Below, in pieces: positions 1 through 64,000 of a stretch of DNA of 64,000 nucleotides. The stretch is from Baekduia soli. GTDB taxonomy: Bacteria; Actinomycetota; Thermoleophilia; Solirubrobacterales; Solirubrobacteraceae. The stretch spans positions 4,588,001-4,652,000 of the forward strand of contig NZ_CP042430.1 of the NCBI RefSeq assembly GCF_007970665.1. The letters run 5' to 3'. The notes beneath the pieces were generated by a model, which was not told the DNA's origin, searched no databases, and was given only the letters and a program-made list of their open reading frames with translations. Each line of letters starts with the position of its first letter. Within the stretch, counting starts at the first letter, position 1. The translations under genes and the position numbers were made by a program.

Positions 1-1277
1 CGCGTGTTCTCGAAGACCGCCTCGGGGTGGAAGACCGCGAGGAACCGGCGCGCGACCATGTCGTACACCTTGCGGTCGTCGTCGTTCATCTTCTCGAGCT
101 TGTGCGAGGCGTTGGTCGGGATGATCGCGTGGTGGTCGCCCACCTTCGCGTCGTCGACGACCCGCGACAGCGGCAGCAGGTCGAGCCCGGCGACGTAGGC
201 GGCGCCGGCCGCGTACTCCTTGTGCTCACCGACGTGGCCGGCGATCGGCTTGAGCTCGGGGACCATGTCGGACGTCAGGAAGCGCGAGCTCGTGCGCGGG
301 TAGGTCAGCGCCTTGTGCTCCTCGTAGCAGCGCTGGGCGGCGGCGAGCGTGCGCCGCGCGGAGAAGCCGAAGCGGGTGTTGGCCTCGCGCTGCAGCGACG
401 TGAGGTCGTACAGGAGCGGCGCCTTCTCCTTGCGCGTCGTCTTCTCGAGCTTGGTGATCGAACCGCGCCGGTCGCGCACGGCGGCGGCGATCGCCTCGGC
501 CTCCTCGGCGGTCCCGACGCGGGGCTTGGCGCCGGCGTGGAAGCGGCCCTCGTAGGTCCGCTCGCCCTCGGCGGCGAAGCGCGCGTCGACGAGCCAGTAG
601 GGCTCGGGCACGAACGCGCGGATCTCCTCCTCGCGACGGGTCAGGATGGCGAGCGTCGGCGTCTGGACGCGGCCGAGCGAGACGGCGCCGTCGAACGACG
701 AGCGCAGCCGGATCGTCGCGGCGCGGGTGGCGTTCATCCCGACGATCCAGTCGGCCTCCGACCGCGAGCGCGCGGCGTCCTCGAGGGTCGCCATCTCCTC
801 GCCGTCGCGCAGCTGCCCGAACGCCTCGCGCATCGCGTCGTTGGTCATCGAGTTCAGCCACAGCCGCTTGACGGGCTTCTTGGCGCCCGCCTTCTCGAAG
901 AGATAGGCGAAGATGAGCTCGCCCTCGCGGCCGGCGTCGCAGGCGTTGATGACGACGTCGACGTCGTCGCGGCGCAGGAGCTGGCGCACGACCGACATCT
1001 GCTTCTGGGAGCGCTCATCGCGCACGACGAGCTTGAAGCGCGCGGGCACGATCGGCAGGTCGGCCATCCGCCACTTCTTGTACTTGTCGTCGTACTCGTC
1101 GGGCTCGGCGAGCTGGACGAGATGGCCCACGGCCCAGCTGATGACGTGCTCGGGGCCCTCGAGCCAGCGCTCGGTCTTCTCCCCCGCCCCGGTCTTCTTC
1201 TCGAACGGGCCCGGAAGGATCCGCGCGAGGTCGCGGCCGACGGACGGCTTCTCGGCGATGACGAGGGTCTTTCCCAT
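1..1277 (-). CDS. topB: DNA topoisomerase III (type IA), C-terminus beyond the window
   Basis: A type IA topoisomerase passes one DNA strand through a transient break held by a 5'-phosphotyrosine. The ATG at 1277 gives an N-terminus reading MGKTLVIAEKPSVGRD, the TOPRIM start typical of TopB. NACDAGREGEL (the acidic metal site) and GRVQTPTLA follow. The active-site tyrosine is Tyr326 in ALTYPRTSS, close to the position known for E. coli Topo III. About 425 codons are visible and the frame stays open to base 1, so the 3' part is missing. The MGKTLVIAEKPS start and overall order fit TopB better than housekeeping TopA, although some actinobacterial annotations call such proteins simply 'DNA topoisomerase'. 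Confidence 0.9.
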   Translation of the reverse strand, partial: MGKTLVIAEKPSVGRDLARILPGPFEKKTGAGEKTERWLEGPEHVISWAVGHLVQLAEPDEYDDKYKKWRMADLPIVPARFKLVVRDERSQKQMSVVRQLLRRDDVDVVINACDAGREGELIFAYLFEKAGAKKPVKRLWLNSMTNDAMREAFGQLRDGEEMATLEDAARSRSEADWIVGMNATRAATIRLRSSFDGAVSLGRVQTPTLAILTRREEEIRAFVPEPYWLVDARFAAEGERTYEGRFHAGAKPRVGTAEEAEAIAAAVRDRRGSITKLEKTTRKEKAPLLYDLTSLQREANTRFGFSARRTLAAAQRCYEEHKALTYPRTSSRFLTSDMVPELKPIAGHVGEHKEYAAGAAYVAGLDLLPLSRVVDDAKVGDHHAIIPTNASHKLEKMNDDDRKVYDMVARRFLAVFHPEAVFENT

Positions 1278-1340
1278 GTGGGTCCGCAGCGTAGCGGTCG
1301 GGCCGCGCGGTGCGGCCGGCTGTGGCGAAGTCGTGACAGG

Positions 1341-2495
1341 TCAGCCGGCGCACCGGCCCGTGGACACCGAGCCGCCGCCGGCCGCGCCGTCCAGGACGTC
1401 GCGCACGACCGCGTTGGGCACCCCGTATCCGCCCTGGCGGGTGCTGCCGCGCGCCTGCGCGAAGACCGTCGTCAGCACGCGGCCGTCGGTGCCCACGAGC
1501 GGGCCGCCCGAGTTGCCGGGGCGCACGCGGCCGCGGAAGGGCGTCATGCGGCGCGACACCGGCCCGTTGCCGTAGGCGTCCTGGGAGAGCACGGTGCGCG
1601 TCTGGCCCAGGCGCCCGGCCCGCACGTCGTAGGGGCCGTTCTGGGGGAAGCCGAGGATCGCGCCGCTGCGCCCCGAGGCCGGGTCGGCGTCCAGCGCCAG
1701 GGCCGGGGCGTGCAGCCCCTCGACGCGCAGGACCGCCACGTCGTTCGTCGCGTCGAAGGCCACGGCGCGGGCCTGCAGCCGGGGCCCGGTGCCGCGCTCC
1801 TGCACGACCGTGTCGTCCTCCCCGGCCACCACGTGCGCGTTGGTGACCACGATCCCGTCCCCCGCGACCCAGCCCGAGCCCTCGATGCCCAGCCCACAGG
1901 CCGTGCCGAGGACCCGCACCACGCTCGCGGCCGCGGCACGGACCTGGGGGTCGCGCGCCACCGCGGGCGCAGGCGCGGGGACGTCGGCCTCGGGCCCGTC
2001 GATGTGGGGGAACGGGTCGAAGCGCGCGAGGAGGTGCAGGACGCTGCCCGAGGGCGGCAGCACCGCGTTGAGGCGCGAGAGGATCGCCGAGCGCTGGATG
2101 TCGGTCCGCAGGTGCCGGGCGCCCGGGGTCTGGAGCATCACCGCGCCCGCCAGCCACGCCAGCCCGAGGCCGACCGCCGCGCTGAGCAGCGCGCCGAGCA
2201 GCCCGTCCAACGCGGCGACGCCGGGGATCGGGATGGCCCGCCGCAGCACGAACCCGGCGCCCTCCAGCGCACCGGCGAGGATCGACCCGCCCGCCAACGC
2301 GGCCACGAGGGCCACGAGCGGCGCGTAGACCGACGACGACCCGCCCGGCAACAGCGCCGGGCCGAGGCGGCTGCCCAGGAACGCGCCGCCGGTGAACCCG
2401 GCGAGCGCCAGCGCGCCGGCCAGGAATCCCTGACGCCACCCGATGGCGGCCATGACGGCGGTGAAGCCGACGATCAACCAGTCGATGAGGGACAA
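1341..2495 (-). CDS. MarP-like membrane serine protease (CvpA domain plus trypsin-like domain)
   Basis: Four hydrophobic segments of a CvpA/colicin V production domain fill residues 1-120. A chymotrypsin-fold protease follows at about 180-384. The catalytic triad is visible as His221 (TNAHVV), Asp252 (TNDVAVL) and Ser329 (GNSGGPL). Cys200 and a cysteine four residues from the C-terminal end could form the disulfide known to activate mycobacterial MarP. Known relatives are periplasmic proteases that protect against acid and oxidative stress by processing cell-wall hydrolases. The start is TTG at 2495, because no ATG or GTG lies in frame immediately before the first transmembrane helix. Only 45 bases separate it from a divergent penicillin-binding protein gene, which supports a cell-wall role. 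Confidence 0.85.
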   Translation of the reverse strand: MSLIDWLIVGFTAVMAAIGWRQGFLAGALALAGFTGGAFLGSRLGPALLPGGSSSVYAPLVALVAALAGGSILAGALEGAGFVLRRAIPIPGVAALDGLLGALLSAAVGLGLAWLAGAVMLQTPGARHLRTDIQRSAILSRLNAVLPPSGSVLHLLARFDPFPHIDGPEADVPAPAPAVARDPQVRAAAASVVRVLGTACGLGIEGSGWVAGDGIVVTNAHVVAGEDDTVVQERGTGPRLQARAVAFDATNDVAVLRVEGLHAPALALDADPASGRSGAILGFPQNGPYDVRAGRLGQTRTVLSQDAYGNGPVSRRMTPFRGRVRPGNSGGPLVGTDGRVLTTVFAQARGSTRQGGYGVPNAVVRDVLDGAAGGGSVSTGRCAG

Positions 2496-2540
2496 CCGAG
2501 GGCACCCTACCCGCAGGCCTGTGGGTACCTTTCGCAGCGC

Positions 2541-4268
2541 ATGACGCCGCCCCGTGCCAGCGTTCGCCGGACCCGGATGCGGCGTGCCGTGGCCGCGGGC
2601 ACCGTCCTGGCGGCGGCCCTCGTGGTCGGCGTCGTGTGCGCGGTCACCGGCGGATCGGGCGAGCGCGACACCGTGCAGCGCTTCGCCGCGGCCTGGTCGC
2701 GCGGCGACTGGGCGGCCATGCGGCGGCAGACCACGGGCTCGGCGCAGTCGCACTGGCCGCTGAAGGCCTTCGCCGCCCGCTACACCGACGCCGCGGCCAT
2801 CGCCACCGCCCGGGGCGTCACCACCGGGCGGCCCACCGACGACGGCCACGGAGACTGGCGCCTGCCCGTCGTGGTCGACACGCGCGTGTTCGGCACGGTG
2901 CGCAACGAGGTGCGCCTGACCGTCGTGCAGGACAGCGGCAAGGCGCGCATCGACTGGCACCCCAACCTCGCCTTCCCCGGGCTGGCCGTCGGCGAGCGCC
3001 TGCGCCGGACGACGACGCTGCCCGACCGCGCCGACCTCCTGGCCCGCGACGGGACGCCCCTGGCGCAGGGCCCGGCGCGCACGTCGACGCTCGGCGCCGC
3101 GGCGACCGCGATCGTCGGGGCGCTCGGCCCGATCCCCGCCGACCGGCGCCTGCGCGCCGAGCAGCTCGGCTACCCCGCCGACGCCCAGGTCGGCATCACC
3201 GGCCTGGAGCGCGCGTTCGACGAGCGGCTCGCCGGGCAGCCGGGCGGCCAGCTGCGCGCCGGCGTGCGCCTGCTGGCCGAGCGCTCGCCGCGCAAGGCCG
3301 CGGCGGTGCGCACGACGATCGCGCCCTCGGTCCAGGAGGCCGCGGTGACGGCGCTGGCCGGGCGCCTGGGCGGCATCGTGGCGATCCGCCCGCGCACGGG
3401 CGAGATCCTCGCGGCGGCCGGCATCGGCTTCAGCGGCCTGCAGCCGCCCGGGTCGACGTTCAAGATCATCACGGTCACGGGCGCCCTGCAGGCCGGGATC
3501 GTCAAGCCGACCGACACCTTCGCCTACGCGACGTCGGCCACGCTCAGCGGCGTCGAGCTGCAGAACGCCAACCGCGAGTCCTGCGGCGGCACGCTGGTCA
3601 AGGCGTTCGCCGACTCCTGCAACTCGGTCTTCGCGCCCCTCGGTGCCCGGCTGGGCGCGAAGAGGCTCGTGCAGACCGCCGAGGCCTTCGGGTTCAACCG
3701 GCCGACGGGGATCACGGGTGCGGCGACCGCGTCGATCCCGCCGCCGGGCGACATCGGCGACGACCTCGCCGTGGGCTCGAGCGCGATCGGCCAGGGCCGC
3801 GTGCAGGCGACCGCGCTGCAGATGGCGATCGTCGCCTCGGCCATCGGGCTGCGCGGCCGCCGGCCCGACGTGACGCTGGACCCCGCGCGGTGGCCCGGCG
3901 ACGCCCCGACCCACGTGGCCACGACGCCCGCGGTGGCGCGAAAGGTCGAGCGCCTCATGCTCGGCGTGGTGCGCTTCGGCACGGGGACCGCGGCGGCGAT
4001 CTCCGGCGTCAGCGTCGCCGGCAAGACGGGCACCGCCGAGCTCAAGTCGACCCAGGCGTGCGTGCCGACGCCCGACAACCCGGAGTCCTGCGCCCCCGAC
4101 CAGCACGAGGACACCACCGACACCGACGCGTGGTTCTCGTCCTACGCCCCGGCCGGCAGCGGCCACCCGCGCATCGCGGTCGGCGTCCTGCTCGTCTCGG
4201 CCGGCGCCGGCGGGGACACCGCGGCGCCCGCGGCCCGCCAGGTCCTGCAGGCCGGGCTCAAGGGCTGA
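2541..4268 (+). CDS. Class B penicillin-binding protein (transpeptidase) with NTF2-like N-domain
   Basis: This 575-residue D,D-transpeptidase cross-links peptidoglycan outside the membrane. A signal-anchor helix at about 13-35 is followed by an NTF2/MecA-N-like domain (ERDTVQRFAAAWSRGDW onward) and a dimerisation region. The transpeptidase domain has all three signatures: Ser305 in STFK, Ser359-Cys-Asn361 (SxN) and Lys495 in KTGT. No transglycosylase domain is present. The ATG at 2541 is the first start giving a short basic N-terminus before the anchor; the frame is open far upstream, but that part is antisense to the MarP-like protease gene and is not coding. The MecA-N arrangement resembles PbpA/PBP2a-like class B enzymes. 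Confidence 0.9.
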   Translation: MTPPRASVRRTRMRRAVAAGTVLAAALVVGVVCAVTGGSGERDTVQRFAAAWSRGDWAAMRRQTTGSAQSHWPLKAFAARYTDAAAIATARGVTTGRPTDDGHGDWRLPVVVDTRVFGTVRNEVRLTVVQDSGKARIDWHPNLAFPGLAVGERLRRTTTLPDRADLLARDGTPLAQGPARTSTLGAAATAIVGALGPIPADRRLRAEQLGYPADAQVGITGLERAFDERLAGQPGGQLRAGVRLLAERSPRKAAAVRTTIAPSVQEAAVTALAGRLGGIVAIRPRTGEILAAAGIGFSGLQPPGSTFKIITVTGALQAGIVKPTDTFAYATSATLSGVELQNANRESCGGTLVKAFADSCNSVFAPLGARLGAKRLVQTAEAFGFNRPTGITGAATASIPPPGDIGDDLAVGSSAIGQGRVQATALQMAIVASAIGLRGRRPDVTLDPARWPGDAPTHVATTPAVARKVERLMLGVVRFGTGTAAAISGVSVAGKTGTAELKSTQACVPTPDNPESCAPDQHEDTTDTDAWFSSYAPAGSGHPRIAVGVLLVSAGAGGDTAAPAARQVLQAGLKG

Positions 4269-4349
4269 TCAACCCCGCCGCTGGGCGGGCACAGCCCACG
4301 CCGTAGGAGACCGCGCGACGGCAACCCGAGCCGCCGGGCGAGCGCTCGC

Positions 4350-4907
4350 CTAGACGTCCAGGTCGACCGTCGCCTCGCGACCGCCGTCGGGCGGCGTGAT
4401 CGTCAGCTCGAGCGGGCGGTTGGCGTAGGCCGCGCTGGGGATGCGGAACAGGACGAGGCCGCCCTGCGTGCCGTTCTCGCGCGCCACCGAGCCGGGCAGC
4501 GGGAGCTGGTCGCCGCCCTTGAGGACGAGCGGCCGGTAGGCCTCCACGTTGACGTCGCCGAGCGGGACGGGCTGGAACTCCTGGCCCGTCGTATCGCGGA
4601 TCACGAACTGCGAGGCCGCCGGGTGGGGGCTGTTGGTGCGGTTGAAGACGCGGATGAACACGCCGAACCACTCCTGGCCGGTCGGCAGCGTCGCGGCGCC
4701 CGCGGGCAGGCCCTTGAGGAAGTCGCGGTCCTCGAAGTCGCTCGCGTTGAGCTGGCGCGAGATCTGCACCTGGTAGGCCAGGTCGCCGGTCGTGACGTAC
4801 ACGCCCTCGGTGTCGGCGTGCGAGACGGGGCCGTCGCTGCCGCAGGCCGCGAGCGTGGCGGCGGCGATCAGGGCGACGGCGGTGGTGGCGAGGCGTCGAA
4901 GCGGCAT
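4350..4907 (-). CDS. Putative lipoprotein of unknown function
   Basis: The 185-residue product begins with a basic N-terminus and hydrophobic core ending in the lipobox TLAAC (Cys22), so it should be lipid-anchored outside the membrane. The mature part looks like a DUF4352-type beta-sandwich: it has a segment about cofactor-free beta strands and RVFNRTNSPH followed by FVIRDTTGQEF, the usual pattern in such extracellular Ig-like folds. No catalytic motif is seen. It lies 14 bases downstream of the SRPBCC gene on the same strand and is probably co-transcribed with it. The function is unknown. Confidence 0.75.
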   Translation of the reverse strand: MPLRRLATTAVALIAAATLAACGSDGPVSHADTEGVYVTTGDLAYQVQISRQLNASDFEDRDFLKGLPAGAATLPTGQEWFGVFIRVFNRTNSPHPAASQFVIRDTTGQEFQPVPLGDVNVEAYRPLVLKGGDQLPLPGSVARENGTQGGLVLFRIPSAAYANRPLELTITPPDGGREATVDLDV

Positions 4908-4921
4908 GGCGGCGCGAGACT

Positions 4922-5464
4922 CTAGCGATTGAGGTCGGAGGTGAACCTGTAGGCCGAGGCCGGCTTGCGCGCGCCCCCGGCCACGGTGACGCGGTGGCCC
5001 CGGTCGAGGCCCTCCTCGAGGATGCTGCGCAGGCGCCGCAGCGCCTTGGCGTTGCGGCGCTTGGTCCACCCGCGGCCGCCGAGCACCTCCATGAGCTTGT
5101 CCGAGGGCATCTTCGGCTTGGTCTCCAGCGTGAAGCGCACGCGGGTCGACCCTCCGGAGGCCTCGTCGAGCTCGTAGACGCCGCGCGTCAGGACGCGGTT
5201 GTACTTGCCGGTCCGGCCGCGCTCGACGATGAGCCGCGGCGGCTCGAACTCGGTGATGGTCGCGTCGCCCCAGGCGAAGCGCTGGCCGGGCGCCTTGACG
5301 CGGAAGCGCGTTCCGGCGCCGAGGCCGTAGGAGTCCTCGCGCGTCAGGTGCCAGTCCACGAGGTAGTGGTCGCAGAACTCCGCGTGGTTGGCCACGTCGG
5401 CGAGGTACTCGAACACCTCCTCACGGGGCCGCGCGATGGTCGTTTCGACGGTGACGGGATCCAC
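4922..5464 (-). CDS. SRPBCC (START/Bet v1-like) family protein
   Basis: The 180-residue protein opens with VETTIARPREEVFEYLADV, the canonical first strand and helix of the polyketide cyclase/SRPBCC fold. The pattern of strands continues to about residue 150 (RVLTRGVYELDE, then STRVRFTLETKP). Such proteins bind hydrophobic ligands in a deep cavity; the ligand here cannot be predicted. The C-terminal 30 residues are basic and lie outside the fold. It heads a likely two-gene unit with the lipoprotein gene downstream. Confidence 0.8.
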   Translation of the reverse strand: MDPVTVETTIARPREEVFEYLADVANHAEFCDHYLVDWHLTREDSYGLGAGTRFRVKAPGQRFAWGDATITEFEPPRLIVERGRTGKYNRVLTRGVYELDEASGGSTRVRFTLETKPKMPSDKLMEVLGGRGWTKRRNAKALRRLRSILEEGLDRGHRVTVAGGARKPASAYRFTSDLNR

Positions 5465-5518
5465 GGCCCGGGAAGTCTACCCGCGACCAGGCCGGGACCG
5501 CGCGTCCCGTCCCCGGGG

Positions 5519-5788
5519 TCAGGCCGCGCTGGGGACGATGCGCCGCACGGTGTGGCCCCGCTCGAAGTGGCGCACGAGCTCGACGGCGTCGGGCTCGGCG
5601 TCGCGCAGCGGGCGGCACAGCGCGCAGACCGAGCCGTGGCGCTTGAAGCGGTACATGCGCTCGCCGACCAGCGGCGTGCGACCGCAGTCCCGGCACGAGA
5701 GCCGTCCGGCGGTCAGCGAGCCGACCGACTTGCGCAACAGCGCGATCTCGAGGTCGGGCTCGTCCAGGGTCGGCAGTGCTCGGGCCAT
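5519..5788 (-). CDS. Small zinc-ribbon protein of unknown function
   Basis: The 89-residue product carries two CxxC pairs (CRDC at about residue 33 and CALC at about 56), so it very likely binds one structural zinc. The rest is charged and without a signal peptide or membrane segment. The ATG at 5788 is preferred, but a GTG at 5827 in the same frame would add 13 residues and neither has a clear ribosome-binding site. Small proteins of this type are common in Thermoleophilia, and I know of no assigned function. Confidence 0.65.
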   Translation of the reverse strand: MARALPTLDEPDLEIALLRKSVGSLTAGRLSCRDCGRTPLVGERMYRFKRHGSVCALCRPLRDAEPDAVELVRHFERGHTVRRIVPSAA

Positions 5789-6037
5789 GTCTGGGGGGTT
5801 CGGCGCCGCACCGGGCGCTCCTGCCACGCGTCCGCACGCTCCGTCGTGATACCCAGACCCGGCACGACGATTGTCCGGGAACGTTTGCCGGGGACGGGCG
5901 GCGGGGACCTTCCGTCAGGGCCCGTGGACGGCGTGCCGCCGCAGGTCAAAGGATTGTTACTCGGGGTTTTCCGGCGGCGTTCCGACCGATAAGGTCGTGG
6001 GGAGCGGGTCGCCAGCCTCCAGAACGGGAAGTGGTCG

Positions 6038-6625
6038 ATGATGGAGTCCTTGACTTCGGGCACCCTGGCCGGAACGGGTTCGTTCCGATGCGAGCAGTGT
6101 GGGTACGTCGTGACGCTCGCCGCCACGGAGGAGCTGCCGGCGTGCGCGGGCTGCGGCGGGTCGCACTTCGTCCGGGCGTCGCTGTTCGGCGGCGGCCGCT
6201 TCGAGCGCCGCGGCACGGAGGCGCCGAGCGCCCAGGAGCGCGCGGAGCTCATCACCGCCGCCCGCTCGGGCATCACGGAGCCCGGGCAGTACCTGGCCTA
6301 CGAGGACGCCGGGCGCGTGTGCGTCGTCGCCCTCGAGAAGGAGTGGACGCGCGTCGGGCGCAGCCTCGCCGCCGACGTCCGCTTCGACGACCCGACCGTC
6401 TCGCGCCGGCACGCGCTCATCGTGCGCCAGCCCGACGGCGTCCGGGTCCTGGACGATCGCAGCCTCAACGGCGTGTTCGTCAACGGCGAGCGCGTGGAGT
6501 GGCGCGCGCTGCGCGACGGCGACGAGATCGTCGTCGGTCGCTACCGCCTGCACTACCTCGTCCTGACGCCCGAGGGCACCGGCGCCGCGCCGGCGTCGCC
6601 GCCCGGGCTGCAGACCGCGGGCTGA
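6038..6625 (+). CDS. Zinc-ribbon plus FHA domain protein
   Basis: The 195-residue protein has an N-terminal zinc ribbon (CEQC and CAGC, residues about 18-40) and a C-terminal forkhead-associated domain (about 95-180). The FHA signature is clear: RVGRSLAADV, then VSRRHALI, then SLNGVFVNG. FHA domains bind phosphothreonine peptides, so this should read the output of a Ser/Thr protein kinase; no such kinase is in the window. Two adjacent ATGs occur at 6038 and 6041. A hairpin with no T-tract follows the stop. Confidence 0.85.
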   Translation: MMESLTSGTLAGTGSFRCEQCGYVVTLAATEELPACAGCGGSHFVRASLFGGGRFERRGTEAPSAQERAELITAARSGITEPGQYLAYEDAGRVCVVALEKEWTRVGRSLAADVRFDDPTVSRRHALIVRQPDGVRVLDDRSLNGVFVNGERVEWRALRDGDEIVVGRYRLHYLVLTPEGTGAAPASPPGLQTAG

Positions 6626-6640
6626 GCAGGGAGATCCCAG

Positions 6641-6668
6641 GGCGGGCGGCCCCGACCGGTCGCCCGCC
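6641..6668 (+). terminator. Hairpin downstream of the FHA gene
   Basis: GGCGGGCG (6641-6648) pairs perfectly with CGCCCGCC (6661-6668) around a 12-base loop, 16 bases after the FHA stop codon. There is no T-run, as is common in high-GC actinobacteria, so the call rests on position and stem alone. Confidence 0.4.
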
Positions 6669-6730
6669 GGGGAGGCGGGGCCGCTCCGAAGGCGTCCTGG
6701 CGCCGCCTGCTTGCCTATCCTCAGCGCCCA

Positions 6731-7549
6731 ATGGCTGAGACAGTCGCGGTCCTCTCGCAGAAGGGCGGCACCGGCAAGACGACGGCGGTGCGCCACCTGG
6801 CCGACGTGTTCCGCCGGGCCGGGCTGACGGTCCTGGCCATCGACCTCGACCCGCAGGGCAACCTGTCGGACTACCTCGACGTCGACCCCGAGGCGTCGCC
6901 GACGATCCGCGAGGTCCTCACCGGCGAGGCCAAGGCCAAGGCGGCGATCCACCCGTCGCCCGACGGCGTCAGCGTGATCCCGTCGAACCTGAGCCTGGCC
7001 GAGGCCGAGGTCGCCCTGGCGGGCAAGATGGGCCGCGAGCTCACGCTGCGCAAGGCGCTCAAGCCGCTGGCCGGCGACTTCGACGTCATCTTCCTCGACT
7101 GCCCGCCCAACCTCGGCCTGCTGACCGTCAACGCGCTCGTGGCCGCCGACCACGCGCTGCTCAGCGCCGAGGCGCAGTACTTCGCGCTGCAGGGCGTCGA
7201 GCAGGCCCTCGAGGTCATCGAGCTGGCCCGCGACGGCCTGAACCCCGACCTGGACTGGCTCGGCGTCGTCTTCACGATCGCCGACATGCGCACGGTCCAC
7301 TCGCGCGAGGCGCAGGCCTCGCTGAAGGCGCACATCGGCGACAAGCTCCTGGACCCGGTCATCCGCCAGTCCATCGCCTACGCCGAGTCCGCCGAGCGCG
7401 CGGTCTCCATCATCGAGCACCGTCCCGACCTGGGGGCCGACTACCTCGCCCTGGCCGACGAGCTCCTGCGGCGCCTGGGCCAGACCGCCGCGCGCCGCCG
7501 GCTGGCGCCGATGCTCGCCGCCGCGCGTGAGGGGACGGCCCAGCGGTGA
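6731..7549 (+). CDS. ParA-family ATPase
   Basis: This deviant Walker A ATPase positions chromosome or protein cargo on the nucleoid. SQKGGTGKTT near residue 9 is the deviant Walker A motif with the signature lysine, IDLDPQGNLS is the A' box and FLDCPPNLG is Walker B. The length of 272 residues is normal for Soj/ParA-type proteins. No parB gene follows; instead its last four bases overlap the start of an L,D-transpeptidase gene. It may therefore be an orphan ParA serving another cargo, rather than the chromosomal segregation ParA near the origin. Confidence 0.9.
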   Translation: MAETVAVLSQKGGTGKTTAVRHLADVFRRAGLTVLAIDLDPQGNLSDYLDVDPEASPTIREVLTGEAKAKAAIHPSPDGVSVIPSNLSLAEAEVALAGKMGRELTLRKALKPLAGDFDVIFLDCPPNLGLLTVNALVAADHALLSAEAQYFALQGVEQALEVIELARDGLNPDLDWLGVVFTIADMRTVHSREAQASLKAHIGDKLLDPVIRQSIAYAESAERAVSIIEHRPDLGADYLALADELLRRLGQTAARRRLAPMLAAAREGTAQR

Positions 7550-8316
7550 GCCAGCGCCCGCCCGCCCTCGCGGCGCTCGCCGCCGCCGCGCTCGCCCTCG
7601 CGGTGGCCGGCTGCGGCGCCGACACCGGACCCCGGGCCACGACGGCCACCACGCCGGCGGCTGCGCCGGCGCAGACCACCGGCCCGGGCCAGGACGAGAC
7701 GCCGGTCGTCAAGACGCCGGCGACGCTGCAGGGCCCGCTGGCCTTCCACGTGCAGCGCCGCACGCAGCTGCGCCGCACGCCGGGCGGCAAGGTCGTGGCC
7801 ACCATCCCGACGAAGACCGAGTTCAAGTCGCCGACGATCCTGGACGTCGCCGGCCGCCGCGCGGGCTGGATCCGTGTGCGCACGTCGGTCAGCCACCACG
7901 CGGTGGGCTGGATCCCGGCCTCCTCCGGGGCGATCTTCACCCAGCCGCACTCCATCGTCATCGACCTGTCGCGGCGCACGCTCACGCTGTTTCACCGCGG
8001 CAAGCCGACCAACACCTACAAGGTGGCCATCGGGACGGCGGCCACCCCCACGCCGATCGGCAGGTTCGCGATCACCGACCGCCTCCGCGTGCCGCCGGGG
8101 ACCGACTACGGCTGCTGCATCCTCGCCCTCACCGCCCACCAGCCCAAGATCGCGCAGGGCTGGGGCGGCGGCGACCGCGTGGCGATCCACGCGACGACCG
8201 GGGTGTGGGCCATCGGCAAGCGCGTCAGCCACGGCTGCGTGCGGGCGACGAACAAGACTCTCCACGAGCTCATGCGCCGCGTGCGCCTCGGCACGCCCGT
8301 GACGATCCACGCCTAG
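7546..8316 (+). CDS. L,D-transpeptidase (YkuD) lipoprotein
   Basis: The enzyme makes 3-3 cross-links in peptidoglycan or attaches proteins to it. The N-terminus ends in a lipobox AVAGC (Cys23). An SH3-like region follows at about 65-125 (LRRTPGGKVV, then GWIRVR). The YkuD domain fills about 140-256 with the catalytic motif SHGCVRATN near residue 228 and an upstream histidine in VAIHATTGVW. The GTG start overlaps the ParA stop (GTGA), so the two genes are translationally coupled. The intriguing coupling suggests that the ParA could direct localised wall synthesis. Confidence 0.9.
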   Translation: MSQRPPALAALAAAALALAVAGCGADTGPRATTATTPAAAPAQTTGPGQDETPVVKTPATLQGPLAFHVQRRTQLRRTPGGKVVATIPTKTEFKSPTILDVAGRRAGWIRVRTSVSHHAVGWIPASSGAIFTQPHSIVIDLSRRTLTLFHRGKPTNTYKVAIGTAATPTPIGRFAITDRLRVPPGTDYGCCILALTAHQPKIAQGWGGGDRVAIHATTGVWAIGKRVSHGCVRATNKTLHELMRRVRLGTPVTIHA

Positions 8317-8322
8317 GGGAAC

Positions 8323-8341
8323 ACCGGTCCAGGGGGCCGGT
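8323..8341. terminator. Bidirectional hairpin between convergent genes
   Basis: ACCGGTCC and GGGCCGGT form a stem with one G-T pair around an AGG loop. It lies between the L,D-transpeptidase stop and the thrB stop, which converge, so it could serve both strands. Confidence 0.4.
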
Positions 8342-8383
8342 CGCTCGGCGGGTGTCGGCCCAGGAGGCCGAACCCGCGCTCCG

Positions 8384-9238
8384 TCACCCCAGCGCCGTCA
8401 CGTCCGCGCCGTGGGCCTCGAACGGCGCGCGCAGCACGTCGGCCCAGTCGCCCGCCTCGCGGCGCAGCGCCTCCAGCACGGCGCCCGTCTGCTCGTAGCC
8501 GCACCACACGAGCACGCTCGGCCCCGCGCCCGAGATCGTCGCCCCCAGCGCGCCGAAGGACCGCGCGCGCTGCACGACGTCCATCGAGCGCGGGTACAGG
8601 TGCGCGCGGTAGGGCTGGTGCAGGCGGTCGACCAGCGCGCGGGAGACGAGGTCCAGGTCGCCCCGTGCCAGGCCGAGGACGAGCAGCGACGCGTGCGCGA
8701 CGTTGGCGACCGCGTCGGCCATCGGGACCTGCCGGGGCAGCGCGGCCCGCGCCTCGCGCGTGCGCACGTGCTCGTGCGGCACGACGAGCACGGCCTCCAG
8801 CCCGGCCGGCGCCTCCAGGCGCGTCGCGGCGTCCTGCGCACACACCACGAACCCGCCGTGCAGCGCGGCGCCCACGTTGTCGGGATGGCCCTCGAGCTCG
8901 GTGGCCAGCGCCAGGACGTCGGCGCCCAGCTCGAACATGCTGTCGGCCGCCAGCAGGCCGGCCACGTAGGCCGCGGCGCTCGTCCCCAGGCCGCCGGACA
9001 GCGGGATCTCGGAGCGGATGCGGAACTCGAAGCCGTCGGGCGGGTGCAGGCGCGCGAAGCCCCGGACGGCCAGGTTGCGGCGGTCGCGGGCGATCGCCAG
9101 GTCGGTGACGACCCCGAAGCGGCCGGTCTCGACGACCTCGATCTCGGTGTGCAGCGCGAGCGCCGCGGCGAAGCAGTCGAACCCGGGGCCGAGGTTCGCC
9201 GAGGAGGCGGGCACGCGGACGAGGCGGCGGCGGTGCAT
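8384..9238 (-). CDS. thrB: Homoserine kinase
   Basis: This GHMP kinase phosphorylates L-homoserine to O-phosphohomoserine with ATP, the penultimate step of threonine synthesis. Motif 1 is SSANLGPGFD near residue 12 and the ATP-binding motif is PLSGGLGTSAA at about 80; TISGAGPSVL near 240 is motif 3. Its 284 residues match the family. The ATG at 9238 is the best start. It is the last gene of lysA-hom-thrC-thrB, although 176 bases separate it from thrC. Confidence 0.93.
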   Translation of the reverse strand: MHRRRLVRVPASSANLGPGFDCFAAALALHTEIEVVETGRFGVVTDLAIARDRRNLAVRGFARLHPPDGFEFRIRSEIPLSGGLGTSAAAYVAGLLAADSMFELGADVLALATELEGHPDNVGAALHGGFVVCAQDAATRLEAPAGLEAVLVVPHEHVRTREARAALPRQVPMADAVANVAHASLLVLGLARGDLDLVSRALVDRLHQPYRAHLYPRSMDVVQRARSFGALGATISGAGPSVLVWCGYEQTGAVLEALRREAGDWADVLRAPFEAHGADVTALG

Positions 9239-9414
9239 GCAGCGGCGGACCCTAGTGCCCGGGGCGCGCCGTCGTCGTGCTGGCCCGGCGCCGTTGGTCG
9301 GCAGCGCTGCGGGACGCTCGCCACCGATCGCTCCGGCCCGCGCGCCTCGCCGTGGCGGCGCCGGCGTGGCCGGTGGTGCCGCTGCCCGCGGCGACCCGCG
9401 GACGACCGCGAGCG

Positions 9415-10428
9415 TCAGCCCAGGACGGCGTGCTCGACGGCATCGAGCTCGGGCTCGCAGGGCACGACCGAGCCCGCCTGCATCAGCGCCGTCTGGGGGT
9501 CCTTCAGGCCGTGGCCGGTCAGCACGCACACGATGCGGGCCACGCCCTCCGGGGCGCCGTACTTCAACAGCCCCGCCACCCCCGCGGCGCTGGCCGGCTC
9601 GCAGAACACGCCCTCGCGCGAGGCCAGGAACCGGTAGGCGTCGAGGATCTCCTCATCGCTGACGGCCCGCACGGAGCCGCGCGAGCCGGTCATCGCCGCC
9701 ATCGCCTCCTCCCAGCGCGCCGGGTTGCCGATGCGGATCGCGCTGGCGACGGTCTCGGGGTGCTCGACGGGCCGGCCATCCACGAGCGGGGCGGCGCCGG
9801 CCGCCTGGAAGCCCAGGATGCGGGGCGCCTCGCCGACCTCCTGGAAGCCCTTCCAGTAGGCCGTCACGTTGCCCGCGTTGCCGACGGGGATGCACAGCGC
9901 GTCGATCGACCCGATCTCCTCGTGGATCTCGAACGACGCGGTCTTCTGGCCCTCGATGCGGAACGGGTTGACGCTGTTGACCAGCGCGATGGGCTGGCGC
10001 TCGCACACCTCGCGCACGAGCCGCAGCGCGACGTCGAAGTTGCCCCGCAGGGCGATGACGCGGGCGCCGTGCATGAGCGCCTGGGCCAGCTTGCCCGTGG
10101 CGATCTTGCCCTCGGGCACGATGACCGCGCCACGCAGGCCCGCGCGCGCCGCGTAGGCGGCCAGCGACGCGGCCGTGTTGCCCGTCGAGGCGCACAGGAC
10201 GGCCTCCGCGCCGCCCCGCAGCGCGTCGGAGACCGCGCAGGTCATCCCGCGGTCCTTGAACGAGCCGGTCGGGTTCGCGCCCTCGATCTTCAGGTAGACC
10301 TCGGCGCCGACGCGGTCGCCCAGCGTCGGCGCCGGCACCAGCGGCGTCGAGCCCTCCTGCAGCGAGACGACCGGGTCGCCCGGCGCGAACGGCAGGCGAT
10401 CGCGGTAGCGGTCGATGAGGCCCGGCAT
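9415..10428 (-). CDS. thrC: Threonine synthase
   Basis: This PLP enzyme converts O-phosphohomoserine to threonine. The PLP-binding lysine is Lys58 in NPTGSFKDRG, and the phosphate-binding loop is CASTGNTAASLA at about 92. The 337-residue length fits the short fold-type II threonine synthases of actinobacteria. Its ATG at 10428 overlaps the last base of the hom stop region, so hom and thrC are translationally coupled. Confidence 0.95.
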   Translation of the reverse strand: MPGLIDRYRDRLPFAPGDPVVSLQEGSTPLVPAPTLGDRVGAEVYLKIEGANPTGSFKDRGMTCAVSDALRGGAEAVLCASTGNTAASLAAYAARAGLRGAVIVPEGKIATGKLAQALMHGARVIALRGNFDVALRLVREVCERQPIALVNSVNPFRIEGQKTASFEIHEEIGSIDALCIPVGNAGNVTAYWKGFQEVGEAPRILGFQAAGAAPLVDGRPVEHPETVASAIRIGNPARWEEAMAAMTGSRGSVRAVSDEEILDAYRFLASREGVFCEPASAAGVAGLLKYGAPEGVARIVCVLTGHGLKDPQTALMQAGSVVPCEPELDAVEHAVLG

Positions 10429-11651
10429 CAGAATGCCTCGTCGATCACGCGGATCGCCCGCGGCCGGCCCCGTACGAACTCCAGCCCCGTGATGAGGTCC
10501 ACCGCGCCCGAGAGCTGGGACTCCAGGACGGGGTGCAGGACCATGACGAGCCGCGCGTTCTCCCCCAGGCCCTTCTGGACGAAGGACTTCACGCTGATGT
10601 TCTGCAGCCCCAGGACCTGGGCCAGCTGGGCGAGCACGCCGGGCTGGTCGGCCACGTCGACGTGCAGGTAGAACGCGCTGACGACGTCGTCGACGAGCTC
10701 GAGGCGCTCGGAGGGCTCATGCGTCGAGGCGGGCGGGATCATCGCGCTGACGACGTCGCCGAGCACCGCGCTGGCGGTCTGCGGGCCGCCTGCGCCGGGC
10801 CCGCTGAGCGTGATCTCCGTGATGGCCTCGGACTCGATCGTCACCGCGTTGAACGGGCCGTTGACCGACGCCAGCGGGTGCGCGCCGTAGAGGAACGCCG
10901 GGTGCACGCGCACGCTGAGGCCGCCGTCGACGCGCTCGGCCGTGCCGATGAGCTTGAGCCCCAGCCCGAGCTCGCGGGCGTACTCGAGGTCGTCGGCGGT
11001 CAGGTGCTCGATGCCCTCGTAGCGGACCTGGGCCAGCGACACCGGCGTGTCGAACGCCAGCCGCGCGAGGATCGCCATCTTGGCCGCCGCGTCCTTGCCG
11101 GTCACGTCGTCGGTCGGGTCGGCCTCGGCGTAGCCCAGGCGCTGGGCCTCGGCCAGCGCGTCGGCGTAGGAGGCGCCGGTGTCGGCCATCCGCGTGAGGA
11201 TGAAGTTCGTCGTGCCGTTGACGATCCCGTGCAGGCGCTCGACGTGCGCGCCGGCCAGCGACTCCTGCAGCACGCGGACGACCGGCACGACGCCGCCGAC
11301 GGCGGCCTCGAAGCGCAGCTGCACGCCGTGCTCGCGCGCGGTGGCCCACAGCTCCTCGCCGTGCTCGGCCAGCAGCTGCTTGTTGGCGGTCACGACGTGC
11401 TTGCCCGCCGCCATCGCGCGCTGGACGTAGTCGCGCGCGGGGTCCAGCCCGCCGATGAGCTCGACGACGAGGTCGCTGTCGGCCAGGATCTGGTCGAAGT
11501 CGCCCTCGCTGCGGCGCAGCACGCCCGTGATCCGGGGGCGCAGGCCGGTGACGGCCGCGACGTGCCCGGCGCGCTGCTCGAGCAGGTCGGCGAACGCGCC
11601 GCCCACGGTGCCGCGGCCGAGGAGGCCGATGCGGAAGGTCTGCTGGGTCAC
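10428..11651 (-). CDS. hom: Homoserine dehydrogenase with ACT domain
   Basis: This enzyme reduces aspartate semialdehyde to homoserine with NAD(P)H. The Rossmann motif is GLLGRGTVGG at residues 8-17, followed by the catalytic region around NGTTNFILTRM and a C-terminal ACT domain from about residue 325 (FYLHVDVADQPGVLAQLA). The ACT domain usually gives feedback inhibition by threonine. The 407 residues are slightly shorter than usual. It begins one base before the end of the lysA region and is coupled to thrC downstream. Confidence 0.95.
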   Translation of the reverse strand: MTQQTFRIGLLGRGTVGGAFADLLEQRAGHVAAVTGLRPRITGVLRRSEGDFDQILADSDLVVELIGGLDPARDYVQRAMAAGKHVVTANKQLLAEHGEELWATAREHGVQLRFEAAVGGVVPVVRVLQESLAGAHVERLHGIVNGTTNFILTRMADTGASYADALAEAQRLGYAEADPTDDVTGKDAAAKMAILARLAFDTPVSLAQVRYEGIEHLTADDLEYARELGLGLKLIGTAERVDGGLSVRVHPAFLYGAHPLASVNGPFNAVTIESEAITEITLSGPGAGGPQTASAVLGDVVSAMIPPASTHEPSERLELVDDVVSAFYLHVDVADQPGVLAQLAQVLGLQNISVKSFVQKGLGENARLVMVLHPVLESQLSGAVDLITGLEFVRGRPRAIRVIDEAF

Positions 11652-12937
11652 CTAGTCCTCGAGATCCCTGGCGGTCAGGTCGGCGTAGGTCTCGCGGCGC
11701 ACGACGGCCCGGGCCTCGCCGTCGCCGACGAAGATGACGGGCGGACGCGGCTGGCCGTTGTAGGTGTTGGCCATGGCGTACCCATAGGCCCCGTGACCGG
11801 CACCGCGATGACGTCCCCGCGCCGCGGGTCGGGGAGGTCGGCGTCGTGGATGAGCACGTCGGAGGACTCGCAGTGCTTGCCCGCGAGGTGCACGATCGTG
11901 TGCGCGGAGGCCTGCGGCGAGCCCGGCGGGCGCCCGACGACCTGCGCCTCGTAGCGGGCGTCGTAGAGCATGGGCCGCAGGTTGTCGGACATGCCGCCGT
12001 CGACGCCGACCCACGTCGAGACGTTGTGCTTGACGGTCTGCACCGTGTACAGCGTGACGGTCGACTGCGCGACGAGCGCGCGCCCCGGCTCGTCGGCGAT
12101 CCGCCGGCCCGGGCCCAGGAGCTCCTCCACGAGCGCGACCTTGCGGGCGACGTAGTCCTCGATGTCGGGCGCCGACTGCTCGTGCGTGTAGGCCACGCCG
12201 AGGCCGCCGCCGAGGTTGTACGTGCGGAACTCGCCCAGGCCGGCGAGCACCTCCAGCGCGGCGCGGAACGGCTCGAGGTCCAGGATCTGGGAGCCGATGT
12301 GCATGTGCACGCCGTCGAGGTCGAAGCGGTCGGAGGCCTGCGCGCGCGCCACCGCGATCGCCGCGTCCTCGGGGTTGAGGCCGAACTTCGTGTTCGGGCC
12401 GCCCGTGGAGATCTTGGGATGCGTGTCGGGGCTCACGCCCGGCGCGACGCGCAGCAGGATCCGCTGGCGGCGGCCCGGCCCGATCATGCGCTCGAGGACC
12501 TCGAGCTCGTCGAGGTTGTCGACGACGATGTCGCCCACGCCCGCGTCGAGCGCGTACTGCAGCTCGGCGTCGGTCTTCGCGTTGCCGTGCAGGTGGATCC
12601 GGGCGGGGTCGAAGCCCGCCTTCAGCGCCAGGTGCAGCTCGCCGCCGGAGGCCACGTCGCAGGCCAGACCCTCCTGCGCGAAGACCCGCAGGACCGCGGT
12701 GCACGGGAAGGACTTCGACGCGAAGTGCACCTCGAAGTCGTCCGTGCGCTGCGCGAAGGCGGCGAGGAAACGCCGGGCGCGCATGCGCAGGTCGTCCTCG
12801 ACGACGATGTAGGACGGCGTGCCGAACTCGCGCGCCAGCGCCAGCGCGTCGCAGCCGCCGAGCTGCAGGACGCCGTCGGCGCCGAGCGTGGTGCCCAGCG
12901 GCCAGACATGGGAGACGGAGGTCTGCGTGAGGGCCAT
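11652..12937 (-). CDS. lysA: Diaminopimelate decarboxylase, interrupted by an apparent one-base frameshift
   Basis: The enzyme decarboxylates meso-diaminopimelate to lysine. The ATG at 12937 starts a fold-type III PLP protein with Lys75 in HFASKSFP, the HIGSQI motif and the specificity motif CESSD. Residues 1 to about 381 read correctly up to VIAVPVTG. The expected continuation AYGYAMANTYNG is in another frame and runs to the stop at 11652. The disrupted point is a run of four C (11789-11792) on the plus strand, where five would restore the frame. Without the restoration the reading frame ends at 11675 with a wrong tail. As hom and thrC follow intact and lysA is normally essential, a homopolymer sequencing error is more likely than a true pseudogene. 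Confidence 0.85.
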
Positions 12938-12960
12938 CGGCCGCGGGATGATGCCACGCC

Positions 12961-13683
12961 ATGCGCACCGTCCGAGCTGAGCCACCGGTCGAGACCGGCA
13001 CCACCGACGGCCTGGCCTGGGCCCGGTTCGCCCCCGCCGGCGCCGGGGACGCACCGCCGGCCGCCGGCGTCGTGGTCCTGCACGGCGCCGACAGCACGAA
13101 GGAGAACCACGCCGACTTCGCCCGCGTCTGCGCCGCGCACGGCCTGGCCGCGCTCGTCTTCGACGCGCGGGGCCACGGCGCCAGCGGCGGCACGCTGGAC
13201 GGCCGCGCGATCGACGACGTCGCGCGCATGGCCGACACGCTGCGCGAGCGCGCGGGGGTGCAGGCCGTCGGGCTGCGCGGCTCGTCCATGGGCGCCTACC
13301 TCGCGCTCGTCGCGGCCGGGGCGGCGCGGGCGGGCGCCGTCGTGGCGATCTGCCCCGCGCCGGCGCTGGGCCTGGCCGTCGGGCTGCGCGCCGGGCGCTT
13401 CGCGTTCGGGGTCGACCGCGAGGGCCTCACCGCGCTGCTGGAGGCCCACAACGAGACCGACGCGGCCCGCGCGCTGGATGTCCCGCTGCTGCTCCTGCAC
13501 GCCGAGGGCGACGAGGCGGTGCCGGTCGAGCTCTCGCGCGCGCTGCACGCGGCCGTGCCGGCCTCGCGCCTGGTGGTCGTCCCCGGCGGCCACCACCGCT
13601 CGATCCAGCACGACCCCGAGCTGCAGGGCGAGGCCGCGCGCTTCCTGGCCGGCCACCTGAGTGCCCGGCCCGGCGCGGGCTAG
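12961..13683 (+). CDS. Alpha/beta hydrolase of unknown substrate
   Basis: This 240-residue serine hydrolase has the nucleophile elbow GSSMG with Ser109. The oxyanion region is VVLHGADS near 40, an acid candidate is the Asp in HAEGDEAVP, and the histidine lies in PGGHHRSI. Length and motifs resemble dienelactone-hydrolase-like or prolyl-oligopeptidase-like single-domain hydrolases. It starts only 23 bases from the divergent lysA start. Its TAG stop codon is part of the GCTAGC target in which an IS481 element inserted; the protein itself appears complete. Confidence 0.8.
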   Translation: MRTVRAEPPVETGTTDGLAWARFAPAGAGDAPPAAGVVVLHGADSTKENHADFARVCAAHGLAALVFDARGHGASGGTLDGRAIDDVARMADTLRERAGVQAVGLRGSSMGAYLALVAAGAARAGAVVAICPAPALGLAVGLRAGRFAFGVDREGLTALLEAHNETDAARALDVPLLLLHAEGDEAVPVELSRALHAAVPASRLVVVPGGHHRSIQHDPELQGEAARFLAGHLSARPGAG

Positions 13684-13684
13684 C
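13679..13684. repeat. Target-site duplication of IS481 copy 1, left side
   Basis: GCTAGC here and at 14763-14768 flank the element directly. The TAG within it is the stop codon of the upstream hydrolase gene. The NCTAGN six-base pattern is that known for Bordetella IS481. Confidence 0.85.
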
Positions 13685-14648
13685 TGTTCTGCCTCAGGTC
13701 GTTCCGAACGCGGGTGATGGGCGGCCGGTTGCCGAGCGAGCTGTGGTTCCGCTCGTTGTTGTAGTGGTGCAGCCAGTGTGGCAGCGCTGCGGCTCTGGCG
13801 TCGCTTGAGCGGTAGCGCTGTCCCAGGCCCCATTCGCGTTTGAGGGTCTGCTGGTAGCGCTCGACCTTGCCGTTGTGGCGCGGCGTGCGGGGCGCGATCG
13901 TGCGATGCCGGATGCCGTGGCTGTCAAACAGGGCGGCCAGCGCCTTGTTGTGGGTGTAGGTCCAGGCGTTGTCGGTCTGCCAGCGCTCGATGATGATGCC
14001 GTGCGCAGCGAAGAACGCGATCGCCCGCTCGGTGAAGCCGATGACGGTGGCGGCCTTCTCGTCGCGGTGCAGCTCGGTGTAGGCCAGGCGGCTGTGGTCG
14101 TCGATCGCGCTGTGGGCGAACTCGTAGCCGACACGCTGGCGCTTCTCGGCGCCCGTGCGGTGACGGTTGCCGGTGACGGCATGGCCGGGTGAGGAGAACC
14201 GCGCGAAACGCTTGACGTCGTTTTGGATCAACGCCCCAGGGCACGGCCACTCAAAGCGCTGCACCGCCTCTCGGGGCGCCGGCGGCTGGCGCGACATGCC
14301 GCGCCGCTTCAGACAGCGCGAGACCGTCGCGTGCGCGATGCCGAGCTCGGAGGCGATCAGGCGCGGCCCCCAGCCCGTCCGCGTCCGCGCCTGGCAGACA
14401 CGGTCGTGCAGCTCGTCGCTGGACCGCGTCGGCTGGCGATGCGGCGTCGAGGGTCGATCCTGCGCCCACGCGCCCGACGCTCGCTCGGCGTCTGAGGCGT
14501 TGCGGTACCGGTCGATCCAGTACTGCACCGTCGACACGCTCACCCGCCGACGGGCCGCTGCCTGGCGTCGAGGAAGTCCCTCGCCAAGACACCAATCAAC
14601 CAGCTCGACACGCTGCCAGCTGGGCAGCCACCTACGCTTGCACTGCAT
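13680..14648 (-). CDS. IS481-family transposase (copy 1)
   Basis: The 322-residue DDE transposase has N-terminal helix-turn-helix regions (VSVSTVQYWIDRY and IASELGIAHATVSRCL) and a C-terminal rve integrase core. The acidic triad is seen as Asp in QNDVKRF, Asp in QTDNAWTY and Glu in HNGKVERY. The last codons cross the IS end at 13685; the final Ser and the TAG stop come from the GCTAGC target, not from the element. The start codon ATG at 14648 lies inside an inverted repeat. It is identical in sequence to copy 2 except for the target-derived last residue. Confidence 0.95.
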   Translation of the reverse strand: MQCKRRWLPSWQRVELVDWCLGEGLPRRQAAARRRVSVSTVQYWIDRYRNASDAERASGAWAQDRPSTPHRQPTRSSDELHDRVCQARTRTGWGPRLIASELGIAHATVSRCLKRRGMSRQPPAPREAVQRFEWPCPGALIQNDVKRFARFSSPGHAVTGNRHRTGAEKRQRVGYEFAHSAIDDHSRLAYTELHRDEKAATVIGFTERAIAFFAAHGIIIERWQTDNAWTYTHNKALAALFDSHGIRHRTIAPRTPRHNGKVERYQQTLKREWGLGQRYRSSDARAAALPHWLHHYNNERNHSSLGNRPPITRVRNDLRQNS

Positions 14649-14762
14649 CCGGGCTGATGACCTCCGAGGCCGTTGGATCCTTGAGAAGACCCACAGCCTC
14701 TGTCTCAGCCCGGATGCCTCAACTTCAGCCCTCAGACGTTCGGAACGTCCCGAGGCACGTCA
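13685..14762 (-). mobile_element. IS481-family insertion sequence, copy 1 (1078 bp)
   Basis: The element runs from TGTTCTGCCTCAGG at 13685 to CGAGGCACGTCA at 14762. The terminal inverted repeats match at 21 of 26 positions and share the block CGTTCCGAACG. A perfect 6-bp duplication (GCTAGC) borders it. It carries one transposase gene on the minus strand. A second copy of identical length lies inverted at 41638-42715. Confidence 0.95.
14645..14717 (-). promoter_or_regulatory. Start-codon inverted repeat of IS481 copy 1
   Basis: GCATCCGGGCTGA and its exact complement TCAGCCCGGATGC are separated by 47 bases. The second arm contains the transposase ATG. The hairpin could form only in transcripts that begin outside the element or near its end, and would mask the start codon. 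Confidence 0.6.
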
Positions 14763-14768
14763 GCTAGC
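14763..14768. repeat. Target-site duplication of IS481 copy 1, right side
   Basis: GCTAGC, the exact direct repeat of 13679-13684. Confidence 0.85.
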
Positions 14769-14827
14769 GGGTCCGGCCCACCGGGCCGACACCCCTGCCG
14801 GCAAGCGGACCCCCTGGGCCGTTGCCC

Positions 14828-16039
14828 TCAGAGGTAGTTCAGCGGGTTGGTGACCGCGCCGTTGACGCGCACCTCGAAGTGCAGGTGCGGGCCCGTGGAG
14901 TGCCCGGTGGAGCCCGAGAGGCCGATGACCTGGCCCTGGCTGACCTGCTGGCCGACGGAGACCTTGAGCACCGACTGGTGGCCGTAGCACGTCGAGAGCG
15001 ACGCGCTGTGCTGGATGCACGTGTAGTTGCCGTAGCCGCCGACCCAGCCCGCGATGGCCACCCGTCCGCCGTCGGCGGCGCGGATCGGGGTGCCCGTCGG
15101 CACGCCGATGTCCATGCCCGGGTGGCAGGCCTCCCACGGGCGCGACTCGCAGAACGGCGCGGTGATCGGCCCGTTGACGGGCCAGATGAAGCGGCCGCTG
15201 CCGCCCTTGATGGGCCCGGCGGGCAGCCCGGGGGCGCCGGGGGCCAGCTCGGCCTGGACCCGGGCAGACTCCTTCTGCAGCTCGCTGAGGTGGTCCTCGA
15301 GCGCCTTGCGCTCGCCGCGGACCTTCGTCAGGGCGGCCTGCTTGCCGGCGCGGGTCTGCTGGTAGCCGACGCGCGTGTCGATGAGCTGCTGCTTGACCTG
15401 AGCGACCTGGTCGCGGCGCTGCAGGACGATCCGGGTCAGCTGCTGCTGGCGGCCCTCGAGGGTGTCCAGGCGCGCCGCGGTGGCCGTCGCGTCGGCCTTG
15501 GCGCTCTTGACGAGCGTGAGGATCTGGGCGTCCTGGCGCTGGATCGCGCTGAGGAACTGGCCTCGCTCGAGGAGGTCGGCGAAGCCCTTGGAGTTCAGGA
15601 CGACGGTGACCAGGTCGGGTCGGTCGGCCTCGTAGAGCTGGCGCAGGCGCCGGGCCAGGACGACGCGGCCCTGGGCGAGGCGGACGCGCAGGCGCGCCAG
15701 CCGGGCGCGCTCGGAGCGCAGCCGTGACTGGGTGCTCGCCAGCTCCGCACGCCGGGCGTCGAGATCGGACTGGATGCGGGCCTCGCGCGACTGCAGCGTC
15801 GAGATCGACCCCTGGAGGCGCGCGATGCGCTTCGACCAGGCCGTGATGTCGGACGTCAGGACGTGCTCGGTGCCCTTGCGGCGGCCGATCCTGCTGCGGG
15901 TGACGTCGATCTTCTTCTGGATGGAGGCGGCCTTGCCCTGCGGCGAGTCGGCCTGTGAGCCGAGCGGCAGGACGAGCCACAGCACGGCGCAGAGGACCAC
16001 CGGTAGGACGATGCCGCCCAGCGCGAGGCGCAGGCGCAT
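14828..16039 (-). CDS. Secreted M23-family peptidoglycan peptidase with long coiled coil (EnvC/NlpD-like)
   Basis: After an N-terminal membrane segment (residues about 5-28) comes a long coiled coil to about residue 270, rich in Arg, Leu and Gln heptads. A LytM/M23 domain occupies about 290-403. The zinc ligands are visible in CHPGMDIG (H-x3-D) and PHLHFEV (HxH). This order, coiled coil followed by LytM, is that of EnvC-type regulators and murein hydrolases; retention of all ligands suggests an active endopeptidase. The ATG at 16039 gives the right signal sequence. It is divergent from htpX, 119 bases away. Confidence 0.88.
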   Translation of the reverse strand: MRLRLALGGIVLPVVLCAVLWLVLPLGSQADSPQGKAASIQKKIDVTRSRIGRRKGTEHVLTSDITAWSKRIARLQGSISTLQSREARIQSDLDARRAELASTQSRLRSERARLARLRVRLAQGRVVLARRLRQLYEADRPDLVTVVLNSKGFADLLERGQFLSAIQRQDAQILTLVKSAKADATATAARLDTLEGRQQQLTRIVLQRRDQVAQVKQQLIDTRVGYQQTRAGKQAALTKVRGERKALEDHLSELQKESARVQAELAPGAPGLPAGPIKGGSGRFIWPVNGPITAPFCESRPWEACHPGMDIGVPTGTPIRAADGGRVAIAGWVGGYGNYTCIQHSASLSTCYGHQSVLKVSVGQQVSQGQVIGLSGSTGHSTGPHLHFEVRVNGAVTNPLNYL

Positions 16040-16158
16040 GCGACGCCGGATGGTAGGAAATCCGCCCGGTCCGCGCTGCACGATCCCCTGCGCAGCGGCG
16101 GTCCGGGGCCGGGCCGCTCTTAATCGTGGGCTCAAGGAGCCCGACTACCATCCTCGCC

Positions 16159-17085
16159 ATGAAGACCTCGTTCGGTCGCGACACCGGCCTCCAGGTGCGG
16201 ATGCTCGTGACGATGCTCCTGCTCGGCCTCGTCTACGTCGTGTTCCTCGGCGTGCTGTTCGCGAGCACGAGCGCCACCGTCGCCGTGATCGGCGTCGCGC
16301 TGCTGCTGGGCTTCCAGTTCTTCGCCTCCGACAAGCTGGCGCTGCGCACCATGGGCGCCAACGAGGTCTCCCCGCAGGAGGCCCCCGAGCTGCACGCGAT
16401 GATCGAGCGCCTCTGCGTCCAGGCCGACATCCCCAAGCCGCGCGTGGCGATGGTGTCCTCGCCGATCCCCAACGCGTTCGCCATGGGCCGCAGCCCCAAG
16501 CACGCGACCGTGTGCGCGACGACGGGCATCGTGGACCTGCTCTCGCCGGCCGAGCTCGAGGGGGTCCTGGCCCACGAGATCACCCACATCGTCAACCGCG
16601 ACGTGATGATCATGACGCTGGCGGGCTTCTTCGCCTCCATCGCGTCGACGATCGTGCAGTTCGGCTTCCTGTTCGGCGGCGGCTACGGCGGCGGCGGGTA
16701 CTCCGACGACGACGAGGACGGCCCGAGCATGATGGCCATCATCCTGATCTCGGCGATCGTCTGGGTCGTCAGCTTCTTCCTCATGCAGGCCCTGTCGCGC
16801 TACCGCGAGTTCGCCGCCGACCGCGGCGCGGCGGTCATCACCGGTCGCCCGAGCGCGCTGGCCTCCGCGCTCATCAAGATCAGCGGCGTCAACGAGCGCA
16901 TCCCGCAGAACGACCTGCGCGCGCACGCCGAGATGAACGCGTTCTACATCGTGCCCGTGCACGTCAAGGGCTCGCTCTACAACCTGTTCTCGACGCACCC
17001 GCCGATGGAGAAGCGCATCGAGGCCCTGTCCCGGCTGGAGGCCCAGCTGCAGGGCACCCTGGCCCCGCGCGCGGCGCTGGCCTAG
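16159..17085 (+). CDS. htpX: Zinc metalloprotease HtpX (M48)
   Basis: This membrane-bound protease degrades damaged membrane proteins. Two hydrophobic helices near the N-terminus (residues 14-55) precede the catalytic motif HEITH at about 144-148. Two more membrane segments lie at about 155-215, interrupted by an acidic Gly-rich loop (YSDDDEDG). The third zinc ligand Glu is in REFAADR. The length of 308 is slightly above the usual 280-295. The start ATG at 16159 lacks the 11 extra residues of an upstream in-frame start. It sits nine bases before pspAB, the usual actinobacterial partner. Confidence 0.92.
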   Translation: MKTSFGRDTGLQVRMLVTMLLLGLVYVVFLGVLFASTSATVAVIGVALLLGFQFFASDKLALRTMGANEVSPQEAPELHAMIERLCVQADIPKPRVAMVSSPIPNAFAMGRSPKHATVCATTGIVDLLSPAELEGVLAHEITHIVNRDVMIMTLAGFFASIASTIVQFGFLFGGGYGGGGYSDDDEDGPSMMAIILISAIVWVVSFFLMQALSRYREFAADRGAAVITGRPSALASALIKISGVNERIPQNDLRAHAEMNAFYIVPVHVKGSLYNLFSTHPPMEKRIEALSRLEAQLQGTLAPRAALA

Positions 17086-17094
17086 GTCCACCCG

Positions 17095-17667
17095 ATGGGC
17101 TTCCTCGACGCGCTGCTGGGCAAGCGCAAGCTGAAGGGGCCGGCGCCCGACCGGCTCTTTGCGATCACCACCGCGGCGGTCGCGCTGGAGGCCGGGCCGG
17201 CCATCGTGACCCGCGGGTCGGCGGCCATCGTCTTCCAGCCCCTGGCCACGGGCGACTTCCGCCAGATCGCCACCGACATGGAGGAGGTCGTGCGCGGCAC
17301 CGGCGAGGAGACCGGGACGACGCTGACGACGACCGACGACACCTACGGCTACCGCTGGATGGTGCTGCACGACTCCGACGTCGAGGACCTCGCGGTCGGC
17401 GTCAACGCGGTCTCCGACGCGCTCGCGGTGGGCGGCTACGCCGACCGCGTGCTCTGCGCGGTCTTCGCGTTCGAGCAGTCCGACGGTCGCGCCGTGTACT
17501 TCATCTACAACTACAAGCGCGGCACGTGGTACCCGTTCGTGCCCGCGGCCGGCGCGCAGCAGCGCGACAACGAGCGTGAGCTCCAGGTCAAGGCCCAGGT
17601 CGGCTCCGAGCTGCCCGTCGAGCCCGAGCTCGAGCGCTGGTTCCCCCTCTGGGGCATCCCCATCTAG
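17095..17667 (+). CDS. pspAB: PspA-associated protein PspAB
   Basis: The 190-residue cytoplasmic protein begins MGFLDALLGKRKLKGPAPDRLF and ends LERWFPLWGIPI, the hallmarks of the PspAB family linked to PspA envelope stress systems in actinobacteria and archaea. Its biochemical role is not established. It follows htpX closely, and PspA and PspAA are encoded 4 kb away on the other strand. Its stop codon shares the bases CTAG (17664-17667) with the stop of the convergent phosphatase gene. Confidence 0.85.
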   Translation: MGFLDALLGKRKLKGPAPDRLFAITTAAVALEAGPAIVTRGSAAIVFQPLATGDFRQIATDMEEVVRGTGEETGTTLTTTDDTYGYRWMVLHDSDVEDLAVGVNAVSDALAVGGYADRVLCAVFAFEQSDGRAVYFIYNYKRGTWYPFVPAAGAQQRDNERELQVKAQVGSELPVEPELERWFPLWGIPI

Positions 17668-19322
17668 GCGAACGCCGGCCCCGGAGGCCCGGTTCGCCCG
17701 CTGCGCCGCACGGCCAGCAGCGCGACGTCGTCGGGCCAGCCCGGGTCGGGCGCCAGCGCCGCCAGCACGCGGTCGCACAGCGCGTCCAGGCCCGGCGGCG
17801 CGGAGGACACCACGGAGCGCAGCGCCTCCAGCCCCGTGTCGATCCCCTCGCCGCGGCGCTCGATCAGCCCGTCGGTGTACAGCAGCAGGCGCCCGTCCTC
17901 GGGCAGCCGGGCGTGCTGCTCGCCGCGTCCCGAGACGCCCGTACCCAGCGGCGGGGCGACCTCGCCGTACAGGAGGTGCGCGCCGGCCGCGTCGGCCAGC
18001 ACGGCGGGCGGATGGCCTGCGCTGGCGATGGCCAGGGCCCCCTCGCCATCGACGATGACCAGCGTCGCGGTCGCCATGGCGTCCATGGCGGTCACGAAGC
18101 GGTCCAGGCGGTCCAGGACGCTGCCCGGCGCACCGTCCTCCAGCGCGTAGGCGTGCAGCGCGGCGCGGACCTGGCCCATCGCCGCCGCGGCCGCCAGGCC
18201 CTTGCCGGCCATGTCCCCGATCGCCAGGCCCAGGCGGCCGCCGGGCAGCGCGACGGCGTCGTAGAAGTCGCCGCCGACCTGGCCGCCCTCGGCGCCCCGC
18301 GGCAGGTAGCGGGCGCACAGCGACAGGCCCGGCGCCTGCGGCAGGGCCTGGGGCAGCAGGCTGCGCTGCAGCGTCTCCGCGATCCGCTGCTCGCGCTCGC
18401 GCAGCTGCGCGTGGCCGATGGCCAGCGCGGCCCGCGCCCCGACGGCCTCGAGCAGGCGCAGGTCCTGCGGGCCGAAGTGGCCGACCTCCGTCGTGCTGAC
18501 GTGCAGCACACCGATGACCTCGCCCTCCAGGCGCAGCGGCACGCCGGCCAGCGACCCGCGGAAGCGGCGGTGCTCGGCGGCCAGGCCCTCGGCCGCCGCG
18601 ATGTCGTCGAAGACCATGCCGCGCCCGGCGGCGGCGATCGACCCCGACACCCCGGTCCCGAAGGGGGTGACCTCCCCGAGGATGTCCATGTCGAGCGCCG
18701 CCCGGACCCGGAGCGTTCGCCGCGGCTCGTCCACGAGCAGCACCGCCGCCCGCTGCGCGCCCAGCGCGTCGCGCGCCAGGACGAGCAGCCGGTCCAGCGC
18801 GATGTCGAGGCTCTGGCTCGTGAAGCCGGCCAGGACGACGGCCTCCAGGCGGCGCAGCCGGCGCTCGGCCTCCAGCGCGCCGGCCTGCGCGCGGTCGACC
18901 TCGCGCTGGCGGCGGCCCAGCGCGCGCTGGCTGTCGATGAGGTCGTCGTTGAGGCGCAGGACCTGCTCGATGAGCTCGTCACGCTGGACGCTGTCGGGCT
19001 CGGCCACGAGCACGACGGCATCGCCGTCGCGGCGCACGTGCACCGCGCGGTCCTCCGCGGCGCCGGGACCGCCGAACCAGCAGCCCACGGTCAGCGTGCT
19101 CCAGGCCGGGCCGGCGGCCGCGAGGTGCGCCGCCAGCGCGGGGCGCTGGGGCTCGGCGGCCAGGACCGTGGCCGGCTCGCCGATCAGGTCACGGCCCGCC
19201 GCGAGGCGCAGGGCGTCGTTGGCGTCCTCGATCGCGCCGGAGGCGCCCACCCGCGCCGCATACAGCGTGCGGCTGGTCCGGAGCAGGTCGGCGAGCGCCT
19301 GCTGTTCGTCGGCGTGGAGCAC
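17664..19322 (-). CDS. GAF-domain SpoIIE/RsbU-type protein phosphatase
   Basis: This PP2C-type phosphatase should dephosphorylate an anti-sigma antagonist. Residues 1-110 look like a PAS-like sensor. A short coiled coil follows (RLNDDLIDSQRALG), then a GAF domain at about 165-315 and a SpoIIE domain at about 335-540. Metal-binding motifs are GGDFYDAV, IGDMAGKGLAA and a terminal DDVALLAVR. The length is 552. It starts 12 bases after the stop of the cobalamin-binding gene and should be in the same transcript. The GAF domain could add a second input (small molecule or redox). Confidence 0.88.
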   Translation of the reverse strand: MLHADEQQALADLLRTSRTLYAARVGASGAIEDANDALRLAAGRDLIGEPATVLAAEPQRPALAAHLAAAGPAWSTLTVGCWFGGPGAAEDRAVHVRRDGDAVVLVAEPDSVQRDELIEQVLRLNDDLIDSQRALGRRQREVDRAQAGALEAERRLRRLEAVVLAGFTSQSLDIALDRLLVLARDALGAQRAAVLLVDEPRRTLRVRAALDMDILGEVTPFGTGVSGSIAAAGRGMVFDDIAAAEGLAAEHRRFRGSLAGVPLRLEGEVIGVLHVSTTEVGHFGPQDLRLLEAVGARAALAIGHAQLREREQRIAETLQRSLLPQALPQAPGLSLCARYLPRGAEGGQVGGDFYDAVALPGGRLGLAIGDMAGKGLAAAAAMGQVRAALHAYALEDGAPGSVLDRLDRFVTAMDAMATATLVIVDGEGALAIASAGHPPAVLADAAGAHLLYGEVAPPLGTGVSGRGEQHARLPEDGRLLLYTDGLIERRGEGIDTGLEALRSVVSSAPPGLDALCDRVLAALAPDPGWPDDVALLAVRRSGRTGPPGPAFA

Positions 19323-19334
19323 GACGGGCGGGTC

Positions 19335-20027
19335 CTACGGCGCGGACGGTCCGTCGAGGGCCAGGGCGAGCTCGGCCAGCAGGAGCGACGGATCGGCGGC
19401 GTAGATGTCGGCGCCGGCCACGAGCGCCCGCGCGCGATCGCCGTCGTAGGCGCGGCCGCCGGCCGCGATCAGCGGCGGCGGCTGCAGCCGGCGCAGCGCG
19501 GCGAACACGCGCCCGGCGGCCAGCACGTTGGCCGCCAGCGCGGTCGACAGGGCGACGACGTCGGGGCGCCGGCGGGCGGCGAGGTCGACGATGTCGGCGC
19601 CCGGGGCGTCCGGGCCGACGAAGAGGACCTCCCAGCCCGCGGCCTCCAGGAAGTCGGCGACCATCCGCGCGCCGATGGCGTGCAGCTCCCCCGGGGTCCC
19701 GGCGACGACCGCGGTCCGGCCGGGCAGGGCGGTGGGGTCCTCCTCGAGCTCGGGCGCCAGCCGGGCCAGGACGGTCTGGGTGATCTGCGTGGCCAGGTGC
19801 TCCTGGGCGACGCCGATGCGGGCCGTCTCCCACAGCCGCCCGACCTCGACCATGGCCGGGGCGAGCACGTCGAGGTAGAGCGCGCGGGGGTCGGCGCCGG
19901 CGGCCAGGGCGTCCCGGATCGTGGCCCACGCGCGCGGGCCGTCCGGTGCCAGGATCGCCGCGAGGTAGGCGTCGAGGACCGGGCCGAGCGCATCGCCGGC
20001 GGCCTGCTCGGCCCGCGGGACGCTCAC
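19335..20027 (-). CDS. Stand-alone CarH/LitR-type cobalamin-binding protein
   Basis: The 230-residue protein has a four-helix cap domain (residues 1-100) and a Rossmann-like B12-binding domain (103-225). Trp66 and Glu76-His77 form an exact W-x9-EH motif. His116 in GELHAIG stands where the lower axial His of CarH stands (GQRHEIG type), and EVLFVGPDAP follows as in CarH. These features are known from adenosylcobalamin photoreceptors. A MerR DNA-binding domain is absent. The GTG at 20027 overlaps the stop of the ATPase gene (GTGA). I infer it is a light or cobalamin sensor acting through protein contacts on the coupled ATPase or the SpoIIE phosphatase. A corrinoid protein of a methyltransferase is less likely, as no such enzyme is nearby. 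Confidence 0.8.
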   Translation of the reverse strand: MSVPRAEQAAGDALGPVLDAYLAAILAPDGPRAWATIRDALAAGADPRALYLDVLAPAMVEVGRLWETARIGVAQEHLATQITQTVLARLAPELEEDPTALPGRTAVVAGTPGELHAIGARMVADFLEAAGWEVLFVGPDAPGADIVDLAARRRPDVVALSTALAANVLAAGRVFAALRRLQPPPLIAAGGRAYDGDRARALVAGADIYAADPSLLLAELALALDGPSAP

Positions 20028-20407
20028 CGCGCCTCGTCCGGGTCGCCGAGCTCGAACCAGACGTGCGTGCTGCCCTCCCGCACGCCCCAGCGCCGAGACA
20101 GGGCCTCGACGAGGTGCAGGCCCCATCCGCCCGGCTCTGTCGCCGGCCGGGTGCGGGCGGTCGGCACGAAGCCGTCGCCCTCGTCGACGATCTCGCAGCG
20201 CAGCGTGCCGTCGCCGGCCGAGGCGTCCAGGAGCACGCGCACGGCCGGGCCGCGGCCGTGGCGCACGGCGTTGGTCACCAGCTCGGAGAGCAGCAGGCGC
20301 GCCTGGTGGGCGACGGGCTCGGGGACGTGCGGGACAAGCGCGTCCACGAGATGGCGGGCCTGCGCCGGGGCGCGCGGATCGCGTGGGATGTCGAGAGCAC
20401 GGACCAT
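20024..20407 (-). CDS. RsbW/SpoIIAB-like ATP-binding protein (anti-sigma kinase family)
   Basis: The 127-residue HATPase_c protein has the N-box SELVTNAVRHG, the G1 box DEGDGF and the glycine-rich GGWGLHLVE. This is the size and layout of serine kinases that bind a sigma factor and phosphorylate a STAS antagonist. It is the first gene of a three-gene unit with the cobalamin-binding protein and the SpoIIE phosphatase. No sigma factor is adjacent; the closest are at 36.5, 37.4 and 48.5 kb. Confidence 0.88.
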   Translation of the reverse strand: MVRALDIPRDPRAPAQARHLVDALVPHVPEPVAHQARLLLSELVTNAVRHGRGPAVRVLLDASAGDGTLRCEIVDEGDGFVPTARTRPATEPGGWGLHLVEALSRRWGVREGSTHVWFELGDPDEAR

Positions 20408-20668
20408 GATCGTCAGCGGCGCAGCCTCCGGAAACGGTACCCGGCGGCCCGAAGAGCATGCCCGCGATCAGCGGCCCCGCGCCAGGAGGACCCTGGCACA
20501 GGGACGGTTCAATACCATCTGCGGATCGTCGGCATCCGACAGTCCGGGCCTCCCCCGGACCCCCGTGTCCGGGCGCAGACACACCGACCAGACCCGGTCG
20601 CCCTGCGACGCTCCGTCGCGTCGGCCCTGGCCTCAGGCCGTCCCGCCCACGAGGTCTACGCGGCGCTC

Positions 20669-21472
20669 GTGCGGCCCGTCGTCGCGTCCCACGGCCCCCA
20701 GGATGCGCCCGACGCCGTGGCGTCCTCCGCCGTCCGGGCGGCGCTCGCCGACGTCGCGGTCGCGCTGCCGGCCTCCGAGGGGGGCCTCGGCCGCTGCGCG
20801 GCTGTGCTGGCCCCCGCCGACCCGTCCGGCGCGCTCGACGCCCGGATGCTGGCCGACGTCCTGGACGCCGACGGCTGGACCGTCGAGCTCATCGACCTGT
20901 GCGAGGACCCGGCCGCCGTCGTGGAGGCCGTGACCGCCACCGCCGCCGAGGTCGTCGCCGTGCCCGCCGCCGACGCCGCGCAGGCCCTCGCCGCCCGGGC
21001 CGCGTGCTCGGCGCTGCGCGGGCTCGGGCGCCCGCCGCTCGTCGTCGGCGTCACCTTCGCCGCGGGCCGAGACCCCGTCGCACTGGCCACCGACCACCTC
21101 CTCGAGGACGCCGGTGCGCTCCCGGGCCTGCTGGACCGCCGCGTCCCCGCCGCCGACGGCGGGGGCGGCGCCGTCCGCTGGGGCGTGCGGCTCGCACGCG
21201 AGGCCGGCGGGTTGACCGTCGTCCCGGGCGGTGTCCTCGACGCGGCCTCGGCGCTGCGGCTGCGCGAGGTCGTCGAGAGCCGCCGCGCGCTGTATCCACG
21301 CATCGTCATCGACCTGCGCGAGCTGCTGGTCACCGACGAGCCGGGGCTCGAGGCCCTGGCGACGTGGAACGCCGAGCTCCCCTGGGCGCCCACGGTCAGC
21401 GCGCGGGCCGACGGGCCGTCCCTGGACGCGGTGCGCGCCGCAGGGCTGCTGGGCCGGCTGCCCGTCGTCTGA
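20669..21472 (+). CDS. Degenerate cobalamin-fold plus STAS domain protein (start uncertain)
   Basis: The product joins a helical cap and Rossmann-like region, similar in layout to the B12 protein on the other strand, to a C-terminal STAS domain (GGLTVVPGGVLDAASALRLR onward). The cobalamin ligands are missing: there is no W-x9-EH motif and no axial His where RCAAVLAPADPSG occurs. In the STAS domain the usual DSSG with its phosphorylated Ser is TDEPG, so classical phosphorylation is doubtful. Coding character and family similarity extend upstream to about 20590, but no ATG, GTG or TTG is in frame between 20402 and 20669. The GTG at 20669 is thus a minimal start; a CTG at 20519 is another candidate. 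Confidence 0.65.
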   Translation: MRPVVASHGPQDAPDAVASSAVRAALADVAVALPASEGGLGRCAAVLAPADPSGALDARMLADVLDADGWTVELIDLCEDPAAVVEAVTATAAEVVAVPAADAAQALAARAACSALRGLGRPPLVVGVTFAAGRDPVALATDHLLEDAGALPGLLDRRVPAADGGGGAVRWGVRLAREAGGLTVVPGGVLDAASALRLREVVESRRALYPRIVIDLRELLVTDEPGLEALATWNAELPWAPTVSARADGPSLDAVRAAGLLGRLPVV

Positions 21473-21490
21473 GCGGCCGGCCCCGGAGGG

Positions 21491-21775
21491 CTACAGGCGG
21501 TCGGGGACCAGTCCCTCGCCCGTGAAGTCCGCGCCGGCCTCCTCGAAGCTGAGGTCGCCCGGCGGCAGGATGACGTCGGAGGCGCACAGGTCCTCGTCGC
21601 CGAGGAGCCTTCCCTCCGTGCGCACGAGGGCCAGGAGCGCCTCGAAGTGCTCGTGGAAGGCGGCCTCGTCACCGCGCTCGACGGCGGCCACCGCGGCGTT
21701 GTCGAGCTCGTCGAGGCGCGGGTGCCGAGCCTCGTCGAGCTCGAACTGGCCCTCGCCGGAGATCCGGACGATCAC
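21491..21775 (-). CDS. pspAA: PspA-associated protein PspAA
   Basis: The 94-residue protein starts MIVRISGEGQFELDE (GTG at 21775) and ends FTGEGLVPDRL, features of the PspAA family that accompanies PspA in actinobacteria. Its GTG overlaps the pspA stop (GTGA), so translation is coupled. PspAA is thought to be a PspA partner; the biochemical role is unknown. Confidence 0.85.
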   Translation of the reverse strand: MIVRISGEGQFELDEARHPRLDELDNAAVAAVERGDEAAFHEHFEALLALVRTEGRLLGDEDLCASDVILPPGDLSFEEAGADFTGEGLVPDRL

Positions 21776-22524
21776 GCCTGCCCGCCCTCGATCTGCTTGG
21801 CGTCCGGCGGGGTGCCGGAGCCGAGCTCGGCCTTCATCTTGGCCAGCTCGTCGTCGACGGTCGCCGTGCTGGAGAGCTCCTTGAGCTGGCGGTCGATGTC
21901 GTCCTCGCCGGAGCCGAGCTGCGTCAGGTCGTCGAACGCGCCGGAGGCCTCGAGCTCGCCCACGGCGTCGGCGCGGGCCTTCATCTGCTCGGTCTTGTCG
22001 ACCGCGCGCTGCATGGCCAGGCCGACGTCGGCCATCTCCTCGCCCACGCCGGTCGCGGCCTCGGAGATGCGCACCTGGGCCTCGGCGGCCGAGTACTGCG
22101 CCTTGATGACCTCCTTCTTGGTGCGGAAGGTCTCGATCTTCGTGGTCAGCTTCTGCTGCGAGTCGACCAGCTTCTGCTGCTGGGCCTCGAGCTCGGCGAC
22201 CTGCGAGTCCAGCGACTGCAGCTCGGACTGGGCCACGTTCTTGCGCTCCAGCGCGACGCGGGCCAGCTCCTCGTTGCCCTGGGCCAGCGCCTGGCGCGCC
22301 TGCGTGTCGAGCTTGACGACGGACTGCTCGAGCTTGGACGACTGCATCTGCAGGCGCTTCTTCGCGGTGACGACGTCCGCGATGCCCTTCTTGACGTTCT
22401 GCAGCGACTCGAGCTGCTTCTGGTAGCTGTAGTCGAGGGTCTCCGCCGGATCCTCGGCGCGGTCGAGCAGCTTCGAGATCTTCGCCTTGACGACCGTCGA
22501 GAAACGGCCACTCACACCCGGCAT
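21772..22524 (-). CDS. pspA: Phage-shock protein A (PspA/IM30 family)
   Basis: The 250-residue ESCRT-III-like protein is almost all alpha-helical coiled coil, after a short amphipathic start (MPGVSGRFSTVVKAKISKLLD). It should bind stressed membranes and form scaffolding assemblies. EDPAETLDYSYQKQLESLQ is typical of actinobacterial members. It forms an operon with pspAA. A 300-base spacer upstream contains only the 3' end of an NlpC/P60 gene and about 200 bases with no recognisable coding sequence. Confidence 0.93.
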   Translation of the reverse strand: MPGVSGRFSTVVKAKISKLLDRAEDPAETLDYSYQKQLESLQNVKKGIADVVTAKKRLQMQSSKLEQSVVKLDTQARQALAQGNEELARVALERKNVAQSELQSLDSQVAELEAQQQKLVDSQQKLTTKIETFRTKKEVIKAQYSAAEAQVRISEAATGVGEEMADVGLAMQRAVDKTEQMKARADAVGELEASGAFDDLTQLGSGEDDIDRQLKELSSTATVDDELAKMKAELGSGTPPDAKQIEGGQA

Positions 22525-22723
22525 CGGGCCTCCGTACAGATCGCAGTTGGGGTCTTGCCCCCAAGCCTACCCCGCCCGGACCCGGCGTTCGGCGATCCCG
22601 CGCGCCGGCCCGCCCCGCCGTCGTCACCCCGCAGGGCGGCGTCGTCGGCGTCGGTCCACCTGGCGGCCGATCATGTCGGCCGCCACCGCTCCGATGTCCA
22701 GGCCCCGGCGGCCCCGGCGCGGG

Positions 22724-23338
22724 CTAGAAGCCGTCCGGATGGCGGGCGGCGAAGCCCCGGGTGCTGCGGAGCACCGGGCGCCAGCGGGGGCCCTTGCCGC
22801 CCGACGGGTCGCCGGCGGCGCTCGTGTCCAGGCGCAGCCCGGCGATGACGGCGAAGGCGTGGCCCGGGTTCGTGTAGACCGTGATCCACGCGCCAGGGCC
22901 CTTGAGGCCCCACTTCATGAACGAGCCGGAGTCCAGGGGCGAGGTCAGCAGGCCGCCGCCGTGCAGCGCGTAGGAGACGGTGCCGGAGCAGTCGTAGCCC
23001 TTGCCGGAGAACTTGGCGTTGTGGCCGCCGCCGTACACGTACGGCTTGCCGATGATCGTGTTGGCCGCGGCGAGGGCGTCCTTGACCTCCTGCGGGGCGG
23101 CGGCCGGCGCGGCGGCGTACCCGTTGGGCAGGATGGTGGCCGCCGGCAGGTCGACGACCTGGGTGGTCGCCGGGTTCGGCACGCCGTAGGCGACGCCCCC
23201 GTTGACGACGGGGGCCGGGACGGCCGGTGCTGCAGGGGTGGGGATGCTGCCGTCGACGCCACCGGTCGCCTGTGCGAACGCCGCGGGAGCAGCGCACAGG
23301 GATACGGCGATCGTCAGCACGAGGGCGTAGGCCCGCAA
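22724..23338 (-). CDS. Secreted NlpC/P60-family peptidoglycan hydrolase
   Basis: A signal peptide (residues 1-22, ending AAFAQA) is followed by a Pro/Ala-rich linker and an NlpC/P60 domain from about 85. The catalytic Cys is in GYDCSGTVSYAL, and the His in NPGHAFAVIAG. Such enzymes cleave D-Glu-DAP bonds of wall peptides. The 204-residue length is short for the family, with a single catalytic domain and no wall-binding repeats. A c-di-AMP riboswitch precedes it directly, with a Shine-Dalgarno stretch (GAAAGAGGA) at its end. Confidence 0.88.
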   Translation of the reverse strand: MRAYALVLTIAVSLCAAPAAFAQATGGVDGSIPTPAAPAVPAPVVNGGVAYGVPNPATTQVVDLPAATILPNGYAAAPAAAPQEVKDALAAANTIIGKPYVYGGGHNAKFSGKGYDCSGTVSYALHGGGLLTSPLDSGSFMKWGLKGPGAWITVYTNPGHAFAVIAGLRLDTSAAGDPSGGKGPRWRPVLRSTRGFAARHPDGF

Positions 23339-23355
23339 GGTCGATTCCTCTTTCG

Positions 23356-23480
23356 TCGGCCTGCGGGGTTAGCTGACGGGCTAGCGCGGAAAGAGCCTGC
23401 GCTTCACACGGATGCACCGTGAAATTCGCCCCAAACAACCTGGGTCCCCCGCCCACTGACTCCTCATCAGTGGTTCGGCG
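23356..23480 (-). ncRNA. Cyclic di-AMP riboswitch (ydaO-yuaA leader)
   Basis: Read on the minus strand, the leader shows in order GGGGGACCC, then TTGGGGCGAATT, then CCCGTCAGCTAACCCCGCAGGC, which match the most conserved blocks of the ydaO-yuaA motif. It ends just before the ribosome-binding site of the NlpC/P60 gene. Riboswitches of this class sit before cell-wall hydrolase genes in many actinobacteria and turn expression off when c-di-AMP is high. The boundaries are approximate. Confidence 0.85.
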
Positions 23481-23661
23481 TGGTCGGCAACCTACACGAA
23501 CGGGACGAAAGATGCACATCGACGTCCCGCAATGCGGGTTGCACCCACGTCTTCGGCGTCACACCTGCCCCGCCGGAGCTGAAGGGTCAGCAGACGGACA
23601 AACGGTGGAGGCGCGCCTGCAGCGGCGCGGCGTCGCCGGGGCGTCCCCTAGGCTGCGAGCC

Positions 23662-24864
23662 ATGCGTGCCCGGGCACTGGCAGCGGCGCTGCTCGTCGTC
23701 GCCGTCGTGGCGGCCGGCTGCGGACGCGGAGACGGCAAGGTCACCACCACCACGGTCGCGGGGCCGGCGATCGGGGCCAAGGGCACCGAGAGCACGGCCG
23801 CCGAGGACCTCGGGTTCCCCGCCTTCGCGACGAAGAACACGACGCGCGTCGGCGGGGCCGACCCGACGGCCGACGCCGCCGCGGCGGCCCGCGCGGTCTA
23901 CTCCGGCGCCTCGCGGATCACCCGCCCGCACGCCGTCGTCCTCGCCGACGGCCGCGACTGGCGCATCGGCCTCGCCGCCGCGGTCCTCATGGGTCCGCCC
24001 GTCCGCGCGCCGCTGCTCTACGCGCAGGGCACCGCCACGCTGCCCGCCGCGACCCAGGACGCCCTGGACGGGCTGCAGCCGACGGGCAGCAAGCCCGCCG
24101 GCGGCGCCCAGGTCATCCGCGTCGGCGACGTCCCCACCCTGCCCGCGGCCACGAAGACGACCGACCTGCGCGCGAGCGACCCGATCGCCCTCGCGCGCGC
24201 CGTCGACGCCTTCCAGTCGGCCGCGCGCGGCACGACGAGCGACCGTGTCCTGGTCGTCAGCGCCGACGACGCCGCCTACGCGATGCCGGCGGCGGCGTGG
24301 GCCGCCAAGGCCGGCGACCCGATCCTCTTCACGCACAAGGACGACGTCCCGGAGGACACCCGGACCGCGATCGCCGCCCACCAACAGCCCAAGATCTACG
24401 TGCTCGGGCCGCCCAGCGTCATCTCGGAGAACGCGATGCGGGCCCTGCGCGCCCTGGGCTCGGTGACGCGGATCTCGGGCAACGACCCGGTCTCGAACTC
24501 GGTCGCCTTCGCGCGCTTCGTCGACGGGGCGTTCGGGTGGGGCGTCGTGGACCCGGGGCACGGCTTCGTCTTCGCCAACGCCAAGCGGCCCGCCGACGCG
24601 GCCGCCGCGGCGCCGCTGTCGGCCAGCGGGACCTACGGGCCGCTGCTGGTCACCGATCAGGCCGACCGGCTGCCCGCCGCGCTCAACGGCTACCTGCTCG
24701 ACGTGCAGCCCGGCTACACGAGGGATCCCGTGCGCGGGGTCTACAATCACGCGTGGATCGTCGGTGACGAGGGGGCCATGTCCGTGGCCGTGCAGTCCCA
24801 GATCGACGCCCTGATGGAGATCGTCCCCGTCAACGAGCGCAGCACCACCCCCTCTTCCCCATGA
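23662..24864 (+). CDS. Lipoprotein with cell wall binding repeat 2 (CWB2-like) fold
   Basis: The 400-residue product has a lipobox VAAGC (Cys20). Tandem Rossmann-like repeats follow, with the CWB2 pattern of RVGGADPTADAAAAARAVY, VVLADGRDWRIGLAAA and IYVLGPPSVISENAMRAL. In clostridia such modules attach S-layer proteins to secondary wall polymers. Here lipid anchoring plus wall-binding could bridge membrane and wall. It overlaps the next gene by four bases (ATGA). Confidence 0.8.
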   Translation: MRARALAAALLVVAVVAAGCGRGDGKVTTTTVAGPAIGAKGTESTAAEDLGFPAFATKNTTRVGGADPTADAAAAARAVYSGASRITRPHAVVLADGRDWRIGLAAAVLMGPPVRAPLLYAQGTATLPAATQDALDGLQPTGSKPAGGAQVIRVGDVPTLPAATKTTDLRASDPIALARAVDAFQSAARGTTSDRVLVVSADDAAYAMPAAAWAAKAGDPILFTHKDDVPEDTRTAIAAHQQPKIYVLGPPSVISENAMRALRALGSVTRISGNDPVSNSVAFARFVDGAFGWGVVDPGHGFVFANAKRPADAAAAAPLSASGTYGPLLVTDQADRLPAALNGYLLDVQPGYTRDPVRGVYNHAWIVGDEGAMSVAVQSQIDALMEIVPVNERSTTPSSP

Positions 24865-25187
24865 GCCAGGCCGAGCATCCCGACCGCCTCCACCGCGAGG
24901 TCACCATCGACGACGTGCGCCAGCTCATGGGCGCGTCGACGCCCCATTTCGCGCTCCAGCTGCGCAACCGCATCGCGCGGCTCATCGCGCCGCTGCCCGA
25001 GGGGCACCCGGCGCGCGCGCTGGGCGAGCAGGAGGTGGCCCGCCTGACCGCGCTGGGCTACTCGGGCGAGACCCGCGGCCACCATGCCGAGGAGGGCATG
25101 CGCCCCATGCCCTCCGTCAGCGACGCCACGCGCGTCACCGGCGGCCCCGGCGGCGAGTCGCCCGAGCCGCACACCACCGCCGCCTGA
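24861..25187 (+). CDS. Small hypothetical protein
   Basis: The 108-residue product has an N-terminal helical part (TIDDVRQLMGASTPHFALQL onward) and a disordered, Gly/Pro-rich C-terminal third. There is no signal peptide or membrane segment. It is coupled to the lipoprotein gene upstream. I recognise no family beyond conservation expected in Thermoleophilia. Confidence 0.7.
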   Translation: MSQAEHPDRLHREVTIDDVRQLMGASTPHFALQLRNRIARLIAPLPEGHPARALGEQEVARLTALGYSGETRGHHAEEGMRPMPSVSDATRVTGGPGGESPEPHTTAA

Positions 25188-25249
25188 GCGACGCCCGGCG
25201 CCGGCCGGCCCCCGGGCCACCGACCTCCCCGCGCTCTACCCTGGGGCCG

Positions 25250-26272
25250 ATGCGCGCCGGCGTCTTCGTCGCCTACTGGCCGTGGTTCAGCCCCACCGAG
25301 CAGGTGGAGCTCGCCATGCTCGCCGACCGCCTGGGTCTGGACTCCGTCTGGGTCGCCGAGGCCTGGGGCCAGGACGCCGTCTCGGTCCTGGGCATGCTCG
25401 CCGGCCGCACCCGGCGGATCGACCTCGGCTCGGGGCTCATGCAGATCCCGGCCCGCAAGCCCACGGCCACCGCGATGGCCGCCGCGTCGCTCGACGTGCT
25501 CAGCGAGGGCCGCTTCCGCCTCGGCCTCGGCCTGTCGGGCCCGCAGGTCAGCGAGGGCTGGTACGGGGTGCCGTTCCGCGACAACCTGCGGCGCACGCGC
25601 GAGTACGTCGACCTCGTGCGCCGGGCGCTCGCCCGGGAGCGGCTCACCGTGCCGATGGAGGACGGCTCGGAGGGCACGGGCCTGGCCAAGCCGCTCAAGC
25701 TGCTGACCCGCCCGGTCCAGGACCCCCTGCCGATCTACCTGGGCTCGATCGCGCCGCGCGCGGTGGCCCTGGCGGGCGAGATCGCCGACGGCTGGCTGCC
25801 GTTCATGCTCGACCCGGCCGAGCCCGACGTCCTGCTCGGCCCGCTGCGCGAGGGCGCGCTTCGGGCGGGACGCGAGGTCGGCGACATCGACATCGCCCCC
25901 GTGGTGCCCGTCGCCGTCGACGAGGACCTGGCCGCCGCGCGCGACGCCGTGCGCCCGTGGCTGGCGTTCTACCTCGGGTCGATGGGAGCCAAGGACAAGA
26001 ACTTCTACGTCGATTTGGCCGAGCGCATGGGCCACGGCGACGCCGCGCGGGCCGTGCAGGAGCGCGGCCTGGCGGGCGACCGCGCCGGCGCGGTGGCCGC
26101 GGTGAGCGACGCGCTCGTGGACGCCGCGACGATCGCCACGACGCCGTCGGGCCTGGACGCGCGCCTGGCCGACTACGAGCGCGCGGGCGTCACGACGCTC
26201 GTCGGCGTGCCCTGCGGCGAGGACCGGCCCTCGGTCGTGCGGGCCCTGGCGGCCGCGACGGTGACCCGCTGA
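25250..26272 (+). CDS. LLM-class (luciferase-like, F420-type) oxidoreductase
   Basis: The 340-residue TIM-barrel protein resembles bacterial-luciferase-like flavin or F420-dependent oxidoreductases. Signals are VAEAWGQDAVSVLGMLAGRT, LGSGLMQIPARKP and RFRLGLGLSGPQV, then LPIYLGSIAPRAVALAGEIADGW. The substrate cannot be predicted. It is followed 10 bases later by xseA, so it may be part of the same transcript without functional relation. Confidence 0.88.
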   Translation: MRAGVFVAYWPWFSPTEQVELAMLADRLGLDSVWVAEAWGQDAVSVLGMLAGRTRRIDLGSGLMQIPARKPTATAMAAASLDVLSEGRFRLGLGLSGPQVSEGWYGVPFRDNLRRTREYVDLVRRALARERLTVPMEDGSEGTGLAKPLKLLTRPVQDPLPIYLGSIAPRAVALAGEIADGWLPFMLDPAEPDVLLGPLREGALRAGREVGDIDIAPVVPVAVDEDLAAARDAVRPWLAFYLGSMGAKDKNFYVDLAERMGHGDAARAVQERGLAGDRAGAVAAVSDALVDAATIATTPSGLDARLADYERAGVTTLVGVPCGEDRPSVVRALAAATVTR

Positions 26273-26282
26273 TGGGTGCGGC

Positions 26283-27623
26283 GTGAGCGCCCAGCCGCGC
26301 CCCGAGGGGATCGAGGGCTCGCGCCTGGCGGGCCCGTTCCCCGTCGGCGCCTACGCCGAGAAGCTGCGCGAGGAGCTGCGCAAGCGCGCCCGAGTCCAGC
26401 TCTTCGGCGAGGTGTGGAACCTCCGCGTCTCCAAGGCCAAGGTCTACTTCGAGCTGCGCGACGGCGACGGCGCCGTGCCGTGCGCGATGTGGCGCGACGC
26501 GTTCGAGCGCCTGGGGCTGGCGCCCGGCATCCTGTCCGACGGCTCGCAGGTCGTCGTCGCCGGCGGCCCGGACTACTACCCGGGGTCGCGCACATCCTCG
26601 CCGTCGTTCTCCTTCGACGTGACCGGCCTGCGCATCGCGGGCGAGGGCGACCTGCTCGCCCAGCTGGAGGCGCTGCGGCGCACCCTCGCCGCCCAGGGCC
26701 TCTTCGAGCCCCAGAAGGCGCTGGCCCGCCCGGCGCTGCCCCGCTGCATCGGCGTCGTGACCGGCGAGGGCGGCAAGGCGCGCGACGACGTCCTGGCCGG
26801 GCTGCGGCGCCGCGGCTGGGCAGGGCGCCTGGTCTGGGCCTTCGCCCCCGTGCAGGACCGCCACGCCGCGCCGCGGATCACCCGTGCGCTGCAGGACCTC
26901 GCGGCGGTGGAGGAGGTCGAGGTCATCGTCGTGGCGCGCGGCGGCGGCTCGCTGGCCGACCTGTTCGCGTTCTGCGACGAGACTCTGTGCCGGACCGTCG
27001 CGATGATCCGCGTGCCCGTCATCGCCTCCGTCGGCCACCACACCGACCGCACCCTCATCGACGACGTCGCGGCCGTGAGCTGCTCGACGCCGACGCATGC
27101 CGCCGAGTCCGCCGTGCCCTGCCACCCGTTGGAGGCCCGCACGTCGCTGGCCCGCTGCGCCGCCTCGCTGGAGGCGCACGGGCGCCGCGCGGTCGTGGGG
27201 CGCGCCCGCCACCTCGCCGCGCTGTCGCGCGCGCCGGCCCAGGCCATCGAGCGCCACCGCACGGCGCTGCACCAACGCCTGCGCGAGCTGCGCGCCAGCG
27301 CGCGGCGGCGCATCGCCGAGGACCGCGAGCGTGTCGCCCGCCGCGGCGTGGTGCTCGCGCGAAAGACCGCGGCGGCCGCCGGCCCCGAGACGCAGGCGCG
27401 CCGCGCGGCGCTGGACGGCCTGGCCTCCGCTCTGGCCGCCCACGACCCCGAGCGCACCGTCGCCCGCGGCTACGCGATCGTCGACGACGGCGCCGGCGGC
27501 GTCGTGACCTCGGCCGCGCAGGCCGGGCGCCTGCGCGACGTGCGGCTCTTCTTCGGCGACGGCCGGGCCGACGCCGAGATCAAGGACATCGTCATCCACG
27601 AGGACCCCGAGGAGGGCGCGTGA
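26283..27623 (+). CDS. xseA: Exodeoxyribonuclease VII large subunit
   Basis: XseA binds single-stranded DNA and cuts it to short acid-soluble fragments, in complex with several XseB copies. The OB-fold is at residues about 15-110 (LFGEVWNLRVSKAKVYFELRD). The catalytic domain follows, with IGVVTGEGGKARDDV, VARGGGSLADLFAFCDE and SVGHHTDRTLIDDVA. A C-terminal helical region ends near GYAIVDDG. The 446-residue length is normal. It overlaps xseB by four bases. Confidence 0.95.
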   Translation: MSAQPRPEGIEGSRLAGPFPVGAYAEKLREELRKRARVQLFGEVWNLRVSKAKVYFELRDGDGAVPCAMWRDAFERLGLAPGILSDGSQVVVAGGPDYYPGSRTSSPSFSFDVTGLRIAGEGDLLAQLEALRRTLAAQGLFEPQKALARPALPRCIGVVTGEGGKARDDVLAGLRRRGWAGRLVWAFAPVQDRHAAPRITRALQDLAAVEEVEVIVVARGGGSLADLFAFCDETLCRTVAMIRVPVIASVGHHTDRTLIDDVAAVSCSTPTHAAESAVPCHPLEARTSLARCAASLEAHGRRAVVGRARHLAALSRAPAQAIERHRTALHQRLRELRASARRRIAEDRERVARRGVVLARKTAAAAGPETQARRAALDGLASALAAHDPERTVARGYAIVDDGAGGVVTSAAQAGRLRDVRLFFGDGRADAEIKDIVIHEDPEEGA

Positions 27624-27859
27624 GCACCACAGAGACCTACGAGGCCGCCACCGCGCGGCTCGAGGAGATCATCCGCCGGCTGGACTCCGGCGAGGCCGGG
27701 CTGCGCGAGACGCTCGAGCTCTGCCAGGAGGGGCGCGGCCTCGTCGAGTTCTGCGCCGGCGAGCTGGACGCCGTCGGCCGTGGGCTCGAGGAGCTGCGCC
27801 TCGACGAGCTCGTCGCCCGCCTGGAGCAGCGCCCGGCGTCGGCGCCGGCCGACGCATGA
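27620..27859 (+). CDS. xseB: Exodeoxyribonuclease VII small subunit
   Basis: The 79-residue product shows the XseB pattern TYEAATARLEEIIRRLDSGE and LRETLELCQEGRGLVEFC. The GTG start at 27620 overlaps the xseA stop (GTGA), and its own stop overlaps the next gene (ATGA). Confidence 0.93.
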   Translation: MSTTETYEAATARLEEIIRRLDSGEAGLRETLELCQEGRGLVEFCAGELDAVGRGLEELRLDELVARLEQRPASAPADA

Positions 27860-28911
27860 GCGGCGCGCTGTGGGAGCGCCTGTCGGCGCTGCCGCTGGAG
27901 ATCGAGGACTACGCGCTCGAGCGCTTGGAGCGCGACGTCTCCTCGGACTTCACCCGGGTCTCGACCGTGCTGCGCCTGTCGGGCGACGGGCACGAGGGCC
28001 TGGGCGAGGACGTCAGCTACGACGCCGAGGACCAGCAGGCGCTGCAGGACGCCGGGCCCGTCCAGCCGCTGGCGGGGGCCTGGACGCTGGGGTCCTTCAG
28101 CGAGCACCTCGCCGGCCTGGACCTGTGGCCCGAGCCCGCGCGCCACGACGCCTCGGTGCTCTACCGCGTGTGGGCCTACGAGTCCGCCGCGCTGGACCTC
28201 GCGCTGCGCCAGGCGGGCCTCCCGCTGCACGAGGCGCTGGGCCGCGAGCCGCGCCCGGTGCGCTTCGTCGTCTCGCTGCGCCTCGGCGAGCCCGCGACGA
28301 TGGCGCCGCTGCGCGACCGGCTGGACCGCTACCCGTCGCTGCGCTTCAAGCTCGACCCCACCGCCTCCTGGGACGACGCGCTCGTCGCCGAGCTGGCGGC
28401 CACCGGCGCGGTGGAGAGCGTCGACCTCAAGGGCCTGTACTCGGGCTCGGTCGTCGACAACCCGCCGGACCCCGTCCTGTACCGCCGCGTCGCCGAGGGC
28501 TTTCCCGACGCCTGGATCGAGGACCCGCGCATCACCGACGAGACGTGGCCGGCGCTCGAGCCCCATCAGGACCGCATCACGTGGGACGCCAACATCCACG
28601 GCGTCGACGACATCACCGGGCTGCCGTTCCCCCCGCGGATGGTGAACATCAAGCCGTCGCGGCTGGGCGGGCTGCGCTCGCTGCTGGCCGCCTACGAGCA
28701 CTGCGAGGAGCACGGGATCGGGATGTACGGCGGCGGCCAGTTCGAGCTGGGCGTCGGCCGGGGCCAGATCCAGCACCTGGCCTCCCTGTTCCATCCCGAG
28801 GGCCCCAACGACGTGGCTCCCGGCGGCTACAACGACGTGCAGCCGCCTGACGGCCTGCCCGCCAGCCCCCTGCCGGTCGCGGTGCACGCGACCGGCTTCC
28901 GCTGGGGTTGA
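27856..28911 (+). CDS. Enolase-superfamily enzyme (muconate cycloisomerase/OSBS-like)
   Basis: The 351-residue enzyme has the layout of the enolase superfamily: a capping N-domain, then a barrel. Candidate residues are the Lys in LRFKLDP, the metal ligand Asp in ESVDLKG, Glu in AWIEDPRI, Asp in WDANIHG, and Lys in VNIKPSRLGG. The spacing suggests the muconate-lactonising/o-succinylbenzoate-synthase subgroup. No menaquinone genes are nearby, so the substrate is open. It is translationally coupled to xseB. Confidence 0.8.
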   Translation: MSGALWERLSALPLEIEDYALERLERDVSSDFTRVSTVLRLSGDGHEGLGEDVSYDAEDQQALQDAGPVQPLAGAWTLGSFSEHLAGLDLWPEPARHDASVLYRVWAYESAALDLALRQAGLPLHEALGREPRPVRFVVSLRLGEPATMAPLRDRLDRYPSLRFKLDPTASWDDALVAELAATGAVESVDLKGLYSGSVVDNPPDPVLYRRVAEGFPDAWIEDPRITDETWPALEPHQDRITWDANIHGVDDITGLPFPPRMVNIKPSRLGGLRSLLAAYEHCEEHGIGMYGGGQFELGVGRGQIQHLASLFHPEGPNDVAPGGYNDVQPPDGLPASPLPVAVHATGFRWG

Positions 28912-28937
28912 GCGCCCGCGCGACACGTTCGGGACGT

Positions 28938-28951
28938 TGATTGGCCAGTCA
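28938..28951. promoter_or_regulatory. Palindromic operator candidate before the hydroxyacyl-CoA dehydrogenase gene
   Basis: TGATTGGCCAGTCA is palindromic in six of seven base pairs and lies 44 bases before the start codon. It resembles operators bound by TetR-type fatty-acid regulators in actinobacteria. No such regulator gene is next to it. Confidence 0.4.
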
Positions 28952-28995
28952 GCCAGGACCGCCTCGCGGCGAAGAACCCGCTACAACTCCGCCGC

Positions 28996-29793
28996 ATGGA
29001 TGAGAAGCTCGGGATCGCCGGTTCCGGCGCGATCGCGTGCGGCCTGGCCGCGGCCGCCGCGCGTCACGGCCAGGTCGTGCTGTGGGCCCGCTCCCCCGAT
29101 TCGGCGCGGCGCGCCCAGGCGGCGGTCGCCAAGGCCTGCGGCAAGATCAGCGGCGAGGTCAACGCCGCCCACGTGAGCGTGGAGACCGACCTCGACGCGC
29201 TGGGCACCGCCACGGCCGTCATCGAGGCCGTCGTGGAGGACCCGGTCGCCAAGGCGGGGCTGTGGGGCGGCCTGGCCGGCGTGGTGGCCGACGAGGCGCT
29301 GCTGGCCTCGACGACGTCGTCGCTGTCGGTCCAGGCCCTCGGCGCCGCCAGCGGCGCGCCCGAGCGCTTCGTGGGCCTGCACGTCTTCAACCCCGTGCCG
29401 AAGATGCAGCTCGTCGAGCTGGCCTTCCCCGTCGAGGCCACCGAGCGCACGCGGCAGCGCGCGCAGGACCTGTGCGCGGCGCTGGGCAAGACGGCCGTCG
29501 CGGTGCCCGACATCCCGGGCTTCGTCGTCAACCGGCTGCTGTTCCCCTACCTGTTCTCGGCGGTGACGCTGCAGGAGGAGTCGGGGCTGAGCGCGGAGGC
29601 CATCGACACCTGCATGCAGCTGGGGGCCGGCCATCCGATGGGGCCCCTGGCGCTGCTGGACTTCGTGGGCCTGGACGTCGCGCAGGCCATCGGTGAGGCC
29701 ATCGGGGCGCCCGTGCCCGCGACGCTCACCGCGCTGGTGGAGCAGGGCGCGCTCGGGCGCAAGACGGGGCGCGGCTTCTACGACTACGACTGA
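28996..29793 (+). CDS. 3-hydroxyacyl-CoA (3-hydroxybutyryl-CoA) dehydrogenase
   Basis: The enzyme oxidises 3-hydroxyacyl-CoA with NAD. The Rossmann motif is GIAGSGAIACGLA near residue 6, and the catalytic His is in GLHVFNPVPKMQLVE. The C-terminal helical domain holds FVVNRLLFPY and LGAGHPMGPLALLDFVGLD. The 265 residues are slightly shorter than the usual 280. It is a lone gene with its own operator-like palindrome, converging with a LysR gene. Confidence 0.9.
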   Translation: MDEKLGIAGSGAIACGLAAAAARHGQVVLWARSPDSARRAQAAVAKACGKISGEVNAAHVSVETDLDALGTATAVIEAVVEDPVAKAGLWGGLAGVVADEALLASTTSSLSVQALGAASGAPERFVGLHVFNPVPKMQLVELAFPVEATERTRQRAQDLCAALGKTAVAVPDIPGFVVNRLLFPYLFSAVTLQEESGLSAEAIDTCMQLGAGHPMGPLALLDFVGLDVAQAIGEAIGAPVPATLTALVEQGALGRKTGRGFYDYD

Positions 29794-30731
29794 GCGCGGG
29801 CGGCGGCCACGAGCGTCGCCGCCGCCGCGCACAGCACGTCGAGCATCGCCGTGGCCGTCGCCGGCCGGGGGCCGTCGGCCGCGGTGATCGCCGCCAGCGT
29901 CCGCGCCGGCGGGGGGCCGGTGAGCGGACGGGCGGCGACCCGCGCGTTGCCCGTCAGCGCGAGGTAGGGCACGAGCGCAACCCCCGCGCCGGCGGCGACG
30001 AAGCCCTGCACCGCGCCGTAGTCGGCGCTGGAGAACACGATGTCGGGCTCGAAGCCCGCGTCCCGGCACGCCGCGCGCACCACGCCGGCGCAGAAGGCGG
30101 TCGGCGCCACCCACGGCTCGCCCTCCAGCGCGGCCAGCGGCACGCGGGCGGCGCCCGCCAGGCGATGGCCGGCGGGGAGCACGGCCCACAGCGGATCGCG
30201 GGCCACCGCCGTGCGCTGCAGCCCCTGCAGCGCCGCGGCGTCCAGCGCGTTGGGCTCGAAGACGACCGCGAGGTCGCAGCCGCCGGCGCGCACCGCGGCC
30301 ACGGCGGGGACGGGATCCTCCTCGGCCAGGTGCAGCCGCACCTCGGGGTGGCGCTCGCGGAACCCGGCGACGGCGGCGGGGACCAGCGCGGTCCACGCCG
30401 ACTCGAAGGCGGCCAGGCGCAGCGAGCCGCCCCGGACCCGGGCCAGGTCGTCGAGCTCGGCGCGCGCCGCCGCGAGCTGGCCGAGCACGAGCGCGGCGTG
30501 GCGGTCCAGGACGGCGCCGGCCTGCGTGAGGCGAGCGCCGCGTGGGCCGCGATCGACGAGCACCGCGCCGCACTCGCGCTCCAGGGCGGCGATCTGCTGG
30601 GAGACCGCCGACGGCGTGTAGCGCAGCTCCGCCGCGGCCGCGGCGAACGACCCGTGCTCGGCCACCGCCCGCAGCACCCGCAGGCGGCGCACGTCGGGCA
30701 CGGCGGCCCGGATGCCGTCGGCGGTGATCAT
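29784..30731 (-). CDS. LysR-family transcriptional regulator
   Basis: The 315-residue protein has the LysR winged helix (LRVLRAVAEHGSFAAAAAEL, then YTPSAVSQQIAALE) and a two-lobed effector-binding domain from about residue 100. The ATG at 30731 adds ten residues before the helix-turn-helix; a GTG at 30701 would give a more standard N-terminus. It is divergent from a glutathione S-transferase-like gene 70 bases away, which is its likely target. Confidence 0.88.
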   Translation of the reverse strand: MITADGIRAAVPDVRRLRVLRAVAEHGSFAAAAAELRYTPSAVSQQIAALERECGAVLVDRGPRGARLTQAGAVLDRHAALVLGQLAAARAELDDLARVRGGSLRLAAFESAWTALVPAAVAGFRERHPEVRLHLAEEDPVPAVAAVRAGGCDLAVVFEPNALDAAALQGLQRTAVARDPLWAVLPAGHRLAGAARVPLAALEGEPWVAPTAFCAGVVRAACRDAGFEPDIVFSSADYGAVQGFVAAGAGVALVPYLALTGNARVAARPLTGPPPARTLAAITAADGPRPATATAMLDVLCAAAATLVAAARAQS

Positions 30732-30801
30732 GAAGGGCAGCTTACGACTGCCGTCAACAGGTGTAGTCGCGCTGCAAGCCGGCATCGGGCACGCTGGCAC
30801 G

Positions 30802-31407
30802 ATGCGCCTACACGTCATCCCGCACTCCACGAACGTCGACCGCGTCTCGCTGGCCCTCGGGCTCAAGGGCCGCACGGCCGAGCGGGTGCTCCACCCCACC
30901 GCCGACCGCTCGGGCGTGCGGGCCGTCTCGGGCCAGGACCTGGTGCCCGTCCTGGAGACCCCCGAGGGCGGCGTCCTCCCCGGGTCGATGGCCATCGTGG
31001 ACTGGATCGACGCGACCTGGCCCGACCCGCCCCTGTACCCGGCCGGGGCGGCCGGGCGCCGCGAGGTCGAGGGCTTCGTGACGTTCTTCGACCACCTCTG
31101 GAAGGTGGCCCCCAACGCGATCGCCGACGGCACGGCCGACGCCGCGGGCACCGCCAACGGGATCGCGCAGCTGCGTGGGTGGCGCCACGGGTTCGAGGCG
31201 CTGCTCACGGGCCGCGACTTCCTGTTCGGCGACGCGCCCGGCGCGGCCGACGTCTGCGCCCATCCGTTCCTGCGCTACGCCACCTCGTCGGATCCCGGCG
31301 ACGACGATCTGTTCCACGGCGTGCTCATCGAGCACCTCGCGCTCGACGGCGCCTTCCCGAACCTCGCGGCGTGGATCGCGCGGGTCGCTGCGCTGCCGCA
31401 CGCGTGA
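30802..31407 (+). CDS. Glutathione S-transferase-like protein
   Basis: The 201-residue protein has a thioredoxin-like N-domain (MRLHVIPHSTNVDRVSLALG, then DLVPVLETPEGGVLPGSMAIVDWID) and a helical C-domain. The VLPGSMAI stretch corresponds to the glutathione gamma-Glu binding loop (E/Q-S-x-A-I), with Gly-Ser here. Thermoleophilia are not known to make glutathione, so another thiol or no thiol at all is possible. It is controlled probably by the divergent LysR protein. Confidence 0.75.
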   Translation: MRLHVIPHSTNVDRVSLALGLKGRTAERVLHPTADRSGVRAVSGQDLVPVLETPEGGVLPGSMAIVDWIDATWPDPPLYPAGAAGRREVEGFVTFFDHLWKVAPNAIADGTADAAGTANGIAQLRGWRHGFEALLTGRDFLFGDAPGAADVCAHPFLRYATSSDPGDDDLFHGVLIEHLALDGAFPNLAAWIARVAALPHA

Positions 31408-31466
31408 CGCCGGCGGGCCCGAACCCGTGCAGGAGCACGCGCCGGCGCGGAAGTTTTAGCCACGCT

Positions 31467-31508
31467 TCAGGAAGCGGGGAACAATGGCGATTGCGAACGT
31501 ACTCGCAC
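31467..31508 (-). other. Mini-ORF with strong ribosome-binding site
   Basis: GGGAGGAGG lies five bases before a GTG at 31508, which opens a 13-codon frame ending TGA at 31467. It lies beyond the terminator-like hairpin that follows the CorC-like gene. The reading frame has no known relative; only the Shine-Dalgarno strength is notable. Confidence 0.25.
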
Positions 31509-31533
31509 GTGCACCTCCTCCCAGAAGCACGAT

Positions 31534-31558
31534 CCGGCCCGCTCCTCAGGCGGGCCGG
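31534..31558. terminator. Strong bidirectional hairpin between convergent genes
   Basis: CCGGCCCGC (31534-31542) pairs perfectly with GCGGGCCGG (31550-31558) around a seven-base loop. It sits six bases beyond the CorC-like stop and after the GST-like gene on the other strand. Confidence 0.6.
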
Positions 31559-31564
31559 GTCGAT

Positions 31565-32890
31565 TTAAGGGGCCGTGCCGGACGGGTCCGCGCTCTGCGG
31601 CGGACGGCGCTCGCGAATGCGGACCGCCTCGATGCGGTTCTCGCGCACGGACTCGACGCGGATCGAGTAGCCGTCGGCCGTGACCGTGTCCCCGCGTCGC
31701 GGCAGCCGCCCGAGCTCGGCGAAGACGAACCCGCCGACCGAGTTGTAGGCGTCGGTGTCGACGGGCAGCTCGAGGCCGTGGTCGAGCAGGTCGGTGACCG
31801 CGACGTGGCCGCGCACGAACCAGTCGCCGTTGGCCAGGCGCCGGATCTGGCCCCCCGCCGGATCGGTCTCGTCGTCGATCTCGCCGACGACCTCCTCGAT
31901 GATGTCCTCGACGGTCACGATGCCCACGACGCGGCCGTACTCGTCGACGACGACCGCCATGGACGAGCGCTCGCGCTGCAGGTCGGCCAGCAGGTCGTCC
32001 AGCGGCTTGGTCTCGGGGACGATGACGGCCTCGCGCACGAGCGGCTCCAGCGACGCCTGCGGCCCCTCGGCCATGAGCGCCCGCGCCAGCGAGTTGGAGT
32101 GCACGATGCCGCGGACGCGGTCGCGGTTGTCGTCCTCGGTCACGACGAGCCGGGTGTGGCCCGAGGAGATGCACCGGCGAAGCGCGGTCTCGACGTCCTC
32201 GCCGAGGTCGACGGTCACCACCGCCGGGATCGGCGTCATGACCTGGCGCGCCTCCTGCTCGTGCAGGTGGAACACCCCGCTGAGCATCCCGGCCTCCCCC
32301 GCGTCCAGCTTGCCGCCCGCGCGCGCCTGGCTGATGAGGATCCGCAGCTCCTCGGGCGTCGCGCCCTCCTCCGAGGCGGTCTGGGGGTCCACGCGCAGGA
32401 GCCGCAGCAGGGCGTTGGACGCGGCATTGAGCAGCGAGATGAACGGCTTCATCCCCTTGTCGAACGCCGTGAGCGGGCGCGCGACGAGGATGGCGATCCG
32501 GTCCGGATGGATGATGGAGTAGATCTTCGGGACCTGCTCGCCGACCGTCACGTGGCAGGCGGTGACCACGATGTAGGCGATGGCGACCGAGATCGCCACG
32601 GCCAGGCCATGGGAGAAGCCGCCGAAGAGCGGCTCGAAGATCGTGGCGATCGCCGGCTCGCCGAGGAAGCCGATGCCCAGCGACGCCAGCGTGATCCCGA
32701 ACTGGCAGGCCGAGAGGTACTGGTTGAGGTCGTCGTGCAGCAGCAGCGCGCGTCGCGCGCCGGCTGACCCGTCTTCGGCCATCTCCTGCAACGACGAGCG
32801 CCGGGAGCGCACGAGTCCGAACTCGGCGGCCACGAAGAAGCCGTTGATGGCGATGAGGACCGCCACCGCAAGCAGCAGGAGGACGGTCAC
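31565..32890 (-). CDS. CorC/HlyC-family (DUF21-CBS) membrane protein
   Basis: The 441-residue protein has a DUF21/CNNM membrane domain (first helix TVLLLLAVAVLIAINGFFVAAEF; then helices at about 60-145), two CBS domains (about 200-320) and a C-terminal CorC_HlyC domain (ADGYSIRVESVRENRIEAVRI). Relatives take part in Mg2+ or Co2+ export and in resistance to them. Only this single copy is present in the window and no metal riboswitch is seen upstream. Confidence 0.9.
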   Translation of the reverse strand: MTVLLLLAVAVLIAINGFFVAAEFGLVRSRRSSLQEMAEDGSAGARRALLLHDDLNQYLSACQFGITLASLGIGFLGEPAIATIFEPLFGGFSHGLAVAISVAIAYIVVTACHVTVGEQVPKIYSIIHPDRIAILVARPLTAFDKGMKPFISLLNAASNALLRLLRVDPQTASEEGATPEELRILISQARAGGKLDAGEAGMLSGVFHLHEQEARQVMTPIPAVVTVDLGEDVETALRRCISSGHTRLVVTEDDNRDRVRGIVHSNSLARALMAEGPQASLEPLVREAVIVPETKPLDDLLADLQRERSSMAVVVDEYGRVVGIVTVEDIIEEVVGEIDDETDPAGGQIRRLANGDWFVRGHVAVTDLLDHGLELPVDTDAYNSVGGFVFAELGRLPRRGDTVTADGYSIRVESVRENRIEAVRIRERRPPQSADPSGTAP

Positions 32891-32980
32891 GCGGGGAGGC
32901 CGGGTCCGTGCCCGGCGCTACTTCGAGAAGGGTCGTCGTTCATGGAGCGACGCGCGCAACGGTACCAGGGGGACGCGTCC

Positions 32981-33271
32981 TCAGCCGCCCGGGAGCGCAT
33001 CGACGGCCGCCGCCAGCGCGAAGTCCGCGCGCGTGAGGCCCCCGGCGCTGTGGTTCGTGACGCTCAGCCGGACCTTGTTCCAGCCGTGCACGAGGATGTC
33101 GGGGTGGTGGTCGGCGGCCTCCGCCTCGGCGGCGACCGCGTCGACGAACGCGATCGCGGCGGCGAAGTCGGCGAACTCGAGGTCGCGCACGATGGCGTCG
33201 TCCTCACGGCGCCAGCCCGCCACGCCCTCCAGCGCCTCGTCGATCTCCCGGTCGTCCAGCAGCTCTGCCAT
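32981..33271 (-). CDS. phhB: Pterin-4a-carbinolamine dehydratase
   Basis: The 96-residue enzyme dehydrates 4a-hydroxytetrahydrobiopterin. The signature is ADHHPDILVHGWNKVRLSV, followed by THSAGG-like NHSAGGLTRAD. The size is right for the PCD/DCoH family. The gene stands alone, 12 bases from a divergent BtuF-like gene; no aromatic amino acid hydroxylase is nearby, so the role could be in pterin-cofactor recycling in general. Confidence 0.9.
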   Translation of the reverse strand: MAELLDDREIDEALEGVAGWRREDDAIVRDLEFADFAAAIAFVDAVAAEAEAADHHPDILVHGWNKVRLSVTNHSAGGLTRADFALAAAVDALPGG

Positions 33272-33283
33272 ATCCTCGCTCCG

Positions 33284-34174
33284 GTGCGGATCGTCAGCCT
33301 GGTGCCCCACGCTACCGAGTTGCTCTACGCCCTCGGGCTCGGCGACGACGTCGTCGGCGTCACCCACGAGTGCGACTACCCGCCGCAGGCCGCCTCCGTG
33401 CCGAAGGTCACGCGCGACGTGCTGCCCGCGGGCCTGTCGGCGGGCGAGATCGACGCCGCCGTGCGTGAGCGCACCGAGAACGGCGAGGCCATCTACCTGC
33501 TCGACGAGGAGCGCCTGGCCGGCCTGCGGCCCGACCTCATCGTCACCCAGCAGCTGTGCCCGGTCTGCGCGGTCAGCTACGACGAGGTCGACGCCGTGGC
33601 CCGCAAGCTCGACCCGTGCCCCGAGGTCATCGCGCTGGACCCCAGGACGCTCGGCGAGACGATGGGCGACATCCGCACGATCGCCAAGGCCACGGGCTGC
33701 CGCGACGCCGCACTGGACCTCGTCGCGCGCCAGCGCGCCCGCATCGACCGCGTGCGGACCGCCGTCAAGGGCGCGCCGCGCCGGCGGGTCGCCGCGCTGG
33801 AGTGGTTCGACCCGGTCTACATCGCCGGCCACTGGACCCCCCAGCTCATCGAGATGGCCGGCGGCGTCGACGTCCTGGGCTTCCCGGGCGAGCACAGCGA
33901 GCGCACCGACATGGCCGCCGTCGTGGCCTCCGCTCCCGAGGTCGTGCTGTGCATCCCGTGCGGCTACGACGGGCCACGGGCGCTGGAGGAGGCCGAGCGC
34001 CACGCTGACGCCCTCCGCGCCGTGCGCGCCGACCAGGTCGTCGCGGTCGACGCCTCGGCGTACTTCTCCCGCCCCGGCCCGCGGCTGGTCGACGGGCTGG
34101 AGACGCTGGCCCACGCGCTGCATCCCGACCGGGTGCCCGAGGCGCCCGGAACCGTCTACCCCGTGGCGCTGTAG
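33284..34174 (+). CDS. BtuF-like cobalamin/siderophore-binding-type protein without signal peptide
   Basis: The 296-residue protein is a helical-backbone periplasmic-binding fold (MRIVSLVPHATELLYALGLG, GVTHECDYPP, PDLIVTQQLCPVCAVS). Normally these proteins are secreted parts of B12 or iron ABC importers. Here the GTG at 33284 places the fold at residue 1 with no signal peptide or lipobox, and there are no permease or ATPase genes beside it. The cysteines in QLCPVCAV and IPCGYDG could bind metal. Cytoplasmic stand-alone BtuF-like proteins are widespread, and their function is unclear. Confidence 0.8.
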   Translation: MRIVSLVPHATELLYALGLGDDVVGVTHECDYPPQAASVPKVTRDVLPAGLSAGEIDAAVRERTENGEAIYLLDEERLAGLRPDLIVTQQLCPVCAVSYDEVDAVARKLDPCPEVIALDPRTLGETMGDIRTIAKATGCRDAALDLVARQRARIDRVRTAVKGAPRRRVAALEWFDPVYIAGHWTPQLIEMAGGVDVLGFPGEHSERTDMAAVVASAPEVVLCIPCGYDGPRALEEAERHADALRAVRADQVVAVDASAYFSRPGPRLVDGLETLAHALHPDRVPEAPGTVYPVAL

Positions 34175-34189
34175 CCGGCGCCGCGGCGC

Positions 34190-34716
34190 GGGCGTCCCGG
34201 GCGCCAGCTAGCCGCACGCGCACCAGCCACAGGCCGGGCCGCAGCCGCTGGCGGGCCTGGAGCGGCCGGCCCGCGGGCTTCAGGCCCTTGTGGAGGGTCT
34301 TCCACCGCGTCCTGCGGCCCTGGGCGGCCCCGGTGTGGTGCTGCCATGCGCCGCGGACCGTCGGCGTCGCGCGCCGAGGCCCGGATGAGCAGGCCGACCG
34401 CGTCCAGCGAGGGGTCGGGCGTCGCCGGGGCGCCGGAGAGCGTGAACGGGGCACCCGACTCAACGCCGGGCTCCCGGGCGCGGCAGTGGGGGCCCTGGGC
34501 CAGGAACGTCGCCCGGTCGGCCGCGGTCACGCCCGAGGGCTCGGCGCCGGCCGACGCGCCGCGCTCGCAGTGGGCCCGGCGGCACGTTGGGGTCCGAGGA
34601 GCCCGAGGCCTACCGGGGCGACGTCGTCAGCACGAACGTGGGCCGCACCCGGCGGCCGCGAGGTGCGTCGCGATGGCCGTGCCCGCGGCGTTGCGCCGAG
34701 GACCGGCCGCGGCGGG
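34190..34716 (-). pseudogene. Decayed gene of unknown type
   Basis: This 540-base stretch between two genes has no intact frame. On the minus strand three frames in turn carry protein-like pieces: NAAGTAIATHLAAAG, then PTFVLTTSP, then GPHCRAREPGVESGAPFTLSG, then KTLHKGLKPAGRPLQARQR with PGLWLVRVRLAG. Together these resemble a secreted protein with a beta-sandwich end, broken by at least three frameshifts. The family is not identified. Confidence 0.4.
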
Positions 34717-35535
34717 CTAGAGGCTGTAGCTGTGCAGGTTGCCCGACACGGCGATCGCGCCGGCGACGGCGATGGCCGCCAGCGCCAGGCATCCGGCGTA
34801 GCCGATCCACGGCCGGCGCATGCGGTCGGCCACCGTGAACCCGACCGCGGCCAGCAGGCCGCCGACCAGGCCGCCGATGTGGCCGCCGAAGGCGATGTTC
34901 AACCCGGGGATGAAGCCGATGACCAGGTTGATGAGGATGAGGCCGCCCAGGCCGCCGCTGAACGGGTCGTAGCCGCGGCGGCGCTGCTCGATGGCCAGGA
35001 CGCCCATGAGCCCGAAGACCGCGCCCGAGGCGCCGACGACGCCGGACTCCGTCGTCTGCACGAGCGCGCCGAAGGAGCCGCACAGCAGGGCGGTGAAGTA
35101 CAGGACGCCGAAGCGCACCGAGCCGATGACGCGCTCGAGCTGCTGGCCGAGCACCCACAACAGGTACATGTTGAACCCGATGTGGAAGATGCCGCTGTGC
35201 AGGAAGCCGCTCGTGACCAGGCGCCAGTAGTCGCCGCGGTCGACGTAGGGCCCGAACAGCGCGAAGTGCTCGTAGATGCTCCCGCCGCTCTCCCGCGCGC
35301 CGAAGCTGCCCTGGGCGAGGAAGACGATCACGCAGACGACGATGATCGCGATGGTGACCCGCGGCTCGTCGCCGAGCACGGCGGGACCCCGATGGACCTT
35401 CGTCTTCTGCTTGGCGCACTCCGGGCAGCGCATGCCGACCGACGTCGGCGTCATGCAGTCCGGGCAGATCGGGCGGTCGCAGTTGGAGCAGGAGACGCCG
35501 GTCTCGCGGCCGGGGTGGCGGTAGCAGGTGGCCAT
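34717..35535 (-). CDS. Rhomboid-family intramembrane serine protease with B-box-like zinc finger
   Basis: The N-terminal 40 residues hold a zinc finger with Cys and His ligands (CYRHPGRETGVSCSNCDRPIC, a B-box pattern shortened here; then CPDC and CPEC). Six or more membrane segments follow. The catalytic Ser is in GASGAVFG and the His in GGHIGGLVGG; HSGIFHIGFNMY is the known loop motif. The enzyme cleaves membrane proteins within the bilayer. The 272-residue length is normal for actinobacterial members with the zinc finger. Confidence 0.92.
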   Translation of the reverse strand: MATCYRHPGRETGVSCSNCDRPICPDCMTPTSVGMRCPECAKQKTKVHRGPAVLGDEPRVTIAIIVVCVIVFLAQGSFGARESGGSIYEHFALFGPYVDRGDYWRLVTSGFLHSGIFHIGFNMYLLWVLGQQLERVIGSVRFGVLYFTALLCGSFGALVQTTESGVVGASGAVFGLMGVLAIEQRRRGYDPFSGGLGGLILINLVIGFIPGLNIAFGGHIGGLVGGLLAAVGFTVADRMRRPWIGYAGCLALAAIAVAGAIAVSGNLHSYSL

Positions 35536-35751
35536 CGAGGGGCAGGACGCTAGCAGCGGCGGCCTGAGAGCCAGGTCGACGGGCGGCGCCGTGGTGCTCG
35601 TCGCTGCCGGCGTGGGTGGCTGGGCGGACCGTCCGGCCGGCCCCGGGGCCCCCGTGACACCTTGACCGGCATATCGCACGTCAACCCGACACCGACCGTC
35701 ACGAAACCGACCCGCACGCCCGGGCGGCGCGCCACCGCCGCACGCCGCCCA

Positions 35752-36471
35752 TCAGGTCAGCGTCGCGCCGATGACCGGGTCGCTCGTGGGCTGCGTGCTG
35801 CCGCCGGAGGGCTCGGCGGTCACCAGCACGCGGTCGGTGCCCTTCAGCGAGTCCGGGATCTCGACCCGCGCCCGCCCGTCGGAGCGGACGTTGAACAGCG
35901 CATGGGCCGGCCGCGGGCGCGCGTTGCCCGAGACGAGCCACACCTGGTAGACGCGGCCGGCCGGCGGGGCCGGCACGCCGCGCAGGTCGAACTCGCCGTG
36001 GTCACCCTTGACCACGAGCGCGACCTGCGAGCCCCGCGGCCCGAAGCCCGTGTGGGTCACGGTGTCGTCTCCGCCGGAGAGCACGACGCCCAGGACCACG
36101 CCGACGGCCAGCACCGCCGACGCGAGCGCGACGGCGGGCAGCGGGCGCAGCCGGCCCAGCGGCGCGAGGATCCGGCGCCACGCGCCCGGGGCGCGCTGCG
36201 GCACGGGCACCCGGTCGGCCTCGGGGCCGCTGGCGCGCAGGAGCCGGGCCTCGGACTCCACGACGGCCATGATCCGGCCCTTGAGGTCGGGTGGCGGGAC
36301 CATCTGCGGGGCGGCCATCGGCAGGACGTCGGCGACGGCCTGCAGCCGCGCGACCTCCGCCCGGCACTCCGCGCAGGTCTCCAGGTGGGCACGGTAGGCC
36401 GGCTCGTCGGCCTCCGGCAGGGCGAACAGGACCCAGGCCCCGGCGTCGTCGTGGTGCGGGCAGGGGCTCAC
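35752..36471 (-). CDS. RskA-type anti-sigma factor with zinc-binding domain
   Basis: The 239-residue protein has the N-terminal ZAS motif H-x3-C-x2-C (HLETCAEC), one membrane segment (about 128-150) and an extracytoplasmic RskA domain with GRVYQVWLV. It should hold the ECF sigma factor encoded just upstream and release it on an envelope signal, by regulated proteolysis; the rhomboid protease gene next door is a possible participant. The GTG at 36471 overlaps the sigma stop (GTGA). Confidence 0.88.
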   Translation of the reverse strand: MSPCPHHDDAGAWVLFALPEADEPAYRAHLETCAECRAEVARLQAVADVLPMAAPQMVPPPDLKGRIMAVVESEARLLRASGPEADRVPVPQRAPGAWRRILAPLGRLRPLPAVALASAVLAVGVVLGVVLSGGDDTVTHTGFGPRGSQVALVVKGDHGEFDLRGVPAPPAGRVYQVWLVSGNARPRPAHALFNVRSDGRARVEIPDSLKGTDRVLVTAEPSGGSTQPTSDPVIGATLT

Positions 36472-37052
36472 GCGGGCACCTCCGCCAGCCAGCCGAGCTG
36501 ACCTCGGAGCTTCTCGAGGCCGAGCCGGATCCGGCCCTTGATCGTGCCCACCGGCGTGTCGAGCATCGCGGCGATCTCCGTGTGCGAGAACCCGCCGAAG
36601 TAGGCCAGCTCGATCGCCTTGCTCTGCTCGTCGGGCAGGGTGGCCAGCGCATCGCGGACCTCCCCGGCCTCCTGGCGGCGGGCGGCCTGCACATCGGTCC
36701 GGTCCTTGGCCTCGAAGCGCTCCTCGATGCCCTCGTCGCTGGCGCGGCGGCGGTCGTGGACCATGCTGCGCCGCAGGGCGTCGATCGCCCGGTGGTGGAC
36801 GATGCCGAGGATCCACGTGCGCACGCTGCCGCGCGTCTGGTCGTAGCGGGCGCCGGACCGCCAGAGCGACAGGAACGCCTCCTGCACCACGTCCTCGGCG
36901 GCCGACCGGCGGCCGGTCATCCTGTAGGCGAGCGAGAACGCCGCCGTGCTGTGTCGCTCGTAGACCATCTCGAAGGCTCTGGCGTCGCCCTCGCGGACGA
37001 GCTGCATGAGGTCTTCGTCAGCCAGCAAGCGCGGATCCGGATGGTCGGCCAC
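36468..37052 (-). CDS. ECF sigma factor (SigK-like)
   Basis: Region 2 is seen as FEMVYERHSTAAFSLAYRMTGR with RSAAEDVVQEAFLSLW, and region 4 as LPDEQSKAIELAYFGGFSHTEIAAML with GTIKGRIRLGLEKLR. The 194 residues are normal. It is coupled to the RskA-type anti-sigma gene, forming a typical SigK-RskA pair. Confidence 0.92.
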   Translation of the reverse strand: MADHPDPRLLADEDLMQLVREGDARAFEMVYERHSTAAFSLAYRMTGRRSAAEDVVQEAFLSLWRSGARYDQTRGSVRTWILGIVHHRAIDALRRSMVHDRRRASDEGIEERFEAKDRTDVQAARRQEAGEVRDALATLPDEQSKAIELAYFGGFSHTEIAAMLDTPVGTIKGRIRLGLEKLRGQLGWLAEVPA

Positions 37053-37085
37053 GCTGGGTGGGTACGCGACGTCCCGGCGATCGGA

Positions 37086-37436
37086 TCACCGGTCCAGGAT
37101 GCGGCGCGTCTCCTCCTTGACGGCCCGCAGCGTGCGCTCCGCGAGGTCGAGCGGGTCGCTCGCCTTCGCCGTGCGCCGCCGATGCTGCTGGCGCACGCGC
37201 AGGATCACCAGGGCGGCCCCGGCGGTCGTCCCGACGGCCACGGCGGCGACGGGGCGCACCCAGTTGCGGGGGTCGCGCATCGCGCGCAGCTCCCAGCTCT
37301 CGAGCTCGTCCTGGGCCAGCGTCGTCAGCTCGGCCAGCGTCGACTCCATCCGCACCGCGAGGTCGTCGGGCGGGTCCACCGGCGCCAGGGCGCGGCGCAG
37401 GAGGCCTTCGAAGTCGGAGGGGAAGGTCTCGCTCAT
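37086..37436 (-). CDS. Small membrane protein, likely partner of the adjacent sigma factor
   Basis: The 116-residue protein has a cytoplasmic acidic N-terminus, one hydrophobic segment (residues about 62-80, VRPVAAVAVGTTAGAALVIL) and a basic C-terminus. It starts four bases after an ECF sigma gene. Place and topology suggest an anti-sigma role, but no zinc-binding motif is present and no family is recognised. Confidence 0.65.
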   Translation of the reverse strand: MSETFPSDFEGLLRRALAPVDPPDDLAVRMESTLAELTTLAQDELESWELRAMRDPRNWVRPVAAVAVGTTAGAALVILRVRQQHRRRTAKASDPLDLAERTLRAVKEETRRILDR

Positions 37437-37440
37437 CGGG

Positions 37441-37965
37441 TCAGGTCGCCTGCTTGGTCGCGACGATCTCCTCGAGCTGCTTGATCGCCCGGTGCAGCAG
37501 GACCTTCGTCGCGCCGTCGGTGCGGCCGAGCGCGCGGGCGATCTCCCGGTTGTCCATGCCCAGGGCGAAGCGCATGATGAGCGCCTCGCGGCGGTCGTCG
37601 GGGAGGTCCTTCACGCCGTCGAGGATTCGCGCCAGCTCGTCGCGTCCCTCCACGAGGTCCTCGGTGGTGTGCGTGGTGCGCAAGGTCTCGGAGTCGTCGA
37701 TGTTCGTCTGCGGCCTACGGGAGCGGTCGCGGTACAGGTTCGCCGCGAGGTTGTGCGCGATGCGGATGAGCCAGGGCCGCAACGGGCGCCCGTCGGACTC
37801 GGCGACGGCCCGCTCGAAGTGCCGGTAGGCCTGCAGGAACGTCTGCTCGGTGAGGTCCTCGGCGTCGTGGTGGTTGCCGACCCGGTAGTACGCGTAGGAG
37901 TACACGTCTCGAAGGTGCGCCCGGTACAGGTCCGAGAACGCGGCGTCCAGCTCGGCCTTGTCCAC
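37441..37965 (-). CDS. ECF-type RNA polymerase sigma factor
   Basis: The 174-residue protein starts at GTG 37965 (MDKAELDAAFSDLYRAHLRD). Region 2 includes YSYAYYRVGNHHDAEDLTEQTF and PWLIRIAHNLAANLYRDRSRR. Region 4 is LPDDRREALIMRFALGMDNREI with TDGATKVLLHRAIKQL. It precedes the small membrane protein gene by four bases. It lies 23 bases downstream of the plsC-gpsA stop, so it could be within a longer transcript. Confidence 0.9.
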   Translation of the reverse strand: MDKAELDAAFSDLYRAHLRDVYSYAYYRVGNHHDAEDLTEQTFLQAYRHFERAVAESDGRPLRPWLIRIAHNLAANLYRDRSRRPQTNIDDSETLRTTHTTEDLVEGRDELARILDGVKDLPDDRREALIMRFALGMDNREIARALGRTDGATKVLLHRAIKQLEEIVATKQAT

Positions 37966-37988
37966 GCACGCCAGCCTACCCCCGTCGG

Positions 37989-39650
37989 CTACGCGGCCCG
38001 GACGAACCGGCGCCGGCGGGGCGCCGGGGCGGTGATCGTGTCGGCCCAGGCGCCCGCGGCGACCCGGCCCTCCACGACGTCGGCCAGCCCGCTGACGGCC
38101 GGCGCGTCCATGCCGCCGTCGTGCAGCGCGCGGGCCAGCAGCGGCAGCGCGTCGAGGCTCTCGGCGGCCTGGCCGAGCTGCAGCTCGATCTCCTCGGGCG
38201 CCAGCCCTGCGGCCAGCAGCTCGCCCGCGCGCCGGTTGCGGCTGCCCTGGGCGACCATCGTGGCGATGAGGTCGCCGGTGCCGGCCAGGCCGGCGAAGGT
38301 CTCCGCACGGGCGCCGCGGCCGCGTGCGTAGGCGTCGACCTCGGCGAAGACGCGGCCCGCGGCGGCGCCGGCGGCGTTGGGGCCGGCGGGCGCCGCGGTC
38401 GCGGCGGCCAGCGCGGCGGCGTTCTTGGCGGCACCGGCCAGCTCGACGCCGACCGCGTCGGTCGACGTCTCGGCGTAGAGGCCGGCGCAGACGAGCAGGT
38501 CGGCGATCTGGCGGCCCAGGGCGCCGTCGGCGGTGCCGACGACGAGGGCGGCGCCGTGGTCCAGGGCGTCGGCGGCGTGCGCGGGGCCGCCGAGGCAGGC
38601 GACGCCGCGGGCGACGGTGCGCTCGGCCACGTAGGCGGTCGGCAGCGTCCCGAGCGGTGGCACGAGACCCTTGGCGGCGACGAGCACGCCGGTGCGGCCG
38701 GTGATCTGCGCGCCGTGCGCGGCGACGACCTCGGGCAGCGCCCGGGCCGGCACGGCGAGCACGACGAGGTCGTGGCGGCCGAGCTCGAGGTCGTGGGCAT
38801 CGAGCACCTCGACGCCGTCGGGCAGCGGGACGCCGGGCAGGTAGCGCTCGTTCACGCCGGCCGAGCGCAGCAGCGCGGCCTGCTGGGGCGTGCGCGTGGC
38901 GAGCTCGACCTGGACGCCGGCGCGGGCCAGCGCCACGGCCAGGCCCGTCCCCCAGGAGCCGGCGCCGATGACGGCGGCGCGGCGGATGGGCGGCAGGCCG
39001 CCGAGCCACTCCCACTGGAGCATCACGCAGGGCCAGATGCGGTCGGTCACCGCACCTGCGAGCTGGGCGGAGGGCTCGTGGACGACGGGGAAGCGCAGGG
39101 GCGCCCCGGCGCGCAGGCGCACCTTGTGCGGGCGGATGCGCCAGCCGCGGCGGATCGCCTCCGTGCCGATGACGGCGACGGGGACGACCGGCGCGCCGGT
39201 CTCCAGCGCCAGGCGGCCGACGCCGCGGCGCGGGCTGCCCAGCGTGCCGGGCCGGGTGCGCGTGCCCTCGGGGAAGATCAGGACGGCGTCGCCGCGGGCC
39301 AGGATGTCGCGCGCGGTCGCCATCGCGTCCTCGTCGGCGTTGCCGCGGTCGATCGGGAACGCGCCGAGGCTGTTGAGCAACCACGCCGTCAGCGGACGGC
39401 GGAAGAGCTCCTTCTTGGCCACGTAGTAGAGCGGGCGCCGCGACATCGTCGCGATGACGAAGGGGTCGAGGAAGGACCGGTGGTTGGCCGCCAGGATGAC
39501 CGGGCCCTCGTCGGGGACGTGCTCGCGGCCGATGCGCGACATCCGGAAGTAGACGAGGAAGAAGGGCTGCATCAGCCCACGCACGATCCAGTAGGTGATC
39601 GGGTTGACACCCTTGGTGCGGGCGCGCGCGAGGTGGCGGTTGCTCTCCAT
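37989..39650 (-). CDS. Fused 1-acyl-glycerol-3-phosphate acyltransferase and glycerol-3-phosphate dehydrogenase
   Basis: One 553-residue frame joins two phospholipid enzymes. Residues 1-220 are PlsC-like: NHRSFLDP holds the H-x4-D motif (His57, Asp62) and LIFPEGTRTR is the glycerolphosphate motif. From 224 it is GpsA-like: GAGSWGTGLA (229-238) binds NAD(P), CLGGPAHAADA is the GPSHA region, and AGAAKNAAALAA has the catalytic Lys. Both halves have full family length and the joint is in one frame without a stop. GpsA makes glycerol-3-phosphate; PlsC acylates lysophosphatidate, two steps later. The ATG at 39650 is preferred over an upstream frame running into the divergent gene. Confidence 0.88.
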   Translation of the reverse strand: MESNRHLARARTKGVNPITYWIVRGLMQPFFLVYFRMSRIGREHVPDEGPVILAANHRSFLDPFVIATMSRRPLYYVAKKELFRRPLTAWLLNSLGAFPIDRGNADEDAMATARDILARGDAVLIFPEGTRTRPGTLGSPRRGVGRLALETGAPVVPVAVIGTEAIRRGWRIRPHKVRLRAGAPLRFPVVHEPSAQLAGAVTDRIWPCVMLQWEWLGGLPPIRRAAVIGAGSWGTGLAVALARAGVQVELATRTPQQAALLRSAGVNERYLPGVPLPDGVEVLDAHDLELGRHDLVVLAVPARALPEVVAAHGAQITGRTGVLVAAKGLVPPLGTLPTAYVAERTVARGVACLGGPAHAADALDHGAALVVGTADGALGRQIADLLVCAGLYAETSTDAVGVELAGAAKNAAALAAATAAPAGPNAAGAAAGRVFAEVDAYARGRGARAETFAGLAGTGDLIATMVAQGSRNRRAGELLAAGLAPEEIELQLGQAAESLDALPLLARALHDGGMDAPAVSGLADVVEGRVAAGAWADTITAPAPRRRRFVRAA

Positions 39651-39693
39651 CACCTGGCGTACCCCGGGCGTGGCGCGGCGGTTACAGTGGCGT

Positions 39694-40227
39694 ATGGCCA
39701 TCGATCGTGCCCGCACAGCCCGAGGCGCCGTCGCCGGCGCGATCGCCTCCGGGGTGTGGGCGGCCCAGCAGCCGCTGGACATGCGCGTGTTCGGCGTCCC
39801 CTATGACGACACCGAGCTGCTGGGCAAGCTCGTGACGCGCGGGCGCGCCTGGCCGGCCGTCGGCATGGCGATGCACCTGGCCAACGGCGCGGCGTTCGGC
39901 GCGGCCTACGCCGCGCTCTCGCGGCGCCTGCCGTTGCCGTCGTGGGCGCTCGGCCCCGCGGCCGCCATGGCCGAGCACCTGGGGTCCTGGCCGCTCGTCC
40001 TCGTCACCGACCGCGTCCATCCCGCCCGCGACGACCTCCCGACGCTGGGCACGTCCGCGCGCGCCTTCGCCCAGGCGACCTGGCGGCACCTGCTGTTCGG
40101 GCTGGTCCTCGGCGAGGTCGAGCGCCGGCTCAACCGTGAGGACGACGAGCTGCCCTCCTACGAGCACGTCGTGTCCACCAACGGGCACGGCAGCCTCGAG
40201 CACGCGATCACCGGCGCACCGGAGTAG
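39694..40227 (+). CDS. Conserved hypothetical membrane protein
   Basis: The 177-residue protein starts MAIDRARTARGAVAGAIASG and has three or four hydrophobic stretches (about 10-25, 52-72, 83-105). The pattern recalls DUF1440/DUF6789-like small membrane proteins. The function is unknown. It is divergent from the plsC-gpsA fusion and 28 bases upstream of tRNA-Thr. Confidence 0.75.
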   Translation: MAIDRARTARGAVAGAIASGVWAAQQPLDMRVFGVPYDDTELLGKLVTRGRAWPAVGMAMHLANGAAFGAAYAALSRRLPLPSWALGPAAAMAEHLGSWPLVLVTDRVHPARDDLPTLGTSARAFAQATWRHLLFGLVLGEVERRLNREDDELPSYEHVVSTNGHGSLEHAITGAPE

Positions 40228-40255
40228 GCCCGGCGACCTAGACTCCGGCCCGTCC

Positions 40256-40328
40256 GCCGGAGTAGCTCAGCTGGTAGAGCAACTGATTTGTAATCAGTAG
40301 GTCAGGGGTTCGAGTCCCCTCTCCGGCC
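40256..40328 (+). tRNA. tRNA-Thr (anticodon TGT)
   Basis: The acceptor stem GCCGGAG pairs with CTCCGGC. The anticodon arm is ACTGA-TTTGTAA-TCAGT, giving TGT. The T arm is AGGGGTTCGAGTCCCCT. No CCA is encoded. Confidence 0.95.
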
Positions 40329-40345
40329 CTGCCGGCCGCGTGCCG

Positions 40346-41527
40346 TCAGAACGATCGCGGCAGGCCGAGGCTCTCGCCGACCACGTTGCGCGCCATCTCG
40401 TTGGTGATCGGCCCGATGCGGTACAGGCGGGCGTCACGCCAGTAGCGCTGCATGTTGTATTCCTGCGCGTAGCCGTAGCCGCCCAGGACCTGGATCCCGA
40501 AGTCCGCGGCGCTCGTGGCCCATTCGGCGGCCAGGCACTTCGCCGTCGTGGCCTCCACGCCGCAGGGCCGGCCCTGCTCGTACAGCCATGCCGCGCGGTA
40601 GATGAGCAGGCGCGAGCACTCGAGCGTCATCGCGATGTCGGCGATGCCGTGCTGGATGGCCTGCATCGCGCCGATGGGCTTGCCGAACGCCTCGCGCTCG
40701 CCCGCGTAGGCGACGGCGTCCTCCAGCACGCCGCGGTGGATCCCCAGGCACATCGCGGCCACGAGGAGGCGCTCGCTGTTCAGCGACGCCAGGATCTGCC
40801 GCCAGCCCCCGCCGACGTCGCCGAGCACGTCGGCGTCGGGCACGACGACGTCGGCGAACGAGACCTCGCACGAGCCCATGGCCCGCATGCCGAGCTTGGG
40901 GATCGGGGTCGCGGTGACGCCGGGCGACCGGCGGTCGACGAGGAAGACGGTCAACCCCTGCGAGGCACGCTCCTCGTCGGAGGTGCGCGCCAGCACGAGC
41001 AGGCGGTCGGACACGTGGGCCAGAGTGGACCAGATCTTCGTGCCGTTGAGGATCCACCCGCCGTCGGTGCGCCGAGCCCGGGTGCGCATGGCGCGCAGGA
41101 CGTCGGTGCCCCCGCCGGGCTCGGTCAGCGCGATGGCGAACGTGAGGTCGCCGGCGGCCATCCGGGGCAGCATGGCCTGCTGCTGCTCGGGCGAGCCGTG
41201 GGCCAGCAGCGCGCGGGCGCCCGAGAAGGCCGTCAGCCCCCACATCCACGAGAGGCCGCCGAGGGAGCGCGAGAGCTCCTCGCACACGATGACCTGCTCG
41301 ACCATGCCGCCGCCCTGGCCGCCGAGCTCCTCCGGGATCCCGACGCCCGGCAGGCTCGCCGCAGCCATCTTGGCCGCCAGCGCGTGGGGGAACTCCTCGG
41401 CGGCCTCGAGGTCGCGGGCGACCAGCTTGGGGCACTCGCGCTCCACGAAGTCGTGGACCATCTCGCGCAGCATCTGCTGCTCGTCGGTGAGGTCGAAGCT
41501 CAGGCCGGTGCCCGCGGTGGTGGACAT
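40346..41527 (-). CDS. Acyl-CoA dehydrogenase
   Basis: The 393-residue flavoprotein oxidises acyl-CoA to enoyl-CoA. The FAD-binding motif is FAIALTEPGGGTDV near 127, and the catalytic Glu is in GGYGYAQEYNMQRYWRDAR. Chain length preference cannot be read. Its promoter region carries a 16-bp palindrome and ends 110 bases upstream at an IS481 copy. Confidence 0.92.
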   Translation of the reverse strand: MSTTAGTGLSFDLTDEQQMLREMVHDFVERECPKLVARDLEAAEEFPHALAAKMAAASLPGVGIPEELGGQGGGMVEQVIVCEELSRSLGGLSWMWGLTAFSGARALLAHGSPEQQQAMLPRMAAGDLTFAIALTEPGGGTDVLRAMRTRARRTDGGWILNGTKIWSTLAHVSDRLLVLARTSDEERASQGLTVFLVDRRSPGVTATPIPKLGMRAMGSCEVSFADVVVPDADVLGDVGGGWRQILASLNSERLLVAAMCLGIHRGVLEDAVAYAGEREAFGKPIGAMQAIQHGIADIAMTLECSRLLIYRAAWLYEQGRPCGVEATTAKCLAAEWATSAADFGIQVLGGYGYAQEYNMQRYWRDARLYRIGPITNEMARNVVGESLGLPRSF

Positions 41528-41537
41528 GCGCCGAATC

Positions 41538-41553
41538 TACCGACGAGTCGGTA
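41538..41553. promoter_or_regulatory. Palindromic operator candidate before the acyl-CoA dehydrogenase gene
   Basis: TACCGACGAGTCGGTA is palindromic at seven of eight base pairs, with only the central GA unpaired, 11 bases before the start codon. It has the form of TetR-family operators of fatty-acid genes. No cognate regulator is adjacent; the IS lies where one might have been. Confidence 0.5.
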
Positions 41554-41572
41554 CACGATTCCATGCCCCCCG

Positions 41573-41609
41573 GCGGGTCTGCGGGATTCCCGTAGCGGGT
41601 CTGCGGGAT
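41573..41609. repeat. Two direct repeats of 15 bases
   Basis: GCGGGTCTGCGGGAT occurs at 41573-41587 and again at 41595-41609, with a period of 22 bases, upstream of the acyl-CoA dehydrogenase gene. It may be a regulator site or simple duplication. Confidence 0.4.
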
Positions 41610-41631
41610 CGCCGAAGACCGCGCGCGGCGG

Positions 41632-41637
41632 CCTAGG
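41632..41637. repeat. Target-site copy of IS481 copy 2, left side
   Basis: CCTAGG here faces CCTAGA at 42716-42721; five of six bases agree, so one side has likely mutated after insertion. Confidence 0.7.
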
Positions 41638-42715
41638 TGACGTGCCTCGGGACGTTCCGAACGTCTGAGGGCTGAAGTTGAGGCATCCGGGCTGAGACAG
41701 AGGCTGTGGGTCTTCTCAAGGATCCAACGGCCTCGGAGGTCATCAGCCCGGATGCAGTGCAAGCGTAGGTGGCTGCCCAGCTGGCAGCGTGTCGAGCTGG
41801 TTGATTGGTGTCTTGGCGAGGGACTTCCTCGACGCCAGGCAGCGGCCCGTCGGCGGGTGAGCGTGTCGACGGTGCAGTACTGGATCGACCGGTACCGCAA
41901 CGCCTCAGACGCCGAGCGAGCGTCGGGCGCGTGGGCGCAGGATCGACCCTCGACGCCGCATCGCCAGCCGACGCGGTCCAGCGACGAGCTGCACGACCGT
42001 GTCTGCCAGGCGCGGACGCGGACGGGCTGGGGGCCGCGCCTGATCGCCTCCGAGCTCGGCATCGCGCACGCGACGGTCTCGCGCTGTCTGAAGCGGCGCG
42101 GCATGTCGCGCCAGCCGCCGGCGCCCCGAGAGGCGGTGCAGCGCTTTGAGTGGCCGTGCCCTGGGGCGTTGATCCAAAACGACGTCAAGCGTTTCGCGCG
42201 GTTCTCCTCACCCGGCCATGCCGTCACCGGCAACCGTCACCGCACGGGCGCCGAGAAGCGCCAGCGTGTCGGCTACGAGTTCGCCCACAGCGCGATCGAC
42301 GACCACAGCCGCCTGGCCTACACCGAGCTGCACCGCGACGAGAAGGCCGCCACCGTCATCGGCTTCACCGAGCGGGCGATCGCGTTCTTCGCTGCGCACG
42401 GCATCATCATCGAGCGCTGGCAGACCGACAACGCCTGGACCTACACCCACAACAAGGCGCTGGCCGCCCTGTTTGACAGCCACGGCATCCGGCATCGCAC
42501 GATCGCGCCCCGCACGCCGCGCCACAACGGCAAGGTCGAGCGCTACCAGCAGACCCTCAAACGCGAATGGGGCCTGGGACAGCGCTACCGCTCAAGCGAC
42601 GCCAGAGCCGCAGCGCTGCCACACTGGCTGCACCACTACAACAACGAGCGGAACCACAGCTCGCTCGGCAACCGGCCGCCCATCACCCGCGTTCGGAACG
42701 ACCTGAGGCAGAACA
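41638..42715 (+). mobile_element. IS481-family insertion sequence, copy 2 (1078 bp)
   Basis: It runs from TGACGTGCCTCGGG to CTGAGGCAGAACA, has the same length as copy 1 and no base difference that I found where compared. Orientation is opposite to copy 1. The target on the right is the stop codon of the coiled-coil gene. Confidence 0.95.
41683..41755 (+). promoter_or_regulatory. Start-codon inverted repeat of IS481 copy 2
   Basis: A perfect 13-bp inverted repeat (arms 41683-41695 and 41743-41755) buries the ATG at 41752. The Shine-Dalgarno GGAGG at 41735-41739 lies in the loop near the second arm. Confidence 0.6.
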
Positions 42716-42720
42716 CCTAG
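41752..42720 (+). CDS. IS481-family transposase (copy 2)
   Basis: The 322-residue product has the same domains and DDE residues as copy 1. Its last codons are A-CC and TAG, with the Thr and the stop codon taken from the CCTAGA target. An intact frame and two identical copies suggest recent activity. Confidence 0.95.
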   Translation: MQCKRRWLPSWQRVELVDWCLGEGLPRRQAAARRRVSVSTVQYWIDRYRNASDAERASGAWAQDRPSTPHRQPTRSSDELHDRVCQARTRTGWGPRLIASELGIAHATVSRCLKRRGMSRQPPAPREAVQRFEWPCPGALIQNDVKRFARFSSPGHAVTGNRHRTGAEKRQRVGYEFAHSAIDDHSRLAYTELHRDEKAATVIGFTERAIAFFAAHGIIIERWQTDNAWTYTHNKALAALFDSHGIRHRTIAPRTPRHNGKVERYQQTLKREWGLGQRYRSSDARAAALPHWLHHYNNERNHSSLGNRPPITRVRNDLRQNT

Positions 42721-42721
42721 A
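42716..42721. repeat. Target-site copy of IS481 copy 2, right side
   Basis: CCTAGA; its TAG on the plus strand ends the transposase, while CTA read on the minus strand is the TAG stop of the coiled-coil gene. Confidence 0.7.
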
Positions 42722-43850
42722 GCCGGTCGCGCCAGGTCACGGCGGCCGAGGCGACCTGCGAGAGCGCGTCGGTCAGCTGCGTCGGGTTGTCGGTCCGGCG
42801 CGCGGCGGCCAGCGCCTTGATCGCGTCGGCCAGCAGCGCCGGGCCCGCGGGGCCCGCGACGCGCAGCGCCTCGAGCTCGGCGGGCGTCAGGCGCCGTGGC
42901 GCGCCCGTCGCCGCGGCGGCCAGCTCGGCGTACTCGCGCTCGGCGCGCGCCGCGCGGTCCTGGGCGCGGCGCGCCGCGTCCTGGGCGGCGTGGGCCCGCG
43001 CGGTGGCCTCGTCCACGAGCTGCTGCTCGGGTGCGGCCTGCACCACGCGCTGGACCCGGACGGATCCCGCCGTGTCGTGCAGGCGGCGCTCGGCGGCCTC
43101 GGCGCGGGCCTCGGCGCCCTCGGCGCGCTCGCGCGCCTGCGCGAGCTCGGCCTGGGTCTCCCGGCGCGCGGCCCGTGCATCGGCGACCGTGGCCTCCGCC
43201 CGCTCCAGGCGCGACGCCAGCCGCGCGGCGGTGCGACGGGCCTCCGCGGCGTCCATCCGCGCCTCGCCGAGCTCGGTCCGGCAGGCCGCGACGCGCGCCT
43301 CGGCGGCCTGGGCGCGGCGCTGTGCGCGGCCGACCTCGGCCACGTCGGTGACGCGCTCGCGCACGATCTTCGTCTTGGGCTTGACGGTGGCGGCGCGGGC
43401 GCGCAGGCGCTCCAGGCGGGCCTCGAGGCGCTCGGCGCGCTGCTCGGCCGCCTCGGCGCGCGCGAGCGCGGCGCCGACCGCCACGCGCGCGTCGCGGTCC
43501 AGGCGGGCCAGCGCGCGCTCGGTGAGGTCGACCTCGTCGCGGCGGCGCGGCCCGCGCTTGGCGGGCTCGAAGCCGGCGGCGCGGATCGCGCGCTCCAGCG
43601 AGCCGTCGAAGCAGCGACGGGCGGCGTTGGCCGACGGGTAGGCCGAGCCGCAGACCGGGCACCCTGCGCGGTAGCGGTCGATGCGCCACACCTGGCCGGT
43701 GATCTTGGCCTGGCCGGGGTTGAGATCGGCCAGCCGCGGCACCTCGCCGTGGGCCTGCACGAAGTGCTGGATCTCGGTGATGACGGACTCGGGAGTCCAC
43801 TGCGGGGTCTTGCCCCGCCGTGGGGCCCCCGCGATCTGCACGGGGGCCAT
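42717..43850 (-). CDS. Coiled-coil protein with N-terminal DNA-binding-like domain
   Basis: Residues 20-100 contain WTPESVITEIQHFVQAHGEVP and a repeat-like RCFDGSLERAIRAAGFEPAK, a helical unit seen in homeodomain-like proteins, with an internal CPVC. Residues about 110-310 are a long Ala/Arg/Glu coiled coil (AEAAEQRAERLEARLERL type). The C-terminal 60 residues are globular (RRLTPAELEALRV). The length is 377. The role is unknown; SMC-like structural or phage-type regulator are both possible. The TAG stop is inside the IS481 target site. Confidence 0.65.
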   Translation of the reverse strand: MAPVQIAGAPRRGKTPQWTPESVITEIQHFVQAHGEVPRLADLNPGQAKITGQVWRIDRYRAGCPVCGSAYPSANAARRCFDGSLERAIRAAGFEPAKRGPRRRDEVDLTERALARLDRDARVAVGAALARAEAAEQRAERLEARLERLRARAATVKPKTKIVRERVTDVAEVGRAQRRAQAAEARVAACRTELGEARMDAAEARRTAARLASRLERAEATVADARAARRETQAELAQARERAEGAEARAEAAERRLHDTAGSVRVQRVVQAAPEQQLVDEATARAHAAQDAARRAQDRAARAEREYAELAAAATGAPRRLTPAELEALRVAGPAGPALLADAIKALAAARRTDNPTQLTDALSQVASAAVTWRDRL

Positions 43851-43978
43851 GACGAGGGCCCCCTCAGGTGAGCGGCCGCGGCCGGGGCGCCGGCGGCGGG
43901 CAGGTGGATCGGGGCGGCACGCGCGTCATGTGCCCTGCACCGTAGCGATCCGGCGCGCGGGTCCGGCGCCCGGCGCCG

Positions 43979-44578
43979 TCATGGCATCGCCTGCGCGGCC
44001 TCGGTGGCCGCCCGCGCGACGCAGTCGACGAGGTGGTCGTTGACCAGCCCGCAGGCCTGCATGGAGGCGTAGGCGGTCGTCGGCCCGACGAACCGGAAGC
44101 CGTGGCGCTTGAGCGCCTTGGCCAGGGCGGTGGACTCCGGCGTCAGCGCCGGCACGTCGGCGAACGAGGCGGGCGCGGGCCGCGGCGGCGGGCGGTGGGC
44201 CCACACCACCTCGGGCAGCGACGTGCCCGCGTCGCGCAGGCCGAGCGTGGCCCGGGCGTTGTTGATGGTCGCCTCGACCTTGAGGCGGTTGCGCACGATC
44301 CCGGCGTCGGCCATGAGCCGGGCCACGTCGTCCTCGCCGAACGCCGCGACCGCCTCGGGATCGAAGCGAACGAACGCGGCGCGGAACGCCTCGCGCTTGC
44401 GCAGGATGGTCAGCCAGGAGAGGCCGGACTGGAAGGCCTCGAGCGAGATCCGCTCGAACAGCCCCCGCTCGTCGCGCACCGGGCGTCCCCACTCGTCGTC
44501 GTGGTAGGCGCGGTACAGCGGGTCCGCGGCGCCGAAGCAGCGCGGGGCGTCCTCGCCGGCCACGGGGTCCGAGCCCAC
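43979..44578 (-). CDS. tag: DNA-3-methyladenine glycosylase I
   Basis: The enzyme removes 3-methyladenine from DNA. The motifs are RCFGAADPLYRAYHDDEWG near residue 13 (zinc Cys and His), SLEAFQSGLSW (catalytic Glu), and GLVNDHLVDC (second zinc His and Cys). The 199 residues are normal. It stands as a single gene. Confidence 0.93.
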   Translation of the reverse strand: MGSDPVAGEDAPRCFGAADPLYRAYHDDEWGRPVRDERGLFERISLEAFQSGLSWLTILRKREAFRAAFVRFDPEAVAAFGEDDVARLMADAGIVRNRLKVEATINNARATLGLRDAGTSLPEVVWAHRPPPRPAPASFADVPALTPESTALAKALKRHGFRFVGPTTAYASMQACGLVNDHLVDCVARAATEAAQAMP

Positions 44579-44587
44579 CCTGGTGCC

Positions 44588-44956
44588 CTACGGGCGGCGC
44601 TTGACCGTGATCGTCATCCGCATCTCCGACTCGTGGAACGTGCAGATGATGCGGTAGGTCCCGGGCCGCGTCAGCCTGCGCGAGAACGTCTGGCCCGCGG
44701 CGAGCGGGTCGGGCTGGAACTTGCGCACGCCCTTGGGCGCCGACTTGAGATCGACGTCGTGGACGTCCGTGGCGTCCTGGCTCCAGCGCCAGCGCACGGT
44801 GTCGCCGACGTGGACGATCAGCTTGGACGGCCCGTAGTAGTTGTCGTTGACCGAGACGGTCCGCGTCTTGGCCCTCGTGGCGGCGAGCGCGACCGGCGGC
44901 GCCGCGGCCAGGGCCGCGGCGCCGAGGGTCAGGATGGCGGCCCGGCGGACCGTCAC
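44588..44956 (-). CDS. Secreted plastocyanin/cupredoxin-like protein
   Basis: The 122-residue protein has a signal peptide (ending AALAAAPPVALAA) and a cupredoxin fold. Type 1 copper ligands are likely the His in DVHDVD and the Cys, His and Met in ICTFHESEM. It should carry electrons outside the membrane. The GTG start overlaps the stop of the beta-helix gene, so it is the last gene of a three-gene copper operon. Confidence 0.85.
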   Translation of the reverse strand: MTVRRAAILTLGAAALAAAPPVALAATRAKTRTVSVNDNYYGPSKLIVHVGDTVRWRWSQDATDVHDVDLKSAPKGVRKFQPDPLAAGQTFSRRLTRPGTYRIICTFHESEMRMTITVKRRP

Positions 44957-46272
44957 TTCACGCCGCCGGTGTAGTGCTCCAGCGGCGTCAGGCCCGCCTG
45001 CGGCGCGTGGTCGTGGCGGATCAGGAACGCCTCGTGCGTCGTGTCCACGGCCCAGCCGATGAGCTCGTTCTGGACGTCGGCCGAGAACGCGTTGGGGCCC
45101 GTGAACGGGCACGCCGGCATCGTCGACGCGTCGGCGGGCACGGTGACGAGCACACCGGTGTTGCCGCCGATGCAGTTGTCGGTGCCGTTGCCGTCGTAGA
45201 CGAGGTCACGGCCGTTGAGGTCGGTTCCACCCAGCCCGAAGTCGTTGCCCGTGATCGAGTTGCCGACCAGGTCCTTGGCCTCGGGGACCTTGTTCAGCAG
45301 GAACTGCTGGATCATGCCCGCGCCGGCGAGGAAGTTGCCGTAGATGCGGTTGTTCTCGATCCGCGTGGTCCGGCTGCCGAACAGCAGGACCCCGACGCCC
45401 ACCGGGTAGGCCGTGGAGTCCGCAGCCGGCGGGCGCACCTTGAAGGGCGCACCGGCGTAGTAGTTGAAGTTGTTCCAGAAGATGTCGTTGCCGGTGATGA
45501 CATTGTCCTCCGGCGGCGCGTACTTCTCGGAGCTGAGCGCGTTGGGAACGACGCCGGTCCCGTTGTTGTAGAACTTCGATCCGGTGATCGTCACGTAGCG
45601 CATGTTCGTGCCCGACCAGCCGAGCACGTTGCCGTAGGACGTGATGTTGCGCACCAGCGTCCGGACCGGCTTGACCTGGGGGGGCGTCTGCCCGATGTAG
45701 AAGCCCGAGTCGCTGTTCCAGGCGGCCTCGGAGTTCGTGATCTGGCCGCCGACGGAGTTGAAGGCGTAGACGCCGTAGACGCCGACGCGGAACGCCTTGA
45801 GATTGGTGAACGTGTAGCCGGCGGTGTTGACGGCGAAGAAGCCGTTGGCCGAGTAGTGCTGGGCCTGGAAGCCGTTGACGGTGACGTTGACCGCCCCGTT
45901 GATGATCACGCCGTTGGCGGCCTTGGTGCCCTTGCCCTCCAGGATGACCTTGCCCGGGGCCCTGGGGTCGCCGATGAGCTTGATGTAGCGCTTCTTGAGG
46001 CCCATGATCTTCACGCCCTCGCGGTAGGTCCCGTGGGCGACCTTGATGGTGTCGCCGGCACGCGCCTCGTTGACGGCGTCCTGGATCCGCGGGAAGCACG
46101 ACTTCTTGCCCTTGCAGACCTTGAGGGTCCGGAACGGCCCCTTCGGCTTGACGTTGGACCCCTTGGGCGTGGCGGGCGGCGGGTAGTCGACCGCACCGGC
46201 GGCCGGCGCGAGCGCCAGCGCGGCGGCGATGCACGCGACCGGCGCGACGACGATGGACCTGCGAATGGACAC
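44953..46272 (-). CDS. Secreted right-handed parallel beta-helix protein
   Basis: The 439-residue product has a signal peptide (ending PAAGAVD) and repeated beta-helix rungs: IQDAVNEARAGDTIKVAHGTY, then GVIINGAVNVTVNGF, NSEAAWNSDSGFYIG and ENNRIYGNFLAGAG. The fold is typical of polysaccharide-active or surface proteins. Unusual content is HDHAPQAGL near the C-terminus, which may be a metal site. It is set between a multicopper oxidase and a cupredoxin, so a copper-dependent surface role is inferred. Confidence 0.85.
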   Translation of the reverse strand: MSIRRSIVVAPVACIAAALALAPAAGAVDYPPPATPKGSNVKPKGPFRTLKVCKGKKSCFPRIQDAVNEARAGDTIKVAHGTYREGVKIMGLKKRYIKLIGDPRAPGKVILEGKGTKAANGVIINGAVNVTVNGFQAQHYSANGFFAVNTAGYTFTNLKAFRVGVYGVYAFNSVGGQITNSEAAWNSDSGFYIGQTPPQVKPVRTLVRNITSYGNVLGWSGTNMRYVTITGSKFYNNGTGVVPNALSSEKYAPPEDNVITGNDIFWNNFNYYAGAPFKVRPPAADSTAYPVGVGVLLFGSRTTRIENNRIYGNFLAGAGMIQQFLLNKVPEAKDLVGNSITGNDFGLGGTDLNGRDLVYDGNGTDNCIGGNTGVLVTVPADASTMPACPFTGPNAFSADVQNELIGWAVDTTHEAFLIRHDHAPQAGLTPLEHYTGGVK

Positions 46273-46283
46273 GCGAGCTCCTC

Positions 46284-47360
46284 TCACTCGACGAGGTACC
46301 ACCCCGCCATCCCCGCGTCCTGATGCGAGAAGACGTGGCAGTGGTAGAGCCACCGCCCCGGGTTGTCCTCGACGAAGCGCACGGCGGCGGTCTCGTTCGG
46401 ACCGACGCCCGGCGTGTCGACGAACGCCCCGGAGGCATCCCTCCAACGGTGGCCGTGGATGTGGAAGTCGTGGAAGTTGTTGTCCATCCCGATGGCGTAC
46501 AGGGCGACCTCCTGGCCGACCCGCGCGGTGATGATCGGGGTGTTGCCGGCGTAGGCGCGGCCGTTGAAGCACTGATAGGCGCGCTTGAGCCCGGTGACCG
46601 GCGGCTGGAGCTGGTGCATGAACAGCACGTGCTCGACGGCCGGCACGTCCTCGCCCTTGGGCCGCACGATGAGCGCGCCGAACATGCCGCGCATCGTGTT
46701 CAGCGTGTGGTTGGGCCCGTGGTCGTGGTAGGGCCAGGCCCCCACGCTCTCGGGGACGCACTCCCAGGTGTAGGTGAACTCCTCGCCCGGGGCGACGAAG
46801 CCGCCGGCGCGCGTGTACCGGCCGATGTAGACCCCGTCGTACTCCGGGTTGTACTTGACCCCGTGCGGGTGGATCGTGATCGCCTGCTTGAGGTCGGTCA
46901 GCGCGTTGCGCAGGTGCACGACGATCGTGTCACCGACCTCGGCGTGCAGCGTCGGCCCCGGGATCGCGGGCGGACCGAGCGGCGCGGCGAAGCCGTCCGT
47001 CATGAGCTGGTAGACGGTGGCCCGGAACGTCGAATTGCCCGGGACCGCGACGTCATGCCAGTCGTCGCGCCGGGACGGCACGATCGTCCAGCGGGTCGTC
47101 GTGGCCTGGATCCAGTACTCGACCTTGCGCCCGCCGGGCTGGGGCTCGGGCGTGGCGAACGTCTGCTGCTCGGTCGGGCCGGCCGCCCGCGGGCGGGCGA
47201 CGCGGGCGGCGGCCGCGTCGGCCTTGGCCGCGTCGCCGCGGCGCCCGACGACGACGCGCTCGCCGCCGATCGTGCACAGCAGGGCGCCGGCGGCGCTGAC
47301 CTGCAGGAAGTCGCGACGGCCGAGCCGGGGGTCACGCGGGTCGGAGGGATCCAGCGTCAT
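46284..47360 (-). CDS. Tat-exported multicopper oxidase
   Basis: The 358-residue protein starts with a Tat motif (GRRDFLQVSAAG). Two cupredoxin domains follow. The copper ligands are clear: HPHG, WPYHDHG, HDFHIHGH and HCHVFSHQDAGM. The length fits two-domain laccase or nitrite-reductase-like enzymes. It should oxidise phenols or metals outside the membrane. It heads an operon with the beta-helix and cupredoxin genes and is divergent from a TetR gene with a palindrome between them. Confidence 0.9.
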   Translation of the reverse strand: MTLDPSDPRDPRLGRRDFLQVSAAGALLCTIGGERVVVGRRGDAAKADAAAARVARPRAAGPTEQQTFATPEPQPGGRKVEYWIQATTTRWTIVPSRRDDWHDVAVPGNSTFRATVYQLMTDGFAAPLGPPAIPGPTLHAEVGDTIVVHLRNALTDLKQAITIHPHGVKYNPEYDGVYIGRYTRAGGFVAPGEEFTYTWECVPESVGAWPYHDHGPNHTLNTMRGMFGALIVRPKGEDVPAVEHVLFMHQLQPPVTGLKRAYQCFNGRAYAGNTPIITARVGQEVALYAIGMDNNFHDFHIHGHRWRDASGAFVDTPGVGPNETAAVRFVEDNPGRWLYHCHVFSHQDAGMAGWYLVE

Positions 47361-47417
47361 GGAGGGAGCGCCCGGCCGGGACAGTGGCCTGCGACGGCGG
47401 CGATCCTACACGCGACC

Positions 47418-47431
47418 TGGACAGATGTCCA
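47418..47431. promoter_or_regulatory. Perfect palindrome, likely TetR operator
   Basis: TGGACAGATGTCCA is a 14-base palindrome (six of six pairs around GA) between the divergent multicopper oxidase and TetR genes, 57 and 38 bases from the two start codons. Confidence 0.6.
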
Positions 47432-47469
47432 AGACAGCGCGCGGGGCGTCCTGTAGCGTCCGCGCCGCG

Positions 47470-48096
47470 ATGGCCGCCGAGCCCTCCCCCTCGCCGGGCC
47501 GGCCCCGCGGGCGCCCGAGCCCGCGCGGCGCGCGGCGCCGCACGGAGCTGCTCGAGGCCGCGATCGGCCTCATCGGGGCCCACGGCCTGGAGGCCGTGAC
47601 CCACCGTGCCGTGGCCGCGGCCGCCGGCGTCCCGGCGGCCTCCACGAGCTACCACTTCGCCTCCAAGGACGACCTCATCCTCCAGGCGCTGCGCCTGCTG
47701 GCCGAGCGCGAGATCGGGCGGCTGCGCGCGCGCCGCGCCGTGCTGGGCGCGGGGGCCGCCGACCTCGAGGCCACCACGGAGGCGCTGGCGGCGTGGATCG
47801 AGGAGCAGATCGCGACGGAGAGCGTCGCGCTGCTGGCCCAGTACCAGCTGCAGCTGGAGGCCGCGCGCGATCCGTCGGCCCGCGCGATCCTCGAGGCCTG
47901 GAAGGAGGGGACCGACGACCTGGCCCAGACGGCGATGCGCAGCCTGGGCGCGCGCGACGTTGAGAACGCGGCGGTCCTGCTGGTCTGCGCGATCGACGGG
48001 CTGCGCCTGCGGCTGCTGGCCTCGGCCCACGCGCCGCTGTCGGGCCCGCAGCTGCGCGAGGCGCTGGCGCTGCTGCTGCGCGGCCTGGCGCGCTAG
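47470..48096 (+). CDS. TetR-family transcriptional regulator
   Basis: The 208-residue protein has a TetR helix-turn-helix (ARRRTELLEAAIGLIGAHGL, then VTHRAVAAAAGVPAASTSYHF) and a helical ligand-binding domain. It most likely represses the divergent copper operon and itself through the palindrome at 47418. The ligand is unknown. Confidence 0.9.
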   Translation: MAAEPSPSPGRPRGRPSPRGARRRTELLEAAIGLIGAHGLEAVTHRAVAAAAGVPAASTSYHFASKDDLILQALRLLAEREIGRLRARRAVLGAGAADLEATTEALAAWIEEQIATESVALLAQYQLQLEAARDPSARAILEAWKEGTDDLAQTAMRSLGARDVENAAVLLVCAIDGLRLRLLASAHAPLSGPQLREALALLLRGLAR

Positions 48097-48100
48097 GACC

Positions 48101-48499
48101 TCAGGGAACGGCCACCCAGGCGCCGTCGCGGCGCCCGAGCGTGATCGTCTCCTCGCCACCGCCCTCGATGAAGGCGCGGAACACCGCCTGGTCGGCGTCG
48201 GTCCCGGGCTGGTCGACGACCTGGACGAGCGCGAGGTCGGCCAGCACCCGGCCGGGGTGCCGGCGGTCGAACGCCGTCCGCGCAGCGGCCTCGATCGTCG
48301 GGCGCTCCCAGCCGCGGTCGCTCGCCCGGGCGGCGGCCAGCGCGTGATCGGCGGCCTCGACCTCGGCCCGGAGCTGCGCGCGCATCGCCGCGCGCCGGCG
48401 CGCCATGGCCACCAGGCCGCCGAGGAACAGGACGATCAGGAGGGCGACGAACGCGCCGACCACGATCCCCGCGACGACCCAGATGCTCGCGACCACCAA
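48101..48499 (-). CDS. Small membrane-anchored hypothetical protein
   Basis: The 132-residue product has one strong N-terminal membrane helix (residues 3-31) followed by a basic helix and a soluble domain of about 90 residues that is like Tim44/NTF2-type (VFRAFIEGGGEETITLGRRDG). It lies eight bases downstream of the SigH-like gene stop and probably belongs to its transcript. Confidence 0.65.
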   Translation of the reverse strand: MVVASIWVVAGIVVGAFVALLIVLFLGGLVAMARRRAAMRAQLRAEVEAADHALAAARASDRGWERPTIEAAARTAFDRRHPGRVLADLALVQVVDQPGTDADQAVFRAFIEGGGEETITLGRRDGAWVAVP

Positions 48500-48507
48500 G
48501 ATGCGGC

Positions 48508-49155
48508 CTAGAGTAGGACGTTGCGCGAGGTCAGGTGCGTCCCGACCTTGCGCTTGACCCGCTGCAGGGCGTTGTCGACCGTCTTGGTGTCGCAGCCCAG
48601 CCGCTCGCCCACCTGCTCGTAGCTGTAGCCGTCGAGGTAGAGCGACAGCACGCGCGACTCGAGCTCCGACAGCGCCGTCGACAGGCAGTCGACCAGCGAG
48701 CGCAGCTCCTCGGAGCTGATGACCTGGTTGACCGGGTCGTGGACCGGCGAGCCCGGGATGACCTCGTCGAGGGTCGGCTCGCCGTCCTGGGCGCTGGCCG
48801 GCGTCGCCGAGAAGGAGACGTACTGGTTCAGCGGCGTGTGCTTGTTGCGCGTCGCGGTCTTGACCGCGGTGATGATCTGACGCGTGATGCAGAGCTCGGC
48901 GAAGTTGCGGAAGCTCGACTCGCGGTCGGTGCGGTAGTCGCGGACGGCCTTGTAGAGGCCGACGAGGCCCTCCTGGATGAGGTCGTCGGCGTCACCGCCG
49001 GCCAGGAAGTACGACGACGCCTTGAGGCGCACGAAGCCGTAGTACCGGCGGACGATGCGGTCGTAGGCGACCGGGTCACCCTGCTTGGCGAGGGCGATCA
49101 GGTAGCCATCATCGACCTGAACCTGCCCTTGAGGGTTGAAGGAGAGACGAGCCAC
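48508..49155 (-). CDS. SigH-like RNA polymerase sigma factor (SigH/Sig30 type)
   Basis: The 215-residue protein has region 2 (RRYYGFVRLKASSYFLAGGD with DADDLIQEGLVGLYKAVRDY) and region 4 (LSELESRVLSLYLDGYSYEQ with DTKTVDNALQRVKRKV). It is closest in form to sporulation sigma factor SigH of Bacillus, which is commonly found in Thermoleophilia with no link to sporulation. A partner-switch target cannot be excluded. Confidence 0.88.
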   Translation of the reverse strand: MARLSFNPQGQVQVDDGYLIALAKQGDPVAYDRIVRRYYGFVRLKASSYFLAGGDADDLIQEGLVGLYKAVRDYRTDRESSFRNFAELCITRQIITAVKTATRNKHTPLNQYVSFSATPASAQDGEPTLDEVIPGSPVHDPVNQVISSEELRSLVDCLSTALSELESRVLSLYLDGYSYEQVGERLGCDTKTVDNALQRVKRKVGTHLTSRNVLL

Positions 49156-49313
49156 GAGCGGTCCTTTCTGCGCTGTGCGCAGGGAGAATCAGCTCAGTGG
49201 CGCACTCCTCCCCTGGCGCCATCTGAAACATGGAAACGACCGGCGACCCGTGGCTCCTCAACCTCAAGTCGACGGTTATGTGGGCGGCACACTCCCACAG
49301 TTATGAAGCGCCG

Positions 49314-50066
49314 TCAAGGATGTGCAGGAGAAATTGCGTACAGGAGGACGGCGGCGGCGGCCGAGACGTTCAGCGACTCCATCCGCCCGCGCAGCGGCAG
49401 CGCCACGAGCGCGTCGCAGGAGGACCGCACCCGCGGGCGCAGGCCGCGGCCCTCGGCGCCCATGACCAGGACGGTCCCCGCGTCGCCGTAGTCCGGCCGG
49501 TCGTAGGGCACCCCGGCGGCGTCGGCGCCGTAGACCCACAGGCCGGCCTGCTTGGCCTCGGACAGGAAGTCGGCCAGGTTGCGCACGGTGGCCACGGGCA
49601 GGTGCTCGACCGCGCCCGCCGACGCCTTGCACACCGCCGGCGTCACCTCGGCGCTGCGGTGGCGCGGCAGGACCAGGCCCGTCGCCCCGGCGCACTCCGC
49701 GCTGCGCGCGATCGCGCCGACGTTCTGGGGGTCCTGGACCTCGTCGAGCGCCACCAGCAGCGGCCGCGGGGCCCGCAGGAGCTGCGCGGCGTCGGCGTAG
49801 GGGTAGGGCCCGGCCTCGGCGACCAGGCCCTGATGGGCGTCGCTTCCGGCCCGTCGCGCCACCTCCTCGCCGTCGACGACGTGCACGGAGACGCCGGCCA
49901 GCCACGGCTCCTTGGCCGCGCCCGGCGTCGCCCACACGCGGTGCACGGGGCGTCGGCGGGCGCGCAGCGCCTCGTGAACGGGGTTGCGGCCGTAGATCAC
50001 GGCGGGACCGTCGGACGGCGGCCGCGACCCGGCCGCCCGGCGCCGCACCGGCCGCCCCGGGCTCAT
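49314..50066 (-). CDS. rlmB: 23S rRNA (guanosine-2'-O-)-methyltransferase RlmB/TrmH family
   Basis: The 250-residue SPOUT methyltransferase has a substrate-binding N-domain (IYGRNPVHEALRARRR) and the SPOUT motifs VLVMGAEGRGLRP and LPLRGRMESLNVSAAAAVLLYA. It should methylate guanosine 2251 of 23S rRNA. The ATG overlaps the cysS stop, a pair seen in many actinobacteria. Confidence 0.93.
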   Translation of the reverse strand: MSPGRPVRRRAAGSRPPSDGPAVIYGRNPVHEALRARRRPVHRVWATPGAAKEPWLAGVSVHVVDGEEVARRAGSDAHQGLVAEAGPYPYADAAQLLRAPRPLLVALDEVQDPQNVGAIARSAECAGATGLVLPRHRSAEVTPAVCKASAGAVEHLPVATVRNLADFLSEAKQAGLWVYGADAAGVPYDRPDYGDAGTVLVMGAEGRGLRPRVRSSCDALVALPLRGRMESLNVSAAAAVLLYAISPAHP

Positions 50067-51427
50067 GCGCGTACGAGCTCCGCGCCGGCCGGCCCGTCGC
50101 GGACCTCCCAGCCCTGCTCGCGCAGCGCGTCGCGCAGGCGGTCGGCCTCGGCCCAGTCGCGCGCCGCGCGGGCGGCGTCGCGGCGGGCCAGCAGCTCGAG
50201 CGCCGCCGCGCCGGGGCCCTCGCCGCCGTCGAGCTGCGCGAGCGAGGCCAGGCCGAGCACGTCGAGCATCTCGACGAGGTCATCGCGGCCGACGCCCTCG
50301 CGCCGGTTGGCCGCGCTCGTCCAGGCGGCGACCGCGGCGAGCGCCCGCGCGGTGTTGAAGTCGTCGGCCAGCGCGGCGAAGAACGCCGCCTTGTGCTCGG
50401 CCAGCTCGGGCGGGGACGGCCCGTCGGCCAGGCGGCGCGCCGTCTCCCGGATGCCCCGCGCGCGCCCGGCGGCGTCGGCCAGCGTCTCGGGCGCGAAGAC
50501 GATGGGCTGGCGGTAGTGGCCGCCGGCCATGAAGAGCAGCAGCGTCTCGCGGCCCCAGGCCTCCAACACGTCGGGCAGCAGCGAGATGTTGCCGACCGAC
50601 TTGGCCATCTTCTCACTGGCCCCGGAGGCGCCGCGCATCTCGAGCATGCCGTTGTGCATCCAGATGCGCGCCAGCTCGCTGCCGCGGCCCAGCCGTGTCT
50701 GGGCCGCCTCGTTCTCGTGGTGGGGGAAGACGAGGTCCGAGCCGCCGCCGTGGATCTCGAAGTCCACGCCCAGCAGGGCCTCGGCCATCGCCGAGCACTC
50801 GATGTGCCACCCCGGCCGGCCGCGCCCCCAGGGCGCGTCCCAGGCGGTGTCCTCGCCCTCCTTCTGCGCCTTCCAGAGCGCGAAGTCCAGGGGGTCCTCC
50901 TTGAGCGAGGCGCTCTCGACCCCCTCGCCCTGGTCGAGCTGGTCGATGTCGCGGTGCGACAGCGAGCCGTAGTCGGGGTCGCGCCGCACGCGGAAGAACA
51001 CGTCGCCCTGCACGGCGTACGCGGCGTCGCGCTCGATGAGCGCGGCGATGAGGTCGACGATCCCGTCGATCGTCTCCGAGGCCAGCGGCTCGTGGTCGGG
51101 GCGGCCGAGGCCCAGGCCGTCGGTGTCGTCACGGTAGTGGGCGGCCATCTCCCGCGCGAGGTCGGCGGAGGCCATGCCGCGCTCGCGCGCCGCGTCGTAG
51201 ATCTTGTCGTTGACGTCGGTGATGTTGGCGACGAACGTGACCTCATAGCCCTCGTGCTCGAGGAACCGCTTGAGCCAGGAGAACACGACGTAGGGCCGGG
51301 CGTTGCCGACGTGGATGCGGTTGTAGACCGTCGGCCCGCAGGCGTAGATGCCGATCCGGCCCGGGTCACGGGCGACCAGCGGGCGGAGCTCGCCGCTGCG
51401 CGTGTCGTGGAGCCGGATCTCGGGCAC
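50063..51427 (-). CDS. cysS: Cysteinyl-tRNA synthetase
   Basis: This class Ia synthetase of 454 residues charges tRNA-Cys. The HIGH-type motif is IHVGN near residue 37, the first zinc Cys precedes it in ACGPTVYN, a second zinc site is GWHIECSAMA, and the KMSKS motif is KMAKS near 272. It is coupled to rlmB. Confidence 0.95.
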   Translation of the reverse strand: MPEIRLHDTRSGELRPLVARDPGRIGIYACGPTVYNRIHVGNARPYVVFSWLKRFLEHEGYEVTFVANITDVNDKIYDAARERGMASADLAREMAAHYRDDTDGLGLGRPDHEPLASETIDGIVDLIAALIERDAAYAVQGDVFFRVRRDPDYGSLSHRDIDQLDQGEGVESASLKEDPLDFALWKAQKEGEDTAWDAPWGRGRPGWHIECSAMAEALLGVDFEIHGGGSDLVFPHHENEAAQTRLGRGSELARIWMHNGMLEMRGASGASEKMAKSVGNISLLPDVLEAWGRETLLLFMAGGHYRQPIVFAPETLADAAGRARGIRETARRLADGPSPPELAEHKAAFFAALADDFNTARALAAVAAWTSAANRREGVGRDDLVEMLDVLGLASLAQLDGGEGPGAAALELLARRDAARAARDWAEADRLRDALREQGWEVRDGPAGAELVRA

Positions 51428-51439
51428 GCCCGCAGCCTA

Positions 51440-51830
51440 CCCAGCGGCGGAGCGGGGCCCGGTGGCGGCCATCCGGCTCCGCGACGCGCTTCAACGGTCT
51501 GAGCACGATGTCTGCACAGCAGCTGCAGGAACCCTGCTGGACCAGGTCCTCGAGGGGTTCCGGAGCCTCCCCGCGCGCCAGGGGATCAGCGCGCGGCCGG
51601 CCGACGTCGTCATCGGGACCGACGCCGCCACGCGGCCCGGCCCGGCGCGCGGGCGAGCGCAACGGCGTGCAGGCCTTCCGCGACCGCACGCTCCACGCCC
51701 GCGGCGAGCTCGACCTCACCCGACCGTGCGCGGGCACCTGCGGCGATCGCTGCACCAGCTCAAGCGCCAGGTCGAGCACGAGGAGCTGCGCCGTGCCGCC
51801 GCGGCGCGGCGGGCGGCACGCGTGGGCTAG
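51440..51830 (+). pseudogene. Decayed gene, possibly hibernation-factor-like
   Basis: The 418-base gap between cysS and the response regulator has no intact gene. Plus-strand pieces in two frames read in order QVLEGFRSLPARQG, RPADVVIGTDAATRPG, then in another frame AFRDRTLHARGELDLTRP, then LHQLKRQVEHEELRR. The last piece resembles the end of an S30EA/hibernation-promoting-factor-like domain. Frameshifts near 51640 and 51730 break it. Confidence 0.35.
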
Positions 51831-51845
51831 CGTCTGGTCTCGACC

Positions 51846-52553
51846 ATGCCCTCCGGCTCCGGGTCAGCCCTCGACATCCTCGTCGTCGACGACGACGCAC
51901 CGCTGCGCGACATGCTCACGCGCTCCTTCGAGCGCGAGGGCCACCGCATCACGTCGGTCGCCGACGGGCACGCGGCGCTGGAGGAGGCCGGGCGCGGCGC
52001 GTTCGACGTGATCCTGCTCGACGTGGCGCTCGGCCCCGGCCCCACGGGCTACGACGTGGCCCGCGCACTGCGCGCCCGCCGCAACGTCACGCCGGTGATC
52101 ATGCTCACCGCGCTGGACTCCGAGGCCGACGCCGTCCAGGGCCTGGAGGCGGGCGCCGACGACTACGTCACCAAGCCCTTCGGCCTGGCCGAGCTGCGCA
52201 GCCGCATCCGCGCGGTGCTGCGCCGCACGCGCGGCCACCTCCTCGACGACGGCCTCGTCGAGATCGGCAACGTCGTGCTCGACCAGCGCCAGCGCGAGGT
52301 GGCGGTCGACGGCAAGCCGGTGCGCCTCACGTTCGCCGAGTTCGAGCTGCTGGCCTGCCTCATGGCGCGGCCGGGCCGTCTGCACAACCGCCAGGAGCTC
52401 CTGCGCGCGATCTGGGGCGACAGCGCCTACCGCGACCCGCGCGCCATCGACGTCCACATCCGGCACCTCCGCGAGAAGCTCGAGGAGCGCCCAGAGGACC
52501 CGAAGCTCATCCTCACCGTGCGGGGCGCCGGCTACCGCTTCCGCGATCGCTGA
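51846..52553 (+). CDS. OmpR-family response regulator
   Basis: The receiver domain (residues 8-125) has the acid pocket VVDDD, phosphoacceptor Asp59 in ILLDVAL, and Lys in VTKPFG. A winged-helix output domain (about 140-235) contains LTFAEFELLACLMARPG and the terminal LTVRGAGYRFRDR. It precedes the histidine kinase gene by eight bases and should be its partner. Confidence 0.95.
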   Translation: MPSGSGSALDILVVDDDAPLRDMLTRSFEREGHRITSVADGHAALEEAGRGAFDVILLDVALGPGPTGYDVARALRARRNVTPVIMLTALDSEADAVQGLEAGADDYVTKPFGLAELRSRIRAVLRRTRGHLLDDGLVEIGNVVLDQRQREVAVDGKPVRLTFAEFELLACLMARPGRLHNRQELLRAIWGDSAYRDPRAIDVHIRHLREKLEERPEDPKLILTVRGAGYRFRDR

Positions 52554-52561
52554 GGACCCGG

Positions 52562-54067
52562 ATGAGCCTGCGCAGCCGCCTGCTGCTCGCCCTGCTGGCC
52601 ACCAGCGCGGTGACGTTGGGCGTGGCGGCGCTCGCCCTGCTGTCGCCGCTGCAGCACCGCCTGGACGCCCAGGGGCGGGACTCCGTCAAGGCGTCGGCGC
52701 TGGCGACGCGACCGGCGCTGGCGACGGCACTGGTCAAGGAGCGCGGCGTCGCATACGGCGAGGCCATCGACGTCATGCAGACGTTCAAGCAGCGCACGGG
52801 CACCAACCTGGCGCTCTACGACCCGACGGGCGCCGAGGTCTACAACCTGGGGCTCACCCAGCGCGACCCCGCGACGATCTTCAGGGTCCTGGCCACCGGC
52901 CGGGTCCAGGCGTCGACGACCCGGGACGGCTCGGGCGTGGCCGTCCCGATCCCGCTCACGCAGACCGCCGAGCAGCTCAAGGCCAAGCCGCTGCCCCCCG
53001 ACAGCGACTACTTCGTCCTCGTCGTCCGCAAGCCCGACATCAGCGGCCAGGCGGTCGGCACCGTGCGCAGCGCGTTCCTCACGGCCGCGGTCATCGGCCT
53101 CGGTGTCGCGCTCCTGCTCGGCCTCGTGGTCTCCGCCGGCCTGTCGCGCCGCCTCGGCCGCCTGCGGCGTAGCGCCCTGGCGCTGGCCGCCGACGGCGTC
53201 GGGGCCCCGCCGCCGCGTGACACCGGCAACGACGAGGTCGGCGACCTGGCGCGGGCGCTGGCCTCGATGCAGCAGGGCCTGCGCCGCCAGGAGGAGGCCC
53301 GGCGCGCGTTCGTGGCGACCGCCAGCCACGAGCTGCGCACGCCGCTGACCTCCCTGCAGGGCAACCTCGAGCTGCTGGCCGAGGACCTCGACCACGGTGA
53401 CCTCGACGTCGACGCCGCGCGCGACCAGCTCCGCGGCGCCCAGGGCCAGCTGCGCCGCCTGTCCAACCTCGCCTCCGAGCTGCTGGACCTCAGCCGGCTG
53501 GACGCCGGCGTGGAGCTGCGCCGCGAGCCCGTCGAGCTCGGCGAGCTGTGCCGCGCGGTGGCCGCCGAGTTCGAGCTGCGCGCCCGCGAGCAGGCGGTCG
53601 ACCTGCAGGTCGCCCCGCCCCCGGGCCCGGTCTGGGCGGCGGGCGATCCGGGGGCCGTCGCGCGCGTCGCCCGCATCCTCATCGACAACGCGCTGCGGTT
53701 CTCGCCGGCGGGCGGGGAGATCGCGGTCGTCGCGGCCTACCACGGCGACCAGGCGACGCTCGAGGTCGCCGACCAGGGCCCGGGCGTCCCGGAGACCGAG
53801 CGCACGCTGATCTTCGAGCGCTTCCAGCGCGGGACCCGCACGGGCGGAGCCGGCGGCTTCGGGCTCGGCCTGGCGATCGGCCGCGAGCTCGCCGAGCGCA
53901 TGGGCGGCGCGCTGGAGCTGGCGCCCGCCGACCCGGGCGCGCGGTTCGTGCTGACGCTGCCGATCGAGCTGCCGCGCGGCTCGGGCGACGGCGCGGGCGC
54001 CGCAGACGCCCTCGACGACGACCTCGGCGCCGTCGGCGACGAAGCCTCCGACGCGAGCCGCCGCTAG
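52562..54067 (+). CDS. Sensor histidine kinase
   Basis: The 501-residue membrane kinase has two membrane segments (residues about 5-32 and 158-195) around an extracytoplasmic sensor of about 130 residues, then a HAMP domain, a dimerisation domain with His256 (ATASHELRTPL) and an ATPase domain with IDNALRFSPAGG (N-box), DQGPGVP (G1) and GGFGLGLAIG. The last 25 residues are acidic and disordered (DALDDDLG). The 3' end overlaps an antisense remnant of a Fur-like gene, so the tail may be an extension through decayed DNA. Confidence 0.93.
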   Translation: MSLRSRLLLALLATSAVTLGVAALALLSPLQHRLDAQGRDSVKASALATRPALATALVKERGVAYGEAIDVMQTFKQRTGTNLALYDPTGAEVYNLGLTQRDPATIFRVLATGRVQASTTRDGSGVAVPIPLTQTAEQLKAKPLPPDSDYFVLVVRKPDISGQAVGTVRSAFLTAAVIGLGVALLLGLVVSAGLSRRLGRLRRSALALAADGVGAPPPRDTGNDEVGDLARALASMQQGLRRQEEARRAFVATASHELRTPLTSLQGNLELLAEDLDHGDLDVDAARDQLRGAQGQLRRLSNLASELLDLSRLDAGVELRREPVELGELCRAVAAEFELRAREQAVDLQVAPPPGPVWAAGDPGAVARVARILIDNALRFSPAGGEIAVVAAYHGDQATLEVADQGPGVPETERTLIFERFQRGTRTGGAGGFGLGLAIGRELAERMGGALELAPADPGARFVLTLPIELPRGSGDGAGAADALDDDLGAVGDEASDASRR

Positions 54068-54200
54068 CGTCGGCGCGGCGTCGACGTGCGCCCCGAGGTC
54101 CTCGATGCGCCCGCAGGCGCGGCAGCGCACGTGGCCGTGGTCCTCCGTGCGCGGTCTCGTGCTCTACGACCCGCACAGGGGACTGGGCGCCGCGATCAGC
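53998..54200 (-). pseudogene. Remnant of a Fur-family regulator
   Basis: Minus-strand pieces RVVEHETA and EDHGHVRCRACGRIEDLGAH, then AARVGGFVADGAEVVVEGVC, form the C-terminal half of a Fur/Zur-like metalloregulator with its CxxC zinc site. The pieces are in different frames, the N-terminal half is missing, and the expected stop after GVCGA is absent. The end overlaps the histidine kinase gene. Confidence 0.55.
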
Positions 54201-54330
54201 ATGGCCTTCGGAGGGGCTCTCCGACGACGGCCCGGTGACCGGGCGCGGGAGCGCCGCCTCGCGCGGCCTGATCACCGGCGGCGCCACGTTCGTCGGCGCC
54301 ACGTTCCTCATCTCCGACGTGACGACCGTA
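54160..54330 (+). pseudogene. Remnant of a VIT/CCC1-type membrane protein
   Basis: ISMAFG and then, in another frame, GLSDDGPVTGRGSAASRGLI with TGGATFVGATFLI resemble a vacuolar-iron-transporter-like membrane gene. Only about 55 codons remain. An iron link with the neighbouring Fur remnant is plausible. Confidence 0.4.
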
Positions 54331-54613
54331 CCGGCGGTGGCCCGCGCCACCTGCAGGGCCTGGCCGTCGGGCTGGACCAGAGCCCAGCGAGGGTCGCCCT
54401 GGCCCAGCACTTCCACCGGCATCTCGGGCCCGACGAGCGGGCGGCGTTCCTGCACGAGGCTCGGCGCGTGGGCGACCGAGCTGGTCGCGCCACCGCGTGC
54501 GCAAGCGCCACCTGGAGCCCGGCGCGCTGCTCGGCGAGCTCGGCGGCGGCGAGGTGCTGCACGCCGGCACGTGGTTCGTCGCCGTCCGCTCGCTGCGCCC
54601 GGCGGGCGCCTGA
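54325..54613 (+). pseudogene. Remnant of a class I SAM-dependent methyltransferase
   Basis: LAVGLDQSPARVALAQHF with DERAAFLHEARRVG is followed in another frame by KRHLEPGALLGELGGGEVLH and TWFVAVRSLRPAGA with a TGA at 54611. This is the end of a class I methyltransferase, interrupted by at least one frameshift and with no N-terminal part. Confidence 0.5.
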
Positions 54614-54628
54614 GCCCTTAAACGGCGA

Positions 54629-54652
54629 CGGGCCGTGGAGGAGGACGGCCCG
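54629..54652. terminator. Hairpin after the methyltransferase remnant
   Basis: CGGGCCGT pairs exactly with ACGGCCCG around an eight-base loop, 15 bases beyond the TGA of the remnant. A fossil terminator is likely. Confidence 0.4.
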
Positions 54653-54749
54653 CCGCGCTTGCACGCACGTCCGGTGAAGTACCCATCCGACGCAGCCGGA
54701 AACCTCCATGGGCGGCTGAGCGTGACCGAAGGGCCAGCGGAGCGCGCGC

Positions 54750-55236
54750 GATCGCCGCTTCTTCGGCTTCGACTCCTTCGACGGCCTGCGCCACGACGAC
54801 GAGGCCGAGCATCACCGCGCACGCGAGGGCGAGTTCCGCACGGAGTACGAGCGTGTGTCCCAGCGCATCCGCCGGACCTTCGCCGACCGTGCGGAGTGTC
54901 GGCGAGCCGACGAAGGTCGCCCCCTCGAGTACGTGCGCCCCCGTCTGCAGGAGGGCAGCGTGCTGATCTTCGACGAACCCTTCTTCTTCCGCGGCCATCC
55001 CGACCGCGGCGAGGCCGGCGCCTTCGACGAGTTCTGCCAGGCCCATCCGGGGCTGAGTTCCGTCGCTTCTGCGACTGCGGTTCGGCGGCCGCGTCTACCT
55101 CCTCGGGCGCATCCGCGACCTCGCGGATCCGGATGCGAGCACGCCGGTGCTGGACGCGGCGATCGCCTGGACCGGCAACGAGCGCGGGGCGCCCTCCCGG
55201 GCGCCCCGCATCCTGCGAACGTGCTTCGCTGCGTGA
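54750..55236 (+). pseudogene. Remnant of a TylF-type sugar O-methyltransferase
   Basis: RRFFGFDSFDGLRHDDEAEH, then in another frame LEYVRPRLQEGSVLIFDEPFF with GHPDRGEAGAFDEFCQAHPG, then FGGRVYLLGRIRDLADPDA up to TGA at 55236, are successive parts of a TylF/macrocin-type O-methyltransferase. Two or three frameshifts and a lost N-terminus make it non-functional. It would have fitted with the polysaccharide genes to the right. Confidence 0.6.
55184..55209. terminator. Hairpin with an 11-base perfect stem
   Basis: GCGGGGCGCCC and GGGCGCCCCGC surround a four-base loop, 54 bases beyond the stop of the FAD oxidoreductase gene on the minus strand and inside the end of the TylF remnant on the plus strand. 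It could terminate the minus-strand transcript. Confidence 0.5.
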
Positions 55237-55262
55237 TGGGGCCGGACGGCCCAGCGGGCTCC

Positions 55263-56792
55263 TCAGGCCTCGCTGACGAGCGGCTCGCGCTCGTAGACCG
55301 TGTCCGGCACCCGCGTGTACGGCTGCTTGACGTCGGCGTCGGTCTCCTCCTCGTGGTAGGCCGACTCGACGTTCACCGCCCAGATGTCGTGCTGCTCGCC
55401 GAGGACGATGTTGTCCACCGCTCGCATGGCCGACAGCATGGAGTGGTCGGAGTTGTTGTAGCGGTGCAGGCCGTTGCGGCCGACCTGGACGAAGTCCTTG
55501 AGCGGGTCGAGCCAGCCGCGGATCGCCGCGACGCGCTCGGCGTAGGTCTCGTCGTACATCGGGTAGGCCAGCGGCACCCGGACGACGTAGCCGCGGCGGA
55601 CCTGCTCGGGCTCGGCCAGCCCGAGCTGCTTGAGCTCGGTCTTGGCCAGCTCGATGAGCTTGTCGTCGTCCATGGTCCAGAGGTCGTCGCCCTTGAAGGC
55701 GAAGTACTCCAGGCCGACGCAGGCCGTGTCGGGGTCGGGGACCATCCAGGGCGACCAGGAGCGGTAGTTCTGGATGCGGCCGACGCGGACGTCGGGCTCG
55801 TGGATGTAGATCCAGTTGTCGGGGAACAGGTCCTGGCCGTCGAGGACGAGCGCGACCGTCAGGAAGTCGCGGTAGCGCAGGCCCTGGGCGGCCGCCTGGA
55901 CCTCGGCGGGGGCGCCGCCGTCGACGATGCCGACCATGTGGCGCAGCGGGAGCGAGGAGATCGTGCCGCGTGGCTCGATGACGCCCTGGGGCGTCTCGAT
56001 GCGCGTGACGCGGCCGTCCTCGACGACGAGCTTGGTGGCCGGGCTGTTGAGCCGCACCTCGCCGCCCATCTCCTCGATGCGGTTGGTCATCATCTCCCAC
56101 ATCTGGCCCGGGCCGTAGCGGGGGTACTGGAACTTGTCGATGAGCGACGTGATCTTGTTGCCCTTGTTGCCCATGAACGCGGCCTTGGCCGCGGAGAAGA
56201 AGCTCAGGTTCTTGATCCGCTGCGCGGCCCAGTCGGCCCGCAGCTCGCTCGTCGACACGCCCCACACCTTCTCGGTGTAGGACTTGAAGAAGTGGTTGAA
56301 CAGCCGCTTGCCGAAGCGGTTGGACACCCATTGCTCGAAGGTGTCCTCCTTGCCCTTGGGCTTCACGGCGGCCCAGAGGTAGGACATGCCGCACAGCGCG
56401 AGCTCGACGGGGCCGAGCTTCTTGATGACGTCGGTGCCCTTGAGCGGGTAGTCGAGGTACTTGCCGCGCCAGAAGATGCGCGACATGCGCGGGCGCAGGA
56501 GGAACTCGTCGCCCATGATCTCGAGCCAGAGGTCGTTGACCTCCTGGTTCTTGGTGAAGAACCGGTGGCCGCCGAGGTCGAAGCGGTAGCCGTCGGGGTC
56601 GACGACGGTCTTGGCCAGACCGCCGACCTGGTCCTCGGCCTCGAGGACGATGACCTTGCGGCCCGCCTTCGCCAGCAGGTAGCCGGCGGACAGGCCTGCG
56701 GGCCCTCCACCGATCACGACGTAGGGGCGGGGGTCGCCTCGGCCGTCGTCCTCGGACGGGGGCAGAGTCGGGGGATCCGCGACAAGGGTCAT
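55263..56792 (-). CDS. FAD-dependent oxidoreductase of the amine-oxidase/UDP-galactopyranose-mutase-like family
   Basis: The 509-residue protein has the dinucleotide motif VVIGGGPAGLSAGYLLAKAG near residue 24 with VLEAEDQVGGLAKT, and DLGGHRFFTKN. It resembles protoporphyrinogen-oxidase-like enzymes that are often encoded in exopolysaccharide clusters. The substrate is unknown, and the reaction might be on a nucleotide sugar or lipid-linked glycan. It is single and may end at the hairpin 54 bases downstream. Confidence 0.85.
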   Translation of the reverse strand: MTLVADPPTLPPSEDDGRGDPRPYVVIGGGPAGLSAGYLLAKAGRKVIVLEAEDQVGGLAKTVVDPDGYRFDLGGHRFFTKNQEVNDLWLEIMGDEFLLRPRMSRIFWRGKYLDYPLKGTDVIKKLGPVELALCGMSYLWAAVKPKGKEDTFEQWVSNRFGKRLFNHFFKSYTEKVWGVSTSELRADWAAQRIKNLSFFSAAKAAFMGNKGNKITSLIDKFQYPRYGPGQMWEMMTNRIEEMGGEVRLNSPATKLVVEDGRVTRIETPQGVIEPRGTISSLPLRHMVGIVDGGAPAEVQAAAQGLRYRDFLTVALVLDGQDLFPDNWIYIHEPDVRVGRIQNYRSWSPWMVPDPDTACVGLEYFAFKGDDLWTMDDDKLIELAKTELKQLGLAEPEQVRRGYVVRVPLAYPMYDETYAERVAAIRGWLDPLKDFVQVGRNGLHRYNNSDHSMLSAMRAVDNIVLGEQHDIWAVNVESAYHEEETDADVKQPYTRVPDTVYEREPLVSEA

Positions 56793-56854
56793 GCCCTAGA
56801 CCTTGCCCGCTGGGAGGGGAAATCCGGCCTGGCGCTAACCGGACCTAACACTTC

Positions 56855-57538
56855 CTAATCGAACGATCCCGCGCTCCACAGCGGCTGCGGGGGCCCCGTG
56901 GAGGTCCGCGCCGGCGCCGGCGCCGACGCGGACGGCACCGGCGACGATGCCGCCGCGGCGGACGGAGCGGCCGGTGTGGGCGGGCGCACGCGGCCGGCGG
57001 GCGCCGGCGGGCGGCCCAGGCCCCAGCCGCGGGCCGCGCCGAGCAGGAGCACGGTGCCGCCCAGGGCGAGGATGACCGGCAGCAGCAGCGCGCTGCGCGC
57101 GTCGGTGCCTGCGCCGAGCGCGTGGATCGCGCCGAGCACGAAGGCCGCGGAGGCGAAGCGGTGCGCCGAGCGCCAGCGCCGCGCGCCGATGCGGCCGCGC
57201 AGGTAGTACGAGAGGCCGAAGCCCGCCAGCGCGTAGCCGGCCAGGATGCCCAGCCCGGTCCACAGCGGGCGGTAGTGCATCGTGAGCGGGACGAGGACGC
57301 CGAGGACGCCCGGGTGCAGCCACGGGTCGGCGAGCAGCAGCAGGCCGTGGGCGGCGGTGCAGCCCAGGCCGGTGAGCGCGAGGCGCTCGTGCCATGGGCG
57401 CAGGCGCGCGGCCGTGGCCGGCGACGTCAGCCGCAGCGCGGAGACGAGCCCGAGCAGCGCGACGACGCCCAGCGCGGAGAAGCCGACGATGCCGGCGGCG
57501 CGGCTGGCCAGCCACCAGGTGTAGTGCAGGGGGTCCAT
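56855..57538 (-). CDS. Ferric-reductase-like transmembrane protein
   Basis: The 227-residue protein has five or six membrane helices (residues about 10-165) with histidines in HERLAL, AAHGLLLL, HRFASAA and AIHALGAG placed to bind two haems, as in ferric-reductase-like (YedZ/NOX-type) domains. The C-terminal 60 residues are a Pro/Ala-rich tail that ends PPQPLWSAGSFD. It is followed upstream by apbE, a flavin transferase, so membrane electron transfer to a flavinylated partner is inferred. Confidence 0.8.
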   Translation of the reverse strand: MDPLHYTWWLASRAAGIVGFSALGVVALLGLVSALRLTSPATAARLRPWHERLALTGLGCTAAHGLLLLADPWLHPGVLGVLVPLTMHYRPLWTGLGILAGYALAGFGLSYYLRGRIGARRWRSAHRFASAAFVLGAIHALGAGTDARSALLLPVILALGGTVLLLGAARGWGLGRPPAPAGRVRPPTPAAPSAAAASSPVPSASAPAPARTSTGPPQPLWSAGSFD

Positions 57539-57541
57539 GGG

Positions 57542-58505
57542 TCAGGCGTGCTGGCGGGTGACGACGGCGCGGGCGGCCAGGCGCGCCAGGCCCGGGACGA
57601 CCTCCACGCGGCCGTCCTCGTGGACGAGCACGCCGCCGTGGCGCGCCAGGACGGTGCGCGCGCGGCCCGGGCCGCTGAGCAGCGCCGTCTTGGCGGTCAC
57701 CTCGGCCGCCAGCGCGGTGGGCGCCAGCGCCGTGGCGGTCAGCAGACCGGTCCAGGCCGGCCGGCCGGTGGCCGGGTCGAGCAGGTGGTGGGCGGGCCGG
57801 CCGTCGGCGCCGATCCACAGGCGGGCGTGGATGCCCGAGGTGGCGACGCCGCCGCCCGCGACGTGCAGGCGGTGCGCGACGCCGCCGGTCAGGGGATGGG
57901 CCACGAGCACCTCCTGCGGCCCGCCGCCGAGGGCCAGGTCGCCGCCGAGGTCGACGACGAAGCGCAGGCCGGCCAGCCCGGCGGCCACGAGGTCGGCGGC
58001 CAGGCCCTTGCCCAGCCCGCCGCTGTCGAGTGCGACGCCCGGCGGGCGCCGGATCGTGCCCGTGCGCTCGTCGGCGCCGAGGTCGCGCCAGCGCCCGGCG
58101 GCGTGCGCGCGTGCCGGGGCGCGGCCGGGGGCCTCGGCCAGGGCGAGGTCGAGCGGTGCGCGCTCCCCCGTCCAGTGCCCTGCGTAGCCGGCCTGCACGA
58201 GCTCGTGGCCGAGCGTGATGTCCACCAGGCCGCCCGAGGCCCGCCCCGCGCGGGCGCCGGCCCGCACCAGCGCCCGGACGTGGGGATGGGCGGCAACCTC
58301 CCGGCGGGGGTCGCTCGCGAGGGAGGCGACGTCGCTGCCGGGCTCGAAGCGGGTCCAGCGCGCCTGGGAGGTCGGTGAGGAGCGCGCGAGCGTCGGCGGC
58401 GGCCTGCCGCAGCCGGGGCGAGGGATCCTCGCCGGGGGCGTCGTCGCCCAGCAGCAGCCGGGCGCGGGCGCCCATGCACGTGAAGTCCTGCTCCAGGCGG
58501 CTCAT
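57542..58505 (-). CDS. apbE: FAD:protein FMN transferase (ApbE), apparently frameshifted
   Basis: ApbE attaches FMN to Ser or Thr of target proteins. The ATG at 58505 gives MSRLEQDFTCMGARA and the first 50 residues. The main domain, VALDSGGLGKGLAADLV and GVATSGIHARLW, is in another frame, from about 58365 to the stop at 57542. The natural junction reads LLTDL then QARWTRFEPGSDVASL; it would be restored by removing one base in the CCC run near 58365. It is therefore one gene with a one-base insertion, from a sequencing error or a recent mutation. Translation of the C-terminal frame alone could begin near 58267, but would lack the N-terminal motif. It is coupled (ATGA) to the upstream small protein gene. 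Confidence 0.75.
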
Positions 58506-58837
58506 GACGCGCGCGTGGACGGGGCGCCGGAGGACCAGCCGCCCGAGGTCGAGCCCTGGCCGCCGCCGGCCGACGGGCCGGCGCCCTGGGGGGCGAGACC
58601 GCCGGGGTCGGACTGCTCGCCGCCGGGATCGTCCCGGCCGCCGTAGGCGCCCTGGCCGAAGGGGTCGGCCCCGGTCGCCGGCGCGTCGTCGGACGCGGCC
58701 GGGGCCGGGGCGGCGACGGCCGTGCCCAGCGCGGGGTCCTTGCCGTCGTGGACGCGCAGGGCAAGGACGCCGAAGACGGCGGCGGTGCAGGCCGCCGCGG
58801 CGGTGGCGAAGGTGCGCAGGCGTGGCGCTCGGGGCAT
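58502..58837 (-). CDS. Small secreted or membrane-anchored protein, Gly/Ser-rich
   Basis: The 111-residue product has one hydrophobic N-terminal segment (residues about 8-28) and a Gly/Pro/Asp-rich remainder with the end GWSSGAPSTRAS. The ATG at 58837 has a good Shine-Dalgarno (AGGGGGA). No full FMN-binding domain is present, but the SSGAPS end is vaguely like the flavinylation motif, and the next gene is apbE. Confidence 0.6.
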   Translation of the reverse strand: MPRAPRLRTFATAAAACTAAVFGVLALRVHDGKDPALGTAVAAPAPAASDDAPATGADPFGQGAYGGRDDPGGEQSDPGGLAPQGAGPSAGGGQGSTSGGWSSGAPSTRAS

Positions 58838-58909
58838 GGTCCGAGGATCCCCCTGGGCCCTCAAGCGTCCCTGAAGCGCGCCTGGGTCTTTCCTGAGAGG
58901 CGGCGGGCC

Positions 58910-60514
58910 TCAGCGCCGCAGGTAGACGACGGCGCGGACCCCGCGGGGCAGCGGCCGGCGGCCGAAGGAGGGCACCGGGGCGACGCGCTGGAAGCGGGGG
59001 TCGTGGTCCAGCGCCTGCTCCCACTGCGGGGCGCGGCGACGGATCTCCGCCGTCCACGGGGCGCCCCACTTGGCCGTGCGGATGATGGGCTGGATGAGGA
59101 TGAGGTGCTGGCCCGGCTGCACCTCGGGCGCCAGGCGGTCCAGGGTGCGCCTGGGGCCGGCGGCCTTCAGGCGCGGCAGCGCGTCGCGCCAGTCGAAGAC
59201 GCGGTTGTCGCTCACGGGGCCCAGCGCGTCGGCCCACCGGTAGCCGCCGCCGAGGTAGTAGCGCATCGCGGGGCCGTACTCGGGGTGCACGGCCACGACG
59301 AGGTCGCCCGCGTGGATGAGGTTCTCGTCCTTGAGCGTGCGCGCGACGCGGTAGGCGTCGCTCTTGCCCCGGATCGACCGCTCGTGCGGGTTGAACCAGA
59401 GGATCATGGCGATGACGAGCGCGACGAGGCCGAGCTTGCCGAACCGGACGATCCCCGCGCCGACGAGCAGGAGCGCGGGGCCCGTGACGACGGCGAAGTA
59501 GCGCGTCGCCCACGCCGGTGAGGCCTGCGAGGACAGCCAGGCCAGCAGGATCGCGACGCCCGTGGCGACGACGAGTGCCAGCGCAGCGCGAGCGCGCGGC
59601 CGACCCTCCGTGCCGCCGCGCAGCGTCAGGATGCCCGCTGCGCCGACGAGCCCGAGCAGGAGCGCCGTCGGCACGCCGCCCGTGATGTTCTGCAGGCCCG
59701 TGATGACCGCGTTCCACGGCGGGCGCTCGGCCCACGGCGCTCCGGTGTGGGCGGCCTGGAAGAGCAGCGACGGGATCCAGGGCGCGTAGAGGACGAGCAC
59801 CGCGCCGAAGCCCAGCAGCCCGTCGCGCAGCAGGCCGCGGCGCTCCTGTGCCGGGGCGGTGCGCAGCAGGACGAGCCAGGCCACGCCGAGGCCCACGGTG
59901 AGGAACAGCCCCCAGTTGTGGGCGTAGATGGTCGCCGCGGTGGCGACGGAGAAGACCGGGATGGCCCGGCGCCGGCGCAGGGCGAAGGCCATGGCGAACG
60001 TCGCCGAGGCGATGAGGCCCAGGAAGGCGACGAGCGCGTACATGCGCGTCTCCTGGGCGTAGTAGGTCAGGAACGGGTTGAACGCGAACAGGACGGCGGT
60101 CGCCCACGCGGCGCGCTCGCCGAACAGCCGGCGCGCCGCCCACCACCCGGCGGGGACGGTGCCCACGGCGAACAGGAGCGACAGGGCATGGGTCCGGCTC
60201 TCGCCGTCGCCGCCGACGATGCCCATCCAGACATGCAGCAGCATGTAGTACAACGGCGGCGAGCCGTCCTTGCGCAGGACGGTCGGGATGTCGAAGAAGC
60301 CGTGGTGGGCGATCCCGACCGACAGCCCCTCGTCGATCCAGAACTTGGCGGTCAGCGCGTGTGAGCGCAGCCAGACCGAGAGCCCGATGAGGACGAGCAG
60401 CCCGGCGGCGGTGAGCAGACCGCGACGCCCGTGCCACGGACCGCCCGTCGCCCCGCCGACGCCCGGCTGGACCGGGCCCGCGTGCGAGGCCGGTGGATCG
60501 GCGACCGCGCTCAT
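58910..60514 (-). CDS. GT39/mannosyltransferase-like membrane glycosyltransferase
   Basis: The 534-residue protein has about ten membrane helices. The N-terminal loop holds the catalytic-type acidic pair in KFWIDEGLSVGIAHHG, as in dolichyl-phosphate-type (ArnT/PMT) GT-C enzymes, and FLTYYAQETRMYALVAFLG is typical of GT39-like proteins. A soluble domain of about 140 residues ends it. It should use a polyprenyl-phosphate sugar. The ATG overlaps the stop of the preceding gene (ATGA). Confidence 0.85.
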   Translation of the reverse strand: MSAVADPPASHAGPVQPGVGGATGGPWHGRRGLLTAAGLLVLIGLSVWLRSHALTAKFWIDEGLSVGIAHHGFFDIPTVLRKDGSPPLYYMLLHVWMGIVGGDGESRTHALSLLFAVGTVPAGWWAARRLFGERAAWATAVLFAFNPFLTYYAQETRMYALVAFLGLIASATFAMAFALRRRRAIPVFSVATAATIYAHNWGLFLTVGLGVAWLVLLRTAPAQERRGLLRDGLLGFGAVLVLYAPWIPSLLFQAAHTGAPWAERPPWNAVITGLQNITGGVPTALLLGLVGAAGILTLRGGTEGRPRARAALALVVATGVAILLAWLSSQASPAWATRYFAVVTGPALLLVGAGIVRFGKLGLVALVIAMILWFNPHERSIRGKSDAYRVARTLKDENLIHAGDLVVAVHPEYGPAMRYYLGGGYRWADALGPVSDNRVFDWRDALPRLKAAGPRRTLDRLAPEVQPGQHLILIQPIIRTAKWGAPWTAEIRRRAPQWEQALDHDPRFQRVAPVPSFGRRPLPRGVRAVVYLRR

Positions 60515-61908
60515 GCGCCGGCCGCCCCGCAGGCCGCGACGATGCGCCAGCGCACGCCCGTGGCCAGCGTGCGGGTGTCGCCCACCGCCGCCAGGCTCGG
60601 GACGGCGCGGCTGCCCTCGGTCGTCCGCACGCGGAAGACGAGCGCCGGCGGCTGCGGGTCGATCTGGACGTCCTCGATGTGGCGGTGCAGGTTCCACGCC
60701 ACGACGGGCACGAGGAACGGGCCGGTGTAGGCGTCGCCGCAGCGCCGCAACGCGGCGGGCCCGCCGGCCGCGGCGACCACGCCGGGCAGCTCGTCGGCCA
60801 GGTCGGCCTGGTAGTGGACGTCGCGCATGTTCGGGCCGAAGCGCCCGAGGCTCGGCGCCGCGAACAGCACCGCGGCGCCGATCGCGGCGGCCGCCACGAG
60901 CGTGCGGCGCATGGCGCCGGGACGCGAGGCGCCGTGGCGGACGAGCTCGAGCACCCGGCCCATGAGCCAGCCCGCGCCCGCGCCCGACAGCACCATGAAC
61001 AGCACGACCGGGGCGATGAGGTAGCGCTGGTTGCCCGAGAAGCCGTCCTGGGTCATGTAGGCCACCAGGCCCAGCCACGCCAGGCCGAGGGCGACGAGCA
61101 GGGCGATGACGCGGTCGCGGCGGGCCACGAGCATGGCCGCCGCGCAGCCCAGCCCGGCCAGCAGCGGCGCCGTCAGCATCCCCTGCGCGTTGCGCAGGAG
61201 CGCGAGCGCCGGCTTGTCGTCGTAGGTCGGGGCGCCGGCGTTGACGTTCTTGGCCCGGTGCATCGCGCGCAGCAGGTCGCCCGAGCCCCACCACTCCGGC
61301 AGCAGCCACAGGGCGACGACCGCCGCCCCCGCACCCAGGATCACGCGCGCGGGGATCGCACGGCGCCAGAGCAGGAAGAGGCCGTAGAGCCCGAGGAACG
61401 GCCACGCCTCGGGCCGCAGCAGCCCGGCGCAGACGGCCATGGCGAAGGCCGTACCGCGGCGCCCGGCCATCTCGCGATCGATCGCGGCCAGCAGGAAGGC
61501 GACGCTCAGGCCCTCGGAGTTGCCCAGCGCGGCGTTGCGGATGAACCAGGGCGCCAGCGCCACCGCCGCGGCCGCGGCGGCGCCGCCGACCACGCCGCCG
61601 CCGATCGTGCGCGCGACGCGGAAGGCCAGCACGACGGAGGCCAGCGCGCCCGCGCGGGCCACGACCAGCCAGAGGTCCGGGGCGGCCGACCCGAAGAGCG
61701 AAAAGACCGTGGTGAACGCGACGGGCAGCGGCTTCCACGACGGCCCCTGGCTCGTGACGAGGTCGAGGTGGGTGATCTCGCGGCCCCAGATGATCCACGA
61801 CCACGGGTCGTATGTCGGGGCACTGGGCAGCAACAAACTCAGGGCGGCCAGGGCGACGCAGATCCCGATGAGCAGCAGCGGGCCGCGCCAGGGGCGTGCG
61901 CCGGTCAT
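60511..61908 (-). CDS. Multi-pass membrane protein, likely GT-C glycosyltransferase
   Basis: The 465-residue protein begins MTGARPWRGPLLLIGICVAL and has about ten membrane segments. The first loop SAPTYDPWSWIIWGREITH has an acidic residue at the GT-C catalytic position, and the C-terminal 110 residues are extracytoplasmic. An in-frame extension of the reading frame upstream to 62049 lacks coding character. It is coupled to the GT39-like gene and probably handles a surface glycan. Confidence 0.75.
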   Translation of the reverse strand: MTGARPWRGPLLLIGICVALAALSLLLPSAPTYDPWSWIIWGREITHLDLVTSQGPSWKPLPVAFTTVFSLFGSAAPDLWLVVARAGALASVVLAFRVARTIGGGVVGGAAAAAAVALAPWFIRNAALGNSEGLSVAFLLAAIDREMAGRRGTAFAMAVCAGLLRPEAWPFLGLYGLFLLWRRAIPARVILGAGAAVVALWLLPEWWGSGDLLRAMHRAKNVNAGAPTYDDKPALALLRNAQGMLTAPLLAGLGCAAAMLVARRDRVIALLVALGLAWLGLVAYMTQDGFSGNQRYLIAPVVLFMVLSGAGAGWLMGRVLELVRHGASRPGAMRRTLVAAAAIGAAVLFAAPSLGRFGPNMRDVHYQADLADELPGVVAAAGGPAALRRCGDAYTGPFLVPVVAWNLHRHIEDVQIDPQPPALVFRVRTTEGSRAVPSLAAVGDTRTLATGVRWRIVAACGAAGA

Positions 61909-62137
61909 CGCCGTACCGGACGGCGCCTGCGAGACCCGTATCGCGTCGGAGCGCTCTTGAACCAGCACGGCGGTGCCCAAGGGTATGCCCGCGCCGGGAC
62001 AGGTCCGCTCCGCCCTTAACGATTCGCAACGCAGCCGTCCTGCCGTCAAGGGTCCGGTTGGTCCCTGGCCGATGGAGGGGGATCGCGGGCACGGACTGGC
62101 TGCAGCCCGACGGCGCGCCTAGGCTCGCTCTCGTCAT

Positions 62138-63331
62138 ATGAGCGTCTCCCGATCCCCGTCCACGGCGGTCCCGCTCCGGCTCGTCACCACCCCTGTGCCG
62201 AACGCACCGGAGCCCCCGGTCATCGTGCATGCGATCGGCGGCCGGGCCGACGCGGTGCGCCTGGCGCCCGTCATCGGCGCGCTGGAGCGCCAGGACGTCT
62301 TCCGCCAGGTCGTGGTGCACACCGGATCGGCGCAGGACCGCGGGCTGGTGGGCGAGCTGGCCGATGAGCTCGGGCTCCCCGCCGCAGACCACGTGCTCGA
62401 CGTAGGCGCGGGCTCCGACGCGGGGTTGACGGCCCAGACGCTCACCGCCTTCGACGCGCTGCTGCGCGAGTTGCCTCCTGAGCTCGTCATGCTCTCGGGC
62501 GACACGAACGCCACCCTGTCGTGCGCCCTGGCCGCCGCGAAGCGGCAGGTCGCGGTCGCCCATGTCGGCTCGGGCCTGCGGTCCTGGGACTGGACGACAC
62601 CCGAGGAGATCAACCGCGTGGTCATCGACCGCCTCTCGGACACGCTCTTCACCCACAGTCACGAGGCCGTCGACAACCTGCTCGCCGAGGGCGTGTCAGA
62701 CGGGCGGGTCCACCCCGTGGGCTCGACCGTCGTCGACGCCCTGCGCCGTGTGGAGCCCGCGATCCGCTCGCGCGAGGCCTGGACCGCGCTGGATCTCCCT
62801 CCAGGCGACTACGTCCTCGTGATGCTCCATCACCGGGACGCGATCGCCGATGGCGCCCGGCGCGACGCGCTGGTCGCCGGGCTCGCCACGCTGGCCGGCG
62901 AGGCCCCCGTCGCCTTCGCGCTGCACCCCGCGGCGGCGCCGACCCTGAACGCGGCGGGCGCGATCGCGCGCCTGCAGGCCGCCGGCGTGCGCACGGTGCC
63001 GCCCATGGGCCACGTCGACTTCCTCTCACTCGAGCTGGGCGCCGGCGCGATCGTCACCGATTCCGGCACGGTGCAGGAGGAGGCCACGGTGCTCGGCGTC
63101 CCCTGCTACACCCCGGGGTCACTGAGCGAGGGGCGCATCACGCTGACGCACGGCACGAACGTGCTCCTCGGCGAGGACGCGGGGGCTGTGGCCACCGTGC
63201 GCCCCTCGCGCACCGACCACGCTCCATGCGTCGTGCCCCTGTGGGACGGGCGTGCCGGCGAGCGGATCGCGGCGGCGATCCTCGCCAACTACGCGGTGCG
63301 CGCGGACCAGTCGTCCACGAGCCTGCGGTAG
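62138..63331 (+). CDS. UDP-N-acetylglucosamine 2-epimerase-like protein (divergent WecB)
   Basis: The 397-residue protein matches the WecB/MnaA fold: GRADAVRLAPVIGALE, VMLSGDTNATLSCALAA, TPEEINRVVIDRLSDTLF and IVTDSGTVQEEA. However the conserved catalytic Glu in HVEAGLR is Gly here (HVGSGLRS, Gly144), and the C-terminal ERPE nucleotide motif is absent (SLSEGRITLTHG). It may be inactive, or act on another substrate. It overlaps the convergent glycosyltransferase gene by 43 bases. Confidence 0.8.
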   Translation: MSVSRSPSTAVPLRLVTTPVPNAPEPPVIVHAIGGRADAVRLAPVIGALERQDVFRQVVVHTGSAQDRGLVGELADELGLPAADHVLDVGAGSDAGLTAQTLTAFDALLRELPPELVMLSGDTNATLSCALAAAKRQVAVAHVGSGLRSWDWTTPEEINRVVIDRLSDTLFTHSHEAVDNLLAEGVSDGRVHPVGSTVVDALRRVEPAIRSREAWTALDLPPGDYVLVMLHHRDAIADGARRDALVAGLATLAGEAPVAFALHPAAAPTLNAAGAIARLQAAGVRTVPPMGHVDFLSLELGAGAIVTDSGTVQEEATVLGVPCYTPGSLSEGRITLTHGTNVLLGEDAGAVATVRPSRTDHAPCVVPLWDGRAGERIAAAILANYAVRADQSSTSLR

Positions 63332-64000
63332 CAGTCCAGCAGCACGGTCGCCGCAGCCTCCCAGGTCAGCGCTGCGGCCCCCTCCAGGCCGGCGACGCCC
63401 AGTCGCGCCAGCAGCGCGGGATCGCGCTGGACGGCGACGAGGTCGCGCCGCAGCGCGTCGGCGTCGCCCGCCGGGTGCACGAGCGCGTCGTGACCGGGCG
63501 TGCAGGCCGCGCCCGCGTGGTCGGAGACCAGCAGGACGCAGCCGGTGGCCCGCGCCTCGTAGGTGACCAGGGCGCTGCCCTCCTCGACCGAGGGCAGGAC
63601 GAGCACGTCGGCGCCCCGCATGACCTCGGCCATCGCCGTCGTCGGCCCCAGCTCGACGACGCTGGGGTCGGCGAGCATCGGCGCCAGCACCGGGCGGTAG
63701 ACCGGGTCGATCGGGCCGGCGATCACGAAGCGGCCGCCACGGCGCGGGCCCTCGCTGGCCAGCCAGGCGCGCAGCGCGAGGTGCAGGCCCTTGCGGGGCT
63801 CGCCCCGGCCCGCGAACACCGCGGTGAAGGGCGCCCGCGGGTCGCGCACGCCGGGCGAGAAGCGCGCCGGGTCGTAGCCGTAGCGATGGCGCAGGAGGCG
63901 TTCGGGGTCGTGCCCGTGCTCCAGGAACGTGTCGCGCACGAAGTCCGACGGGCATAGCAGCGCGTCCGCCGCGGCGTACTCGCGCTCCTCGCGCGCCAGC
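63289..64000 (-). CDS. Glycosyltransferase family 1 (GT4-like), 5' end beyond the window
   Basis: The frame is open to base 64000. The visible C-terminal 237 residues hold a GT-B domain: LLCPSDFVRDTFLEHG, VFAGRGEPRKGLHLALRAW, GPIDPVYRPVL and the nucleotide-sugar motif LVLPSVEEGSALVTYEARATG with the EX7E-type pair. It should add a sugar to a surface glycan. The N-terminal acceptor domain lies beyond the right end. Confidence 0.85.
   Translation of the reverse strand, partial: LAREEREYAAADALLCPSDFVRDTFLEHGHDPERLLRHRYGYDPARFSPGVRDPRAPFTAVFAGRGEPRKGLHLALRAWLASEGPRRGGRFVIAGPIDPVYRPVLAPMLADPSVVELGPTTAMAEVMRGADVLVLPSVEEGSALVTYEARATGCVLLVSDHAGAACTPGHDALVHPAGDADALRRDLVAVQRDPALLARLGVAGLEGAAALTWEAAATVLLDCYRRLVDDWSARTA

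What the first reader, a model, noticed from the sequence alone, without database searches (positions are those of the whole stretch)
17664..21472. Candidate light- or cobalamin-sensing partner-switching system
A 230-residue protein has the exact W-x9-EH motif (Trp66, Glu76, His77) and the axial-His motif ELHAIG (His116), followed by a CarH-like LFVGPDAP stretch. These are known marks of adenosylcobalamin photoreceptors of the CarH/LitR type, which usually carry a MerR domain. Here no DNA-binding domain exists. Instead the gene is coupled by GTGA overlap to an RsbW-like ATPase and followed 12 bases later by a GAF/SpoIIE phosphatase, with a STAS protein divergent. The parts are those of a general-stress partner switch with a B12 sensor in the middle. 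I infer that light or cobalamin state controls kinase or phosphatase action and thus an unknown sigma factor.
Basis: partly seen in the sequence, partly recalled or inferred. Interest (0 to 1): 0.88.

Follow-up and report, generated by a model that had tools for sequence, protein, structure and literature searches.

The report
B12 light sensor in stress switch
A soil-type actinobacterium carries a vitamin-B12 protein with every known sequence mark of a green-light sensor, built into a set of genes for a stress-response protein switch rather than fused to a DNA-binding domain; the arrangement recurs in relatives, and a similar pairing arose separately in other actinobacteria, which suggests that light controls this switch.

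Summary
The 230-aa protein (19335-20027) has the complete published signature of light-responsive cobalamin domains (GxxW, EH, GxxH, GxxxP). Its predicted structure matches SasPcob photocobilin at 1.7 Å over 208 residues. Seven of the eleven columns invariant among 24 relatives are signature residues.

The neighbourhood is conserved: an RsbW-like ATPase, the B12 protein, a SpoIIE phosphatase and a divergent STAS gene recur in two genera; B12-SpoIIE pairs occur in four genera of the family. A SpoIIE-photocobilin-STAS operon occurs outside the class, on a separate branch of the B12 tree.

The phosphatase N-terminus is a rare module: in 249 genomes it occurs only near B12 genes, on phosphatases or histidine kinases.

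Best reading: a stand-alone adenosylcobalamin photoreceptor controls a PPM phosphatase through this N-terminal module, feeding partner switching. Light response, binding partners and target sigma factor are inferred. The photocobilin paper already hinted at a STAS/SpoIIE link. New variant of a known kind.

The parts
19335..20027 (-). Stand-alone cobalamin-binding protein (230 aa) with the full light-responsive CBD signature G63xxW66, E76H77, G113xxH116, G138xxxP142
   Evidence: AF2 pLDDT 92.7; VIA Z 27.7, 1.7 A over 208 aa to 8j2w
20024..20407 (-). RsbW/SpoIIAB-like HATPase (127 aa), GTGA overlap with the B12 gene; N-box SELVTNA, DEGDGF and GGWGL boxes present
17664..19322 (-). GAF-SpoIIE PPM phosphatase (552 aa), 12 bases downstream of the B12 gene; PPM motifs GGDFYD, GDMAGKG, TDG, DDVALL intact
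   Evidence: best PDB match Rv1364c 3ke6, 1.9e-23
18828..19322 (-). N-terminal module of the phosphatase (PAS-like by weak evidence, plus coiled segment LNDDLIxxQR), shared only with B12-linked phosphatases and histidine kinases
20594..21472 (+). Divergent protein: degenerate B12-binding domain (20594-~21160) fused to a degenerate STAS domain (~21170-21472); start codon unresolved

Best explanation
A light-gated partner-switching module. In the dark the stand-alone B12 protein binds adenosylcobalamin (AdoCbl) base-off/His-on through H116, with W66 and E76-H77 enclosing the adenosyl group, and forms a CarH-like dimer or higher oligomer. Green light breaks the Co-C bond and changes the oligomer. 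That change is read by the N-terminal coiled-coil module of the neighbouring SpoIIE phosphatase, altering PPM dimerisation and activity, and hence the phosphorylation of a STAS antagonist that is kept phosphorylated by RsbW-like ATPases such as the one encoded in the same gene set. This would release or capture a SigB/F/G-type sigma factor encoded elsewhere. The divergent pseudo-B12/STAS protein is probably a non-photoactive partner or decoy that binds the ATPase and/or the photoreceptor. Shown by sequence or prediction: domain contents, complete photoreceptor signature, conserved and recurrent linkage, an AdoCbl adenosyltransferase gene. Inferred: light response, direction of the switch, physical contacts, target sigma factor.
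For: Full GxxW/EH/GxxH/GxxxP signature, which experimentally marked light-responsive CBDs (PMC11796333), is present, and G63 W66 E76 H77 H116 G138 P142 are invariant in 24 homologues. Best PDB relatives are photoreceptors SasPcob, CtMerR and AbPcob. The lost TtCarH H132 (E67 here) is also absent from light-responsive CtMerR, SasPcob and AbDPcob. The four-gene module recurs in G006 (syntenic), G005 (rearranged) and G383 (other genus, other flanks); STAS(DSSG)-B12-SpoIIE in G004 and STAS-B12-SpoIIE in G435; B12-SpoIIE in G438. A SpoIIE next to a photocobilin-type B12 protein, mostly with STAS beside it, is found in 8 genomes outside the class, on a separate B12 branch. The phosphatase N-terminal module occurs in only 4 of 249 genomes, each time within ~2 kb of a B12 gene, on phosphatases (2) and histidine kinases (2) (kinase domains). 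A coiled-coil linker mechanism and N-terminal modules exchanged among PPM phosphatases, kinases and GGDEF proteins are described (PMC12143880). The genome has a PduO-type adenosyltransferase, 17 STAS and four SigB/F/G sigma factors over cut-off.
Against: No biochemistry. The two halves can separate: G003 keeps HATPase|STAS-fusion in the same synteny without B12 and SpoIIE, and G438 has B12-SpoIIE alone, so the four proteins need not be one pathway. The STAS domain of the divergent protein has E, T, P, S or D at the phospho-Ser position in five orthologues, so it cannot be an ordinary phospho-switch. No sigma factor is linked. NCBIfam scores for RsbA and SpoIIAB are far below cut-off. Known members in the class are few (about 7 loci).
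Confidence: 0.6

Rival explanations
1. The B12 protein reports AdoCbl supply (cofactor status) or redox state rather than light; holo versus apo form controls the phosphatase.
For: Oligomeric state of CarH-type domains depends on AdoCbl binding itself; AerR/AppA-like relatives act as co-regulators (weak AppA_SCHIC hit; fold match to AerR 7te2).
Against: The adenosyl-contacting signature that distinguishes light-responsive domains is complete and invariant, and the nearest characterised relatives are photoreceptors.
Confidence: 0.2
2. Only B12-SpoIIE is a functional unit; the ATPase and the pseudo-B12/STAS protein are a neighbouring, separately acting pair.
For: G003 retains ATPase|STAS fusion without B12-SpoIIE; G438 has B12-SpoIIE only; in G005 the ATPase is not in the B12-SpoIIE operon but faces it.
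Against: 4-base overlap of ATPase and B12 genes in window, G006 and G383, co-occurrence in two genera with different flanks, and homology of the STAS fusion's N-terminus to the B12 domain itself.
Confidence: 0.17
3. The B12 protein is a corrinoid carrier for a methyltransferase or other enzyme, and the linkage is incidental.
For: Same domain pair as MttC/MtmC/MetH; TIGR02370 corrinoid model hits at 62 bits.
Against: No methyltransferase gene recognised near the SpoIIE-linked copies; the corrinoid protein MttC lacks the W and EH motifs (alignment); corrinoid models score far below cut-off (62 of 215 bits).
Confidence: 0.03

Closest known systems
Photocobilins SasPcob (8J2W/8J2X) and AbPcob (8J2Y)
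   Same: Closest solved relatives of the B12 domain (33% identity, 1.7 A over 208 aa), same signature; photocobilins lie in SpoIIE-photocobilin-STAS operons in other actinobacteria, and a STAS/SpoIIE link was proposed for SasPcob (PMC10979010).
   Different: The window protein has no bilin-binding globin domain, sits on another branch, and is joined by an RsbW-like ATPase and a pseudo-B12/STAS fusion.
CarH/LitR and CtMerR (MerR-type B12 photoreceptors)
   Same: Four-helix plus Rossmann B12 domain, W-x9-EH, axial His, GxxxP.
   Different: No MerR DNA-binding domain; bis-His residue H132 replaced by E67; 77 bits against a CarH cut-off of 400.
PpaA/AerR stand-alone B12 co-regulators
   Same: B12 domain protein without DNA-binding domain that would act through protein contacts (fold match 7te2).
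   Different: AerR acts on CrtJ/PpsR; here the partners are partner-switching proteins; sequence match weak (1e-9).
RsbT-RsbU, RsbQ-RsbP and Rv1364c partner-switching phosphatases
   Same: PPM phosphatase with N-terminal module and coiled linker, RsbW-like ATPase, STAS; Rv1364c is the best PDB match of the phosphatase.
   Different: Sensor is a B12 protein; the local STAS protein is a degenerate B12-STAS fusion; no linked sigma factor.

Membership tests
Light-responsive cobalamin-binding domain (SignatureFinder) | GxxW, EH, GxxH, GxxxP signature | tested here: met
Light-responsive cobalamin-binding domain (SignatureFinder) | AdoCbl binding and spectral/oligomeric change on illumination | not testable with these tools
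   needs purified protein
CarH (equivalog) | N-terminal MerR DNA-binding domain | tested here: not met
   no such domain; NCBIfam CarH 77 of 400 bits
CarH (equivalog) | H132 for bis-His light state | tested here: not met
   E67 at this place; also absent from CtMerR and photocobilins
Photocobilin | C-terminal bilin-binding globin domain | tested here: not met
   protein ends after the Rossmann domain at 230 aa
Corrinoid carrier of methyltransferases | cognate methyltransferase gene nearby and family score over cut-off | tested here: not met
Partner-switching system (RsbU/W/V type) | PPM phosphatase with intact metal motifs | tested here: met
Partner-switching system (RsbU/W/V type) | RsbW-like GHKL ATPase with N, G1, G2 boxes | tested here: met
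   kinase activity untested
Partner-switching system (RsbU/W/V type) | STAS antagonist with phosphorylatable Ser (DSSG) in the module | tested here: not met
   window has DEPG; E/T/P/S/D in five orthologues; DSSG present in the STAS gene of the G004 arrangement
Partner-switching system (RsbU/W/V type) | cognate sigma factor | tested here: inconclusive
   four SigB/F/G factors over cut-off in the genome, none in the module

The most novel reading that the evidence does not exclude
The pseudo-B12/STAS fusion is a light-blind heteromeric partner: its dead B12 domain pairs with the photoreceptor in the dark, and photolysis frees its STAS domain to capture the ATPase. It would be a partner switch driven by breaking a photoreceptor/pseudo-receptor complex rather than by dephosphorylation alone, alongside an exchangeable B12-plus-coiled-coil input cassette used on phosphatases and histidine kinases.
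Probability: 0.2. Interest if true: 0.85.

Novelty: new variant of a known kind. Interest (0 to 1): 0.64.

Why it matters
The well-characterised B12 photoreceptors act on DNA, on a DNA-binding regulator, or on a fused enzyme (general knowledge and PMC10979010). Here the genomic evidence says that stand-alone B12 photoreceptors are wired to serine phosphatases of partner-switching systems, and that B12 photoreceptors were joined to such phosphatases probably at least twice in Actinomycetota. That would put green light, through vitamin B12, upstream of a stress-type sigma response in soil actinobacteria, and would add a further exchangeable input module, beside RsbT/RsbU-N and RsbQ/RsbP-N, to those shared by PPM phosphatases and histidine kinases. 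It is directly testable with four small, probably soluble proteins.

Tried and rejected
Corrinoid methyltransferase carrier: rejected (no partner gene recognised, W/EH motif absent from MttC, family scores below cut-off). CarH membership: rejected (no MerR domain). Shared sigma-type promoter in the divergent ATPase/STAS intergenic region: five orthologous regions show no common 10-mer in three or more, and the rough sigma-B-like pattern hit only one of them. Phospho-Ser in the divergent STAS: looked for, not conserved. My first STAS and ATPase alignments used a wrong frame for one row each (window row of A3; L024 row of A7) and were replaced. The original photoglobin paper was not among the papers listed by a search for the word, so what it says about neighbouring genes is unchecked.
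Full report
WHAT IS THERE. The window lies in a 5.2-Mb single-contig genome (G000) whose genus includes the MAG Conexibacter sp. RYN_248 (the G004 contig and L109/JAOPZG010000585 have the same length and the same match position). On the minus strand an RsbW-like ATPase (20024-20407), a B12-binding protein (19335-20027) and a GAF-SpoIIE phosphatase (17664-19322) follow one another with a GTGA overlap and a 12-base gap. Divergent from the ATPase is a protein ending at 21472.

THE B12 PROTEIN. The experimentally derived signature of light-responsive cobalamin domains is GxxW, EH, GxxH, GxxxP (PMC11796333). The window protein has all four: G63-W66, E76-H77, G113-H116, G138-P142. In an alignment of 24 diverse homologues the invariant columns are G63, W66, E76, H77, H116, G119, G131, G138, P142, G190 and G191: seven of eleven are signature residues. 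Profile search of PDB sequences ranks SasPcob, CtMerR and AbPcob first (1e-30 to 7e-27), before the corrinoid protein MttC (6e-19) and CarH (2e-15). The AF2 model (pLDDT 92.7) superposes on SasPcob at 1.7 Å over 208 residues (Z 27.7) and on CarH at 2.4 Å (Z 21.0); B12 carriers without light function also score Z 24, so the fold alone does not prove photoreception. The signature does the discriminating. TtCarH's H132 is E67 here, but CtMerR, SasPcob and AbDPcob also lack it. The genome has a PduO-type adenosyltransferase, so AdoCbl can probably be made.

CONSERVED NEIGHBOURHOOD. The same four genes occur in G006 in full synteny; in G005, rearranged as B12-SpoIIE followed by ATPase(-)|STAS fusion(+) at another place; and in G383, another genus, with identical order and unrelated flanks. 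In G002 the SpoIIE orthologue sits at a contig end in the same synteny. G004 and G435 (a third genus) have STAS-B12-SpoIIE, where the G004 STAS is canonical with FIDSSG, and an ATPase lies nearby in G004. G438 (a fourth genus) has B12-SpoIIE. In a 396-genome draw from the phylum, eight genomes outside the class carry SpoIIE next to a longer B12 protein, mostly with STAS beside it. One of these B12 proteins was tested: it matches SasPcob over its full length, globin domain included (5e-97). Pfam confirms SpoIIE and STAS domains in sampled cases. In a maximum-likelihood tree these photocobilins and the window's B12 clade are separated by supported forks (96/86), so the association probably arose at least twice. 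The photocobilin paper, by network and neighbourhood analysis, had already suggested that SasPcob may interact with STAS, SpoIIE and PP2C-like proteins (PMC10979010). The present result makes this an observed gene arrangement and extends it to globin-free receptors.

THE PHOSPHATASE N-TERMINUS. Residues 1-165 have no confident Pfam domain (weak PAS hits only in relatives). A profile of this region finds just four matches at E<=1e-6 in 249 genomes of the class, all within about 2 kb of a B12 gene: two phosphatases and two histidine kinases (places compared; kinase domains). A third kinase with this module (L072) lies directly downstream of a B12 gene with a 4-base overlap. The profile was built from B12-linked proteins, but the search knew nothing of neighbours. 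This is what a dedicated receiving module would look like, and it agrees with the proposal that coiled-coil linked N-terminal modules are exchanged among PPM phosphatases, histidine kinases and diguanylate cyclases (PMC12143880). That this module physically binds the B12 protein is inference.

THE DIVERGENT PROTEIN. It is homologous to the B12 protein: the profile of the fusion finds the window B12 gene at 6e-24. Its model (pLDDT 80.7) matches photocobilin over residues 1-184 (Z 16.0, 3.6 Å, 176 aa) and the anti-sigma antagonist RsfB over 194-292 (Z 12.9, 2.3 Å, 98 aa). W, EH and the axial His are lost in the aligned orthologues. The Ser phosphorylated in SpoIIAA-type antagonists corresponds to E (window), T (G006), P (G005), S (G383) and D (G003) (position of the phospho-Ser from general knowledge). 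The five orthologues form one clade on a long branch. In G003 the ATPase and this fusion persist in the usual synteny without B12-SpoIIE. It is therefore not a plain antagonist; a decoy or heteromeric partner role is proposed, unproven. The start codon in the window is unresolved.

OUTPUT. The genome has 17 STAS matches, at least six of them with a DSSG-, DSTG- or DSAG-like or related site, eight strong HATPase_c_2 matches and four SigB/F/G-type sigma factors over the curated cut-off. Two of these lie about 10 kb from an ATPase-STAS cluster (G000:C1:4565.8-4577.3 kb), some 30-40 kb from the module. No sigma factor is linked to the module itself.

VERDICT. Observation confirmed; interpretation partly supported and refined. 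A B12 photoreceptor wired to a partner-switching phosphatase is strongly supported by context, not by experiment. Novelty lies in the stand-alone receptor, the dedicated N-terminal module and the pseudo-B12/STAS fusion; the general idea was hinted at before, so this is a new variant of a known kind.

Noticed in passing
L032 5802-6611 (G000:C1:2353.8-2354.6 kb); also L029 5772-6593: A paralogous B12 protein with the photoreceptor residues has an extra ~50-aa N-terminus that looks like a ribbon-helix-helix domain (not confirmed by Pfam) and, in this genome, sits directly upstream of urease gamma/beta and alpha genes.
   Followed up: partly
L033, L037, L076, L079: B12 domains of the same family fused to, or next to, GGDEF diguanylate cyclases in Thermoleophilia.
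   Followed up: no
L113-L120, L159, L167: In Acidimicrobiia-type genomes the same B12 domain follows an excisionase-like helix-turn-helix (HTH_17 weak hit), a non-MerR DNA-binding variant.
   Followed up: no
window 13680-14648: Integrase-core (rve) transposase; a 99.6% identical copy lies at L270 11829-12692 (G000:C1 about 1175.8-1176.7 kb).
   Followed up: no
G000:C1:4565.7-4577.3 kb (L266): ATPase-STAS cluster followed about 10 kb on by two SigB/F/G sigma factor genes, upstream of the window: a candidate downstream target.
   Followed up: partly
window 20408-20669: No ATG, GTG or TTG in frame for the divergent STAS fusion where its orthologues start; possible alternative start or sequence error.
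   Followed up: partly

What the first reader, a model, noticed from the sequence alone, without database searches (positions are those of the whole stretch)
37989..39650. PlsC-GpsA fusion protein
A lysophosphatidate acyltransferase domain with H-x4-D and FPEGTR is fused in frame to a full glycerol-3-phosphate dehydrogenase. The two act at either end of phosphatidate synthesis. The fusion could channel or co-regulate lipid head-group supply. In other actinobacteria the two are usually adjacent genes.
Basis: partly seen in the sequence, partly recalled or inferred. Interest (0 to 1): 0.5.

Follow-up and report, generated by a model that had tools for sequence, protein, structure and literature searches.

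The report
Fused PlsC-GpsA phospholipid enzyme
A soil-type actinobacterium and most sampled members of its order join two membrane-lipid enzymes, one that makes the glycerol-phosphate backbone and one that attaches a fatty chain, into a single protein, in a group that mostly lacks both usual enzymes for the step in between.

Summary
In detail: 37989-39650 (minus) is one unbroken 553-residue ORF, a PlsC-type acyltransferase, about eight linker residues, then full-length GpsA with its catalytic residues. It is no local frameshift artefact: 56 of 76 order genomes carry it full length, and fused GpsA halves form one clade. The window's genome also has a standalone GpsA paralog. Across the order the fused GpsA half is catalytically intact in 32 of 38 genomes without a standalone copy, 17 of 38 with one; the phylogeny-aware test is not significant. 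Where both exist the fused half diverges about 1.7 times faster. So in the window it is intact but probably relaxed. PlsY is missing from 31 of 33 order genomes, PlsB from 75 of 76. A second PlsC-like protein, often beside glycerol kinase, has a PlsB-like EGGRSR motif and is the best candidate for the missing G3P acyltransferase. The fusion then bookends phosphatidate synthesis: co-localisation is likelier than direct channelling. 'Usually adjacent genes' fails: der lies between in 7 of 7 resolved outgroup loci. Nine paper searches found no description.

The parts
37989..39650 (-). plsC-gpsA fusion gene, 553 aa
   Evidence: unbroken ORF; Pfam domains; full length in 56 of 76 order genomes
39171..39530 (-). 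PF01553 acyltransferase domain, residues 41-160; HX4D at 39465-39482, FPEGTR at 39258-39275
   Evidence: 110.1 bits; motif residues H, D, E, G, R present in 70 of 71 order loci
38982..39005 (-). linker, residues 216-223 (LGGLPPIR), between the last PlsC helix (195-215) and the first GpsA strand (224-228)
   Evidence: AlphaFold2 secondary structure; alignment
38541..38975 (-). GpsA N-terminal NAD(P)-binding domain, residues 226-370; GAGSWG motif, K327
   Evidence: PF01210
38061..38459 (-). GpsA C-terminal domain, residues 398-530, with K409-N410 (38421-38426), D460, T464, R471-N472
   Evidence: PF07479; catalytic columns
37441..37965 (-). ECF-type sigma factor gene, 174 aa, GTG start 23 bp after the fusion's stop; probably the same transcript
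   Evidence: Pfam Sigma70_r2 and r4_2 on a homolog from G032; homolog follows the fusion or PlsC locus in 16 of 21 mapped loci
37086..37436 (-). small protein of 116 aa, no Pfam family over cut-off, next gene after the sigma factor
   Evidence: homolog cluster 4 (15 members)

Best explanation
One polypeptide carries two enzymes of phosphatidate synthesis. The C-terminal half (a divergent GpsA) reduces dihydroxyacetone phosphate to sn-glycerol-3-phosphate (G3P). The N-terminal half (PlsC type) acylates lysophosphatidate to phosphatidate at the membrane. The step between, G3P to lysophosphatidate, is most likely done by a separate PlsC-superfamily protein with a PlsB-like EGGRSR block, often encoded directly after glycerol kinase. 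The fusion therefore ties the first and last steps together: the membrane-bound acyltransferase probably holds GpsA at the membrane surface, raising G3P locally and fixing the two enzymes at 1:1. Shown by sequence: single ORF, intact motifs, one origin of the fusion within the order, a standalone GpsA paralog, loss of PlsY and PlsB. Inferred: both activities, membrane tethering, co-expression with the downstream sigma factor, identity of the G3P acyltransferase. In the window's own genome the GpsA half is intact but backed up by the standalone copy, and probably under relaxed constraint.
For: Domains and motifs. TIGR00530 (1-acyl-G3P acyltransferase): fused protein 103.9 bits against a cut-off of 102.95, the glpK-linked type 62.9-72.4 in 5 of 5 scanned. 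Tree of 84 GpsA rows: fused 41 rows one clade 96/96, standalone 33 one clade 99/92, canonical 10 outside 100/100. Fused halves of the acyltransferase one clade 97/95. In families f3 and f4 no standalone GpsA was found in 30 of 30 genomes, and the fused catalytic set is intact in 29 of 30 (G174 has no fused locus). Divergence of GpsA half relative to PlsC half (ln identity): 0.97 in f3, 0.70 in f4, but 1.35 in f1 genomes with both copies, where fused exceeds standalone divergence in 77 of 78 pairs, median ratio 1.73. dN below dS in every close pair computed, 18 of 18 for both halves. PlsY absent in 31 of 33 order genomes, present in 111 of 116 other class members (kinship); PlsB GPAT_C in 1 of 76. 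EGGRSR in 13 of 14 fetched glpK-adjacent proteins and in the window genome's ortholog.
Against: No activity has been measured. All NCBIfam GpsA models score below their cut-offs (best 184.5 against 257), so the GpsA subfamily is divergent and another substrate is possible. The link between standalone copy and loss of the fused half is not significant when phylogeny is respected (3 pairs on supported branches, 5 on all); the genome-level Fisher p of 0.0006 ignores relatedness. Six genomes without a standalone copy also lack an intact fused half (G160, G189, G201, G206, G174, G175), so GpsA is dispensable in some; a glycerol-kinase match exists in 76 of 76, over cut-off in 66. In the window genome the GpsA half diverges faster than the standalone copy.
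Confidence: 0.68

Rival explanations
1. In the window's lineage the GpsA half is a passenger on its way to loss: the standalone GpsA supplies G3P and only the PlsC half matters.
For: 21 of 38 genomes with a standalone copy have an absent, truncated or catalytically damaged fused GpsA half: 14 truncated, 5 full length but mutated, 2 without the locus. Faster divergence where both exist. G000-G005: fused GpsA dN 0.214, dS 0.39; standalone 0.174, 0.43; PlsC half 0.129, 0.48.
Against: The window copy keeps all catalytic residues scored, and dN stays below dS; 17 of 38 both-carriers, spread over f1 and f2, keep it intact.
Confidence: 0.2
2. The fusion is a channel: the PlsC half itself acylates G3P handed over by the GpsA half, replacing PlsY and PlsB.
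For: PlsY and PlsB missing. Mycobacterial PlsM, a PlsC-type enzyme, acylates both G3P and lysophosphatidate (PMC10593935, abstract and passages). 15 of 76 genomes have exactly two PF01553 proteins, 13 of these with the fused-type acyltransferase, so two proteins must cover both acylations unless another family helps.
Against: The fused half has FPEGTR (65 of 71 loci) and passes the lysophosphatidate-acyltransferase model, while the other PF01553 type has EGGRSR, which I recall as the PlsB/GPAT form of that block. The PlsC half persists in genomes that lost the GpsA half, and G160, G201 and G174 lack the fused locus altogether.
Confidence: 0.13
3. The divergent GpsA half reduces another substrate, for example acyl-DHAP, making an acyl-DHAP route to lysophosphatidate.
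For: Order-wide divergence from canonical GpsA: PF07479 scores mostly about 70-105 bits in the order, 160-201 in nearly all the rest of the class; no canonical G3P acyltransferase.
Against: All scored catalytic columns match canonical GpsA; the standalone paralog of the same subfamily is the only other GpsA in the window's genome.
Confidence: 0.06
4. The ORF is translated as two proteins by internal initiation, or cut after translation.
For: A Met just before the GpsA half (position 222) in 24 of 56 full-length fusions (f3 20 of 26, f4 3 of 3, f2 1 of 8), perhaps the old GpsA start.
Against: Position 222 is Ile in the window gene, and Met in 0 of 19 f1 genes. Shine-Dalgarno-like sequence precedes only 1 of 29 start-like codons there (my own simple pattern).
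Confidence: 0.03

Closest known systems
PlsC, 1-acyl-sn-glycerol-3-phosphate acyltransferase (TIGR00530, PF01553; Thermotoga PlsC 5kym)
   Same: HX4D, FPEGTR, passes TIGR00530 narrowly
   Different: carries a complete GpsA at its C-terminus
GpsA, NAD(P)-dependent glycerol-3-phosphate dehydrogenase (PF01210/PF07479; 3k96, 1z82)
   Same: fold and catalytic residues
   Different: divergent order-specific subfamily below every NCBIfam cut-off; fused behind an acyltransferase
Bidomain algal GPDH, phosphoserine phosphatase-like domain plus GPDH (Dunaliella DsGPDH 6iuy; Chlamydomonas, PMC7468427, start of abstract seen in a listing)
   Same: an N-terminal partner enzyme of glycerol metabolism fused to GPDH; 6iuy is in the Foldseek list (ranks 8 and 14)
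   Different: phosphatase partner making glycerol as an osmolyte, eukaryotic, unrelated N-terminal domain
Mycobacterial PlsM and PlsB2 (PMC10593935, abstract and passages)
   Same: actinobacterial phosphatidate synthesis without PlsY, using a PlsC-type protein that also accepts G3P
   Different: not fused to GpsA; PlsB2 is present there, but PlsB was found in only 1 of 76 genomes here
Aas-type acyltransferase fusions (NF006386, NF005291, NF005959)
   Same: a PlsC-type domain inside a multi-enzyme chain; weak matches
   Different: by the model names the partner is an acyl-ACP ligase, not GpsA

Membership tests
PlsC (lysophosphatidate acyltransferase) | PF01553 with HX4D and FPEGTR blocks | tested here: met
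PlsC (lysophosphatidate acyltransferase) | TIGR00530 cut-off 102.95 bits | tested here: met
   103.9 bits, only just
PlsC (lysophosphatidate acyltransferase) | acylates the sn-2 position of 1-acyl-G3P | not testable with these tools
   needs an assay
GpsA | PF01210 and PF07479 over gathering score | tested here: met
   84.7 and 87.1 bits
GpsA | catalytic Lys, Lys-Asn, Asp, Thr, Arg-Asn and the glycine motif (human numbering 120, 204-205, 260, 264, 269-270, recalled; R269 also appears in a PDB title) | tested here: met
   all present
GpsA | curated NCBIfam GpsA equivalog or subfamily cut-offs | tested here: not met
   best NF000942, 184.5 against 257; so it is filed as a divergent GpsA subfamily, not as any of those equivalogs
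GpsA | reduces DHAP to G3P | not testable with these tools
   needs an assay
PlsB-type G3P acyltransferase | GPAT_C domain PF19277 | tested here: not met
   0 matches in the window's genome
PlsY-type G3P acyltransferase | PF02660 | tested here: not met
   0 matches in the window's genome
Bidomain algal GPDH | phosphoserine-phosphatase-like N-terminal domain | tested here: not met
   the N-terminal domain is PF01553

The most novel reading that the evidence does not exclude
This order has rewired phosphatidate synthesis. Having lost PlsY, and with PlsB nearly absent, it couples each G3P-making enzyme to a PlsC-superfamily acyltransferase: glycerol kinase by gene adjacency and GpsA by fusion. 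In the boldest form the fused acyltransferase half, like PlsM, also accepts G3P, so one chain takes DHAP to acylated glycerophosphate, a bacterial backbone-synthesis channel with no described counterpart in the searches made here.
Probability: 0.15. Interest if true: 0.75.

Novelty: new variant of a known kind. Interest (0 to 1): 0.5.

Why it matters
It is a natural physical link between the enzyme that supplies the glycerolipid backbone and the enzyme that finishes phosphatidate, kept across several families of one order. The order also offers a natural experiment (fusion alone, fusion plus standalone copy, decayed fusion) for asking what fusing buys. It exposes a pathway gap, an order with almost no PlsY or PlsB, and names a concrete candidate for the missing G3P acyltransferase that laboratory E. 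coli complementation can test.

Tried and rejected
Fusion as a frameshift or missed-stop artefact: rejected. Fusion made by deleting genes inside the ancestral plsC-ispH-der-plsY-gpsA cluster in place: not supported, because the fusion locus shares no neighbours with that cluster in my maps, and its GpsA is of the divergent subfamily. Recent lateral gain: not supported, one clade across four families.

My first idea after finding PlsY missing, that the fused half is itself the G3P acyltransferase (note), was lowered when the glpK-linked type turned out to carry EGGRSR and to fail TIGR00530.

Weak or failed steps. The pairs test on the PlsC tree had too few pairs. The synteny BLAST hit its time limit; its nearly complete output (the last batch may be partial) was used. 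Motif patterns missed most fused-half blocks; the count used is. In one search loci L002 and L003 were read on the wrong strand; one search has the right frames. The genome-contig scan used six peptides of the window protein itself, one of them in the linker, so it is blind to distant fusions and biased on linker conservation. Phyla other than Actinomycetota were not searched for the fusion by any family or protein search. One search printed the counts used here and then stopped with a script error.

Papers: nine searches gave no description of a PlsC-GpsA fusion in the listings; the library holds open-licence PMC papers only. Abstract and passages were seen for PMC10593935, passages for PMC6431249; all others only as listings.

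Full report
What is there. The ORF at 37989-39650 (minus) encodes 553 residues without a break. Pfam gives an acyltransferase at residues 41-160 and both GpsA domains at 226-370 and 398-530, all over cut-off. The acyltransferase active site (H57, D62, FPEGTR) and the GpsA glycine motif, K327, K409-N410, D460, T464 and R471-N472 are present. AlphaFold2 on an alignment of 18 relatives gives mean pLDDT 80.7 and pTM 0.72. The acyltransferase ends in a helix (195-215) and the first GpsA strand starts at 224, so the linker is about eight residues. Foldseek ranks Coxiella GpsA first and includes the bidomain Dunaliella enzyme; the listed rows are all dehydrogenase matches, and the relative placing of the two halves was not assessed.

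Where it occurs. The window's genome (one contig, 5.21 Mb) has eight PF01553 matches and two PF07479 matches: the fusion and a standalone GpsA. In a sample of 296 genomes of the phylum, matches spanning both halves appear in 11 of the 12 order members and in none of the other 284 among the rows listed (the list is cut, best first). In 76 order genomes 71 have the locus and 56 carry it with more than 280 GpsA residues.

History. In a tree of 84 GpsA rows the fused halves (41) form one clade (96/96), the standalone copies (33) another (99/92), and canonical GpsA of the rest of the class lies outside (100/100). The simplest reading is one duplication and one fusion before the four families split, then loss of the standalone copy in f3 and f4, where 0 of 30 genomes have one. 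A Met directly before the GpsA half in f3 (20 of 26), f4 (3 of 3) and f2 (1 of 8), but 0 of 19 in f1, looks like the old GpsA start and suggests a head-to-tail read-through fusion (inference).

Constraint. I scored seven catalytic columns (T264S allowed). With a standalone copy the fused half is intact in 17 of 38; of the other 21, 14 are truncated (G037 and G016 lie at contig edges), 5 are full length but damaged (G010, G025, G028, G203, G204) and 2 lack the locus (G031, G205). Without a standalone copy it is intact in 32 of 38; the six exceptions are G160, G201 and G174 (no locus), G189 (acyltransferase only), G206 (Arg and Asn lost) and G175 (frameshifted, Asp and Asn lost). Fisher p is 0.0006 at genome level, but the phylogeny-aware pairs test has 3 to 5 pairs and is not significant. 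Divergence points the same way: in f1 both-carriers the fused half diverges more than the standalone copy in 77 of 78 pairs (median ratio 1.73; f2 6 of 6, 1.38), and more than its own acyltransferase half (1.35); in f3 and f4 that last ratio is 0.97 and 0.70. All close pairs have dN below dS in both halves. For the window gene I conclude intact, probably active, but relaxed.

The pathway gap. The window's genome has PlsX but no PlsY. In the class sample of 149, PlsY is found in 113. By kinship, 33 of the 149 are order members, and only G005 and G011 of these appear among the matches (104 and 94 bits, weaker than the typical 145-198); 111 of the other 116 have it (order members not in the match list are counted as lacking it, 16 no-match names being unlisted). 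PlsB's GPAT_C domain occurs in 1 of 76 order genomes, G024 (of the 14 control genomes only E. coli rings). PF01553 counts per genome run from 1 to 9; 15 genomes have exactly two, 13 of these with a fused-type half. In 8 of those 13 the second was fetched and falls in one order-wide clade (100/100) of proteins, most of them directly after glycerol kinase. A PF01553 match lies on the same strand within 402 bp of a GlpK match in at least 46 of 76 genomes (read off, checked; the lists are cut); in G174, G175 and G182 the GlpK matches are fragments. In the window's genome the ortholog is at C1:4814614-4815381, not near glycerol kinase. This type has EGGRSR in 13 of 14 glpK-adjacent members fetched (the 14th has EAGRSR), the window ortholog included besides, scores 62.9-72.4 bits on TIGR00530 (cut-off 102.95) in 5 of 5 scanned, and brushes the PlsB models in 2 of 5. 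EGGRSR as the PlsB form of this block is recalled. I take this type as the likeliest G3P acyltransferase, and the fused half as the lysophosphatidate acyltransferase. Against simple essentiality of the fused form: G160 (single contig), G201 and G174 have no fused-type locus at all. A glycerol-kinase match exists in 76 of 76 genomes, over cut-off in 66.

Neighbourhood. A gene for an ECF-type sigma factor starts 23 bp after the fusion's stop; a homolog of it follows the fusion or PlsC locus in 16 of 21 mapped loci (the window's own copy was masked there by an overlapping longer frame). Next comes a small protein without a Pfam family over cut-off. Outside the order plsC and gpsA share a cluster, but der lies between them in 7 of 7 loci in which both were resolved (of 10 fetched), in some also ispH and plsY.

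How it most likely works. The membrane-bound acyltransferase half holds GpsA at the membrane; G3P made there feeds the separate G3P acyltransferase, whose product returns to the acyltransferase half. This is co-localisation and fixed stoichiometry rather than a tunnel. A true hand-over would need the acyltransferase half to accept G3P, as mycobacterial PlsM does (PMC10593935); I keep that as the bold reading at 0.15.

Known or new. Both parts are known families and enzyme fusions with GPDH are known in algae; this pairing was in none of the listings of the nine paper searches named above, and I call it a new variant of a known kind. Automated databases may already list the architecture; that could not be checked here.

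Noticed in passing
G000:C1 (window's genome); class sample of 149 genomes: PlsY missing from 31 of 33 order genomes and PlsB from 75 of 76, while PlsX is present in the window's genome: the G3P acyltransferase step has no canonical enzyme in this order.
   Followed up: partly
L232-L243, L246, L251; own ortholog G000:C1:4814614-4815381: Order-wide PlsC-superfamily protein with a PlsB-like EGGRSR block, mostly encoded directly after glycerol kinase; candidate for a new type of G3P acyltransferase.
   Followed up: partly
L105 (G028), L106 (G025), L121 (G010): Fused GpsA halves that stay in frame at near full length but have lost the catalytic Lys-Asn and Asp: possible pseudoenzyme domains behind an intact acyltransferase.
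   Followed up: partly
G160, G201, G189 (genus code g34) and G174: No GpsA detected by the window-protein search, fused or standalone; G160 (single contig) also has no PF07479 match. G3P may come only from glycerol kinase there.
   Followed up: partly
G046, G103, G135, G146 (family code f5, genus code g43): Class members without any PF07479 match; three of the four are seen to have PlsY.
   Followed up: no
G024:C1 about 5009756-5022000: The only order genome with PlsB (GPAT_C), beside a canonical gpsA and another PF01553 gene; looks like an acquired cluster.
   Followed up: no
window 41752-42720 (+): IS-type transposase with integrase core (rve) and helix-turn-helix domains, 322 aa.
   Followed up: no
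window 34717-35679 (-): Rhomboid protease with a weak, below cut-off N-terminal B-box-like zinc finger match; kept near the fusion locus in many relatives (cluster 1).
   Followed up: no
window 36468-37052 (-): A second ECF-type sigma factor just beyond the small protein, so two sigma-factor genes lie within 3 kb of the fusion.
   Followed up: no
window 40256-40329 (+): tRNA-Thr (TGT), the only tRNA gene found in the window.
   Followed up: no
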